Source: Linnemannia hyalina
Taxonomy: Eukaryota > Mortierellomycota > Mortierellomycetes > Mortierellales > Mortierellaceae
Direction of reading: 5' to 3'
DNA length: 64,000 nt
Assembly (NCBI GenBank): GCA_019671135.1
Contig: JAHRHY010000003.1
Coordinates: forward strand, 1,302,001-1,366,000
Both the position numbers and the translations under genes were made by a program. Under the pieces are notes generated by a model. It did no database searches. It worked only from the letters and a program-made list of their open reading frames with translations, and was not told where the DNA came from. Of this stretch, positions 1 to 64,000 are shown piece after piece; the first letter of the stretch is position 1, and each line of letters starts with the position of its first letter.

Positions 1-57
1 GAGAGATTATGTACTCACAACATATTGTTCCGTTCTGTTTTAACTACTACGAAGCAG

Positions 58-3000
58 ATGCACTCCTTTATGCCGGACTGGAAGTTCGTTAACGAGGCTG
101 CAGAACAAATCCTGCACAAGGGATTCAATGGGGATCTATATCAGCGACTAGGAGGAGCTTTTATTGCTTCAGAGGCCCAACCCATAGCACAGGGTCAAGC
201 GTCCGTCGCCTTTCGCTTTATCAACAAGCACCACTTGGCATTAAATTTCAGCACAACACCCTCTCTTGCACGGCTTATCATTGCGATCTTGGATGGCTCA
301 TGGACACCGGAGCGTGGTGAGAGGAACGAGACCGGATTTTTGCTGCTTTGGAGGAACCAGGAAAACACCATCACATATCCCATTCCACCTTCAAGCTTTC
401 TTCTTCGCTACATCTCAGCACTATTGCACATCAACATATTCCTGTTTGACACCGCCGCCCGCCCCATTGTCATCACCCATCCCTATCCAAAAGGAGTTGT
501 CGGTATTCTTCATGATGCATCGTCAATTCTGGGATACTCGGACTACAATGTACTCGGACCAACTCGTACGGAACAGGACGATCTTTTCATTGATCTACGG
601 CCACCAACACCCCCGTCTCTACCACTTCCACCAGGACCTGCCGCGACATTCCGAACCGCCAAACGACCGCGCCAGCAGAGAGAAGGATGCGAGATCGACA
701 GGGTCGCACTAGAGACCATCTACAAGGAGGAATGGTGTGTTTTGATGTCTACTATGTGAATGATTTTTAGACTTTTTTTGTTTGATTTTTACTTCTTTAT
801 TGATTGTCTTTGATATTTTTAAAAAAAAATCATTTAGTGAGGCCCGAGTCAAGAAGGAGGCGGCCGATCAGTGCCGCACGGCGAAGAAGCGTGCAAAGAA
901 GGAGGCAGATCCGAGGGAAGCATTGGAGAAGGCACATATTGATGCAAAGCAAGCGGAAGAGAAACGTGTAAGAACGCCTCGGGGAGTCATGAATGAAACT
1001 GCTCGACGCGTTCGCCAACACTGCGGCATCAACGACGAAGAGGACTTTACCAACCATCACGCATCGATGATGATTACCCACCCTATTGGAGAACCTCAGA
1101 CCGTTACTGGACGAGCTCTAGCGACATATAAGGCGGCCTTATCAAGACACTTTGACATGGCATGGATCGAGGAACAGGACCACATATCTGATCCTACCGT
1201 TGCTTCAGCAAACTCAACAACTATCGCCCTAACCCCATCGGACATCGACGCCCAGGATGACAACAGCATTCGCACTATTACCCTACCTCTTGCGAAGCTG
1301 CTCAGGACGGATCTCCCCACGAAGGATCAAGATTACATCACCAAGAGGCTAAACGACGTACAGGGTGAGGTGTCTGACTTTATGGAATCCGTTGCCATGG
1401 GAGCGTACAAGACAACACTATGGGTATGTTTTCAACATTCTCTGTCTTGGTTGTGGTCGCGCAAGGACATATTTATTTCAAGTTAACTAATATTATATGT
1501 TATCACGACCGTGTTTACTTTCTAGATCTGTCGCGGTGGCATCCAAGGAAGCATACAGCTTAACCTAGCTGACATATTCCCGCCATCCTTTGATATCAGG
1601 GACGACTACTTCAAGGAGAACCCGATCGTGGAAGCGGGAGTCATTACTCCGGAGTGGCAACAGATTGTATCCGATGCTACGGAGTTGAAGCCCCGAGTGA
1701 AGGATCCGGCAACCTTGCTATCCCAGGATTATTTGCAGTACCTTGGAGTTCGGATTCCAGAATTGAGACGTGCGAGGAAGACCCCCAAGACTACCACCCA
1801 CCCCTTGTGGGATACAGTGCTTGAAAGCATCTATAGCGGGAAGCTGGTACCACAAGCCTGGGATGATTCAAGGCATCCTGACTCACCCTCATCCAACCTC
1901 TTCAAGATCATTCCAAGCTTGTCTCAAGCCTCTGGTTCCGGCGCTGTGGATGATGCCTATGCTGCTGCTGATGCCAATGTCGAGGTCGGATACCAGTCAG
2001 AGGACTCATCGAAGGAAAGCCTGGGGGGCTTGACGGCCACACTCATGCGAGAGTACGCTACGAACATCAAGATGATATGGTCTGGAGACATTTACGAGAG
2101 GTTGAGACGGTACGTGGTGCACAATGTTCTCCGACTCAATCTACGACCCCAGAGCGAGGAGAAACACCGCATCCAAAAGCGGAAGCGTGCTATCAAGAAG
2201 GCCGAGGAGATGAAGGAGGCGTCGGCATCGGCAAGCCAAAAGCGTCGAGAGTCCCTGAGGAACTGGAAAAGGCGAAACCAGGACCTATTCAATCAACTTG
2301 ATCACGCATTTGATACTAGTCGAGACGAGGAGCGCATCAACAAGATTTTCGGGCTCATTGACATCCATCAAGAGCGGCGGCCAGGAGTCAAGGAGCAGAA
2401 CAAGTCACGTGGACTCACCCAAAGCGACGACTACGAGACGGACTCGGAGTTTGACGGCTCAGACGACTCAGACGACGATATGGATACTGAGTTGGTTGTT
2501 TCGGGCTCGAGCAAGAGCAGCGATGATGTTTTAATGCCTTGCACTCACACAGCAGATCAAGATTGCGAGATGGGGGTCATGGAGGAGCAGTCAGATGCCG
2601 GTCGCTCTATTAATGCAGAGGCTCAGAGCAGTGGTCCGTCTGAATCTGTGGCACGCTCCTCAACAGGTACCAATAACTAATATCGGACGCTGCTCCTTGC
2701 TGAGTTTGTGGTATTAACTGTTGACTAATATCTCTCACTTCCTTTTTCTCCACCGTAGGACCAAAGGAGCCGACATCAAAGAAGCTCCGAGGTCTAGAAG
2801 CAGTAGCTATCAGGTTGCTGGAATTGCCAGACTCGAACATACCCATCACCGAAGAGACAGTCAAGGCGAAGCTCTACGAGCCTGAGATGTACAGCACGGA
2901 GGAGATTTTGGCCGTCTTGCGGCTAGTGACATTACTGAGACCGTTTACCCCTAAGAAGGCCCACTCAGGACCCCAGTCAACTTCCTATCCAAAGAGCGTC

Positions 3001-5547
3001 TTGACTTTGGGGCCGTTTGTGTATATTGCAAATGCAATCTTGAGATCGGCGGGATACAAGGATTTCACCCGTAGGATTTGCCCAGTTCCTGCTGTTGGGA
3101 ATCGGCATGCTGTGCCGTTGGACGCGTCAGGGGTGTATGACATATTTGGCGGGCGAGCACCAGGACGCTTCGATATCAAGGGCCCAAGTGGTCGAGTAAT
3201 CACCACGTCGACCGTCGCGAGACTGTCTACCGATCATCGCAAATATGTTTTCGGTGGACTTTTCAATATGGCCATCATCGACGATGCCTGCACGAAACAT
3301 GGACTTGAGTTCGCACAAAGGTATGCATACATAAGGTCTTGAATATGACCTCTCCTCATTCATATCTATGACCATCATGAGTCAATTGAATAACAGTTTA
3401 CCGTGCATTGTTTGTAAAATGATAGAATGACGTACGTCGACTTTTACACAGTACGCATCACGGGACGACGGGCGATAACGGGACCAAACCGCCACTTCAC
3501 CAACAGTGCGTACGAAGACAAGAAGAAGAAGCATGTTAAGCCATCAGGTGTAATCAACTGGACGTCGGAACTACTGGAAACCGGGCACACCCCTCAATCT
3601 GCAGCCAAAGCGTCGGAGGAGATCAAGATTGTTCAGGATCGTTTGGTCACAGAGCTACAACCCCTCAAGAAGGGCCTCAAGGCAGCCACGACGGTCAGGA
3701 GAGAAAAGGACCGCACCCTTCGTCACTATGAAGGACACGACCAGAGACACAAAAAGGGAATCTACCAGAACCTACAGGAGGCACGAAAAGTCGTCAACAA
3801 CCTGAAGAAGAAGATCGTTCCTCTCGAGGCTGAGATCCGGGAAAAGAAGCAGCAACGCTACTATTACAACAGGTTGTCCAAGGCGACCGCCCCCCCCAAC
3901 AGCACTATCAGAAGACCCTTCTCCCCTGCCCATCACGACTGTCACAGAGTCTGTCCCAACTGTTCAACATCCTGGGATGCAAGACTTTGTTCAGACAACC
4001 TCCATCAAGCAGCTACTGTTAGAAATTGAAGACAAGGACCGACAACTACCTGTACCAGGCACTGACAGAGGATTGGTGACTATGTCTGAGACTGTCCCCT
4101 CCTTGTGGTCAACTCTGGAATCTTTATCAAACCGATACTATATTCTCCATGGTATGTTTTCTTTTCTGCTTTACTACTGTCGCTCTATCATATCAAGATC
4201 GTGTCTTCATGCAATAATTTCCTACGGCGTTTCATTTGACGTTATAGGTCATCCCGATACTCACCACACCGGCAACGACGACGGGGCTTCAGAGCCGCCC
4301 ACCTCTCACGCTGATGCTGTGGACATGGACATTGATGGCACGGACACCCAGCCCTCTCTGCATTCAGAATCGAAAGCGTCATCTCTTCCAGAACGGACTC
4401 GGAACGCCATAACGATAACTGGCTCTTTATCCCGGAAGGCAACGATCGAGGACATGCGTTTTGCCAAGTCCAACCGCATCACCGCAAAACAGGTCAAAGA
4501 AGTCGGTGGAGTAGGTAGGGCGACTCGAACAAGGGAGCGTTTGCTTCGACAGCCGGAAAATCAGAGGATTTCGGAGCTTCACAAGGAGATAGGAGAAAAC
4601 TCCGTTTTGAAGGCGCAGACTATCAGTGAAGTTGACTCTGCACAGGTGACCCGACGATCAGCTACACAACCCCTTCGCAACTTCGAGGGCAGCAAAAGCT
4701 TAGTGAAACAAACCCACCACAAGGATCTTCAACTGCAGCGAGCATGGCAGACGATCGCAGCCGACGAACGACGGAAAATGCAGGATTTTTCCAGAGGTAA
4801 GTTTATGGATTTAAGAATCGGAGTGCATTGATTCCTTGTTGTTAACTCCAATGGGCATTCAAATAACTAAAACGTACTTTTATTTTTGTTTTCTTGATAG
4901 GAACAGGACAGACCCAACCAGCATCAGTCAACACAGTCGACTCTATCGATGGGTGTTGCAAGTGTGGTAGACACCACCTCCCAATCCGCGTTGGAAGGGC
5001 ACTCACCTATCCACAGGAATGCCCCAGAGATGCGTTGCCCATCATCCCTATCATGTTCGTCGGGACGGCAGGAATCGGAACCGGGAGTCGCATTGGCGGT
5101 CATCTAAAGTACGGCGGAAAAAAGGTCGTTGAGCAACATGCCCTCTCCGTCCCTGTACTGATGACCGATGAAAACATGACAAGCAAAGTCTGTCCGTTTT
5201 GTTTTGCGATTCTACGCCTCGTCAAGGAACTGAGACTTGTCAACGGAGTCGAGAAGCTGGTCACAATCAACGGTGCGGTTCAGTGCGAAAACCCCAACTG
5301 TGAGAGTGTCCGCGCCGGTTATGCACGTCGAGGCAGGGACAGCAATGCATGTGTCAACATTGCACTTGCGGGATTCACGACAATCATGAGCGACAACAGA
5401 CAGCCACTTCCTCCCTACAGGAGATCAACGCGTCCAGAGGGCGCCACCCCTTCAGAACCCCAGTCTCTCGCTACTGGAACACAACAAAACATCGAGCACT
5501 TCGACAACGGACCCATTGACAACAATGGCTTCCCGCGACGCTGCTGA
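58..5547 (+). CDS. Fanzor-type (TnpB-related) RNA-guided endonuclease, seven exons, one apparent frameshift
   Basis: Exons 58-734, 838-1423, 1526-2666, 2759-3320, 3426-4151, 4248-4796 and 4901-5547 join in frame, apart from a one-base excess in exon 5 at a C8 run. Allowing for it, the product is about 1628 residues. Seen: a basic, NLS-like helical stretch (about 637-672), an acidic linker (about 723-750), a WED-like block ending FYTVRITG, RuvC-I GTDRGLVTM (Asp ~1202), DENMTSKVCPFC (Glu ~1504, Cys ~1511 and ~1514), second zinc-finger half CENPNC (~1542-1547), and RuvC-III GRDSNA (Asp ~1560). Family knowledge: Fanzors are nuclear omega-RNA-guided DNA nucleases, and the Glu in DExxTS serves as the alternative RuvC-II acid. 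The first ATG is at 58, but the frame is open to base 1, so the gene may start upstream. The protein is long for the family, with an unexplained N-terminal extension. Confidence 0.82.
3890..3897 (+). other. C8 homopolymer at the frame break inside the Fanzor gene
   Basis: Upstream of this run the coding frame reads through ...RLSKATAPP and would stop at about 4029. Downstream, the frame carrying VTESVPTV, RuvC-I and exon 6 lies one base later. Removing one C joins both frames with no stop. GT-AG pairs nearby that I tried (30, 39, 42, 75 and 77 bases) do not give the required length of 3n+1. The break may be a real mutation, a homopolymer sequencing error, or slippage during expression. Confidence 0.75.
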
Positions 5548-7012
5548 TGAGCTAGCCTAGCTAGATTTATGTAAGTTCCCATCTGCTTGTTTCCCATTTA
5601 TGATTTGCTACGGAGTCTGCTATCAGTAAACCTCAGATTAACCAAAACATCCTAAATTTTGGATGAAATAGACAATAAAAAACCTAAGCCCGTCGATTTC
5701 TCTCTTCGGTGCAATTGCCTTCACCAGGGTAGAGACAGCGCCTTTTTCCCTTCTGCGAGCAACCTTATGAGAATTTGCTTGGCTATCAATTTCTTAAGGG
5801 TGAGTACTTCCCTTTCTCTTCCTTCTCTTTCACTGTCTCAATTCTCTCACAATCTCTCTGGGTTTTCACCTCCTTCTTACCCTCACTTTTCACTTTTGAT
5901 CAAAGGAGAAAAAAACGACGTTGCCTCGAAGTATCCAGAAGTGGCAGCGAAAAACTGCTTACCTCGTTTATTTGTCCGAGAGGGATATGAGGACCTTGTT
6001 GTTTGTCGTCTTGGGCCAACAACGGCTTTCAATGTGTGTGTGCGGTGGCGAAGGAGTATTATCTTATCTTCTCTTTCTTTTTTCACTTGTGGACAAGGGC
6101 GAAGTACATCTTAATGAGCTCCAGGCTTGTACAGGATTGTGAGAGATAAACAGCTTTTAAAAACATATAGAGCGCTAGGTTTTACTGAGTTGTGGGGAAC
6201 ACACAACATTCAAACACAAGCAGAGCGCCTGGATCTTTACATAAAAATGATTAAAGGCGGATGGAGCTGGCAAAGGAGAAAAAAAATGGGGTGAAAGAAG
6301 AGGGCAAAGAGTATATCCATCGAAAACCCTTAGAAAAGGAACGCAAGGAAGGGAGCATAGAAACAGAGAAGTATATTTTAGTTAGCAGGTCATGCTATTC
6401 ATCACCATTCATCTTCCTTTGTTCATTGCTACAGCGCTGTATGGCGAGAGAGGTCCTGCCCATGGTTGTGTCGTGGTTTGAATGATATTGATTCATAGCA
6501 AGAGGAAAAAGAAGTGGACAAGCATCGATCATCTTGAACAACATCCTGTTCTTTTTTTTTTTGAACGCGTCGTGATCAATAAAGGAACACGACGTGTTGC
6601 AGAGGTCCTTTTTCTTCCTCTTCGTACCAATTTCACTCTTACATCCTTTATGTACATCCTGGCGAAGCCGCGAGACCGTTAGTGGATAAAGCAGAAAGAA
6701 GAGAAGGGTAAAAGGCGATAAAGGGGTCGATGATCGAAGGGGTTGAAACTTGAAAGAAATGTTGCTTGACCAGTGATCATTAATTAGTCACGTGATCTAA
6801 CTCTGCCATTGTCCGCACTGTTTCTCTTTACCCGCCAAGTCAAGGGTCTCTTTTGTTGTTCACCCAAACGTTCATCGTCTTTCACTTCTCTCATTCAAAC
6901 GCCACCAACTACAACACCTCATCCGTCTTTCTCTTTCTCTCCTCTCACACCTCTGAGCGCCACCAAAACACACACTTTCTCTCTCCAGCCAACAAGAACA
7001 ACTTTGACTCAT
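5548..7012. other. Spacer between Fanzor and SERINC genes
   Basis: No convincing coding region. It starts with a small CTAG-rich palindromic patch (about 5550-5565) and a short hairpin, CATCC/GGATG, at 5648-5665, followed by AATAAA at about 5674. The Fanzor guide RNA, if encoded in cis, could lie here, but I cannot recognise one. The right part (6800-7010) is the CT-rich leader of the SERINC gene. Confidence 0.5.
6788..6795. promoter_or_regulatory. TCACGTGA palindrome (bHLH/Cbf1-type E-box) upstream of SERINC
   Basis: A perfect 8-base palindrome containing CACGTG sits about 220 bases before the SERINC start codon, ahead of a pyrimidine-rich leader. Such sites bind bHLH factors of the Cbf1/USF type in fungi. 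The same core occurs upstream of two other genes in this window. Confidence 0.4.
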
Positions 7013-9047
7013 ATGGGAGCAGTCTTGAGTTGTGTCGCCTTGCCTGCCCTTGGCAGTCTGGGCTCCATCCTCGCCTCATGCTTCTCCGCCGCTGCTTGTT
7101 CCCTTGCATGCCGCTCATGCAACTGCAACAACTCCATCGCCACCCGCGTCGGATACGCCGTAAGTTCTCTCTTCAGCTACGTAGCAAACGACAAAACATA
7201 CATACACTCATATATATAGACGCTGTTGTGTATCTTTATTGCCTACTGACGCTTCCTTCGTTTTTTTCACTATAGTTGATAATGCTTGTCAACTCATTGG
7301 TAGGTTATGCCTCGTCGTCCTCCTACTCAGCCCGCACCATTATTACATCTCGCTTATTGCTGCTTGACTTGCCCCTTCCAAGAACCACACTAACTTTGGT
7401 GTCCTCTTCGAATGTAGTTCGCATGGATCCTGCTTTCAGAATGGGCTTCAAAACAACTCGAGGGTATCACGCACGGATACCTAAAACTCAACTGCGAGGA
7501 CAACTCCTGCTATGGAGCCTTTGGGGTATGTGCACCCTGGTTTCATGCTTGCCTTTAGGACCATGACGAGGGACTTGGAAAGCAAGAAGGGACATCTTAC
7601 AACGTGCTTTGGCTCAATACAAATAATAGGTTCAGCGTGTTGGATTTGCTTTGGCCCTCTTTCACTTTATTCTTGGCGCACTGTTGGTTGGCGTGCATGA
7701 TTCACGGTCAAAAAGGGCGGCAGTTCAGAATGGGTAAGTACAAACCAAAGAGCAATGCAATCAATAGACGACGACGACAAAAAACTTAAGGGGGTGGATA
7801 TAGGCTTGCATCCCACACTTGCCCTACATTCTGATTTTTACTTGCGATACACCATCTTATTGACCCATCATATATTCTTCGTGTGCCTTTAGATGGTGGG
7901 GTCCTAAAGTATTAGTCTGGATGGCACTGGTGGTGGCCTCGTTCTTTATTCCTACAGGGTTCTTTGTGTTCTACGGCAACTATGTGGCACTGATTGGCGC
8001 AGGAATCTTTATCCTCTTTGGACTCATCCTCCTCGTCGACTTTGCCCACACATGGAGCGAGACCTGTATGGACAAATGGGAACAGAGCGACACCAACAAG
8101 TGGCAGTTCATTCTTGTTGGATCAACGTTGATCATGTACTTGGGAGCCATCGTCTTGACAGGGGTGATGTACGGGTATTTCGCCAGCGACGGTTGCAACA
8201 TGAACATCTTCTGGATCACCTTTAACCTTGTCTTGGGAGTGGCTGTGACAGTGATTGGGGTCTTGCCGGCTGTTCAGGAGGCGAACCCTCGATCTGGACT
8301 CGCACAGTCGTCGATGGTGGTCATCTATTGTGCGTACTTGGTCCTCAGCGCGGTTGCAAATGAGCCGGATGAGGGTACTAATTGTAACCCATTGAGCAAG
8401 GCCAGGGGCACCAGGACGACCTCAGTTCTTATGGGAGCTATATTTACTTTCCTTGCCGTTGCTTACTCAACCTCCAGGGCTGCGACTCAGGGAGGAAAAG
8501 CCATGATCAACAGTGGCGACTACGCGCCTCTCAACTCGGACTCTGCAGTACCCCTCGTCAACAACCAGCCTACTGGATCCTCCATGCGTCGCTCCGATGC
8601 CCTGCTCGCCGCCGTCGAGAGCGGGTAAGAGTCTCTCCTCCATGACCTTTTTTTTTTTTCTTACCTTTCTTAAACCCCATTTGTTCTCATTAATACTGAC
8701 TTGTATAACGTTTATGACATAGTGCGCTTCCTGTGTCTGCGTTGGATGATGCAGATGACGATGATGACGAGGAGTACGACTCCAAGGACGACGAAAAATT
8801 TGGATGCCAGTACAACTATACATTCTTCCATCTCGTCTTCGCCCTTGCAGCGATGTACATCTCGATGGTCCTCACCAACTGGAACAACTTCCAAGAAGTT
8901 GACGGCAGAAGCGACAATCTCATTCTGATTGGTCAGAGTTGGCCTGCAGTCTGGGTCAAGGTCATCTCGTCTTGGATCTGCTATGGCCTCTATGCATTCT
9001 CCCTCTTGGCCCCTGTTATCTTCCCTGACCGGTTCTTGGACTATTAG
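7013..9047 (+). CDS. TMS1: SERINC/TMS1 family multi-pass membrane protein
   Basis: Exons 7013-7159, 7276-7299, 7418-7525, 7630-7733, 7893-8624 and 8723-9047 close in frame to 479 residues, the usual size for the family. The start MGAVLSC, the Cys-rich N-terminus (ACSLACRSCNCN), the segment GWWGPKVLVW, the later hydrophobic helices and the C-terminal block YNYTFFHLVFALAAMYISM are SERINC hallmarks. The family consists of 10-11-helix membrane proteins first linked to serine incorporation into membrane lipids; scramblase-like activity has been described for animal members. Exon 2 is a 24-base micro-exon encoding LIMLVNSL, exactly the piece needed between RVGYA and FAWILL. A poly-Asp loop lies before the last helices. 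AATAAA follows the stop at about 9085. Confidence 0.93.
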
Positions 9048-9684
9048 GTCGAAGGAGGGTTCTTGCTTTTGATGGTGCTTTTGGAATAAAGGTAACCCTT
9101 ATTTTTTCATTGTAGGCCCTTTTCGTAATTCTAGGGCAGCTTTGGCATTGCTATGCAACTGCCACCAAAAGGGCTAGAGAAAAGGAGAGTAAGTGAGAGA
9201 ATAAAAAAAGGCTAAAGGGAAATGGGTTACGGTTTTACCGGCTAAACGTCCAACTATTTTTCCATATGGTACAATTATCTTTGTTCCTTTCGCCCCTTTC
9301 CTTTGATTTATACACTTTTTGAGTTGCAAATAAGGACGAGTACTTGATGACTCAAGAGGGTTCTCGCAACGTCAGGAGAGGAAGAAATATTCCCTGTGGA
9401 CAAAAAAAATGGGTGCCAACGTTGACCATGCCAGTCATCTCAGACAAAAAGGTATCACACATCACATCTTTTATTTTTGTTTGTAAATTTTTCCGCATGG
9501 GCCATCAAGACAAGAGCGCATGAGGTTCTGTTTCACGGATTTTTTTTGTTTGTGCACTACAGTATTGGTGTACAATGAAGGAAGGCCCCGGCCGGGGTCC
9601 CACCTATGGTCCCTCTCCATGGCCCTTGACTAACAATGCTGGTTGTCTCCGGTTCATTCTTTATGGAGAAAGGATGTAACGGAA

Positions 9685-9738
9685 GGCGAAGAGGCGATGG
9701 TAGGCAAAGAGGCGATGGAAGGCAAAGAGGCGATTGAT
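9685..9738 (+). repeat. 18-base tandem repeat, three copies
   Basis: Three adjacent 18-base units (9685-9702, 9703-9720, 9721-9738), each close to GGCAAAGAGGCGATGGAA. They lie in non-coding sequence. Confidence 0.85.
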
Positions 9739-12156
9739 AGTTTGGGAGATCAGGATCAGGAACCCCCAATCTATGTATGGTATCTGTTCCAAAGCCTGAG
9801 TAACTTCTCGACAGGCTTTTCGGCTTCTCTCTTCTCTTTCCTCCCATGGGCTGTCTGAGTCAAGGAAAAAAAATATTGGAGGAACTAGGTGAAACACATA
9901 CCCTTCCTACATGCAAATATCATCATCGAGTTTCCAATTAGCAGAAGTAGCCATTGACGCTGATTGAAAAAACGGAGGTTAGTAGAAAACAAAACGATCT
10001 ACTCGACACAAAGAGCTTCCAGCCAATGGAAGCCCTCTTGAACTGACCCTGTATTTTTTTTTTTTTGCAGATGTGATGCCAATGGTTTCTGTTTCGTATC
10101 CAGCGAAACGGCGGGGCCCAGTCACCGTGATTGGACGGGAATATTTTGTTACGAAGGAAATGGTGGAAGAGAAATGGAAGTCGAGTGAGGAAGAGAAAGG
10201 CAAAAGGACTGAGGAAGAAGCGTCCCGCCACGTTGTCTGGTCGAGTGGTTGAAATTTCGAGAAAACTAATTTGCCGAGCAAACTGGAGTGCGTTTGTTTG
10301 TTTTGTTTTTGTTCAGGCACGGATTTTTATCATCGATTGGGATTTTTTAACTCAGGAGAGGAATGGATTGCCTAGACACTTTTTGGCTGTTGTCTTTCTT
10401 TTTGTCTGATATTGTCATAGTCGAGTGAGCTAATGGTGAGAAGAGATCAGAGTGTGAGAGAGAGGAATGATGCTCCACACCAGGAGACAAGTGAGCGATC
10501 ACTTTGGTTCTTTTATTACATTCACACAAGCGTCTCACTACCCTACTTTTTTTTATCTGGATATCGCATCTCCTTTTTTTGCTGACATCAGACAAACCAA
10601 CATCCAGACCGGTTTAGATCCCATTTCATTTCTCACTCTCTATCCAAGATCCATCAATGTGGGGCCGCTCCTTCGCATACCCCGCTCCATAATTATTTAT
10701 TTTTCTTCTAGTGGTGACGTCTTCTATCAACTTTCTGGTTTATTCTGCACAAAAAGTAAAGAAGCATACGTAGTACAGAAGGGGCAGGCAAGGCCATCAT
10801 ATCATTATCAACAATGATCGAGTAATGATCCTCGCGGCGACTTTGAAGGTACGCAATATAACCCATCCAGCGAAACGGCTCTCTCTCTTTCTCACACTTG
10901 TTCTGCCTCTCAAAGTCCAACCGTCCCCTTCAATTGCGCGTCTCGTTGACGAACAGGTTGAACCTTGCCCCTGGAATTTTGGGTTCCCTCCCTCCCCTCC
11001 TCTTCTGCCCCACCTTCGAAGGAGCTTCGCAGAACCGCTTCTGTCGATTGGGTAAAAGTGTTGTGATGAACCATTGAGCACTCTCCCTTTCTCTGCCCCT
11101 CGGTTGAGCTTTCTAACAAGTTTTTTTTTATGATTTCATGGCCAACAAACGTCTTATCATAATGAAGTGTTTGGGCGGGTGTTTGCGTTTATTAGTACTT
11201 GTGTGACAGTACCAACCTTCTCTCTCTCCCTCTCTCTTGTCACTCCATGTAAAAGTAATTGCCTACAAACCATGTTCAGAGGGAGAGTACAGTAGAGTTT
11301 TAATAGTCCAATTACCGTGAGACAAAACTCCATCATCTCCATCACCACACTGTGTCCTCGCGTGTGCGCGTCCAGCAAGGTCGACTATTAGTGTCCAACA
11401 CCCCTCCCCCGAGTCAAGCATTTTTTTTTCTGTACCACTTTGGTCGACCACTTCCACGATAAGATTCGTGTAGATGAACCAGTGAGTTTTTAAAAAAGAA
11501 CCACAGAGGTAGAAACAGGCCAATTGGCGCTCTTGGTCTGTCTTCATTTCAAACTTAGGCCCCGACCATCCCGGTAGAACCGTACCTACCACAGCCAATC
11601 TCCTTTTTCCCCTTTCATTTTCAGCACACCCCTCTTCCCTCTTGCTCGTTTGCTACTCTTCTCGATCCAGCTCAGAACAGTAGCAGATGAGAATGAGGGA
11701 GAGCGAGAGGGACTGATCTATCCCCCTTGTTCTTTTTCTTTCGTTATCTCTCTCTTTCCTTGAGCTATGCTCTTGTTGTTGAACTTTCGATCTCGTAATT
11801 GTTTTTTTTTCTTCGTTTGTTTGTTTTTGTTTTTCAAGCCCCCCTCCCTTTGACATCAATTTCCTAAGAGGGATGTTTTCTTGCACAGGGACGAGTCTCC
11901 AAAAAAAGAAATGAGCCTCCCTCTCCCTCTTTTTCTCTCCCTTTTGATCTCGAAAATTGAGAGCATTTACAAAAAACATATGCACGCAACAAACAAACAA
12001 ACAAACACACAACAGAAAAACAGCGCAATCAGAAGAGGAGCGGATAGGACGGGGTAAAAAGGGTCCTTCCTCTTCCCAGCCAACGAGAACCCTCTTTTTT
12101 GTTGACTTGAAATATGTACATGTACGAAGGAGGAGGAGGGGTGGAAAATGCCTCAA

Positions 12157-12158
<2 letters not shown>

Positions 12159-12187
<29 letters not shown>
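12159..12187 (+). repeat. Poly-T tract of about 29 bases
   Basis: An uninterrupted T run in the spacer upstream of PMA1. It is either a low-complexity tract or the poly-A tail of an old retroposed copy on the minus strand; no associated gene copy is visible. Confidence 0.8.
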
Positions 12188-13230
12188 CGCACTGTGGATT
12201 AATTACGCGGAAAAGAAAGGGGGAAGTTGGAATGGTTGTCCCAGCAGCATGCAGTCCATGATGCCCCATAACCGAATAGATCCTTTGGGGGTGGGGGTGA
12301 AAGAGATTGAGAGAAGAGGGGGTATGTGAGATGGAGAGAGATGAAGAGCTGGTTCAGGCAATGTAAGCCTTTTGCATGATTGAGGCAGCAATGGCGAAGA
12401 GGGTAGGTTATCTTGTGGTGGTCATTGACAAGCAGATGGAGTGAGATCAAGGCACCAACAGCAGAGTGTTATTGTTGTTATGGCTCGTGCTCGTTGTGTT
12501 ATATTTTTTTGTTTTCCAAAAAAAAAAAATAACAAACAGAAAACACACGCGCACATACACCTGCAGGCAGGCGGAGAGGGGTTGGTGATGTCGGGTCTTT
12601 GATGACACTTGCATGTTGCATCCCATTGAGAGTTGTCTTGTGGACATGGTTCGAAATAAAGAGGAACAATGGGAAAGAACGCAAGGTCCGATATCACACG
12701 ATGAGTGCTTTTTTTTGCATGCTCTCTCTATCTTCAGTTCTCCTTTCCAAGGACCACGTTTCGTGTGCCTGAGAGTGGTTCTAATTTATGTGCACCTGTT
12801 TAAACACAACCTTCTTTTGTTTTCCAGCGCATTTCAACCGGAAGCGTCGGGTGAAGTGGGGATCGAAAGTCGATATCGAAGTCGAGCGATACGAGTGAAG
12901 GATTGCGTGCCTTCTGTCATTCCTTTCTCCTCTGCTGTCTTGCTCTTATCCTTCTTTTGTGTGAGGAAGGTTTTTTACTGTTTGTTGGGCAATTTGAGAG
13001 AACAATTAGCAGCTGTTCACCGAGACACGGCATCTCGGGATTATCCATCCCTAATGTCCTTTTGAGTAGTGTGTCTTGGTGGGTCAATTAGCCTGTTCAT
13101 ACTTTTTCTCAGACATTCCTGATCGTGGTAATCCTCTCCACCCACAGGGGCAAAGAGAAAGAAGAAAGGTGAGAAAACAACAGCCCTCATTTCTTATTTG
13201 TTTCTCGCCCCTTCTCTCTCTGTCTCTCTC

Positions 13231-13251
13231 CTCTCTCTCTCTCTCTCTCTC
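13231..13251 (+). repeat. (CT)n microsatellite
   Basis: About ten uninterrupted CT units in non-coding sequence. Confidence 0.85.
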
Positions 13252-13535
13252 CTTACCGTCAATTGCAGAGTGTAAATGATGACGCAGGGGGGAGGAACAA
13301 GCGCAGGATCAGGCAATGGATCAAGGGCAGGTAGGACGAAGAAGCGCAGGGGACACGTCAATCAAGGAGAAGGAAGATGGCAAGGATTTCCGAACTCCCC
13401 TGAACCATCATCGACTTTTGTTTTGTCCTTTGCCCTTCATCTTTTCTTACATTTCGCACATCACACATACTTGGATCGCTTGGATCTCTTGATGGAAACA
13501 CGCGCGCGTCTCAACCCCTGCCGTCCGTGGATGAA

Positions 13536-13560
13536 GCAAGGCAAGGCAAGGCAAGGCAAG
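13536..13560 (+). repeat. (GCAAG)5 microsatellite
   Basis: Five perfect GCAAG units directly following one another in non-coding sequence. Confidence 0.9.
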
Positions 13561-16500
13561 CACGTAACGTAAAAAAAGGGCCAAAAATAAAAAAAAATAG
13601 AGAGCACCGAGACGGAAAAAATAATAGCGCATTTTGTTGTATGTGTATCGGGCATCGTGCATAACTCACAGGCGGAAAATAGCCATGACATGACAAAGAT
13701 AATATATTTGAGCATACAAATTGACAATGGTCATTGCTCACGCTTTCGAAAGCATCAGTACATGTACAAGGACATCTCAACTCTCCCTCTTCCCTCACCC
13801 AAGCCCCTCCGCAAGTATCTATTTTTTTTTACGGTTTCGATGGAATTTTTACGTGCCGTTGGCTCACGTTGCTTCATCTCTGGAGCAGTGAGGAATGAGG
13901 AATGAAGAAGGCCCTTTCGCCAACCAACAGAATGTTGAGAAAACGAATAGATCGAAATAGGTACAAGTACAAAGATAGGGTCGGTCGACCTCCTCGTTTT
14001 CTTTTTGCAAGGGTCACTCGACACTATGATGTTCACATACCATTGTAAACTACCCATTGTGCATAATCTTTTCAAAGAGCATACATGCCTTGATGATGCT
14101 CTTGCTCTTGAGAAAAGATCCGGGCCCATGGACATGGGCTCGATGGGAAGAGAGCGAGAGGCGATTATGTTGTTTTGTAGATGTAGTTTATGCGATTGGT
14201 GTGTGTTTGTCGACGAGAATTTATTTACTTTTCCCTGATGATCTTTACAGTCTTTTTGTTTTTCGATCATTCCTCGGGTTTGAAAATGTTGCTTTCATTC
14301 CATTTACACAAGTGAGATAAGGAGAGAGAGAGAAAAGATGTGGAGATGAGGTATCGGGAAAGAGGCACAGGCGGGACTTCGCTTAAACTACCTTCTTCAC
14401 CTCCTACCTCAGCCATCTGTTTGGCCTCTTGATGCAGAAGCATCACAAAACAGTGGTTTCAGAGTTGGGGATGAAAGGGACGAAGCGAGGATGCATGCTT
14501 TCTGCAGGTTCATTTTCAAACTGGCACAGGCGCCCTCCATAGAAAAAAAAAACTCTAGGAAGACACCCTCCTTCGCTCAAAAGAAAAATGAACGAAAAGA
14601 AGAAACTGCAGAGTAGTTTCTCTTATCGCTTCTCTGTCAAGATGAATAATCCATTGCCCATATGGTTTTCCTCTTACAATTTCTCAGCAGGCAAGGCGCA
14701 ATAACGCTGCGCGGTTTGCGGTTTAGTTCTGCGCAAACAACAAAAAAAAAAAAAAAAAGACAGAAAGAAAATGTTGACTTTGTTTGGCTGGCTAATCTGA
14801 TAGCAAACAACATCTCCCTCACACTCCAATCCCTCCAACGCGGACTTTTCTTTTCTCTCTTTGCATTGCTACCGCTAGCGCTTCCCTCTCACCCACCTTC
14901 GTTCAGCGCGATTGGACCCCCTGTGCTTCTTCTCCTCCTGACGAATTGTGAATGAGCACTTCCCACTTCACACACAGCACTTCGCTTGCGTGCGAGGGGT
15001 TCATCCCTTTCTTCGCGGACATTCAAAGGCACTCCTCCTTTTTTCTCCGGAGGCGAGACAAAAGGGCCACTAAAACTTGTACAGTACAGTACTGTAGTTC
15101 CTATGTCTAGGATCTTCCATCGTCCTTTGTCATTGGTCCGAATAGAAAGAGAACCACCAAGAACGAACGATCTCTTTATTCTTTGATATGATGACAATCG
15201 CCATTTTATTGTGAAAGGGAGGTTTTTTTTTGTACATATTGTGAAAGGGAGGGGAACTGAATGGAGTTGAATGGATCAGGTTGGGGGGGAGTCGATAGTT
15301 GAAGATGGTAAGTAGAACGAAAGTGTAGGAAAGGGTAGGATCGGGTGTAGTTGTGAGGCCTTTTTCTTCTCTGTCTCCCTCTTTTTGCCGTTTGACCAGA
15401 TGCAAGGTAGACTACAATTCCGGAGGGAGGGCGAGAAGGAAGGGCGGGTAAAGGCCAACGAGCGATCTGGTTTCATTTTTTTGTTCTCTGTCATCGAACT
15501 CCTGACCCTGGACCTTGAAGTGACACTCGGGGGGGAGGGGGAGGGGGAAGGAAAAGGATCATTAGGCAATTGAGAAAAGGGCGAGTGGATGACAGGAGGG
15601 AAGACTGACGCAAGTGAACAGGCATTGCATGGGCATGCGATAAGAATATCCTTTCTTGGGCAACGTCATGGCCCTGTGTTGTTCTTCCTGATCTAACGAC
15701 CAGTGAGATCAAAGACATGGCAAGACATGTACTGTACACAAAGCAAAACATAAAAAAAATTGAGGGTGCTTGACGGCCGAGCGGTCGACTCCCACGCGAA
15801 AACAAAAGAAACAACTAGATTGTTCAGTGTCGCACAAGTACAAACGACACAAAAGATGTGGTATATTGTCTAGGGTCGGTTGACAAATAACAACAAGAGA
15901 ATAAACTAGACTTTCATGAACGTTCATATGCCGTAGCTTGCCACATTAGTCGAATAATGTTATTTTGTTTGTTTATTCAGGTACACACGACACAACCAGG
16001 CACTCAGACACACAGGTACACAGTTACCCAGTTCTTTGATCCCATGACGAGGTAAAAGAAGGAAGTTAAGGAACGTTAAAGTAAGATGAAACTGGAGGGA
16101 AAGAAGGGTAAAAGAAAATAGGATAAAAAACAAGCGCCCATACCGAGGGATTTACTGTCCATCAAGCAAGCAATAAAGTGGAGAAAGAGAATGTGTAATG
16201 AATGAGCGAGGGGAGTGTGTCCTGCAATGGTGTCAATGTTCAATGGCTATTGATTGATAACGAATGATCAGTGGATAAATCGAAAAACGCTATTGAGACA
16301 GATAGAATGACGTTGTGGTGGTGATGGTTCCTGGACCAAGGACAAGGATAAAAAAAACGTGGTAAGTGTAATAACTGTTGAGCGATTTAATTTTCTCTGT
16401 GCGCTGATAGGCTGTGTTTCTTTGCAGCTGATAAACCGCGCGGCCAAACTGTGTAAGACCCTTTCGTCATCTATTTTGTGGAGGGTACATTTGCACATAA

Positions 16501-17399
16501 TTGAACAGAGAGCAAATAGCAGAGGTGCAGTCTGACCACATCATGGCACATACACCCTGATCAGGTTTGCTTGCATGCCCCCCGCAACTGTCTTTGCCTC
16601 TGGCAATTGTCCACTTGCATTCGCTGAGTTATGGGGAGCATGTCATTGAGATGTATGAGCTCACGTCCCTCTCTTCTTTAATTCTCGCAAGTAAGAAGGA
16701 AGCAGAGGTGAATGAAGTCAGGCAATTGCAAAGGAGGAGATGTATTTACCCTGAAAGTGAGGGCAATCGATAATGTCTGCCCTCTCCAAATGGATGAACC
16801 TTTAAGTTCTAACGTAAGTATGGTTTTTGAAAAGTGAGATGGTTGGTTGCTACATACATTTTTCCGTGGGAGGACAGAGAGATCAGGCACCCGAACAAGT
16901 GGTAAGTGGTCGAATCGAAGGAGGAGAAAAAAAAGTGTTCGTGGTGGTTGAGACATGACCAAACATAGTGAGGTTTGAAAGTTCGCTTCCTCCATCACCC
17001 CCGGCCTGTGGTTCTTTGGCTGTCCTGTCCCCTTGTCTTGATCTGCAAGAGTCCCTTGCCTACTCTCTTTTACAAAGGTGGGAATGAATGGAGAATCAAA
17101 TGCCCGCAATCCCTTTTGTATTCAGTCGGGGTATCTCAATACATTCAATTCAATAGGAAGAGGAAGAAATGACGAATGGCACCAGAGGGAAAGAAGAGAT
17201 TCATTTTTCCGTGGACGGTTGATCGTCGTTGAGAGCTGAGCACTTTTTTTTTTCTTGTTCTGTTCTCGTCCACTCACACGTCAAGGCCTAGATAACACGA
17301 TTCTATTGTTATCCTGCAACGATTGAATTGATTACCCTTTTTCCTTCTTCTTGAACGCTGTCTCATTCACACACCACACACCATACCTCATTTTTTCTT

Positions 17400-17740
17400 A
17401 TTTTTTTTTTTTTCTCGATCCCTTTAAAAGGAGTTCCATCCCCACCTTTTTTTCCTTTTTTCATCATCATCATCTTCTCTTATCCTCCTCTCGTCTCTCC
17501 CTCTGAACTGTTCATTATTTATTTGGTGTTCAAGTCTCTCTCTCCTCTCTCTTTCCTTAATCTCTCTCTTCCTCTCCTTTCCTCTCTCTCCTTCACCAAA
17601 ACAACAACAACCACTCAACCTTAACACCCTACAGTTTTTGCCTATCCTGACTCGCTCAATCCCTTCGTTATCACAACACTCTTTGTGAACACAATCCCCC
17701 TCCTCCCCCTCCTCTCTCCACTCTCCACCCCACCTCCCCA
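17400..17740 (+). promoter_or_regulatory. Pyrimidine-rich 5' leader/core promoter region of PMA1
   Basis: About 340 bases of almost pure C/T sequence run up to the ATG at 17762, with few purines until the CAACAACAAC patch near 17600. CT-rich leaders are typical of highly expressed fungal genes and mark the transcription start region. I see no clear TATA element. Confidence 0.55.
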
Positions 17741-17761
17741 CTCTCTCAGCAACCACTAATA

Positions 17762-20700
17762 ATGGCTGACACTACCATCAAGGCCCAAACTGAGGGTCAG
17801 AACCTCAACGGCGCCAATATGAACACCATCGCGATTGAGGACTTGTACGACAAGGACAAGTTCGACATGTCGACCATGGAGACTGACAACATTTTCCAGC
17901 TCCTCAAGACCAGCGAATCTGGTCTTACCACCGCCGAGGCTGAATCCCGTGTTGAGAAGGTAAATATGAACAGATGATGTGTTTGTTGTTTGTTTGCATG
18001 GTACATCATGGCACGGACAGCAACGACAATGCTGATCTGCGAGTAGCCTAGTGAAAAGATTTTTTCCTTTTATCTCCGCGATGACACAGTGAATTAACCC
18101 TCATTCTCTGAAACACAAAAAATAATAGTTCGGCTACAACCGTCTGGAGCAAAAGACTGTGAACCCGATCATGCAGTTCTTGGCCTTCATGTGGAACCCT
18201 CTTTCTTGGGTCATGGAGGCTGCTGCCATCGTCGCCATCGTCCTTTCCAACGGAGGTGGTGAAGCTCCTGACTGGCCCGATTTCGTCGGTATCGTCCTCC
18301 TCTTGCTCGCCAACGCCACCATCGGTTACATCGAGGAGCGTCAGGCCGGAAACGCCGTCAAGGCCCTCATGGCCTCCCTCGCTCCCCAGGCCAAGATCAA
18401 GCGTGATGGCCAGTGGGCTACCCTCGAGGCCTCTTCCTTGGTTCCCGGTGATGTCATTGCTATCAAGCTCGGAGATATTGTCCCCGCTGATGCCCGTCTT
18501 ATTGATGCCGTCAACATCTCGATCGATCAGGCTGCTTTGACCGGAGAGTCCCTCCCCTCGAACAAGCACAACGGTGATGAGATCTTCTCTGGTTCGACTG
18601 TCAAGCAGGGAGAGGGTGAGGCTGTTGTCATCGGTACCGGTTCCAACACCTTCTTCGGTCGTGCTGCCAAGCTTGTCCAGATGGCCGGCGATGATGTCGG
18701 ACATTTGCAGATCGTTCTCGGTCGCATTGGTCGCTTCTGTATTGTCTCGATTGCCTTCTTCATCATTCTTGAGATCCTTGTCATGTATGCCGGTTTCCGC
18801 TTCACCTACCGCCGTGGTATCAACAACATCCTTGTCTTGCTCATTGGTGGTATCCCCATTGCCATGCCCACTGTCCTCTCCGTCACCCTCGCTATTGGTG
18901 CCCGCCAGCTCGCTGAGCACAAGGCCATTGTTACCCGCATGTCTGCCATCGAGGAATTGGCTGGTGTTACCATTCTCTGCTCTGACAAGACCGGAACTCT
19001 TACCCTTAACGAATTGACCATCGATCTCGCCAACGTCAAGGCCTACTCCTCTGTCTCCCCTGAGGACATTATCCTCTTCTCTGCCTACGCCTCCCGTGTC
19101 GAGAACCAGGATGCCATCGATACCTGTGTTGTCAAATCCCTTCCCGACCCCGCTTTGGCCCGCCAGGGAATTGAGCAGCTCGACTTTATCCCCTTCAACC
19201 CTACCGACAAGCGTACCCAGATGACCTACCGCCGCCTCTCCGACAACACTGTCCACCGTATCTCCAAGGGAATGTCGTCCATCATTCTCGATCTCTGCAC
19301 CCGCGACAAGACCGACGCCCAGATTGCTCAGATGCACGCTGATGTCGATGAGTTTGCCCGCCGTGGTCTTCGTGCCCTTGCTGTTGCTATGGAGGAGGTC
19401 CCCGAGGGCCTCAAGGACTCTCCCGGAACTGGTTTCACTCTCATCGGTCTTTTGCCCATCTACGATCCCCCCCGTCACGATACCAAGGAGACCATTGACC
19501 GTGCTCAGGCTTTGGGTGTCAAGGTTAAGATGATTACCGGAGACCAGCTTGCTATTGCCAAGGAGACCGGTCGTCGCCTCAAGCTCGGTGACCACATGTT
19601 CAACGCTTCTGTCCTCCGCGATGGTCCCCCCGCCGATGAGAACGTCAAGGCCAACACTATTGATGAGCTCGTCCTCGAGGCCGATGGTTTCGCTGGTGTC
19701 TATCCCGAGCACAAGTACGATATTGTTGCCCGTCTCCAGAACCTCGGTCATTTCACTGCCATGACTGGTGATGGTGTCAACGATGCCCCCGCTCTTGCCA
19801 AGGCCAACGTCGGTATTGCTGTCGCTGATGCTTCCGATGCTGCCCGCTCTGCTGCCGACATTGTCTTGACCGAGCCCGGTCTGTCTGTTATTATCGATGC
19901 CATCCTCGGATCCCGCCAGATTTTCCAGCGCATGCGCAACTACTCTGCCTACACCTGCTCGATCACCATCCGTGTCGTTCTTTGCTTCTCGATCATGGTC
20001 TTTGCCTGGAAGTTTGATTTCCCTCCCTTCATGATTCTTATCCTCGCCATCCTCAACGACGGAACCATCTTGACCATCTCCAAGGATCGCGTCGTCCCTT
20101 CGCAGTTCCCCAACCACTGGGACCTCAAGGAGATTTTCGGCTCTGCTATCGTCTACGGTATCTACCTCACCCTCTCGACCCTCGTTTTCTTTGCCGTCGC
20201 CGTCCACACCCAATTCTTCCAGAACATGGGTCTCAGCCAATGGGACCGTGATTACGGTGATGAGGGTAGATACAACGATTACCGTCTCCACTCGATTGTC
20301 TACCTCCAGGTTTCTACTCTCTCCCAGGCTTTGATCTTTGTCACCCGCTCCCAGGGCTTCTCCTTCATTGAGCGTCCCTCTGCCATCTTGGCCTTGGCCT
20401 TTGTCTTTGCCCAGGTCATTGCCACCTTGATCGCCGTCTACGCTAACTGGGGCTTCACCCAGATCGAGGGATGCGGATGGGGTTGGGCTGCCGCCGTCTG
20501 GGTCTGGAACCTCGTCTGGTACTTCCCTCTCGATCTCATCAAGTTTGGTCTCGCCCGTGTCTTCAAGCCCAAGTCGCACGCCGAGATTGTCCAGAGAGAG
20601 AACGACCTCCAGTTGGCCCGTACCCGCTCGACCCGCTCCTTCTACTCCTCCCACTTCGACCAGTACACCAACCAGCCCCGCAACTTCTCCCGCAAGAACT

Positions 20701-20822
20701 CTGTCGGTGGTCCCGTCACTACCGATGGCAAGTCCCTTGGCGTTTCTTCGCACGAGATGCGTCGCTTCAGCACCATCCAGGCTTCTCAAGTCTCTGCTGC
20801 CTTGGCCGGTCCTTCGCACTAA
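17762..20822 (+). CDS. PMA1: Plasma-membrane H+-ATPase (P3A-type P-type ATPase)
   Basis: Exons 17762-17959 and 18129-20822 join in phase 0 to give 963 residues. All P-type signatures are present: LTGESLP in the actuator domain (~203-209), CSDKTGTLT with the phosphorylated Asp near 352, and [20 protein letters not shown] near 612. About ten hydrophobic segments and the ending region with R-rich [11 protein letters not shown] match fungal proton pumps. It exports H+ at the plasma membrane using ATP, building the gradient that drives nutrient uptake. Codon use is strongly biased to C/T-ending codons, a sign of high expression, and this bias leaves a very long open frame on the opposite strand. 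Poly(A) signal AATAAA at about 20959. Confidence 0.97.
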
Positions 20823-22235
20823 ACCTTTAATACTTCGTTTTTAGTCTTTTGTTCAATTGGGTTATCTTTTTCATTACTGTCTATATCCGACTTCATAATC
20901 TTCTTCTTCCACCCTTTTTTTTCATTTACAACTCATTGTACAATACTTTCCCCACTAAAATAAACCATCTTTCTCAACATGATCTTACGTTTGTTCTTTT
21001 CTTCATCGTGTCAACGCCTTTGCATAACGACACCTTTTCGCTACTTTTTTCTTTTTTTCATGCATGACTTGAATAAAGGGGTGTTACAAAAAACACCCCT
21101 CAAACATCGTCTCGAATCGGGACAATTATCCACCAAACACAAAAAAAAATAAACTTGATGAGACAAACACAGTTTCCCCAAATGCAAAGTCAATCTTGGA
21201 CGGTATGGCCCTCACGAGACGGCTAGATATATGTGAAAAGAACATACAGGGTAGGGGTAGCGGGGGTGCTGGGTGTTGGGTGTAAACTCTCAATAGAAAA
21301 TGAATACAATGTGAGAATTGTGCTTTAATACGAACTTTAGTCTGGGGGGTTTGTAGTTTGTACACGCACGGCATCGTTGACATTATAGGAACTCGGTGTC
21401 ATCGCACCCATGAAACCAGATCGGTAACCATGAATGACAGAGAGAGAGAGAGAGTGATATTCATAACTGAAAGATGGCATCCATGAACGACAGGACCCCG
21501 CATCCATGGATGACGGAAGGTGGGCATTTCATGAATTGACAACGGATATTCATAAATTAACAGATGATCGATTACTAAAATAATCACCATGATCTCCCCA
21601 TTTCTCTTGCCTCTAGATCTCATAACATATCGGGGCACCTTTGTATTTACACTGAAACTGAACCCCCCAAAAATCGTAGTGTCCAAGATGATTCTCTCGC
21701 CTTTTTTTTTATTTTTTTTATTTTTTTTTCTCTCTTGAGGGGGGTCATCTCCACCTTGGACTGAAGCTGAGGCTCCGATCTTAGTTGACGATGCCATGAG
21801 GTGCCAATATCATATATTGCCCTCTCTCACATAAATAGTCAGTACCCGCCTTCGTTCAATAAACCTTGCCATTGTCAGCAAACTTTTGCTCTTGCTCATA
21901 TCCACACTTGCCTTCTCCTAAGCCTTGTCCTCTCGTCCTCTTGCCCTGCTATCCCTCCTTTTCTTTCTGTTAAAGACAAAGCAAACTTACACATTCGGGT
22001 AAACCACAGTGAAAGAGTATATGAGGGAGAAGAAATAATGTCTATTTTACACTTGATTTCCAAACAGTCAAATCCTTTCTCTTTCCTACCCATGCAGGCA
22101 AAGCTAAAAAGATATGAAAAACTTGAAAATGATAATGAAGAATAATAATAAAAAAACGACTGCTGACTAGGGACTAAAACGAAGAAAGAAATAAAGAAAA
22201 AGAAAAAGAAAAAGAAGACAAACTCCTGAATGAAA
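20823..22235. other. Convergent 3' region between PMA1 and CCR4
   Basis: 3' flanks of two convergent genes. T-rich and A-rich tracts, including a GAAAAA-type repeat near 22195-22220, but no credible gene. Confidence 0.55.
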
Positions 22236-24764
22236 CTACTTGCTGCTCGAAGGGCGACGGTTGTTGCCGTTGCCATTACCATTACCACCGCCATTGTGGT
22301 TGCTGTTATTGTTGCCCATGGCTCCAAAGTTGGGTGTCGATTTGGGGAGTGAGACTTGACTCCTGAACTTGAACTCAGCCAGGATGGGGACATGGTCCGA
22401 CGGGAAGTGAGCGTTAGGGAAGCCGACACACCGACTCATGTACTCCTTCTCCACGCCTCCCAACAATCCCAGGACGTTCAGGAAGTTGGACGAGTAATAA
22501 ATATAGTCAATCACCGCCACAAACGATGGTGTAAAGTTGGTGAACGGCAACTCGTTAACCTGGCTGTACGACGATCGAAGCGTCATCTTGTGAGAGAGTC
22601 CGTCCGTCGTGTAGCTTCCGTAGGCATGGTCTCCAAAATCGTCGTGGCCCTGTGCGACCGCTCCCTTGGTCAAGAACTCGTACACACCCGAGTCTGGCTC
22701 AGAGTTGAAATCTCCGCAGATCAAGGTCGGCAACTTGCCACCCACACTGTTGACAGTGGGGGTGGCTCCAGAGGAAGTTGGCAGATGGGCCCACTGGTTC
22801 GAAAGCTTGTCCAGCTCGTCCATCAACATGGCGACCTGAACCAGCTTGACATCCTTGAAGATAGGGTCCCAGTGGATGTGGGCATTGGCGACCACCACCC
22901 GATTGTGTGTATCCTTGTGCTCCAGGAGGGTGATGACAGAGATGTTGTCCTTGGTCATGACGCGGTTGAAGATGTCCTCTGTCTTCCTGAAGTCAGGTCT
23001 CTGGAGTGCAATATGGTTGAACTCTACAAGATGCTTATCAATCAAAGTGAACCTATCAATGTGGTAGAAAAGAGAATTGTTACAACTTCGCTACAACGAC
23101 ACGCTACGATTGAGTCCTCGTTTCAGTATAATGCTGCAGACTTACTTAGAGGCCTTGAAGAAGGTGGCGCAGCCATCCACGTTCCTGCGATCCTTCTCCG
23201 GCATGGTCTTGGCACGAGACTTGGGCCAGAAGACACTGTCATAATCGCCCTGCTGCTTCATCTGATCCTTGAAGTAATCGTCGTACTGACCAGACTCCAC
23301 CTCCTATAATTTGAATACACGAGAAAAAGAGACATCGTTAACATACATTTTCATTTTCTCTCCGTTTCACTAGCAAACATCATATAATTGAAAGCCCAAT
23401 GTACCTGGAGACAGATAATGTCGGCACTGTAGGCCAGAACCTCCTGGAGAATCAATTCTTTGCGGTATTCCCAAGCAAGGGCCCAAGACGGAGTGTAGCC
23501 ATACATCTGAGCCGTGGCGTACTTTTCAGCCAAAATGTTGTAGCAGAACATGGTGAAAGTATCCGTTCCTGTCGTTGCAGCGGCGACGCTGTCCTCCAGA
23601 GTAATCCACTCTCTCTCAGGTGGGGGCAATGGCACTATGTTCCAATTGATAATACGTTCGGTGGCGTTAGAACGAGTAGAAGTCGGCCATCATTGATTCA
23701 ACGCACCCCTAGTCCAACCGCAGACGCAAAAAAAAGTGCGCATTACCTTGACAGTTCTCGCGCAAGTAGGTGATGACAGTGCTGGTTCCGTCTTGCTGCA
23801 GGAGGTTCTTGAGACTCTCATTCAGCGGGTTGCCCTCCAGAGCCAAGATCTCCAGCTGAAACAGGGTGCCCAGTTCGGGAGGAAGGGTCACCAAGCCATT
23901 GTCGACCAAGAGAAGCTCCTTGAGGTTTGTCAGCAGACCAATCTCGGGAGGAATGGATGTGAGCTTGTTTCCAGAGGCATCCAAGATGGTCAATCCTGTC
24001 AGTCGACTGATTTCGGGAGAGAGATGGTGCAGGTTGTTGTGGTTGACATAGAGAGCGGTCAAGAACGAGTAGCCAAAGAGCTCCCTGCTGATGTTCTTGA
24101 GTCCCATGCCTCCAAGATCCAGAATCTTCCAGGGCTGAATGCTCTCCTTGTCCTTGTTCCCTGATCCAGCCCCGCTGTCGCCATTGGTCGTACCGGCAGC
24201 CGCCGTGGCACCATTCTTGGGGGGGCTATTGGGGTCTGTAATGGTGACGGCTGAGCTCAAGTTGGTGCTCCTGGCCACTGCCGCTGCCGCCCTAGCTCTG
24301 TAGTGAGGGGTGGACGACTGTCGAGAGACGTTGGCGTAGTGCATCTGCTGTTGATAGTGAGTGGCTGCGGCCCCAAGCTGAGGGGTGAGCGAAGCTGGGA
24401 GACTGGCAGGAGAGGAGACGCCCGACTGTTGATGGATCTGCACTTGATGGTTGAGCTGCTGCTGTTGCTGCTGGAGGTGATGGTTCAATGCCTGTTGCTG
24501 CTGTTGCTGCTGCTGTTGTTGCTGCTGTTGATGCTGATGTTGTTGGTGTTGTTGTTGTTGCTGCTGCTGAAACTTTTGGGCGAGGTTCATCTGAACGGGG
24601 TACCGGCCCATTCCGGCGTTGTACATTCCTGGTCCCATATGATATCCTGAGGAGGTAGGGGGTCCCACCAAGGACGAGGCTGAGGGTTGGGCGGGAGAAT
24701 ACATATTGTTGTCCGAGTTGGGACCATTGGTCTGATAGAGGATCGGATTGTAGTGGTTGGCCAT
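22236..24764 (-). CDS. CCR4: CCR4-NOT complex deadenylase subunit Ccr4 (LRR plus EEP nuclease)
   Basis: Minus-strand exons 24764-23747, 23634-23405, 23303-23146 and 23052-22236 join in frame to 740 residues. Domain order: a Pro/Ser/Gln-rich N-terminus with long poly-Gln tracts (~65-105), leucine-rich repeats (~215-335; LTSIPPEIGLLTNLKELLL), then an exonuclease-endonuclease-phosphatase domain with TFTMFCYNILAEKYA, VVANAHIHWDP, LICGDFNSEPDSGVY, IDYIYYS and FPSDHVPILAEF. These are the Mg2+-binding and catalytic motifs of Ccr4-type 3'-5' poly(A) exonucleases. The LRR links Ccr4 to Caf1/Pop2 in the CCR4-NOT complex, so this enzyme shortens mRNA tails in the cytoplasm. The C-terminus ends in an Asn/Gly-rich tail. 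Confidence 0.96.
24452..24570 (-). repeat. CAG/CAA repeat encoding poly-Gln in CCR4
   Basis: Mixed CAG/CAA/CAT codons on the minus strand encode several glutamine runs with interspersed histidines. It is coding, in frame, and located before the LRR domain. Confidence 0.9.
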
Positions 24765-27711
24765 TGTTCCGTTATTTGGCCTTTGAGGAGGAGGAAGGAT
24801 CTGTTGAAGGAATGCTGTGGAGACGGACTAAGGGTTCAATTGATCATGCAAGGCAGATATCCTGAGTGATACAAGGAATCAGGCAATGGCTTTGCCGGTG
24901 CGGTGAGGGGTTGAGGTTGGTAGTGGTCGTATTCTAAGAGAGGTAAGAGAGAGCAGACAGTCAGATGTGAGTTTTCTTTGTAGCATCAAGTCAACAACCC
25001 TTGCAACAAGATGCAGACGAAGGTTTGTTGTTCTTGCTTGTGTAATTGTGCATTCTCTCTGGGAAGTGAATAAACTGTTGAGCCATTCGATGACCAAAAC
25101 AAACAGAAGGTGCGGGGTGTGTGGACGCGCTAACAAGATAGTGTTCTTACACAGGGCGGGCAAGGTGGGCATTAAACGATGTGCTGGCTGGCGAAAGAGG
25201 AAAGAGTGAAGGGGGAGATGACCAGCAGACGATGAAGGATGGGATAGGTGAGTGAGTGTGTGTTGAATAATGTCGAATAGAAAAGGCAGAAGAAAAGAGA
25301 GAAAAGGGAAAGGGTGACTGATGAAGAAAAAAAGGAGGCGATGAGGACGTGGACACGAAGGGAGGACAAAAATGGCATCAATGGTCTGTCCATCACTGCA
25401 GGCAAGTCAGTAGAGAAGGGGGAAAGAAGAGTGTAATGACGCAAGGAAATAAATGTCAAATTTACGTCACCATTTTATTGGTGCAAGGAAGTAAGAGATA
25501 ACCATTTCGCACTCGTGGGAAGTTGACGAGTGAAAGTGGGCTTGGTTGGAAAGAGGTGTGGGAGAGTTGGTGGGGGTGAAAAAACCCCGAACAACCTTCG
25601 TCCAGGTTTACATCCTTTTTTTTTGTGATCCTCGTGCGATTGCTCGGATGTTGTCCATCGGCTGTTTAAACACGCGCTCAGGTCATGTCCGCACACACAC
25701 CAAGGTAAGAGATACGCCCCTCTCAACCATGCCTAGGTGAACGATTCCATGACAGACACGCGTTTGGCTTATCATGACGGGAGACACCATCATCTTTTCT
25801 TTGTGGAGGAGTGACAACGCATGTATAAACAAGACACAAAAAGGGTTCACGTTCATTAATCCCAAGCTGGATAACGTTCTGCCATTGCCATCATTGTTTA
25901 CTTTGCACAAGCAAGGAGAACAAAAAAAACGAACCCCTATCTCCCCACGAATGAGCTCTTATAGCATCCTATTGCATTCATATGATCTCTATCCTTTACG
26001 TCGTGTGCGTGTACGCGTGTGTGTTTACCCAGCTGTTTCTAGAAATCGAACCACGGAACACTTGGTTGGTTGATCTTACCCCCAATGGTATCTTGAACCG
26101 GAAGGTGTGATGGACCTTTCTGCCTTCTATTCACATGAATAGGCTCAGGCACAGGTACAAACCAACATCAACATCAAAAAGAAACATGTCGGCGTAGTTT
26201 GTTATGTGGGGAGGACTGAAAAGAGAGAACGAGAAACAAAAGGCGAGAAAGGAAGGGAGGTAAAGTGGTGCTTTTGTCAATCCCGTCGACTGACCCCGCA
26301 TTCTATCGTTCAGAGAAAAAGTACAATACTACTGACTCTCCGGTGTTTGTTTCTCTATCTGTCCATGCGGTAGCTCGGCGCAATATGCTTGCTTACATTT
26401 TTTTTTCTTTCATCGGCCTCACATGTTGGAGTGTTTATTTCGGAAGGCACAAAACTGGTGTAACCGACTGAAATGTACTACTACAACAATACATCTCCAC
26501 AATAACGCGCATCGGCATCGAATGGCTCGACTAGGAAAGAGTTCCACGGTCGGTCTATTGCCTTTTTTCCCTTTCTCTTTTTTTTTTTCTCAGGAACACA
26601 ACAAAACTAGGCTATGCTGGCTATCAAACATTATTGCACCAGTCATGTTTATTCTTTTCGATCGTTTTGCTTTCGACAAGATCGTCATTTTACTCACCTA
26701 AAGCGACATTGTCATGTCCCTTCCTGTTTAACCCGAAGAATTCAACTTATTTGCAGGCTCACCGCCAATGGCCCATGGTTCCTCCCCCTCTTCCCCTGCT
26801 GTTCAATAATTGATGCGAAAAAGGGGAATTGTTGACCGAAGAAAAATAATTGGGGATTGATCAATCAATTTTGGAACTCAGCCTCCTTTTGACAATGGAA
26901 AAGGTGGGGAACTTGCAAGAACAGAACAAGGTTATGCAGAGCCAAAAAAAAAAAAAAAAAAAGAAAAAAAAGGGAGCTGGGTTTCCAAAAAGCGACTGAC
27001 CGAAAACGAAACGGCCTCAATGGAAACTGACATGCAAGATAGGGTATGAAAGAAAAAAAAAAGGGCAAGTATATTTTTCACTTTTTGAGTGTATCCATGG
27101 GCGCAATGAGGATAGAGAGGAGGTGGGAAATGAGCAAAGAGAGCACACCCCCATTGCCTCACATTGCATTTTCGTTAATGAACAATTCCAAGTTCGGAAA
27201 TTGATGATATTGGCTGATGAGGTTGATGTTGATGTGGTCCACATCCGTGGCAGCTATCTCTCAAACATTGCCCAGCACATTTTATAAATCCATTAACTGC
27301 TCACCATGGCATTGCCCTGACCCATCGTTATAATTGAAGAAAGACTTCCGGGGCTTACTCGATCTCGGGATTGAGATTTGATGGTCGCACAATTACACAT
27401 TCCTCAATTGACACCCGAGAAACCGAGACGAGAGAGAGATGGGGGAGAGAGAAGTGTAGGTTGACCAAAAGAGTAATAAGGAGGCAGCTCTCTCGATTGT
27501 TTTGTATCGTGTTCTCGAGTCTCACTTTTTTTCTGAGAGGGAAGGTGGGATGTTGCAGATTTCGTGTTGTCAAAAAAGAGCAGAGAGAGGGTCAAGCCTA
27601 AAAGCGGCATTTCCATTATCCAAGACAATTCACCCCGTGCACGACACGCAATACCATTTGCGGGTTTGGATGGGTTCCTCCCTCTTGCCCCTTGTTTGTT
27701 AGTCATGTCAT

Positions 27712-27730
27712 GGTCAGGTCAGGTCAGGTC
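27712..27730 (+). repeat. (GGTCA)n short tandem repeat
   Basis: Three full GGTCA units plus a partial fourth in non-coding sequence. Confidence 0.85.
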
Positions 27731-30700
27731 GGGCGATCTATCTCTCTCTCTGCTGTCTGTGTCAGCCAAATTGACCGAGTTTCAGTCGCCCAAAAAAATG
27801 CTTAGCGCCAATATCATTTTTTCTCTGGGCCCAGTCATTCGGCTCCTTTACATCCCACAGAGAGATGGGTGCGCTGCGGTGCCTAACTGTCAAAAATAAC
27901 AGGCAATCGAACCCATTACTCAAGTATCAGTTCACCTGCTAAGTGACTCCACTTTTTTCTTTGCTGTCGTCGCTGTTATTAATAAACAATTTTTTTATCA
28001 ACAGTCAAGAAGAAGGGACAGCAAAGTTCCTTCCTTCTTTTCTTCGATAATTCTATCGCCCACTCTTCCATTCCGTAATCGTTTGTCAAGAAAAAGGAAG
28101 AAAAAGGAAAAAAAAAAAAAGAAGGGTTCTATGACAAATGAATTGAAGGTCCTTCATTTTTTTTTCTCTCCGCTTTGGTCAAGGTGCGTTTACAACGTCC
28201 AAGCATCTTATCCTCTCATCTTCCCCCCAAGCAAAAAATAATAATAACAAAAAATACACTAGAAGCTGATTCGGGAGAGGAAGGGGGGTACCTGGAGAAC
28301 TTCGGAACGTGCGGCCGGCGCTCATTTGCTGAGGGTTCTTCAACTGTGTCTTGCGGACCGTGGGATGATTTGAATCTCAGTCTCTCTGGGCTTGGAAACA
28401 AAAAAAATTCGCGGGGATGAAGAGGATTCTTCTTGCTATCTCCAGCCAAAGAAAACCGCCAAAGGGGTAAGAGAGAGGGAAGAATAAAGGTGGGGTCCAT
28501 GCTTATCCGTCCGTCAGTACCCAGTACAGTGCTATCTATGACCCCTCTATGGGTGATGTTATTGTTATTGTATTTCAATGACTAGCTCACTCTTCACTGC
28601 ATCTCCAAATGTACATGCCGTTTCACGGCTTCGTCTATTGTTACATTTCTTGTCGGGGAAGGGAGCAAGAAGACCTGAACCCTGAGCCCTGCTGGTTGAA
28701 TCTACATCAACGGTATCGAACTGGATCACGTCTTTTTTGTTCGTCTTTTGCTCTATTTCTCCTCATTTTCCAACCCCCGGTAGCCAAAGGGGTGGTGTCC
28801 GTCGTTATCTTCTAAATTTGTCGTTTTCCCTTTCAGATCAGGTCATGTAGACCTTCAACACCCAAGCCTCATGCCGGTCGAAGCGGAGTCTATTTGCCAC
28901 GCTATCGTGGATTTGTGATGACGACAACAAATAGGCCAGTCAAATAAAAATAATAGAGGTGCTTATTGTCTAGGACTATGAGTTGTTAGATAGCGATTAA
29001 TCCACAGTTACCTTGACTTCTTTTATACTATATTGTCTTTTGCCAACGACTCGGGTTCTGTCTGGTTCGTCCTCGAACATAAGGGCACACTTAAAGTTAA
29101 AGTACTGTAGGAACAATATACAAAAAATATAGTCAGCACTAACAGTAGTATGTTATTCTTTTTCTTGGTCGAGAATGGAATGCAAAAGCAAATGTTCACC
29201 GTTCCTTTTGCTGCTCGAAAAGGGTCGTAAAACGATCAGCATAAACGAATCTTTTCTTGAATCGCACAATGCATCGAGAAACTGACACATGTACAATCGT
29301 GTGGAGGAGTAGATAGTAACGAGAAGACGATGAGGAAGGAAAGGATAGAGAGGAGGTGAGAAAAAAACAAAAGACGAAGACGCTAATCGCGATAATTAGC
29401 AGGGTCAGTCCAAGTGAGAATTTTTTGATTCCTGTGCCCGTCGAAACTCACTTCACCTCCTTGGAAAAATAGAAGTCATCAGTCATCTTTTAAAGCTGAC
29501 GGGGGGGTCAGAAAATGATGAGAGAGAGAAGAGAGAAAAGAGGAGATATTAGATAGAGGAAAATAAAGGGTCATTGACACGAGGTTAACGAGAAACAAAG
29601 AGAGTCATTGAAAGGGAAAGGGAAGGTAGGAAAGGGAATGGTGATGAAGAAGAAAAAAAAAGGAGAGAGCACCCAGTTCGAGAGGAAAGTCGATTCCGAT
29701 TTATGGCTACATGAGCATTTTTCGTGTCAAATTTGCGCTTGACTGGGTGCCCACTCCTGCTCTTTCCCCTCCCTGTAGGGTTGTAGCCACTTTATTCTCA
29801 CGGATCGATAGGCCTGAGCGAAAGGATGCGTTTGTAAGTGGGCGAGAGATCGCGAGGTTTATCATGCAACGTTTCAATTGATTCACACATGAGCAAGGAA
29901 ATGAACACGAAGGCATATCATATGGTGGCAACGATCCTCAATGGGATGGAATGTAGTCAACAATAGTTAAAATGAGTCCTACAAACACAACCACGCCGTG
30001 TAGATCGTAATCATGCATTTTCACATTTTGCCTCGGCAAATGGGTCTCGATAGAAGCAGCCATTGTTCATGGGACTTAAACAAATATGGCGACGTTCTCC
30101 TCGGCTACGAAATAAGGGAGGATGGTGACGGAGCCAGAGACTCCTCGAAGTGTTTCAATGCTTTTTTCGCGTTAGAAAGACGGAACGAAAAGGGACGTCA
30201 ATGGTGATCGTTTCTTAGTTTGGATGGTAGGATGAGATCGTCCCTTATTTTTGAGTTGACCCCACGCTTGGACCAAATGTCAACAAAGACGTAATTTGAG
30301 ACGGAGAAAGAGGAGAAGGGGAAGCGAGAAAAAGAAGAGAAGGAAAGAAGGGAATATAACGAAAGATATTCAGCAACAAACGTGAAAACACAAAAGGGTT
30401 AACGAGAGGATCGGCCTATTTCCTGTGGCATGGACTGGAATTGTTTATTACTTGGCTGTCTGATTCATTCGACCCTGCCTATGCCTATCGGTTGTTCTTG
30501 TGTGCTCTCTGTCTATATCAATCCGTACTCAAGACAGTAGAGGCCGGCTCCTTTGTACTTTTGTCGTTCATGTGTCAGTAGACTGTGGCCATAGTTCACA
30601 TTGTTTGCCTTTTCTTCTCTGTTGCACGACAAATAACATGCTGGCTATGGGTATTGTAAAAAAGTAACGATTGAATTGAGCAATCCCACTTCTCGATTAG

Positions 30701-30900
30701 CACAGACATCACTATATCAATTTATTTAATCCCCATTCAGTCGCGAATCCGACCGCACATACAAAAAAGATACACACGGACAAACAACCCAAAAGGCCAA
30801 CCAGACAGCCAGACCGAAAGGCCAAAGATAAGGATTTCGTCCTCAGACAAAACAGCAATGATGTCCTTCTCCCTTCCACCTCACCCGCTCCACGAGCAAC

Positions 30901-30907
30901 TATAAAG
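30901..30907 (+). promoter_or_regulatory. TATA box of the CreA/Mig1-like gene
   Basis: TATAAAG lies 175 bases before the ATG at 31076 and just upstream of a long T/C-rich leader (30930-31070), the expected layout for a TATA-driven fungal promoter. Confidence 0.55.
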
Positions 30908-31075
30908 ACAGGCCGCAGCTTGCCCGTGGCCACTCTTCTTTTTTTTCTCTTCTTTTCCTTCTTCATCATTCATTCTTATTTCTTTTTATTCCCCTTTACC
31001 TTATCGCTCGCACAATCTCGTTCCCTCACTTCCTCGCTTCTCACTCCTACTACTACATACCTCTCCTCACACACA

Positions 31076-32005
31076 ATGTCATCAACATCCATCCACACAG
31101 CAGCCGACTCACTCCTCTACCTCAGCAACCCCTCAACATCCCCCTCCCACACATACCACCCTCACTCCTCTTCAGCTGCACCAGCAATGGCCATCCCCAA
31201 ACAAAAACGATTCACAACCTCAACCTCCACCAGGAGTGGAGAGGATGCCCCCCGCCCCTACAAATGTCACCTCTGCCCCAAATCCTTCCACCGTCTCGAG
31301 CACCAGACCCGCCACATCCGCACCCACACCGGCGAACGCCCTCATCAGTGCACCTTTGCCGCTTGCCAAAAGCGCTTCTCTCGGTCCGACGAACTGACCC
31401 GCCACATGCGCATCCATACCAACTCAAAGGCCAAGAAGGAGCGCACCGCTATCTTCCCTGCTCTCCCTTCAGCACAACAGCAACAGCAGGCTCAGGCACA
31501 GTCAATGAAAGTCGGCGGTAGCGGTTTCGAGATTGAGACCCCTACCCCTTCCCCTTCGCCTTCACCAAGAATGGACACCGCCGTGCGAAACACAAGGGTC
31601 GCTCACCCTTATCATATCTCACCGAGACAGTCGCCTTATCCCATGCTCGAGCGGTACCATCGCCAGCAGTACAGCCAGCAGTACAACCAAGAACCCTCCC
31701 CTCCAGCCTCGGCCAACTCCTCGCCCGTCTCGATGGTCATGTCCGATTACGAGTCCGAGTCAACGTCGTCGCCCCTCTTCACCCCCGAGTCCTCCCCCGT
31801 GCCCATATCCATGTCCATGGTTTCCTTGGGCTACACCACACCCCAGCTCTATAGCTGCAACAACACCTACCAAAAGTACCAGCAAGATTCCTCCTCTTTC
31901 AACGCCTCGGTCCAGTTGCCCCCTGTCCTGCTGGATCATTCTTACCAGCACCAACAGAACGTCTTGCCACCGATCTCGTCCCTCATGAAGTCCCTCCGCC
32001 TTTAA
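31076..32005 (+). CDS. CreA/Mig1-like C2H2 zinc-finger transcription regulator
   Basis: Single-exon gene of 309 residues. Two adjacent C2H2 fingers (about residues 61-117) read [20 protein letters not shown] and [23 protein letters not shown], joined by the RTHTGERPH linker. This is the exact arrangement of the fungal glucose repressors CreA and Mig1, which bind GC-rich SYGGRG sites. Outside the fingers the protein is Ser/Pro/Gln-rich with no other domain, and it ends at LMKSLRL. The ATG at 31076 was chosen over the longer open frame because the upstream part is the pyrimidine-rich leader. Role in carbon catabolite repression is inferred from the fingers. A general Mig/Msn-type regulator is also possible. 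Confidence 0.85.
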
Positions 32006-33424
32006 ACTCTCTCACCATTGTGTTTTTATATATCGCGTTTGCTTTTTATTTTTCTTCATGGTTTGCCTGAAAGGGGACCTTTGTAAATCTTTGCTGTACA
32101 TATCCATTCCTTCCTCTTTCCCTTTTCCCCTTGTCACCAACATCCCACATCTTTTGCTTATCTAGCTTCTTGTATAACAATCCAATATAATATACTTTTT
32201 TTTGTTCGCATCTATATCCTCTTACTTTGCATGCTCCAATGGTTGCTCTATCTGCTTGTCTATTTCTGTAATTGCATGTCGGGCTTGCCTTCATTGTCAA
32301 CGTTTGTCTTAGCAAAAATGTCTATCTGCCCGCCTCTACATTTGGACACTTTGACCTTGAAGTATTACTAAGTGACATTCCCTTATCAGACCACCCTTTC
32401 CCTTTTTTTTTTTGTTTTCCCTCGTGTTGTTGTTGTTGTTTCGTTTTGTTGTGTTCACCCCCGCTTTGACTACAAAAAAAAAAGGTTCCCAAGACTATTT
32501 TCCCCTGTATATTTTTTTTCCATTTGCTCATTCCATGTGGGGTTGTGTGGACAAGGGAAAAAAAGGGACACCAAGGTTGTGAGAAAATAAAATGAAATCG
32601 GAAGCGGAAGGAAACGTAAACTAGGACGAAATGAAGGGAAAAAAAAACTTCGACTTATATGAGTCCTATGTGAGTCTTCCTTCAGCAGCGCGAGGCTCAT
32701 CGCTTCAAACACCCAGGTGAACGAGTTCTGGGGTGAGTGAGAGTGAGTGAGCGAGTGAAAGAAAATAGAGAAGTGGCGACTTTCCCCTTCTTCTCCCGAT
32801 GGGATGAAGAAAAGGGCGAAAACAAAAAAAAAAGTGAGGGGGGGGAAGAGGAGTTCAAAAAGGAGATGAGCACGCTCATCATCCATCATCACAAGTCAGC
32901 TCATTTTCTTCCACATAACAGTAGAGCTTCCATCCTAGTTCCTTTACTCCTATCTCGGCACCCACAGTGTATCATATCCAGGTGGTAGTAGGAGCACTAT
33001 ATATATTTTCAGACTTCTTATCTTTATCAAACACAATGTTGCCACCAAAGTTTGAACAACGACGAAATCCAATTGTGATAAGCTCTTTGAGCCTCATTCA
33101 CAAGCTTCTCTACAAAAAAAAAAAGTTACCGCTGCGCGAACAGCATAAACATAGCGAAATGACGGAAACATGAGGCATACCCTTAATATTTTTTTCTAGC
33201 TTTTTTTTAATCGAGAACAATGTCAAAAAAGACTACAAAAAAAAGGGTTTCCTCTCTCCTAAGGAGGAGGGCCAAGGCCAAGTGCAGTGCAGGGGGGGCG
33301 ATGGAGACATAAAAGACCAAAAAGTCAAAGAATACGATGAAACTCGATGTTTTTTAATCTCCAAACACTACAACGACAAGAGGAAAGGAGGGACGCAAAC
33401 GGAGAGGGGGCTCGCAGAGAGCAT
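32006..33424. other. Spacer between zinc-finger gene and eL29
   Basis: 3' flanks of two convergent genes. A/T-rich with poly-A and poly-T tracts. No coding signal that I can support. Confidence 0.55.
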
Positions 33425-34186
33425 TTACTCCTTCTTGAGGGCAGCAGCGGAACCCTTCTTGGCGAAACGCTGGTTGCGGACGAACTTGGGGCAGACTCCC
33501 TTGAGCGAAGGGTGACGCTGGCTCTTCACCTTCTTGATACCGTTACGGTGAGCCTTCTTGTCTATTTGGTGGCAAGAGAAAGAGAGAGCGCATTGGTCAG
33601 GATATGTTGCTCTGGCAAAGCCGAATGAAGGGTGCAGGTTTTGTTGGTCATATTGGCGGCGTTCAATTGGAAGATGATATTGGTGATCCGTAACGAATAA
33701 TGTGTCCATTGTCCAAGTCGCCAAAGCTAGAAAGCTAGTCGTCGTACACTCTGAACGAATGTTGCAATGCTGGTGATAAAGTGCTGGTTCCTTGCTTTGG
33801 TGGGTGCCGAAGGTGATGCATTCACGCGACTTTGCAGCCAGTATAGTTGAAAAAGGCGCTGCTGGCGGAAGGTAGACCACGTCCAGGGAGCGAGCAAGCC
33901 TTCGTCTTCATCGTTGATCGATTGGTCGTTTGGTCCATCGCAAAGACTGACGATCGTTTTAACCAGCTTTGTGGTGGTGTCGATCCCGTCTCGTTTCATT
34001 GTGCACGGGAGTAAAGTTCCGACACTCTCAGTACAGAGCTCTTCCTGAATTGTTGGAGCACTAATGAGATCCTGAAGCTGATTCCTGCAAAAGACAAATC
34101 GCTCCCTGGAAAAACGACTTGAACTGAGGAGAGTGAATCTGCTACATACTCTGGTTGTGGTTGGTGTGGTTCTTGGACTTGGCCAT
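33425..34186 (-). CDS. RPL29: 60S ribosomal protein eL29
   Basis: Minus-strand exons 34186-34150 and 33561-33425 join in phase 1 to 57 residues. The N-terminus [20 protein letters not shown] and the following [20 protein letters not shown] are the eL29 signature; length and high Lys/Arg content match the family. It is a component of the large ribosomal subunit in the cytoplasm. The first exon holds only 37 coding bases, and the intron is long (588 bases), as is common in fungal ribosomal protein genes. I looked for a snoRNA in this intron and saw no convincing box motifs. Confidence 0.95.
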
Positions 34187-34748
34187 TTTACTTTAAGCTA
34201 GAGGAGCGAGTTAAGCAAATGAACAGACAGAAAGATGTTTAGTTTCCGAGTTCCTTTATCCTGCTCGAAGTAATGATGATTTGTGTCAGGATCGTTTCCT
34301 GTAATAGCTGATAGCGAGCGAACACCTCTGCCGTTGTTGTCCCCCTCCCGCGTGAAGTTGTCGCTGGTACTCTTCCTCCAATCCATGGTCATGGCTCACT
34401 TCCAGACCCATCACTTTTTCCTCCAAAAGCCGATGAGTCCAATTGCTCCTGAAGGTGTCGATTATGGATAGAACGATGCGGTAGAGGATGCCGATGGCAA
34501 TGACAATGTCGATGGGATGTTTCTGATAGATAGATAGGTCGCAATGCTGATCGATGGATGGTTGTTGCATTGCTTGCTTGCTCGCTGCTTTGAATACATC
34601 GATAGACTTCCAAGTCCGATGTAGTACCTCGACAGAGAAGAGTAATTTAGAGGGGGATCACACTTCCGCGAGCCTCGCACGCCCTTTTGGAGGAAAATCA
34701 GACTGGAGAATTGTGGGTGGCTTGTTTATTTGTCACGTGCAAAGGATC
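34187..34748. other. Spacer between eL29 and secreted-protein gene A
   Basis: Upstream flank of eL29 and 3' flank of the first secreted-protein gene. Contains a short GATA-type run near 34527-34537 and CACGTG at 34734-34739. No gene seen. Confidence 0.5.
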
Positions 34749-36056
34749 TCAAGGTGTCGCTGCAGAGAGGCAAGCTTCCAGGGCATTGGACAAGTTCACC
34801 GTGAGCCCAAGGGACGTGAGAGCATAGAGCACCGTCTCGTCATGCTCATAGTCATCGTCATTCCCAGGCTCTATGTTCACAGTCTCCAACAGCGCGACCA
34901 TAAACTGGTCAAGGATCTTGCCAGCAAAGAACGGTCGTCCTGTCAATGCGAACCCTGTCGCTAAGTTGACACCATCGCTACTGTCGTCGTTGATGTTGTC
35001 GGACAAGGGGCTCAGATTCGATGCGAGGGAATACTTTTGCATCCACCTCAAGGTATCCAGAGACCCCTGCGCCAGTCGCCTCAGATCCTCTGACGATCCT
35101 TCTGGCAGGCGTCCTGTTGTCACTGGGTTGTGAGCAATCGCGTCCGTTACCACCTGTTGATAGTTTTTGGCGATCCATGCACAATGACCTACGGACAGAG
35201 GTGAGTCGATAGCACCTTGTTGTTGTTCCTGCTCTTCCCGCTGCTTCACCTGCTTCTGTGCCTCATAGCCAACCGCTGTTGCTGCTGTTGTTGTTTCTAC
35301 CATCGCCTCCTCCGGTTGCTCAAGCCGATTGAGATGATACCCCTTGCCCGCAAAACAACCAATGGTACTCAAAATCGTTGTCTGAACCGTCGAAAGGATA
35401 TCAATAACGGGCGTCAAAATCGGCTTCAAGAACTTGATCAAGGCCAACAACGAGAGCGCACCCTTGAGCGTCCCAAACGACAGGTTGATCGCCACCCCCG
35501 TCAACGACGTCCCGATCAACTTGCCCGGTCCGTCCAAGGCCGTCAGGAGGACCTTGAAAGCTGCGGTGATGATATATTGGACGACGGAACCAAAGGGGAG
35601 CGACCCTAAGATGGTGGCGAGTTGAGTCTCGACGGCGTTGATCCCGTCCACCAAGACTTGGGGTGCATCTGTGCAGTCGTCTGCGGCTGTTGCTGTTGCT
35701 ATTGCGTGTTGTTCTTGCTGTTGATGCTGTTGCTGGTGGTGCTGTTGCTGAGTGTCTAATTCCAGGGCAAGGTCATGATAATATCCAAGGATCTCCTTGC
35801 GGTAAAACTCTGGACTTCCTGTCAGCAAGAGAGGGCTCAATTCTTCCTGATCCACTGTGTCCCCCAGTCCTAAGGAAGGTATAACATCCTCGTGTTAAGT
35901 AAGTATTCTTATTCGTGCCTTCTTTGCGCAAAAAAGAAAAAGGGAAAGAAGGAAAGACGGACCTTCATCTGCAGCAGAAGCACACATGACCATGCTGACA
36001 AGCGCGAGTGCAGCAGTGGCGGCGACGAGGCACAGATATGTGGGTGGGGAGCGCAT
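34749..36056 (-). CDS. Secreted protein of unknown function, tandem paralogue A
   Basis: Minus-strand exons 36056-35963 and 35869-34749 join in phase 1 to 404 residues. Exon 1 encodes a signal peptide (MRSPPTYLCLVAATAALALV, then a small-residue stretch ending CASAA). The mature part has a His/Gln-rich low-complexity stretch, then repeated Gly/Ala/Val amphipathic or hydrophobic segments (for example GVAINLSFGTLKGALSLLAL), then the shared C-terminal motifs GRPFFAGKILDQF and NALEACL. I do not recognise the family. The two downstream neighbours share the signal exon layout and the C-terminal motifs. Of the three, this copy is the most divergent, with Gln-rich inserts and no acidic tail. Confidence 0.8.
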
Positions 36057-36497
36057 CTTGGAGTTAGTGTGTCTTGTTTGGCTACAAAAGAAAAGAAATT
36101 AGGGAGGTAAATCAGAATAATAAAAAAAAGAACAGGAAGAAAAAGAAAAGGAAAAAATGTGTGAGAGTAGGAATAAGAGAAGGGGTTGCATTGGAGTCAT
36201 TAGCAGAAACGAGGAAAGGAGGATGCAAAGGGGGTAGAATGAAGCAATGCCTGATGGTCGGAGGCTTGTATCAAACAAACCACAGTTTGGCGCGAAAAAA
36301 ACAAGGGGGTTTTCTCACGCATCCCTTGTGGTCGTGTCTTGATTTCGCGTAAGAGATGCTCGCGTCTTTAATAATAAAGTGATCTAACTTGTTATGATAG
36401 GAATGGACTAGCACTGAAAAGGGGAGGATAGAAAAATGAAGGAGGTCGAAAGCAGAATGGACCATGGCGCAGAAAAAGCTTGGGGGTCGACCAATGT
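36057..36497. other. Spacer between secreted-protein genes A and B
   Basis: Promoter side of gene A and 3' flank of gene B. A-rich and G-rich tracts; no ORF of note. Confidence 0.5.
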
Positions 36498-37604
36498 TTA
36501 CTCCTCGTCATCATATTCGTCGTCCTCAGTTAAGGCCTCGTACTCCTCAACCAACTCATCAGCAGCAGCCTCGGGGTCAGCCGCGACATGGAGACAGGCC
36601 TCAAGGGCATTGGAGATGCTGATGAGGACGGCAAGGTCGGCCTGGACGAATTGCTTGAGGGCATCAGAGTCGGCCTTTTGGACAATCTCCTGGCGGTACT
36701 GGTCCAAGAGGCTAGCTGAGAAGATGGGGCGGGTCGTCAGGAGGGCATCGTTCGAGCTGGCGATCGAGGACTGGTCCATGAGACCAATGATGGAAACTGC
36801 GGCAGAGATCAGGTTCTTGAGCTCCTCGTTGTTGGCATCGCTGGCGGCAGGGAAGCTCTGGGTAGCAGACTTGACGCCAGCGCGGTAGATGTCGGCAAGG
36901 TCGCCGCACATGGCAGGCTCGATCGCAATCTTGGACTTGTCACATCCTTTGACGGACTCAAAGATCTGAAGGATAGGGGTGATGTAGTCCACGACATTTG
37001 CGATCAAGGGCCCGACAACGGGAATGACGATGGCCATCTTGAGAGCTGAAACGACAGCATTGAGGGCTGTATTCACGGCGCCAAAAGCCGCATCGGAAAT
37101 GTCTCCAAGTCCAATCTTCTCAAGGGCAACCTTGACAGCGCCGATGGCCGCCTTAATGATCGTCTTGATGGTATCGGGAATGGCAAGAGGACCCAAGGTA
37201 CCATTAACGAAAGTGTCCACGCCCGGGAGAATTTTTTTAACAAAGTTGGGAACATCCTTGCAAAGATCTCCTGTTTCTTTGTGCTCTGTCGATGGTGGCG
37301 ATGCGACTACTTGTGCTTCAAATCCACCGATGTTGAATTGGGCAAGGATATCACCACGGTACTCGAACTCGCTGACGGTATCTTGGGGGTCTTCGCGCTG
37401 CAGGGCAAGGGCAAAGTAGGATTGTTGGGCTCCTAATGAATTTATAGATATCGCGTGTGTGAGTATCTTCGAGTGCAAATTGTTGGCAGGAACAAGACAT
37501 AAAAAGAAAATCTCTATACTTGAAAACTTACCTTGCTCGGGGGCGGACTGAGCTGAGACGCAGACAGCAGCAGCAAGGCACAGGGTTGCGGAAAAGATCT
37601 TCAT
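36498..37604 (-). CDS. Secreted protein of unknown function, tandem paralogue B
   Basis: Minus-strand exons 37604-37532 and 37432-36498 join in phase 1 to 335 residues. Exon 1 is a signal peptide, MKIFSATLCLAAAVCVSAQ. The mature chain has long amphipathic helices with hydrophobic cores (IIKAAIGAVKVALEKIGLGD; VIPVVGPLIANVVDYITPIL), scattered Cys residues, the motif ALLTTRPIFSASLLDQYRQE, then SNALEACLHVAADPEAAADE and an acidic end DDEYDDEE. No catalytic motif is recognisable. The alternating hydrophobic helices could suit membrane interaction, but that is only a guess from composition. It shares gene layout and C-terminal motifs with genes A and C. Confidence 0.85.
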   Translation of the reverse strand: MKIFSATLCLAAAVCVSAQSAPEQGKFSSIEIFFLCLVPANNLHSKILTHAISINSLGAQQSYFALALQREDPQDTVSEFEYRGDILAQFNIGGFEAQVVASPPSTEHKETGDLCKDVPNFVKKILPGVDTFVNGTLGPLAIPDTIKTIIKAAIGAVKVALEKIGLGDISDAAFGAVNTALNAVVSALKMAIVIPVVGPLIANVVDYITPILQIFESVKGCDKSKIAIEPAMCGDLADIYRAGVKSATQSFPAASDANNEELKNLISAAVSIIGLMDQSSIASSNDALLTTRPIFSASLLDQYRQEIVQKADSDALKQFVQADLAVLISISNALEACLHVAADPEAAADELVEEYEALTEDDEYDDEE

Positions 37605-38234
37605 CGTTGTTGTTGTAAGCCGTAGTACTGGATGAGATATGGAGCGAGTGGGAAGGAAGGGAGAGAAGGACAGCAAGAAGTATAAGGAACAAGAAAAGAA
37701 AAAGTCTAAAAAACGAAGTGGAATATTACTTTATGTAGTGAAATGTATTTTCTTGCCCTTGACGAATGATCAGGCAAGCGAACGAACGTGAGAACAATCA
37801 TTGCCTTTGCTTTAGCGTTGGTTAAGAAGTGTGTGAGAGATGCACGAATTGGGGCATGAGAATAATCCGATGAGGAAGTAAAAAGGGAGGAGACATTCAT
37901 TTTTCCTTTGTCCCCACAGGGGGCAAAAAGTGATAAGTTTAAAGGGGAGAAAGAATGAGCAAGAATGAAAACAACACGATAGGGAAGAGGAATAATACGT
38001 CGCTCCTTTCTTCTCCTTTCTTCTCTCCTTCTCGTAACAGAGGAAGAAAAGGAGAAGGGAGTAGTATTCTCTACCAGGCACAGGACATCGTCGTCTTAAC
38101 AATGGTGGGAGGTATTGTGTTTTTATTTAGTTGCTAACAAAAGACCTATCCTCATATATGACAATAGGGGGTGGGGAACAGACCTGATCATCTTTCAGCT
38201 TGAGGGAAAAGGAGGAAAAAGAGCATTCATTTGA
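37605..38234. other. Spacer between secreted-protein genes B and C
   Basis: Upstream flank of gene B and 3' flank of gene C. Purine-rich patches; no credible gene. Confidence 0.5.
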
Positions 38235-39425
38235 CTATTGGTCTTCCTCGCCCACTTCATCCTCATCATTCTCATCATTGTCATCCTCAAAGCGAGCCTG
38301 GGCATTCAATTCCTGCTGCAGTTCCTCAGCTGCAACAGCGGGATCTGCAGCAACACGCAGACATGCCTCAAGAGCATTCGATGCACCAACAATGGCACCC
38401 AAATAGGTCTGTGCGTAGATCTTGGCATCATCGTTCTCAGCAACGCGGAGATATTCGTCGCGGTATTGGTTTAGAAGGTCGGCGGCAAAGATCGGGCGGG
38501 TGTTCAGCAATGCCTCGTTCGACTGTGCAATGGCGTTCTTGCTCAATTGCAACACAGATGACACTCCGGCGGCGATTCTCTTCCATTCGTCAGAGGCGGT
38601 ATCGGGTACGGTTGGTGCGTTGGTGGTGGCATCCGTGACAAAGAGGCGGTACATATCGGCGGTTGGGGCGCAGTGACCTTGAGTGATGGCCAACTTGGAG
38701 CCGCCCAAGACACACTGGACAGCGGTGCGGATGATGGGCTTGGCAGACTCAATGACCTTGACGATAGGAGAAATGTCGAATGGGAGTGGGATGTATTCGA
38801 TGGTCGCGAGGATGGTCTTCAGTGTGGAGAATGTAAAGTCAAGACCAGCAACGATGCCGCTCGAGTCGGTGGTGACTTTACCGACCAGGTCCTTCAGTCT
38901 CTCGAGCTGTTGGACGAGGAACTGGAAGGCAGTTCCGACGAATGGGATGTTTGTAACAGATTTCGCTGCTTGGATGGTTCCAGTCAACACAGCGTCGATA
39001 GCGAGCTTGTAAGCAATACAATCCAAGCCCTCGGCTTGAAAATCGCGGTTGAGAGAGTCGAGGAGTTCAGCCCGGAAAGAGATCTCGGCGGCAAGCTCGG
39101 CTAACTCGTCGGCTTTCAAGGCGAGTTCCTCGGGGGTGGCGGCGACAGCCCATGCGTAGTTATCCTGGATGCCGACGACATCGAATTCAGCTGTTGATAC
39201 GATAGAGTTAGATGTAGGTGAAGATGGCCCATGAGAGTGGATTAATACAAACGCGGTCTCTGTCGATTTCATGCAAATGTTGACGATTTTCAGTCAAGGC
39301 GGTCAGAAAACGAGACAGAGAGAGAGAGCATCTAATTTACCTTGCTGTTGCTGTTGTTCAGGAGCAACTTGGGCGGCGACACAGGCGATGGCAGCAGCGC
39401 AGAGGGCGAGGGACAAAATTCTCAT
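38235..39425 (-). CDS. Secreted protein of unknown function, tandem paralogue C
   Basis: Minus-strand exons 39425-39341 and 39190-38235 join in phase 1 to 346 residues. Signal peptide MRILSLALCAAAIACVAAQ is followed by a short Gln run at the exon junction. The mature part shows the same build as gene B: amphipathic helices (FVGTAFQFLVQQLERLKDLV), ALLNTRPIFAADLLNQYRDE, SNALEACLRVAADPAVAAEE, and an acidic tail (DENDEDEVGEED). B and C are the closest pair, which suggests the most recent duplication. Function unknown; secretion is predicted from the signal peptide. Confidence 0.85.
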
Positions 39426-39940
39426 GATAAAAAAGTAGCTGGATGGAGAGGTAAGAATGTACTGACTGAGGACGGATTGGGTTGTTCAAGAGTGAAAGAA
39501 ATAGAAAGAGGGGATTGGGCTAAAGAGACGCAAAAGAGTTGAGTAAGTTGGGAGAGATTACAAGGTCAGCCAACCAAGCAAGGATACCAAGAGAAAAGGG
39601 GTATCAAGAATGGCCTTTTCTTTTAGCTTATCTTCTTTTTTCCCAAGTCAAAAGGGGAAAGAAACATACGGATTGAGTAACGATGGACGGTGTAATAGGA
39701 TACGGTGAGGGTTAGGGATTTTAAATGCCTAGGAACACGCCATCCATAAGCTATACACGCGATAAAGTACTCGATCTTGTATTGGAGATGAAGAAAGAAC
39801 AGGACGCATCAAAGCCACAGCATTTTTTTTTTTTTTTTTTTTACTTTGCCTTTTTTTGACTTTGCCTTGTCCAAAGAGAAGACTCACACCATTACCTCAC
39901 CCACGACAGACCCGACATTCGCAGCAACAACAACAAGACC
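39426..39940. other. Divergent promoter region of secreted gene C and the F-box gene
   Basis: Non-coding stretch between two divergent start codons. Contains a 20-base T run (39823-39842) about 100 bases before the F-box gene start. No obvious TATA box. Confidence 0.5.
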
Positions 39941-41329
39941 ATGAGCAGCAACAAGACCTTCGACACACTCACCGAGGACTTGATCGAGATCCTCGCATCA
40001 TACCTGGAGCCACTGGACTTGGTTCACCTCGGCGCAACATGCAAGCACCTCCAAAAGTCCATCAACCGTTCTGAAATCTGGGAGCAGTAAGTTTTCGAAA
40101 ACAGCAAGAGGACACCCGCAGTAGGGTTATCATAGGAGTAGCAATGAGAAGGAGGAAGAGGAGTCAAGGAAAAAGAATTTGTATGTCCATGCTTGGAGTT
40201 GAAAAACATGCTGTTGCTAACCACCTTTGAACACGTCTCTTTTGTACCATCATCATTCAACGAAACACAATAGCAAGGCAGTGGACGATTTTGGCGACAG
40301 ATTCACAATTACTTCGATTCTGGACTCTGCAGGATTGGATCTTGGCGACCAGCTCAAGCCCGAGCCTTTAGACTGGCGTCAGTACTACCAGGAGAGACAT
40401 GTGGCTATGACTAAGATGAACGCCAGCGCAGACGATCAGATCTCACAGTCAGAAAAGGATTACGACGAGGCCCAAGAGCTCTTGAGAGGTTTCCAGTCAA
40501 CGGGCGATGTTGACTCTTTAAGCAATGCCGCGCAGTTGATGGTCGGCGTTTTGGGTATGTGGAAACCTCATGAACCGCAGTGAAAGACGATCAAATTTTA
40601 GCCTTTTCTTGTTTCTCATCAATTGGTAATGTTGTAATGCTTCTATTGAATAGATAACTTTCCTGGACACGCTGGATGCTACCATTTGCTCGGATTCACC
40701 CTCTATGTCATCAACGAGCTTGAGGATGCTCTTTCTTTGCTCGAGATCGGAAGCATGGTTGACCCTAACTACGAGCCAATCAGCGGTATGTGCCTTCCAC
40801 ATTTCACACAGGACACGAGGAGTATTTTGGCTGCCAGCTTGCCATCTTGCGTGAAGGACAGGTAGTCGTTGATCTGCAAGAAGAAAACATACTCACGAGC
40901 GACAACTTCTCGACTTTTGCGATAATAGAGCTGACAAGAGAGATTCAAGGATTGTTGGAGGGATACGGATCAACCATGACGGATGGAGCACCATTGCTGG
41001 ACAATGCCAAGGAGCTCTCAGCACCCTTGAAGGCAGCCTTGACGGCCATTTTCAACTCATTCGACAAGGACAAGGACGGCAGCCTTAAGCCCTCGGAGCT
41101 TTCCGAGTTTGTCTACAAGACCAACGGCAGCCGACCTCCCCAGGCCTTCTTGACCCAAATGGGTATTCAGTTTGGAAAAGATGCACAGGGATACTTGACC
41201 TTGGAGGGATTCTTCAACTTTTTCTTGGAGCAGACGTTAGAGGATCCCATTGAGACGCGTCGTGATTTGGAGAAGCATGGATGGGACGGCGACCGTCTCG
41301 TTCGTTGCGACATTGCCAGGAACGCATAA
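39941..41329 (+). CDS. F-box protein with a C-terminal EF-hand
   Basis: Exons 39941-40086, 40274-40554, 40654-40785 and 40812-41329 close in frame to 358 residues. An F-box lies at about residues 7-50 (LTEDLIEILASYLEPLDLVH, then ATCKHL). A helical middle follows with a TPR-like pair (LLGFTLYVINELEDALSLLE). A canonical EF-hand loop, DKDKDGSLKPSEL, sits near residue 275, with a weaker second half (GKDAQGYLTLEGF). F-boxes bind Skp1 in SCF ubiquitin ligases; the EF-hand suggests calcium sensing. The last join needs a 26-base intron (40786-40811) with a GTATGT donor and CACACAG acceptor, which is very short. If that intron is wrong, the gene carries a frameshift there. Confidence 0.82.
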
Positions 41330-41474
41330 GGAATGGAAAAAAAACAACTCATACTCATATCATGCATTCAATACAATCCTCTCATCCTGCACTGGAATGT
41401 TGTTTTTGCTTTTATTCCGATGCTGATACCAATACTACTTGCCATTAAGGATCGCGAAAGCCAAAGCCAAAAGC

Positions 41475-41475
<1 letters not shown>

Positions 41476-41505
<30 letters not shown>
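41476..41505 (+). repeat. Poly-A tract of about 30 bases
   Basis: Uninterrupted A run in the short region between the convergent F-box and YAF9 genes. Confidence 0.85.
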
Positions 41506-41508
<3 letters not shown>

Positions 41509-41532
41509 GTTGACAGTCAAGCGTTTTGGATG

Positions 41533-42498
41533 CTACTTTGATGCCAGTTCCGCCTCAAGTCGTTTGCACTTTTCCCGATATCGTACAATCTCCTGTGCTG
41601 TGGTCTTGAGGGCCTTGTCCAACCGTTCGACTTCTTCCTGTTCTGCCTGCAGACTGAATTGATGATGTGGCGTCTTCTTGAGCGGGACATTTGACGTTGT
41701 GTTTTCCTGCAGTATGGTGTAAAAGCTGTCGATCGGCTCGTTGAACACCTATTAGCCCAAAAAGCGAAAATGCTCACGTTAGTTATGTTTCCTCTCTTCG
41801 TTCTAACGAGGCAATGATCCTTACAGTTGTGAAGTAAAACTGCAACTTTACAATCTCATCGTATTGGTAGCTTGTAACGGGTTTCTGCTTGGGCCATGGG
41901 TTGCCGAGCCCATCCTCCTCGTACGGATGCAGCTTCAGATGGTGGTAGAGTGTGAGTGGTTTCTCGCCGCTGATAGGATTGAAGTGGATCTTGATGATGA
42001 TGTCGAACTCTCCCCATCCTGTCTCTGTTACTTCGAATGGAGGCTTTTCAATAACTAATATGATGTGTGAAGATAAAAAGAGAGAATACCATATGTCAGT
42101 GAGCGAGAAAGAGAAGACGGTAGTATCACCGTCCGTTGCCTTCGTTTTTCCTATGAGGATTAATTACTTCTGTTGGGGTTGTCGTAGGTGTCGTGCAGCT
42201 TGAAGGCGACCTTGCGAATGAAATATGAAATGTCTTCGTTGTTGACGCCCCGCACTGAGATTGTCCAGCGATGTGTATGGTCGGCGTCGCCGCCCTTCTT
42301 CCCGTTCAGTGGCGTTGCCGAGTTTCCGTAGATAATTGGCCTTGCCAGTGAGAGACCCTACGACATATAAATGAGTGAGGTTGACGAATTGTTAATTGGA
42401 AGTGTCGGCGGTTTAGTTTTCCTTTGCGATGGCATTGTTAATGTCAAGAGTTGCGTTTCCTTTGTCCTTGGTACCTTCATTCTCTTGATCGATGTCAT
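41533..42498 (-). CDS. YAF9: YEATS-domain chromatin protein, Yaf9/GAS41-like
   Basis: Minus-strand exons 42498-42475, 42357-42168, 42054-41825 and 41748-41533 join in frame to 219 residues, close to yeast Yaf9. The YEATS domain (about residues 9-150) shows [31 protein letters not shown], then [18 protein letters not shown] and [12 protein letters not shown], the acyl-lysine reader core. The C-terminus is a coiled coil ([20 protein letters not shown]). Yaf9/GAS41 is shared by the NuA4 acetyltransferase and SWR1 remodeller and helps load H2A.Z. The first exon is only 24 bases (MTSIKRMK). The gene diverges from the acyl-CoA dehydrogenase across about 390 bases. Confidence 0.92.
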
Positions 42499-42884
42499 GC
42501 TACTGTGGTTGTCGTTTGTTGATGTACGTTGAGTTGTTGCTGTGTGTGGAGGAGTAATAGTGGAGCAAAGCGCGAAGGGCGCCTTTGAGGTGCAGCAGGA
42601 AAAGGGGAGGAAAAAGCAGTATCAAATTACATTTGCGACTAAAGATCCTTCTGGCGTGGCTTTGCTCCTTCGTTCAGGGACCAGTCTACATGTGGGCTGG
42701 TTATTTCACGTGCTTGCTGCTGGCTCTTGTCCGTGGGCATCGAAAAAAGATGAAAAAGTGATACGTTAGCCTCATCTCGCGCTTTTATCTCTTTTCTCTT
42801 CTCAACTCTCTCGTTCCCCTTCTTCTCTCTACTCCACCCCTCTCCCCTCACCTTCACCTTCCACACACATACACATTTACGACA
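42499..42884. promoter_or_regulatory. Shared divergent promoter of YAF9 and acyl-CoA dehydrogenase
   Basis: Only 386 bases separate the two start codons. The right side is a CT-rich leader (42780-42870) of the dehydrogenase, and CACGTG lies at 42707-42712. Confidence 0.55.
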
Positions 42885-44814
42885 ATGCTCCGCTCTGCCA
42901 CCTCTACCCTTCGCCGCGTTGCTGCCGTCAAGGCCGCTCCCGTTCAGCAGGTCGCCGTCCGCTCCTTCTCGACCACCATGGCCTCCCAGAACGTTTCCTT
43001 CGGCCTCAGCGAGGATCAGCTCGCCATCCAGGAACTCGCCCGCAAGTTCACCGAGGACGAGATCATCCCCATCGCTGCCCACCACGACCGCACCGGTGAA
43101 TACCCCACAGAGTTGATCCGCAAGGCCTGGGAGCTCGGATTGGTCAACACCCACGTCCCTCAGAAGTATGGCGGTCTTGGTCTCGGTGTCTTTGATGCCT
43201 CGCTCGTCTCGGAGGAGTTGGCTTACGGATGCTCTGGTATCCAGACTGCCATTGAGGCTAACGGATTGGCTGAGGCCCCCCTCATTGTTGCCGCCAACGA
43301 TTTCCAGTTGAAGAAGTACCTCGGCAGAATGACTGAGGAGCCTCTGATGGCTGCCTACTGTGTGACTGAGCCCGGTGCAGGATCTGATGTTGCTGGTCTC
43401 CAGACCAGGGCTGTCAAGAAGGGCAACAAGTGGGTCATCAACGGACAGAAGATGTGGATCACCAACGGAGGCAAGGCCAACTGGTTCTTTGTCCTCGCCA
43501 AGGTAACTTGTTCTTTCACTTTTTTTTTTTTATTGTTCAACAACACATGCTAATGCGGTTGCTATTGCGGCAAAGTACAATTGAAAAGAGTGGTGTGACT
43601 ATTTTCCCCCATGGGTGAATGGGGTGAGTTGATCCAGTCATAAGCGAGAGCGACATTTTTGTATCTCCATCTCGTTTCTGTCCTGTCCCTTGTTCCTGGT
43701 ACATTCATCGAACACACGCTCTTTATTCTTTGTGCCGGACAATTTATTATCACTTTGCCGCTACTGAGGGAGGGAGACCAACTTTATTGTTCGTTATCCT
43801 TCTGCTCAGCAGGTTGGGCGATATCGACACTCCTTACTCCTCACTTGATCTAATTGACGCTGTGGATTAAATAACTAATCACTTCCTACTATTACTACCC
43901 AACTGATATAACTAGACCGATGCCAATGCTAAGACTGGCCAGGCTTTCACTGGTTTCATTGTCGATGGCGACTCCAAGGGAATCACAGTTGGTCGCAAGG
44001 AGCAGAACATGGGCCAGCGTGCCAGTGATACCCGTGGAATCACATTCGAGGATGTCGAGGTCCCCGAGGAGAACGTGTACGTGTACCATCTTTTTTTTTT
44101 GTTTTTCTTTGCGTCTTTGTTGTTGTTGCATGTGATCCCTTTGTTTTGTTTGTATCTGTCATTCCCTTTCCCTCTTGCAGGGTGGTACCTTGATGTGGGA
44201 GAGAAGAAACAACAACAGAGAAAGAGAGCAAAATGCGGGGTAACTTTAAAAACGATCATATCACGACACACGGAACTTTTTTTTAATTGACTAACCCCTA
44301 TCTCCTCTCTTCCATCTCTCCTTCTCATCATAGTCTCGGCAAGGTCGGACAGGGATTCAAGATCGCCATGGGCGCTTTCGACATCACCCGCCCCCTCGTC
44401 GCCGCCGGAGCTGTCGGTTTGGCCCGCCGCGCCATGGTCGAGGCAACCAAGTACGCCGTCGACCGCAAGACGATGGGTAAGCCCATCATCGAGCACCAGG
44501 CCGTCAGCTTTATGATTGCCGACATGGCCATCGGTATCGAGGCTGCTCGTCAGATGGTCTGGAAGGCTGGTTGGTTGAAGGATAACGGCCACCGCAACAC
44601 CTGGGAGGCCTCCATTGCCAAGGCCCTCGCTTCCGATGTTGCCGTCAAGTCTGCCTGTGATGCCGTCCAGGTCTTTGGTGGTGCTGGATTCAACACCGAA
44701 TACCCCGTCGAGAAGTTGTACAGAGATTCAAAGATCTTCCAGATCTATGAGGGTACCTCCCAGGTCCAGAGACTTATCATCGGAAAGGGTGTTGTTGACC
44801 GCGTCCTGGCCTAA
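42885..44814 (+). CDS. Medium-chain-type acyl-CoA dehydrogenase, mitochondrial
   Basis: Exons 42885-43502, 43916-44076 and 44334-44814 close in frame to 419 residues, near the length of animal MCAD. The N-terminus ([20 protein letters not shown], then RSFS) looks like a mitochondrial presequence. Family motifs are [17 protein letters not shown] (FAD and substrate binding), [12 protein letters not shown], and [20 protein letters not shown], whose QIYEGT holds the catalytic-base Glu of the medium-chain class. It catalyses the first step of mitochondrial fatty-acid beta-oxidation, passing electrons to ETF. The donor at 44077 (GTACGTGT) was chosen because it rebuilds [14 protein letters not shown] without a gap. 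AATAAA follows at about 44863. Confidence 0.95.
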
Positions 44815-44940
44815 AATTGTATACTGTACCTGTACATTGTTTGAAAAAAATCATTGCCAAATAGAATAAAAAAAAATGAGAGGGTCTTTATGATTCATTG
44901 TAACATAAACTACACCGCGCCTGCGCGTTCTAAAGCTAAA

Positions 44941-45058
44941 GGGTGTCTAAGAGGGAGATGATCATGTCTAAGTTTTCGCGATACTCCAGGTGTCGCGTTC
45001 TAGAGGGTACCCAAGAGGGAGATGATCATGTTCAAGTTCTCGCGATATTCCAAGTGTC
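44941..45058 (-). repeat. Tandem duplication of the DUF726 gene's C-terminal codons (period 64 bases)
   Basis: 45005-45058 is the true 3' end of the gene on the minus strand (HLEYRENLNMIISLLGTL then stop). 44941-44993 repeats it as HLEYRENLDMIISLLDTL then stop. Nearly all differences fall at third codon positions. Confidence 0.88.
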
Positions 45059-47889
45059 CACTAACAATATCGGTCAGATCGACGTTCTCGATGCGCGACG
45101 CTGCCTCAACAGGCTGCAGACCTGCAACATCCAGTCCCATGGCGTGGAGGCGGTAGATGGATGCCAGCACCACATCTTTCTTGGAATACCCATTGATAAA
45201 TCGATGAGAGACCACAGAAGAAGCCGCCTTCCACTTGTCGGTCATGTCAGTCTTGATAGGAGCACCCAGCAGCACCACTAATATTTTTTTTCGTAGCATT
45301 TTGTGTGACAGAGGGAAAGAGAAAGAGCAGGCAGCTTATTATTAGTAAGGCGAATTTCTATCTTGTCCAAAAGGGGATCGTGAAACAAAAAACATGGCAT
45401 CGGAATGTGAGCATTAAAAAACATACCGGAATTGATGAGGCCGTGTTCTTTACGCTTGGCCAGTTCGAGAAGACACTCCCAGATCACAACAGCGCCCGTC
45501 GAGTATCCGATCAACGTGGTGGGCCGGTTGCCCTGCACGCGCTCTGTCAAGATATCCGCCAGAACATAGCCCGCCTTGCGCGCTCTATCCATAGCAACCA
45601 CCCTAATTCATTATCAAGAGAGAGCACAAGACATATACATTTAGTTGGAACATTGCGGCAAGACAACATCACGAGGACACTGCAGTTCATAGTAATATCA
45701 TCCCCTTACCATGGGTTGTCGATCAAGTCGCCGGCGCGCATAAGTCCAAAAGGCAAGACGAGAGCACTCGCCAATGCAGCAAAGACCGTCTGCGAAATGA
45801 CCTGTGTCGAGACCATCCGGACAGCCTCTGTCGCAAGAAACACCTTGAAGGCGTTTCCGAGAGTGACCAGCTCAGCGGGCTCAAATGTCAGGTGGAAGAC
45901 ATCATTCCCATTCAGCGCGCTCTCTGTAGTCCCTTGCCATGCATCAATGACTTCCGATTCGTCAAACAGGTAGCCCGAGATGACAATGTCCAGCTATGTT
46001 ACAAAACGGAGTTGTTTGGGCGTTAATAATTTGCACTAAAAAAGGGCGCTTTACTTTGACATGAATAGTTATCATTTCGTTGCTTACATGAAGGGAGGGG
46101 ATCTGTGGCAGAGTCGGGTCCTTGACGATGGGTGTGAATGAAAGCACCTTCAAATCTGTGAGTCGTGAAGAGAACGGTTAGTGTCAACACAAACAGGCCT
46201 TTACATCCGCGCATCATATTTTTACAATATGGCAAAAAAGGTAATACCTTTTGTCCTTCGGTGCATCTTGTATCCGGCCAAGCCGCCTCCGGCCAATCCA
46301 AAGAGTGACGCCATGACTGCAATTCCGGCGGTGGTTCCCAGGACAGCCGCGCCGGATCCCAGCAATACTCCAGCTCCAACAGCCACCAAAGGTGCAGCTA
46401 AACCTCCTGTCAGTCCGATCACGGTGGCGCCTGCTGCAATCGAAAGTCCTGTAGCAACATACTTCCACGTCTTTTTCTTCTTTTCCAGCTCCTGCATCGA
46501 TGTTTTAGCCTGTGTTTGCATCGCTACACCGTGTGGGTTCACGGGGACGGGCTGACTGACACTAGCTCGGTTGCCACGAAAGTTGTTGAAGAATGCGCCG
46601 AATCTGGCTCCAGCTCCTTGTCCTTGATTCTGGAATCGCTGTTGTTGCTCGAGTTCTTCCTGAAGCCGCCTTTCTTCTTCCAACTCCTCCCTCTCTGCTT
46701 CAATAAGTTCCTGCTGATGAAAGTAGAGATGCTGCGCAATCTGCTTCTCAATGTGTACAAAGGATTCGTAGGAGAGGTGGAGGTAGTTGCACATCTCGAA
46801 AATGATAGCTCTTGCACGGGCATCATACTCTAGAGGTTCTACTCGTCCCGATAACTTGCTGCTGGATGATGACGATGACGACGAAGAGGACAGAGAGGAT
46901 ATGGTGGTGGAGATGCTGGGTGCCCTAGGTGGTAGCTCCGGTGGTCGCTCTCCCTGATATTGATTCAACGGCTGGCGTGGCGGGAGCTGTGGAGGAGACG
47001 AGATTTCAATAGGCGGGACTAATGCTCCAGCAGTCGATTTCTCGTCATCCTTCCAAATGTCTGTGGCCTCGAATGGGTACATGTCGTCGTGCTCAGTGTA
47101 TCCTGGCGGTATGTCCGTGTTGAAGCCCACGAGATCCTGGCTTAACGATGATGAGAGCGACTGTTGAGATGAGGACTGCGGGATAGGGCTAGGGAGAGGA
47201 GGGGTTGGCGTTTTCGTTCGGCTTCTGGTCGAAGGGTCGAAACCAAGACCAATGTAGAGCAGATCGTTAATGACCTCTAGTCGGATATCTATTTCAGGGG
47301 AATCTTCCTCTGCAACGGACTGTAGTTGGTCCATGACCTTCTGATGCGGCGAAGACCATGCAGAGGACTTTGGTTGTCCATATTGGTGTTGATGGTGAAC
47401 GCTCCTCCTGCGGCGTGTGGGTGAGAGGGGCGGTGAAGAGACTGGCGATGAGACTGTAGAGTTCTGGCGAGGGGAGGCAGGGGATTGAGAGCGGGAGCGG
47501 GAAGGCTGACGACGATACATGGCTGGCAGGAGGGGCTCTGCCAAGACTTGTAGGTTGCAGTCCTGATACGAAAGGGTTTCCTGAAGCGACAGGAACATCT
47601 CTTGCTCGGCACGAGAGGTGATTCCAAGCTGCTTAAAGAGGGAGCGGAGGAAAGGGTGTTTCCAGGGTAAAGTTTCGACACCCTGGGAGGACTCGAGGGC
47701 GCTGATAGCGCATGCGGTCAGGGTGGCGACGGAGAAAGATTGCTCTTCGGTCCAGTGTTCGGCGTAGGTTTCGATTGAAAAGACGGTTGCCTCTTCGTCC
47801 TGGGGCTCTTGTTCCTGGAAAGTGTCGTCGTTTAGGTAGTGGGGTGGCATGGGGGAACCGTTCAACGGTGATGAGGGTGCGGAGTTCAT
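45000..47889 (-). CDS. DUF726/TMCO4-like membrane-associated alpha/beta hydrolase
   Basis: Minus-strand exons 47889-46248, 46155-46088, 45993-45710, 45602-45427 and 45277-45000 join in frame to 815 residues. The first half is Pro/Ser-rich and disordered, then a Glu/Gln-rich coiled coil, then a Gly/Ala-rich double hydrophobic segment (GLTGGLAAPLVAVGAGVLLG; AGIAVMASLFGLAGGGLAGY). The C-terminal hydrolase part has LDIVISGYLFDESEVIDAWQ, the nucleophile elbow TLIGYSTGAVVIW (GxSxG) and VVLLGAPIKTD. DUF726 proteins include human TMCO4 and yeast Mil1, linked to membrane trafficking. The ATG at 47889 was preferred; an upstream in-frame start at 48048 would add 53 residues translated from a pyrimidine-rich leader. 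Confidence 0.88.
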
Positions 47890-48483
47890 GTGAGGTGAAT
47901 GAGAATGACGTGCAAGTGTCGGTGTTAGGAGTGAAAAAAAGGAGAGTGATAGGGAGGAGAAAGTGGAGAAGGAAGGAGAAGAAAGGAGAAGAAAGGAAAG
48001 GAAAAGAAAGAAGGAAAAATGGAAATACCAGGACAACAGCCTAGGCACACATGAATTGGCACGGACTTGTTGTCTCTCCTATTTTTGCATGAGCGAAGCA
48101 ATAGGCAACAAAAATACATACATCATCGACACTGGACTGTACTAAGACTGGGCTAGTTCGTGTCCAGGTGGATTCTGGCTGTGGTCATTGACAAACAGTG
48201 GTACGATCAATACAGAGTAGAGACCCTCTTTAGTCTCAGAACCGTAGATGCTATGCTATGCTATGCTGGTGGATCGGGGCGTCGGGGGCGTCAGGGGCGT
48301 CATCCAAGCCAAGCCTGGACAAGGTACGACCACCTTATCCTATCATCACCAAGTCACGTGCAGAATGCCTGCCCTTTCGCTCCTTCAATTGGCCTGGCCT
48401 TGGTGCTCCTGTTCACCATCACACCTCTTCCAGGCCATCTCGCCACCAACAGAAATACATCTACACCCCCTCGACAAAGGAAC
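47890..48483. other. Divergent promoter region of DUF726 gene and beta-adaptin
   Basis: Purine-rich on the plus strand next to the DUF726 start (its CT-rich leader on the minus strand). Contains a CTATG-type triple repeat near 48250-48265 and CACGTG at 48355-48360, about 125 bases before the beta-adaptin ATG. Confidence 0.5.
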
Positions 48484-51400
48484 ATGGACGTCTTCAGCAA
48501 GCCAAAGTTCTTTGCCAACAACGCCAAGGGTACTTTCTCGCGCACACGCACAGGGACAGGACGCAACGCCCTTTCTATTGTCTAGATTCCATCAGCATCC
48601 ATACCCCTGGAACCCGACATGGCTAACACTCGTTGAAACACTTCTCATTCAAAATAGGCGAGAATGCAGAGCTGGTTGTAGAGCTGAACAGTGAATACCG
48701 CGACCGCCGCAAGGATGCAGTCAAGCGTGTTATTGCCAACATGACTGTCGGCAAGGACGTCAGTGGACTCTTCCCTCAGGTCGTCAAGAATATGCAGACG
48801 GAGGATTTGGAGATGGTAAGGACGTCCTTTGTTCTTCTTCAGTTGAACTCGATCAGGATTGTCCACACATCGATCTGTCAACACCAGCTAACCACACTTA
48901 TCTTGGTTATAGAAAAAACTTGTGTACCTCTACTTGATGAACTATGCAAAGTCCAACCCAGATCTTGTCATCTTGGCCGTTAACACATTCGTGAAGGTAA
49001 AAGCCTGATTAGTCTCACCTTGTTTCATTGTTGTATACATCCGACCGCAATTCCAATTCAAAGTATCTCACAACAGTCTCTCTCTTATATGCGAAATACT
49101 GACACTTCGTTCATTAGGATACGGATCACGTCAACCCTTTGATCCGCGCATTGGCGATCCGCACAATGGGATGTATCCGCGTGGACAAGATTCTGGATCA
49201 TTTGTGTGAGCCATTGAGAAAGTGCCTTCAGGACGATAACCCATACGTGCGCAAGACCGCCGCTCTGTGTGTCGCCAAGTTGTGGGATCTGGATCAGGAA
49301 CGCGCTATCGACAATGGATTCATCAACACCCTTCAGGATCTGATCTCGGACTCGACCCCCATGGTTGTTGCTAACGCGGTGATCGCGTTGGCAGAGATGC
49401 AGGAGTCGTCTGTCAACAAGGACGTGTTTGTGGTCAATGTGGCCGTCATGAACAAGATGTTGGCTGCCTTGAACGAGTGCAACGAGTGGGGTCAGATCGC
49501 CATTTTGACATCGCTTGCAGAGTACCGACCACTGGATTCCAAGGAGGCTGAAAGCGTCTGTGAGAGGGTTGTTCCTCGTCTGCAGCACGCCAACGGATCT
49601 GTCGTCCTGTCCGCTATCCGCGTCCTTATGATCTTTTTGAGATACATCCGCAACGATGAATTCACCAAGGGACTGATTAAGAAGATGTCGCCACCACTTG
49701 GTAAGTCAGTGGAGAAGATGCGCTTGTTTTCTACAGGATCGAAGAACTACCAATGTGAACGCTCTTGACTAATAACGAATGGCATTTCATTTTTCAAATC
49801 AATGTAGTTTCATTGTTGGCCTCAGCTCCAGAGGTCCAGTATGTGTCTCTCAGGAACATCAACTTGATCTTGCAAAAGCGCCCCGATATTCTTCAGAACG
49901 ACGTCCGCGTCTTTTTCTGCAAGTACAACGACCCTCCATATGTCAAACGGGAAAAGCTGGAGATCATCATCCGTCTCTGCAACGACAAGAACGTCGACCA
50001 GATTCTTTCTGAGCTTAAAGAGTATGTTGCACATGTGAGACGATTTTATTTTCATTAGATGAGCTATATAATACGCCAGGACGTAGCTAACTGAATTGCG
50101 TTGCTTTAATGATATTAGGTATGCTTCGGAGGTTGATGTCGAATTCGTCCGCAAGGCTATCCGGGCAATTGGAAGATGTGCCATTATCATTGACGAGGCG
50201 TCAGAGAGATGTATCAACGTTCTTTTGGACCTCATCAACACCAAGGTCAACTATGTTGTCCAGGAGGCTATTATCGTCATCAAGGTACTCCTCTTTATAC
50301 TACTAGCGAAAGCAACTAATGCGTCGATTCGAAAGCGAATACTAATGCTACTGAAACCATTCGTGAAATGAATAGGACATTTTCCGCAAGTACCCACAAC
50401 GCTACGAAGCAATCATCCCCACCCTCTGCCAAAATCTAGACTCGCTGGATGAGCCAGAGGCCAAGGGATCATTGATCTGGATCGTCGGAGAGTACGCCGA
50501 GAGGATCGAGAACGCCGACGAATTGATCGAGAACTTTTTGGAGACTTTCCTGGAAGAGAACTCCCAGGTCCAACTGCAGCTGCTGACTGCCACAGTCAAG
50601 TTGTTCTTGAAGAAGCCATCACAGTCGCAGGAGATTGTCCACAGAGTCCTCCAGACTGCTACACAGGAGATCGACAATCCAGATACCAGAGATCGCGCAT
50701 ACGTTTACTGGAGACTGTTGTCGACGGACCCCCAGGCAGCAAAGGCGGTCGTTTTGTCAGAGAAGCCACCCATCTCTGTCGACTCGAGTGCCGACAAGCT
50801 TTCGCCTGCTCTGATGGATGAGCTTATCAACAACATTTCGACTCTGGCTTCTGTCTACCATAAGCCTGCAAGCGCATTCATGGGCAACAAAGCCTTCAGC
50901 GCTGATGCCGTGCGCAAGGCTGCCGTCGCAGAGTAAGTGAAACGCTCTCATGACAGCTGTGGAATTACTGTCATCGCAGCAGGAATCGCTTTGGACCTTT
51001 GACTCACCATATCGTACTGTATGTTTTCACTTTGATAGCGCAAGGGACGAGGAGCAGATCATGGGCGAGGACACTGTCACATCGCCTACAGCACCAGCAG
51101 CAAACGCACCCAAGAACGTCATGGCCGACCTTTTGGATCTGGACTTTGGATCCTCCGAGTCCGTCGCTACCCCTGTCATGTCGCCACCCACAAGCAACAA
51201 GAGTGGACCAAATTACAGTGCCGATCTGTTTGATATGTCGTCGGATATGTCATCAGGAGGCGGAAGCGGCGTGTTCGGTGGCATGGGCGGCATGGGTAGT
51301 ATGAGTGATATGGGAGGATTGAACAGTGGGTTCCAGCAGAACCAGAGCCAGAACACAGCAACGTCGCCTACCGCTTCGAGAAACGACGCGTTTGGCGACT

Positions 51401-51507
51401 TGGCTGGCTTAGGAGGCTTTGGACAGCCAGTACTAGCGGTATCACAGCCAAAGCCGACCAGCAGCACGCAATCATCCACAGTGAATGACCTGCTCGACTT
51501 GTTTTAA
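48484..51507 (+). CDS. Beta-adaptin, large subunit of AP-1/AP-2 clathrin adaptor
   Basis: Eight exons (48484-48529, 48658-48815, 48913-48996, 49118-49700, 49808-50021, 50119-50284, 50376-50932, 51039-51507) close in frame to 758 residues. The trunk is strongly conserved: [84 protein letters not shown]-like helices run to about residue 600. The hinge carries clathrin-box sequences LLDLDF and a C-terminal DLLDLF. It links cargo-bound adaptor complexes to clathrin at the trans-Golgi/endosome or plasma membrane. There is no folded ear domain after the hinge, as in fungal AP-1 Apl2, so AP-1 beta is the likelier assignment. Confidence 0.94.
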
Positions 51508-51962
51508 TGTCGCGGAGAAGGTAGCCATAGAAAAATAAAGATAATATAATTTTGTTTACACCTCTCCTTTCCCCTTTTTCTTTCGGCCATGATCATGGTT
51601 TTTTGCCTATTGACAAATCAATAGCCCCTTTGATTAGGCCAAGGAAGAGCTTTCAGCGAGAAATGGAATGCAAGAAAGGTGGTTGTTTCTCACTCCCCCC
51701 CCCCTTTTTTCGCGCAAGTCCATCTGCCCTTTCATAAGTGTCTGGCAGAACTATTCACCTTTTTTCGTTTCGTTTTCCAACTCTTGCAGCATCTCCCCTC
51801 TTCGTTTTCCTATCTTTCCTCATCCCCTTCTCTTCCGCCTAACGCCCGCTGACGAAGAACACTCACGCACAGATTTTTCTTATTTCCAACACCTTGACAC
51901 CATACTCGAACACCGGCAAAACCCCCCCCCCAGAAAAAAATATGACACGACCGAACAGCACA
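51508..51962. other. Spacer between beta-adaptin and DOMON gene
   Basis: AATAAA at about 51533, then a C/T-rich leader of the next gene (51690-51960). No gene seen. Confidence 0.5.
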
Positions 51963-54783
51963 ATGTCAGCATCGGCAAGGCGGATCCTCCTTCTCGGAGC
52001 GACTGTGATATTAATCGGCTCCAGCTCGTCTTCTAGCTTTCTCTATCGGTCTAATACCGGGAGCGTCGCGTATGCCCAGGGTGTTATTGTCCAACAAGCA
52101 CCCAGTTCAGGTACGACATAAAGACAAGGGCGATGGGTAATGCGAGCAAAAGAAAGTACGACATCTGTATCTTTGTCTTTGCTTACCATGATACCTATGA
52201 TATTTTATTTGTTCGAGAATAGACCTAGCAAGCGAACCGGCAGCGCAGGCAGCAATCAATATCGGACACGGCAACATAGGACGCCAAGGGGAGGATGGAG
52301 AGGTAGTGTCGGCAGAGGTCAAGACTGAACGACGACCTTTGATCGCGGTCCCGATCATAGTCCAGGTCGGTCCGCAGGGGAAGATTGTAGGATCGGCGGC
52401 AGCGAGTGAAGGGGTTCGATTTGAGCTTGATCATCAAGTTCCTCCACCGCCATTTGAGCAAGAGGGCACAGGGAGCAGCAGCGGCAGCAATAAAGTTCGA
52501 CGTGCGGATCCGATGGCTGACCAGCCAGTGGCGCCAGCAGAGGCGGTAGCGGCGGAGATTCCGACTTTGGTACCGGAAGAGGCTAATGCTTTGAAGAATG
52601 GCGCCGAGCTCCCAGTAGCGGCTGCACCTCCAACCCAAGACGAGGCAAAATTGGCAGAACCAGCAAATGTAGTTTCATCAGACTCGAAACTAAAGGCGGA
52701 GACGAACCCAGCCACGACCTTAGAAACGACTCCAAGCACACAACCAATCGCCCAGACAGAGGTTCACGCCGAACCAAACCAAGAGAACAAGGAGGCAGCA
52801 CAGGCAGCGTTCAAGGAACCGGAGCTACAAACAAATCAACCAGAGAAGATCACGAGAGAATCCCCTATCAGTGCGCCTGCTGCAGACGCATCCGAGAAAG
52901 CCGACCAACAACTATCCACCCCATCGGCACCAGTGATCGATTTCACACTCCTGGACATGGACCCCAATATCCACGCGATCCTGGATGCTAGCGCCGAAGA
53001 ATTTGGATCCCCACAGAATTCTCCCCCCACGTACGCCGCTGTTATTAGCCTCAAGGACACGGAAGCGAATGGACCAGCTAAGGCTAAGGTTGATGCTGAG
53101 GAGCAAAAGAAGAAGGAAGAAGCCACTGCCACCGCCGCACAAGCAGCAACAGAGTCGGAGGTTGTTGACGGGAAGGCCAAGGTCCTCTTCGAACAATACC
53201 GAGCCAAGGTCGAGGCCGAGTTAGAGTCGTACAAGTCCAAGGTGTCGCCGAGCGACGGCGAGGATGTGTCTGAGATCGGAGACTTGTCGTCTCCCGGGGA
53301 ATCGATCGTTCCGCCGCCTGCAGTGGATTCCACGCTCGTGCAACCACTATCACCTGTGACGGCCGATAAGAGTCAAGAGAAGGAGAGAGTGGAGGAGAAG
53401 GTGATTGTGTCGACGGAAGGAAAGCTGGTCAAGGTGAACAAGCTGAACAAGAACCACGATGACTTTGAAGGGTCGCAGGAGACCAACTCGGGTGACGATG
53501 TCGACTCCCGACCTCAGGTTTTGATGCATCATCACCACCTCCATGTCAGCGGAGGGTCTCGCAAGCAACAGCAGATGCAGCAGCAACAGCAGCAAAAGCA
53601 GGAATATAGCGATAGCAACAACAACGTCATTGTTGCAAACGACGATGGTCCACTAGTGTTTGGCTCTCCCGTCCTGGAAACCACCCCAGCCATCCACCAA
53701 GTGCTGAGCCAAATCGATAACGACGACGGCGACGACGATGAAGATGAGGACGACATTGACGTCGAAACGGTAACCCACCCACCTCCCCCTTCCTTCCCAC
53801 CAACGGCCGTCCCTCCAGAGGAACTCCGTAACCGAGGCTTGGTCCCATCAGTCAAGGGCGGCTACCACTGCACCCCTCAGCTCTGTGTCAACGTCTCTCT
53901 CACGGACGACGGCCAATTTGCAACATTCCACATTGAGCGATCGATGGACGAAACAGGATGGATCTCCCTCGGAATCGGATACGCCATGACCACGGCCGAT
54001 CTTCTTATCATGTGGCCCAACAAGGACCCGGCAAGCGGCGGCGGTCCTCGCGGTGCAACCCTATCGCGTCGAATAAGTCACGCCTATGTCGAGCCCCAAC
54101 TGGTCAGCCGTGAAGAGTCCGAGATCAAGGCCTCGGGCAAGGGCGAAAGCCTCTACCCCGAGAATGAATACATCCTCCACAACCCTTATAAGAGCCACAA
54201 CAGTGGAGATGTCGCCACCGCCATGATAGCAGCAACCCAGGTCTTCCCTGCAGAAGGCAATAGATTCATTGTCCAGTTCACCCGCCCCGTCCGGACCCAG
54301 AACCGCGCCTACAAGTTGACCCCAGGCAAGGAACAAGACTTTTGTTGGGCCTACTCTCCCAACCCAATCTCTGCCGATTCAATCGCGGACCCGGGGGCGC
54401 ATATCACACAGCACATGTCAGTGGGATCGTTTGCGATGGATGTCGGTGCAAACCAACCGCAGCTGAAGGATGCAATCTTGAAGCAGCAGGAGATGGATGC
54501 GAAGGAGGCTGTGATTGAGAAGGAGCGCAAGAAGTGGGCGTTGGAGGAGAGTAACAGGAGACTGAAGGAGGATGAGAGGGAGAGAACCAAGGACGAGAAG
54601 CACAGGGTTTCGGCAAAGCATAAGGCTGGTAGTGGTAGTGGTTCGAAGACAAAGACGTCGGATGCGTCGTCGCGGTCTTGGTTGCGGGTTGTTGGTTACG
54701 GTGGAGGATCGTCGTCGTCGGTGATTGCTCTGCAGGGGTTCTCATGTCTGGTCGCCTTGGCATTTATGTGGTTTTTTCGTTAG
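51963..54783 (+). CDS. DOMON-domain membrane-anchored protein
   Basis: Exons 51963-52110 and 52223-54783 join in phase 1 to 902 residues. The N-terminus (SARRILLLGATVILIG...) is a signal or anchor segment. A long disordered, acidic, Ala/Pro/Glu-rich region follows (about 50-610) with a Gln run. The DOMON domain then spans about 630-800: YHCTPQLCVNVSLTDDGQFA, ERSMDETGWISLGIGYAMTT, VQFTRP and FCWAYSP. A Lys/Glu-rich helix and a hydrophobic C-terminal segment (SCLVALAFMWFF) close the protein. DOMON domains bind heme or sugars and occur in extracellular redox proteins. Here there is no partner cytochrome b561 or dehydrogenase domain, so the role is unknown. The topology suggests a secretory-pathway protein held in a membrane or by a GPI-like tail. 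Confidence 0.85.
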
Positions 54784-56162
54784 GAACTGGAAAAATACTC
54801 AAAGTACCAGCCATCAAATGTTGGTGAACGAAGTTGATGATGAAGGAGAAGTCGATGGCAGCAGTGATGCCCTTGAACTCCAGAACCGTTAGGCCAAATT
54901 TCGTACATAAATTCTTTTTGCTTCATTATCGAAATAAGCGCCAGGCGCCGCAAACACATGGGCCATTTGAACCCTTGTCATGGTCAAAGCAGACACATGT
55001 GCCCGAAGAGTTCAAGATAAAATTCGAGCACGTTGGCGTCCTGTCCTCGTTGGCCACTAAACACCCCTCTGTGAGTCCGATCACCTCGTGTACAGCACGT
55101 CCATCAACTTCATGGCACGAAGAAGTAAAAGCCATTTACTGTCTAAAGTGGTGGGAAAGAGGCTAATAGGTTGCCAGGATGGACAAATTGGGGGACAAAC
55201 AATTGTTCCCTGGGAAGGAGGGCAGTGCCATTGTATTTCGAGCCTGGCACAAAATGCCACGAAAAAAAAGCCGCCCTGCCCTGCCCTGTTCAGCAACCAT
55301 GTTTTATTTTTGAGTTCAGACCCCACGAGAGGGAAGAAAAATCTCAGCCAGGCAGAGGTGCGTCCGTCGGGTTTCATTCGCACTTTTGACCCTTTCAGGA
55401 GCGAGGCCGAGAAAATGCTTTCGGAGATGAGGCCAGAGACCGATGAAGAAGAAGCCTGATACAAGATAAGGATTGCTACCGTGGGCTTCTTGACCCTTGT
55501 CTTCCAAGGAAAAATAGTCAAAAACAAATAAATATAAAGATACTCCAAGTCCCCAGCCTTTTTTTGTCGATGCAGCACCAGCCAACGACATACTGGGCCG
55601 GTGTGCCCTTCATTTGTTTTTTGTGTTCATGGAGAAACTCTAGGAGAAATTGTGCATGGGATCTGCACAAGGCCCGAGTCCTTTTGCCGCGTCAATGCCC
55701 TCTCGATTTAGTTGTTTTGTGCCCCATCATTTTTTTGATACCTCGCAAAGTTGTGTCTAGGTGGATTGCAGCTTTAAGACAAAGCGGTGAGATGTTGTTG
55801 GATATGAAAGGGAGGGAATACACGGAGCCTTTGGGTGTGAAAACTTGATGGCGGAAGAGGATCCAGAATGATTTGAGTGAGCCTCAGGGACATGAATGAG
55901 AGTCGCTCCCCACACGAGTGGGTCTCAGTCAGTCGTCCGACAAGATGTATGTAAGACCTCCCTGCAACGGTCAGTCCGTCGGTCAGGTTCAGGTCAGTTT
56001 CTTGAACTATGGGGCAGGACAGGACAAGAAGAAAAAGTCACACATCAACACCTCCACCCACTTTCGGCAAAGTACAAAAGAAGACCGAAGCCTTCTCATT
56101 CCTTTCCTTTCTTCTCCTCATTCCTCATTCCTCATTCCCTCATTCCTCCCCCTACTTCGGCC
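54784..56162. other. Spacer between DOMON gene and elongase
   Basis: No gene that I can support. A 123-codon plus-strand frame ending at 55459 has a slightly coding-like tail but no family resemblance. The last 120 bases are the CT-rich elongase leader. Confidence 0.45.
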
Positions 56163-57691
56163 ATGGCTTCCCTTCTCAAGGAACTGGGTACAAAGTACCT
56201 CAACCTCAACTTTGACGACGCCCGCCACATCTTCCACAACACCGAGCACTGGGCCATCGCCCCAAAGCCCGAGGGAATCCTCTACCCCGAGTACTTTGAT
56301 GTTCTCGTCAATTGGCGCACCCCCGTCACCGTCGCCGCCCTTTATGTCCTTATGGTCCTCCTCCTCAACCCCAAACAGGGCAAAGTCTCCCGTGTCGTCG
56401 CTGCCGACAGCGCCGCCAAGGGTGACAAGAAGAAGCAGCAGGAGCTTTCTTCGTCAAGCTCGGCTATGACCGCCCTTGTCTTTGTCCATAACGCTATTCT
56501 CTGTGTCTACTCCGCCTGGACCTTTTATGGCATGTTCTTTGCCTGGAAGAAGGCTTTCGCTACTCACACCTTCATGGAAGCCGTAAGTGTAACTTTGTTG
56601 GGGAATGAACTGCACAATGGTTCATTTTATTTTCGTTCTAGATCGTATCCATTGAAATGAAAAAAAAAAAAGTGCCTCCGCGCCTCTTTCATTTGTTTTT
56701 TTTGGTTACTTCCCCAACGGAATTTTCTTGAGTCGTAATGTTCTAACCTCACCCCGATCCATTTTTTTTCCACGTTGTAGGTCTGCGATTCTGACAACAC
56801 ATTCTGGGACAGCCTCGGCTACTACTCGTACTACTTTTACCTCTCCAAGTATTGTAAGTCAAACCAGCAAGGAAGAAAGGAACCAAAAAACCAGCTCAGG
56901 ATACTCGGCTGACCGGCTTGCTGTTGAAACGTTGGGGGATACAGAAATGAACGACGAACTTCTCTCGGGAACTAAAATGATGCAAAAGTATGAACGGTCT
57001 CTAAACATATTTCGTCTTGTCCCCTCCTCGCAATAGACGAGATCATTGATACCATCATCATCTTGTTGAAGGGTCGTCGCTCTTCCCTTCTCCAGACCTA
57101 CCACCATGCCGGAGCCATCTTCACCATGTACATGGTAAGTAAATCAAGAGATAACAGTAATCCAAATCGCAGCATCCTAAGCAGTTTTTGCGTAAAGACG
57201 TGGGAAACACAATGCATGAACACAAACCACAGAAGAACTTTGCCCTTTGCCGTACACCCCCCCCTCCCCCAAAGAAAACTTTCCCACAATCTAACTCGGT
57301 TTTCGACTTTTCCATTGATAAAAAATAGGGTTTTAACTACCGCGCCCACCCCATCTGGATCTTCACGACCTTCAACTCGTTCATCCACACCATGATGTAC
57401 GCTTACTACGCCGCCACTTCCGTCGGTTTGAAGCCTCCCGGCAAGAAGTACCTCACCTCCATGCAGATCACCCAGTTCTGGACCGGAACTGCTCTGGCCT
57501 TCTGGTACGAGGTTGGCTCCCCCAAGGGTTGCTTCGCCAACCCCGGATCGCGTTTCGCCATCTGGACCGTCTTGTCCTATGTCTTCCCCTTGATCTACCT
57601 CTTTACGTCTTTTGCCAGTAAGATGTACGGAAACCGTATCAAGGCTGCTGCTGCCGCCAAGGCCGCTTCCCAGCAGAAGAAGGAGTTGTAA
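56163..57691 (+). CDS. ELO-family very-long-chain or polyunsaturated fatty-acid elongase
   Basis: Exons 56163-56582, 56781-56853, 57037-57134 and 57329-57691 close in frame to 317 residues. Typical ELO blocks are present: YFYLSKYYEIIDTIIILLKG, LLQTYHHAGAIFTMYM, NSFIHTMMYAYYAATSVG and MQITQF, plus a Lys-rich C-terminus (QQKKEL) suited to ER retention. ELO enzymes are the condensing enzymes of microsomal fatty-acid elongation, acting on acyl-CoA and malonyl-CoA. The histidine box is QTYHH, not the usual HxxHH. Substrate range cannot be read from sequence alone. Confidence 0.93.
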
Positions 57692-58237
57692 AAATAACTC
57701 GAATCAAGACCATTTCGACCCCCCTCTCCCTCCCCCAACTCCTTTCCCCTTCCACCACCACCGACATTTAGCATTTTTCTCCCCTCAGCATAATAAAAAT
57801 ATGTAAAAACATAATGCGACCAAACGACAATGTATCGATATATGAAAAAAGTTCGCTTTCGCGATTCGAAGTCATTCGACCTTGTTGGGTCACACTACCG
57901 CTATCGTTGCCGATTGGCTTGGGCCAACTCGGACCATTGAACAATTGGACGTCAATTGGTCATGTGTCCGTCCAATGGGTCAACAACAATAAAGGTGGCT
58001 GTGGGGGACACAGAGAACGATAGATAGCGATGGAGGAGTCTTAAATGGCCTCATGTATAGAACGAATGGTCGAAGAGAAGTTTGGAGATGCAGAGAAATG
58101 TTTAATGGTGGAACATGTGATGTATAAAAAAGAAAAAGTGAAAAGGCGCTACAAAACAAATAATACAAGGAAGGTTGGATGTGATGAGAGGGATAGGGAC
58201 AGAGGATTAGCAAATAAAGACAGGTGAATGGTTGTAT
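57692..58237. other. Convergent 3' region between elongase and NHP2
   Basis: 3' flanks of two convergent genes, with AATAAA near 57792. No gene. Confidence 0.5.
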
Positions 58238-59233
58238 TTAGTTGTAGGTGATAGCCTCATCCTATGAAAACGTGAATCGAAGGTGAGAAGGTAACGAGGT
58301 GGTGGGTCAGTTAACAGATCGAGAACAAAAGGTACATTAGAATGACGGAGAGCTTCGAATAAAATGGACATACCATCTCCTTGACCTTGGCAAAGCACTC
58401 ATCGTAGAGCTCCTTGTACTCCTTGGCACCTTCCATGTCCTTCTTCTTTCCGCCCAAGACGACCATGACGCAAGAGGTGGGACGCTTGGTCGATCCTGCA
58501 GTGCCGAGGTCCTCCTTGGAGGGCAAGAAGACATAGGGGACATCGTTCTCCTCGCAGAGGACGGGGACGTGGGTGATGACATCGATGGGTGAAATATCGC
58601 CAGCAATCAAGACAAGACCCTTCTCGCCCTTGCGGAGTCCCTTGACGACCTCCTTGACACCACGCTTCACATGCTTGGCCTTGGCAGCTGTTGGTCAGTA
58701 ATGAAATGTAGACAGAGAGATACGTCGAGGTGAAGTTGGTGACAGAGAGTGTGTTTCCAATGATAATTGAGGATAGTGGTTGTCGGGTTGAAAGGAAGAG
58801 GAGGACAGAAGAAGTATGAATGACAGTGGTTAGTATAAGTTGCTTCAATTGGTATCACTATTTGGGTTTTAGTGTGTGTGTGCCAGTTGTTTGCTGTGTT
58901 TGTTGTTATTGCGGATCTCTTTTTTCTTCATGCACAAGAGTTGATTGCCCGTTGGCTTGTGTTGATCGCATTTCCAGTTTTCCTAATGTGCGTCGACTTA
59001 ATCACCCAAACAGGTCGTCGTTGTGTGTGCGCAAGTAGCCGGGCGGATTCCTTACCCTTCTTGACGGTCTTCAAGAGCTTCTTGGTCAACTTGTCGGCAG
59101 CCATGGGAGCAGCGATGGGCGAGACATCGACAATACGGACAGGAGCATCGACCTCCATATCAGAGTCGTGCTCAACCTTCTTCTCGACCTTCTCGGCCTT
59201 CTTCTCCTTCTTTTCCTTGCGTTCCTTGGCCAT
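58238..59233 (-). CDS. NHP2: H/ACA snoRNP protein Nhp2 (L7Ae family)
   Basis: Minus-strand exons 59233-59056, 58687-58374 and 58261-58238 join in frame to 171 residues. A Lys/Glu-rich start (MAKERKEKKEKKAEKVEKKV) leads into the L7Ae fold: KHVKRGVKEVVKGLRKGEKG, LVLIAGDISPIDVITHVPVL, CEENDVPYVFLPSKEDLG. Nhp2 is one of four core proteins of box H/ACA RNPs that guide pseudouridylation of rRNA and snRNA in the nucleolus. The last exon is only 24 bases (DEAITYN-stop) and is supported by a clean acceptor and phase 0. Without it the frame would read into intron sequence. The first intron is 368 bases. Confidence 0.94.
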
Positions 59234-59623
59234 GGTTATAGATATGAAGAGTGTGGTGGTGGGGAAAAGGGAGAAAAGGAAAAAGGGTGGTGTGATGGAG
59301 GAGGAGGTAGGTGTGAGAGTGAGAGAATGCAAAAGGCAGGCTTGCTGTGAGAGTAGTACCAACACTTCATAGGACTGGACTTTTTTTTTTTTTTTTTTTC
59401 TCATTGTTTTCACGACTCATAAGCCACTGTGTGTGACTGCCGAACGCGGTTGCGATTGTTGGTTTGATCAGTTTGTCGTAGTTCGCGACCCAGTTTACGC
59501 ATCGAAAGCTATTACGATCAAGAGTCCGCCGGGCTCTTCAAATGCACTGTAAAGAAATATTGGGCATTTTAATAGTCAAAAGAAAGAATAGAGAATGAGA
59601 GAATGCTGGAGGTTTTTTGTCGT
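59234..59623. other. Spacer between NHP2 and chitin synthase
   Basis: NHP2 upstream region with its leader (CT-rich on the minus strand) and a poly-T tract at 59381-59399. 3' flank of chitin synthase. No gene. Confidence 0.5.
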
Positions 59624-62600
59624 CTACATGCCAGCACCAGCGCTAGCGCCAACACCGTCATCCTGGGCCATGTTGGACATTGGCTGGTACCATCCAGTGA
59701 TACCATTCGTCAAGCCCAACTTGATCCGCTTCTCCCTCTCAAATTCACACCATTTCTTCATCACAATCTTACTCGAGTCAAACTCTCCTTCCTTGCCACC
59801 ATGGACATCGTCTTTGGGGTCCCCTTCTCCCTGGACCTTACGCGTCTCACCCCACGTGAAATCGTCAAAGTGCCAGAACGCGTACGCGGGCAGGACAAAG
59901 TTCCAGATGGGCAGCGAGAGCAAGTACATGCCCATCCATCCAACGTACACAATTTTGCGGGAGGTCATCAAGATCAGGATGGCGGGGAGACCCAGAATGG
60001 CGGCTAGAAGCAACAGAGGTATGATCGGGACTGGGGTCATGATAAACGAGATAGCGATCAAGTAGAGCGTGAACGTGATGGCAGCGGGCAAGACGACTGT
60101 TCCGACCAACTCCATGAAGATGACAAACTGCATCGAGAAGCAGAAGGTGCCGCAGAGATCGCGAATCAGAACCAGTTCCATCAGGTTGTGGATAGTTGAG
60201 TTGATCCAGCGACGGCGTTGGGAGAGCAGGATTCTGAATTCGTTGGGGACCTGGGTCTTGCAGACAGCCTGGGGCACAAACATCATTTTGCGCTTGGGGA
60301 AGGTTCGGAGCATCAGAGTGGTCAGGTAGCGATCCTCACCGAGGAGGAGCAGGTTTTTCTTGTGGAGTGTATCGACGACATTCTCGGAGTAGTGCTCGAC
60401 AATGTCAGGGTTGGCCAGGACGGGAACCCAGTAGCGGTTTGGACCCTTGGGGGCTTTGATACGGTACATGCAAAAGCAGCCGGGCAGACAAGTCACACCA
60501 CCAAAAATGGACTCGAAGGCCTTGGACAAGTGATGAGAGATGTAGTACTCGAAAACTATTATAGCAAAACAGAGAGACGGAGCAAGGTTAGTAGTGAGTC
60601 TTCATCTCATTACATAGCTCGCGAGGACAAAAAATGTAAGTAGTTTTACCTTGGATCATGGTCACCCAAGACTCTTTCTTGTTGGCAATCTTGGTCTCGC
60701 CGCAAAGACCCATGACAGTGGGATCCTGAGCCATGCAAGCAACCATGCGGGTGAGCGAATCGGGGTAGACCTTGGTATCGGCATCAACCATGAGAACCAA
60801 CTCGTAAAAGTCGGGAGTCACCTTGGTCACGTTCCAGAAGGCATTGAAGAACTCGTACTCGAGAGGGGTCATACGCTCGTCAAACATCACCTTCTGCAAG
60901 AACGACATGAGAATGATCTGGGAGTCGCGCTTTCCACGGTTTCCTGGCTTCTTCTCGCGAGCCTCAGCAGGAGTTCCGCACTTGACGATCGTAATCACGG
61001 GTACTTTCTGACGGTCCTCCATCGGCAACTCGCAATCATCGGCGTAGCGGTAGTATCCAGCGTAAATCTTGGCCATGTTGTGGCGTTTGGATCCGTCAGC
61101 GATGGCAACGTAAGATTGCGCCTCAACCTCTTCGCGGGGGACAACAAAGTCGGTCATCATGTCCAAGCAGATTTCGGGGGTGGTCTTGTCCTCGTTCTCA
61201 CCGCGGATGATACCGTCGGCAATGATCAGTAGCAGCTTGTGGGTTGCAGGATAGCTGGTGTTGGCGAGCGAGTCGCAGGTGGCACGGAGTCCGTCAACAC
61301 CCTCAGAGTAGCATGTGACAAGCATTAACGTGTGTAAGAGAGGGCACTGGTGCTCGCCTTTTATCTTGGAGATGGAGGCGTTGATACCGGCGCGGCTGAG
61401 GCGAGAAGCGTTGGTTCCTGTGATAGTCATTGAGTCAGCACGCTTTTGACCAGGACGAGGCATGGATGAGCCAACAAGGGAGGCACTCGATGAACCACCA
61501 GCACGAGGGCTAGGAGGTGAACTGCCCCAGCGACGAGTTGGAGGGGGGAGACCGAGAGGGAAAGGGATCTCGGTGGCGGCCGAGACATGGGATCCGTTGG
61601 GAGTAGCAGCACCAGACTCGAAGTTGAAGCGAGAACCCTCCATGACATTGGCGCGAATGCGCTCCGCACGACTATTACCATTGCAGATTAAGAGGTACCG
61701 GTTAGCGCTAATCCACATAATGACCGTCAGATCCGCAAACAAAATGGATGAATTGCTTACCGGTTAGTCTCAGAGTTGGGACTGTCGACGTAGGGCGATG
61801 TGTTGTCGTCGACCCAGGCCTCAATGATCTCCTGACGCTTCAACTTCTCAGCAAAGGTCTTCTCGTCAAAGGAACCCAACCTCCAGCTCAGTACCCAGCC
61901 AAAGATGACGGCCAAGAAAAATCTCAACAGGACGACGCTCAGGATGACAATCAGGGAGACATAGAGCACAATATCGGCAACGACACACCCAAGTGACATT
62001 TGGTCAATCACGCCGACCTTGACAATCTCGACCAAGCACTGGGTGATCTTTGTGCGCTCCTTAGTGAAGGACATGCTCAGACTGATATCCTGGCCAGCAA
62101 AAGTGCCGTTGAGGAAGGGAGCCAATCCAGGGGGGACAATAATGTTGTCGTCCAGCCAGTTCAGACGGTTCAGATCGAGGACATTTCCGTTGTAAACGGC
62201 ATAGTTGGTGCCTGGTTCCTTGAGGTCCTCCCAACTAAAGTACACCTCACCCATGAACCGAAGCTGCTTGATAACCTGACGAGCCTTGATCGAGGTGGGC
62301 CCGACGTGGCATCCCTGCTTGTCCATACCCGGCATGGGCTTGGTATCCGATCGGATGCTGGTGACAACGCAAGGGAAGTAGTTCCAGACATTGCCGTTCT
62401 GGTCGTGCTGCTTGCCGCTCAGGACGCCCTTACAGGCGCGGTTGATGTTCTGGAACATAAAGCTCATATCCTTGCCACCAGCATCAGGGAAAGGCTTTGC
62501 GAGCAAGTTGCTTGTAGATTGAGCAATGCCAGGGACAACTGGATGGCTAAAGTCCTTGAGAAGATAGGTACGGCCCATGAGGACAGCAGACTGGGTATCG

Positions 62601-63607
62601 ACGTGACCGTGACGGATGCGGTTTGGTCCCTTTCCACAGAGGACGACGTTGAAACCAAAGGTCAAGAAACCAACAGTAAAACATAGCATAAAGATAATGC
62701 TCACCAACGCAACCTTCTCGCGCCATGCTTGTTGAATCTCCTTTGTGCTTTTGCCTATTTGACAATAAAAAGTATAGAGTGGTTTAGTTTGCGTATGGTA
62801 ATGCTATTGTTCTCGCTCAAGTTGAAAAGGAGATCCAATACAATACTTACCCATGAAGGCTAAGAGAGGCGAAGGGAAGCAGCACGTCACCATCCTTGAA
62901 AAGATACCCCAGCAGGAGGGGAACTTGGACTCTTCCTCCTTGTCCTCCTTGGGATGCTTTTTGGATTTCTGACGCTTGAGCATCCTCTCAGCCTTGCCCT
63001 GATCCAAATCCCGCTGCTGAAGTTGATCAGGTCGTCGATTCCGCAAGGACTGGCCATCGTGGTTGTCGTCATAGTGCTTCTCGTCATAGTGCTTCTCGTC
63101 ATATACTCCCTGTCCGCGATGAACTGAGCTGTTGTTGCTGTGACTGTGGCCTCCAGGTGGGTTGTTAGACGGGTTGCTTTGATGGCCGTAGATGGAGCTG
63201 TTGTTGCTGTGACTGTGGCCTCCAGGCGGATTGTTAGACGGGTTGCTTTGATGGCCGTAGATGGAGCTGTTATTGCTGTGACTGTGGCCTCCAGGTGGGT
63301 TGTTGGACGGGTTGCTTTGATGGCCGTAGATGGACTCTCCAGGAGGGTGGTAGCCATGTCCGTGTGAGTTGCGGTGGCTCTGGCCATATCCATACTGGTG
63401 ATTATTGGCGCCTCTGTTAATAGCTGGAGACGTGTGAGTAATAATGGAGAGCCCGCCACCATGGCGATGACTGTGAGAGTAGTGTGAGGGCTCAGGTTGA
63501 TTTGGGTGGCCACCGTTTTGAGGAAGCGGAACGCCTAGTTGCCTGGAAAGCTCAAAGAACAAGTCATCGCTGTTGCCGTTCTCCAAGTCGTACTCCCTTT
63601 CTTTCAT
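59624..63607 (-). CDS. Chitin synthase, division 2, class IV (Chs3-like)
   Basis: Minus-strand exons 63607-62851, 62754-61761, 61671-60650 and 60555-59624 join in frame to 1234 residues. A His/Asn/Ser/Pro-rich N-terminus contains three 23-residue repeats. Two hydrophobic clusters follow ([20 protein letters not shown]; a second near residue 540), then the GT2 core: [53 protein letters not shown] and [14 protein letters not shown] (QRRRW catalytic motif). C-terminal membrane helices end at [14 protein letters not shown], a class IV mark. It polymerises UDP-GlcNAc into chitin at the plasma membrane. There is no myosin motor domain, which argues against class V/VII. Confidence 0.95.
63126..63332 (-). 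repeat. Three 69-base tandem repeats coding a His/Asn/Ser/Pro-rich module
   Basis: Units at 63126-63194, 63195-63263 and 63264-63332 are almost identical and in frame. Each codes 23 residues containing [18 protein letters not shown] and SIYGH in the chitin synthase N-terminus. Confidence 0.92.
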
Positions 63608-64000
63608 CTTTGTTTTTTGGTCCAGTGGTTGTATAGAGTGAGATAAGGAGAGAATGTACCGTGTCAGATCGTCGTTACATGTTTGTTTTGGTCAATAGAC
63701 GCGCAGATTTTGGTTATAGTTGATTACAAGTGTTTGTCGCGAAATAGACAACGGTGCATAAAGGAAAAAGTGGCGAAGGTCAATGGTGGTCAGGATGATG
63801 GGTTGAAATGGTGGCCTTACCGTGGATTATAAGGTGACCAAGTTCGGAGAGAAAACAGACAAAAAAGGGGAGGGGGGTGATCCAGGTATCAAAAGGAGGA
63901 GAGGATGGAAGTAGAGGAAAGGAAAGGAAAGGAATGGAAAAGAGTGATTGAAAGAAAAGAGTAGGCGGGAGGCGATGGCGAGAGGCGAGAGGGAAGAGAG
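63608..64000. other. Upstream region of chitin synthase
   Basis: Non-coding flank on the start side of the minus-strand chitin synthase. GA-rich tracts on the plus strand, including (GGAAA)n near 63918-63935, correspond to a CT-rich leader. No TATA box identified. Confidence 0.5.

Follow-up and report, generated by a model that had tools for sequence, protein, structure and literature searches.

A probable giant Fanzor1-type nuclease from a mobile element with recent activity in Linnemannia hyalina

An intron-rich gene lies at one edge of a 64,000-nucleotide stretch of the Linnemannia hyalina genome (the window), and its 3' part carries short motifs reminiscent of a Fanzor nuclease core, which raises the question of whether its very large product is a Fanzor and what kind of DNA carries it. 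Our analysis points to a giant protein of the Fanzor1 type that belongs to a recently active element of this fungus and probably works as an RNA-guided DNA endonuclease; both the guidance by RNA and the part played by the ~1,100-aa N-terminus are inferred. Beyond a first-pass annotation of the same DNA, the composite element, its nested Crypton, the empty sites and a DDE-transposase family are new.

A Fanzor-type core at the C-terminus

The first-pass annotation had read GTDRGLVTM, DENMTSKVCPFC, CENPNC and GRDSNA, in this order, as the RuvC and zinc-ribbon core of a Fanzor/TnpB nuclease, and all four are present, from 4058 to the RD of GRDSNA at 5335-5340 (Table 1), with acidic residues D1202, E1504 and D1560 in the numbering of the C2 product. 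Conservation was read from two alignments. Alignment A5 draws 29 proteins from the 47 homologues recovered (P0001, P0004, P0008, P0010, P0011, P0013, P0028, P0037 and P0040-P0049 are outside it), and alignment A1 holds 14 rows of in-genome copies, leaving outside it copies with stops (L019, L031, L034 and L035), fragments (L033, L036 and L038) and near-duplicates. The RuvC-I Asp and the Gly two residues on are kept in all 14 A5 rows that cover the column (which the other 15 rows do not reach), the RuvC-II Glu (ExxxxxxC) in all 27 covering rows (two rows do not cover it) and each of the four zinc-ribbon Cys in 27/27, and the RuvC-III Asp and Arg are kept in 26 and 25 of 27 rows, respectively. 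The RuvC-II Glu is also invariant in A1, in which one zinc Cys is missing from three divergent rows (L029, L030 and L032). The RuvC-I pattern was seen in 7 of 22 in-genome loci, three divergent in-genome copies (C2, C4 and C23) feature ATDPG at this site, and no RuvC-I was recognised in the rest. RuvC-I and RuvC-III occur in one predicted protein in all 14 covering relatives, and no split of the two between genes was found.

The named relatives are Mortierellaceae, a family to which we assume that Benniella, Modicella, Podila and Entomortierella all belong, and the catalytic residues are conserved across genera. Eight long relatives are annotated at 1,212-1,551 aa, compared with 600-700 aa for most Fanzor1 proteins. 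Some gene models lack part of the core: P0011 and P0010 (the model matching the window copy) have no RuvC-I, and P0013 has no zinc ribbon. The distance from the RuvC-I Asp to [TS][TS] is 304 residues in the C2 product, outside the Fanzor spacing D-X(125,275)-[TS][TS] given in extracts of PMC3627910, and 246 residues in Mortierella alpina P0012, within that range. Two larger protein searches scored the 7,999 and 8,000 candidates with most words in common, and a single IMG/VR scan for a virus-borne copy returned five pattern matches, none of which was confirmed.

Profile searches of the PDB placed SpuFz1 first with both A1 (E = 0.0023) and A5 (E = 0.0043), while PpFz1 was fourth of six with A1 (E = 0.27), beneath two unrelated RCC1-repeat entries, and second of three with A5 (E = 0.078). 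The A4 profile reached SpuFz1 at E = 0.28 only, and A3 gave no Fanzor match. These are modest E-values that depend on the region from RuvC-II to RuvC-III; the support for RuvC-I is conservation and the order of the motifs. SpuFz1 E541 and D606 (numbering as excerpted from PMC11423790) align with the E and D of the family at a single offset of 394, which bears out the earlier placement of the Glu at the displaced DExxTS position. Using hhalign, comparison of the family with five of the genome's PF07282 proteins gave E = 1.7e-5 and 2e-6 (values for a single comparison), the second of which was reached by none of 60 column-shuffled controls. PF07282 is matched by 8 of the 14 A1 members at E<=1 (best 1.4e-4). 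Exon 7 of the window missed the curated cut-off of PF07282 (12.0 vs 26.3 bits), which is a profile threshold and not a structural criterion, and the window protein is absent from the 91 matches of a genome-wide PF07282 search. Profile surveys could miss the family because its C-terminus scores below the standard Pfam threshold. NCBIfam and Pfam searches recognised no domain in the N-terminus.

An unrelated zinc-ribbon protein that acquired Fanzor-like motifs by convergence would account for the low Pfam score and for a PDB signal that is weak with A4 and missing with A3. However, this is very improbable given the ATDPG copies, the A1 and A5 matches in the PDB, the conservation across A5 and the hhalign result with its shuffled controls, and the profile search placed no rival zinc-ribbon family ahead of Fanzor1. 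Judged from conservation, PDB profiles and hhalign, a Fanzor/TnpB-type nuclease core, as originally proposed, is the best-supported reading of the C-terminus.

Table 1. Features of the Fanzor gene and of the surrounding element, in window coordinates
Feature	Position	Strand	Remark
Nested Crypton, in 5' leader of the Fanzor element	-4261 to -209		4.05 kb
Upstream intron, probable end	1..57	+	element extends further upstream
Exon 1	58..734	+	copies elsewhere compared
Exon 2	838..1423	+	
Exon 3	1526..2666	+	basic stretch and acidic linker
Exon 4	2759..3320	+	
Exon 5	3426..4151	+	ends past RuvC-I
C run, frame lost in window copy	3890..3897	+	eight C; open copies elsewhere in genome
RuvC-I, GTDRGLVTM	4058..4084	+	Asp codon 4064-4066
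Exon 6	4248..4796	+	insertion separating RuvC-I from RuvC-II
Exon 7	4901..5547	+	RuvC-II, zinc ribbon, RuvC-III
DENMTSKVCPFC	5167..5202	+	RuvC-II Glu (5170-5172) and first Cys pair
CENPNC	5284..5301	+	second zinc-ribbon Cys pair
RuvC-III Arg-Asp	5335..5340	+	RD of GRDSNA
3' non-coding tail of element	5548..5674	+	
Imperfect hairpin CATCC...GGATG	5648..5665	+	just within right end
Element right end	5671..5678	+	GACA then ATAA

Gene structure and the frame of the window copy

The gene at 58-5547 comprises seven exons separated by six GT-AG introns of 92-105 nt, in agreement with the number of introns first proposed, and the basic stretch and acidic linker described at the same time were both located (Table 1). 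The L. gamsii relative P0009 retains the sequence surrounding the junction of exons 2 and 3. The start of the gene is probably upstream of the window, where a candidate first exon (MSDNSPG) would occupy window -92 to -72 and a seventh intron would then run up to 57.

The window copy loses its frame at a run of eight C, which leaves RuvC-I to RuvC-III in a different frame from the ~1,100 residues at the N-terminus. Of the nine other copies, all but C20 were read at this site: the run is shorter in seven (C1, C2, C7, C12, C23b, C49a and C49b) and equally long in C16. Over 3,642 bp, of which 1,366 bp belong to the right flank, the C16 record matches the window at every base (100% identity), so the two are probably one DNA assembled twice. 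According to the genome paper, whose text says nothing of short-read polishing, the assembly was PacBio/HGAP4 (PMC8444964), so the C run is possibly an assembly error. An intron at this position was ruled out, as the C2 copy reads straight across it. The C2 copy is open throughout and specifies a product of 1,628 aa, close to the initial estimate of about 1630 residues, which had passed over the frame break of the window copy. A single stop interrupts exon 4 in C7, and another exon 1 in C49a. Comparison of the copies covered their ends, exons 1, 4 and 7 and selected stretches rather than every base, and C2 is the one copy read as protein over its full length.

A composite element with a nested Crypton

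Copies elsewhere in the genome rule out a lone window gene. The Fanzor gene lies inside a 10.2-kb mobile element, composed of a 6.2-kb Fanzor element and a 4.05-kb nested Crypton; the upstream limit of the composite is at window -4527, 4.5 kb past the window edge. The genome holds eight near-identical records of this composite with sharp ends, all of which are those carrying the nested Crypton, and the near-identical copies mark the element as recently active in L. hyalina. The long residence in a eukaryotic genome deduced earlier stands but was incomplete, as very recent transposition has also occurred. The element ends (ATR(A/C)-TATAG on the left and GACA-ATAA on the right) look like recombinase core sites and resemble the CA-ATW right end of the Crypton, and the insertion-site motif by the left end is (A)ATR(A/C). 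Terminal inverted repeats of the Fanzor element were not seen by eye, and a search for paralogous loci without the outer element found no such empty site for C49a or C1, two of the eight composite records.

The nested Crypton has empty sites at two loci (C20 and C49b), is flanked on both sides by an ATT direct repeat and shows no inverted repeats by eye. It holds an open ~960-codon tyrosine recombinase, pieces of which match NDC10_II and GCR1_C (one NDC10_II piece falls under the cut-off); in the C8 copy these domains score 2.5e-20 and 2e-8, respectively. We take this pair of domains to be the Crypton signature. Cryptons also stand alone elsewhere in the genome. The Fanzor part, leaving the nested Crypton aside, yielded no recombinase in the stretches covered from C20 and C49b. 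That the Fanzor began as Crypton cargo was ruled out, since the Crypton is a nested insertion with an empty site.

These data also bear on whether the nuclease is still made. The window copy, and perhaps most copies, could be decaying passengers spread by the Crypton recombinase alone, and the window frame break, the stops in C7 and C49a and the restriction of the near-identical records to those with the Crypton are all consistent with this. Nevertheless, such decay is quite unlikely: the C2 copy is fully open, the catalytic residues are conserved across genera and dN/dS between copies is below 1 (0.22 and 0.41, from parts of exons 6-7 with 12 and 28 changes only).

Possible function and comparison with known systems

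As an RNA-guided endonuclease, the giant protein would use a guide RNA from the 3' tail (about 5400-5678) that runs past GACAATAA into flanking DNA, with 5548..5674 as the expected scaffold site, although folding of the tail is no stronger than that of shuffled sequences (z = -0.89 and -1.30) and Rfam gave no matches on the window. The guided protein would cut DNA beside a short motif matching the insertion site, (A)ATR(A/C), and cuts at empty or sister sites would favour retention or copying of the element, while movement would proceed via a tyrosine recombinase, possibly that of the nested Crypton, acting on the outer ends. We consider it doubtful that nesting made a self-moving unit in which the recombinase provides movement and cuts made at empty sites by a giant guided nuclease, with its new ~1,100-aa module, lead to the element being copied back, as a eukaryotic counterpart of TnpA/TnpB.

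Alternatively, RNA guidance could have been lost from a RuvC protein of TnpB/Fanzor descent, its large N-terminus having taken the place of the guide and DNA recognition lobe; the protein would then be a nuclease independent of RNA, assist transposition or regulate the element by binding DNA. The non-significant fold of the tail would fit this, as would an N-terminus ~3x that of SpuFz1 (RuvC-I Asp at 1202 vs 383) with no recognised domain. We regard it as unlikely, however, as relatives keep the catalytic residues and Fanzor guide RNAs span 75 to 150 nt in three solved cases (passages of PMC11423790); weak folding is poor evidence because guide RNA length varies.

For the preferred RNA-guided Fanzor1, the best solved match is SpuFz1 of Spizellomyces punctatus (PDB 8gkh and others), which shares with the Linnemannia family the RuvC-II Glu in DExxTS, the CxNPxC second zinc pair and the RuvC-III Asp. 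The 633-aa SpuFz1 comes from an element of 2.1 kb whose terminal inverted repeats are 33 bp long (extracts of PMC3627910), whereas the Linnemannia protein has 1,628 aa and such repeats were not seen by eye. The other Fanzor1 among the PDB profile matches, PpFz1 of Parasitella parasitica (PDB 9cf0), is also shorter; both proteins have a RuvC insertion, the two not necessarily homologous. The tested TAM of PpFz1, ATN (PMC11423790, in part), resembles the ATR(A/C) beside the left end of the Linnemannia element.

The Fanzor1 element MCi-2A includes a partial Crypton transposase, and its class was left open there (extracts of PMC3627910). Here too a Fanzor1 is joined with a Crypton recombinase gene, but the recombinase is open and the Crypton that holds it is demonstrably nested. 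The composite resembles Cryptons in its NDC10_II and GCR1_C recombinase and in the short direct repeat at the insertion, and differs from them in that its Fanzor part, as sampled in C20 and C49b, has no recombinase of its own.

At about twice the ~800 residues that some Fanzor1s reach (PMC10711439, in part), the Linnemannia protein is unusually large, and the main texts of the open literature searched, with supplements and closed journals outside that scope, did not mention Fanzor together with Mortierella. Near-identical copies, copies with or without the Crypton and lone Cryptons all occur in one culturable soil fungus, a natural series in which the contribution of Fanzors to their transposons could be studied. 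A second giant-Fanzor family in the same genome carries a DDE transposase.

Gene structure and Fanzor membership

The multi-exon gene proposed by the first-pass annotation was resolved into seven exons, of which the fifth and the seventh carry the four nuclease motifs in the claimed order. The assembly totals 51.5 Mb; the PacBio/HGAP4 genome of L. hyalina SCG-10 is 51.6 Mb (PMC8444964). The presumed first intron contains 17 GA repeat units in the window copy, 43 in the copy on contig C20 and 10 in one on C49, C49b (L061, L084 and L085, respectively).

In an alignment of 29 relatives (A5), the RuvC-I Asp is present in 14/14 rows covering that column, the RuvC-II Glu and each zinc-ribbon Cys in 27/27, and the RuvC-III Asp in 26/27. 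In a 14-row alignment (A1), the family Glu and Asp fall on chain residues 935 and 1000 of SpuFz1, the Fanzor1 of Spizellomyces punctatus, which a single offset of 394 converts to E541 and D606, residues given as catalytic in PMC11423790. One zinc Cys is missing in three divergent A1 rows, three divergent in-genome copies read ATDPGMAKM at the position of the window's GTDRGLVTM, and a pattern search recognised RuvC-I in seven of 22 in-genome loci and not in the rest.

Pfam and NCBIfam searches with pieces of the window gave nothing over cut-off, and the gene is not among 91 matches of a genome-wide PF07282 search. These matches all lie outside it; eight that were fetched (L001-L008) resemble Fanzor-like proteins of other types, and the recurrence of identical scores points to several families present in multiple copies. 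The proposed Fanzor identity was supported by profile searches of PDB sequences, in which SpuFz1 ranked first with both A1 and A5. The A1 profile retrieved six entries at E<=10: SpuFz1 (0.0023), two unrelated RCC1-repeat entries (0.06 and 0.075), PpFz1 from Parasitella parasitica (0.27) and two Cas12f (2.2 each), while A5 retrieved SpuFz1 (0.0043), PpFz1 (0.078) and one unrelated fusion (3.1). A four-row profile (A4) found SpuFz1 at 0.28 together with one unrelated entry, and all five matches of a profile of eight long rows (A3) were unrelated. When aligned by hhalign with a profile of five ordinary PF07282 proteins of the same genome, A1 gave E 1.7e-5 and A5 E 2e-6, scores that 0/60 column-shuffled versions attained. 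Fanzor membership of the window-type protein is well supported by sequence.

A search with residues 860-1600 of the product of the C2 copy gave eight proteins of 1,212-1,551 aa among the matches listed, all named from Linnemannia, Mortierella, Benniella or Modicella, and the A4 search gave 35, of which the 17 with a species name are all from Mortierella, Benniella, Entomortierella, Podila or Modicella. Both searches scored the best 7,999-8,000 candidates within length limits, and the relatives' gene models are automatic. Fanzor1 proteins are described as mostly 600-700 aa (PMC11423790), some reaching about 800 aa (PMC10711439). The N-terminal part of the giant protein had no Pfam or NCBIfam match over cut-off. 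For parts of exons 6-7, dN/dS was 0.22 between C2 and C20 (12 changes) and 0.41 between C2 and C49b (28 changes). Judged from its sequence, the window-type protein is a Fanzor1-type nuclease of exceptional size, carried in a Crypton-in-Fanzor composite.

A composite mobile element

Coordinates of the elements and associated features (window, C23:1302001-1366000; negative positions lie upstream of it)
Feature	Position	Details
Element, window copy	TATAGTGG (C23:1297473, window -4527) to GACA (window 5674)	10,202 bp
Giant Fanzor gene	window 58-5547	7 exons; 6 GT-AG introns of 92-105 nt
Eight-C run	window 3890-3897	breaks reading frame
Segment past RuvC-III	window 5480-5547	last ~23 residues
Serinc (serine incorporator) gene, partial	window 7864-8628	Pfam 2.4e-84; ~2.2 kb past element's right end
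Records sharing one flank with another copy	C16:3063-6704; C7:3100-4100	
Second giant-Fanzor element (L080, L086)	C4:1084033-1092734; C23:1413972-1422654	97.7% identical to each other

At the protein level, exon 7 recurs at 100% identity in eight places and at 96% and 94% in two further. Seven other composite records have the same left and right ends as the window copy and match it at 98.9-99.9% over the 2.8 kb that precede exon 1. Among the left flanks of all ten copies, nine are distinct (C7 = C12); AT[AG][AC] directly precedes TATAG in all nine, and AAT[AG][AC] in eight. On the right, GACA is followed by ATAA in 8/8 composite records, with seven distinct flanks (C16 = C23a, the window copy). 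The C7 and C16 records lie near contig ends, and each has one flank exactly in common with another copy (on C12 and C23, respectively), so they are probable assembly duplicates or chimeras, and the independent insertions are counted as at least six.

Standalone Cryptons of about 4.07 kb without a Fanzor, on C8 and C10, agree at 99% with the composite's inner part, and the Fanzor elements on C20 (6,190 bp) and C49b lack this part, reading ACTACATTCCACAC where the composite reads ACTAC-ATT-[4,053 bp]-ATT-CCACAC. We infer from both that a Crypton inserted into a Fanzor element, in its 5' leader, and that the composite spread afterwards. The recombinase frame (about 960 codons) is unbroken in four of the eight composite records (C23a, C16, C7 and C12) and split in the others (C1, C2, C23b and C49a). 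Nine further recombinase copies (C8:372892, C9, C10, C13, C20 and C47), of which those on C8 and C10 were fetched, have an open frame of 959 codons and resemble the nested copy at 99%; the Cryptons have therefore apparently been active recently. In the Fanzor-only copies GACA is followed by AGAA (C49b) or, on C20, by a Crypton end placed precisely where the Fanzor element ends on the right, a junction which suggests that the Crypton recombinase may recognise this end.

Open and broken copies

The single product of about 1,630 residues put forward in the first-pass annotation exists as an open frame of 1,628 residues in the C2 copy, but not in the window copy, where the C run interrupts the frame after the N-terminal ~1,100 residues and before RuvC-I. 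The best-fitting database protein for the window copy (P0010, 1,443 aa) is without RuvC-I. The run is shorter in 7/9 other copies (C1, C2, C7, C12, C23b, C49a and C49b) and equally long in C16; the search string was absent from the C20 locus. The window and the C16 record agree at 100% over 3,642 bp, of which 1,366 bp are right flank, and the C16 record sits close to a contig end, so the two are probably one DNA stretch assembled twice. The frame break may stem either from mutation or from an error in the assembly. Past RuvC-III, the last residues of the composite copies are in another frame than those of C20, C49b and relatives from other species.

Predicted guide and a second giant-Fanzor family

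By analogy with characterised Fanzors, the 3' end of the gene would hold a guide RNA that extends into the flank, and the left flank would serve as adjacent motif, giving a predicted (A)ATR(A/C); the motif of PpFz1 is reported as ATN (PMC11423790). Tail sequences of 137 and 278 nt folded no better than their shuffles (z -0.89 and -1.30). Guided cleavage, like the function of the N-terminal part, is putative.

The second element encodes a giant, divergent Fanzor with 39-40% identity in exon 7, and a third copy, on C2, is 97.2% identical, compared over 2.26 kb only. Its other strand carries an ORF with a DDE_Tnp_4 match (8.6e-25), which we take to be probably a Harbinger-type transposase; a search of the C4 element for a relative of the Crypton recombinase found none. 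With a Crypton recombinase in one Fanzor element and the DDE_Tnp_4 ORF in the other, the predicted proteins indicate that giant Fanzors in this genome accompany two kinds of transposase. Bao and Jurka have described several superfamilies of transposons that captured Fanzor1 (PMC3627910).
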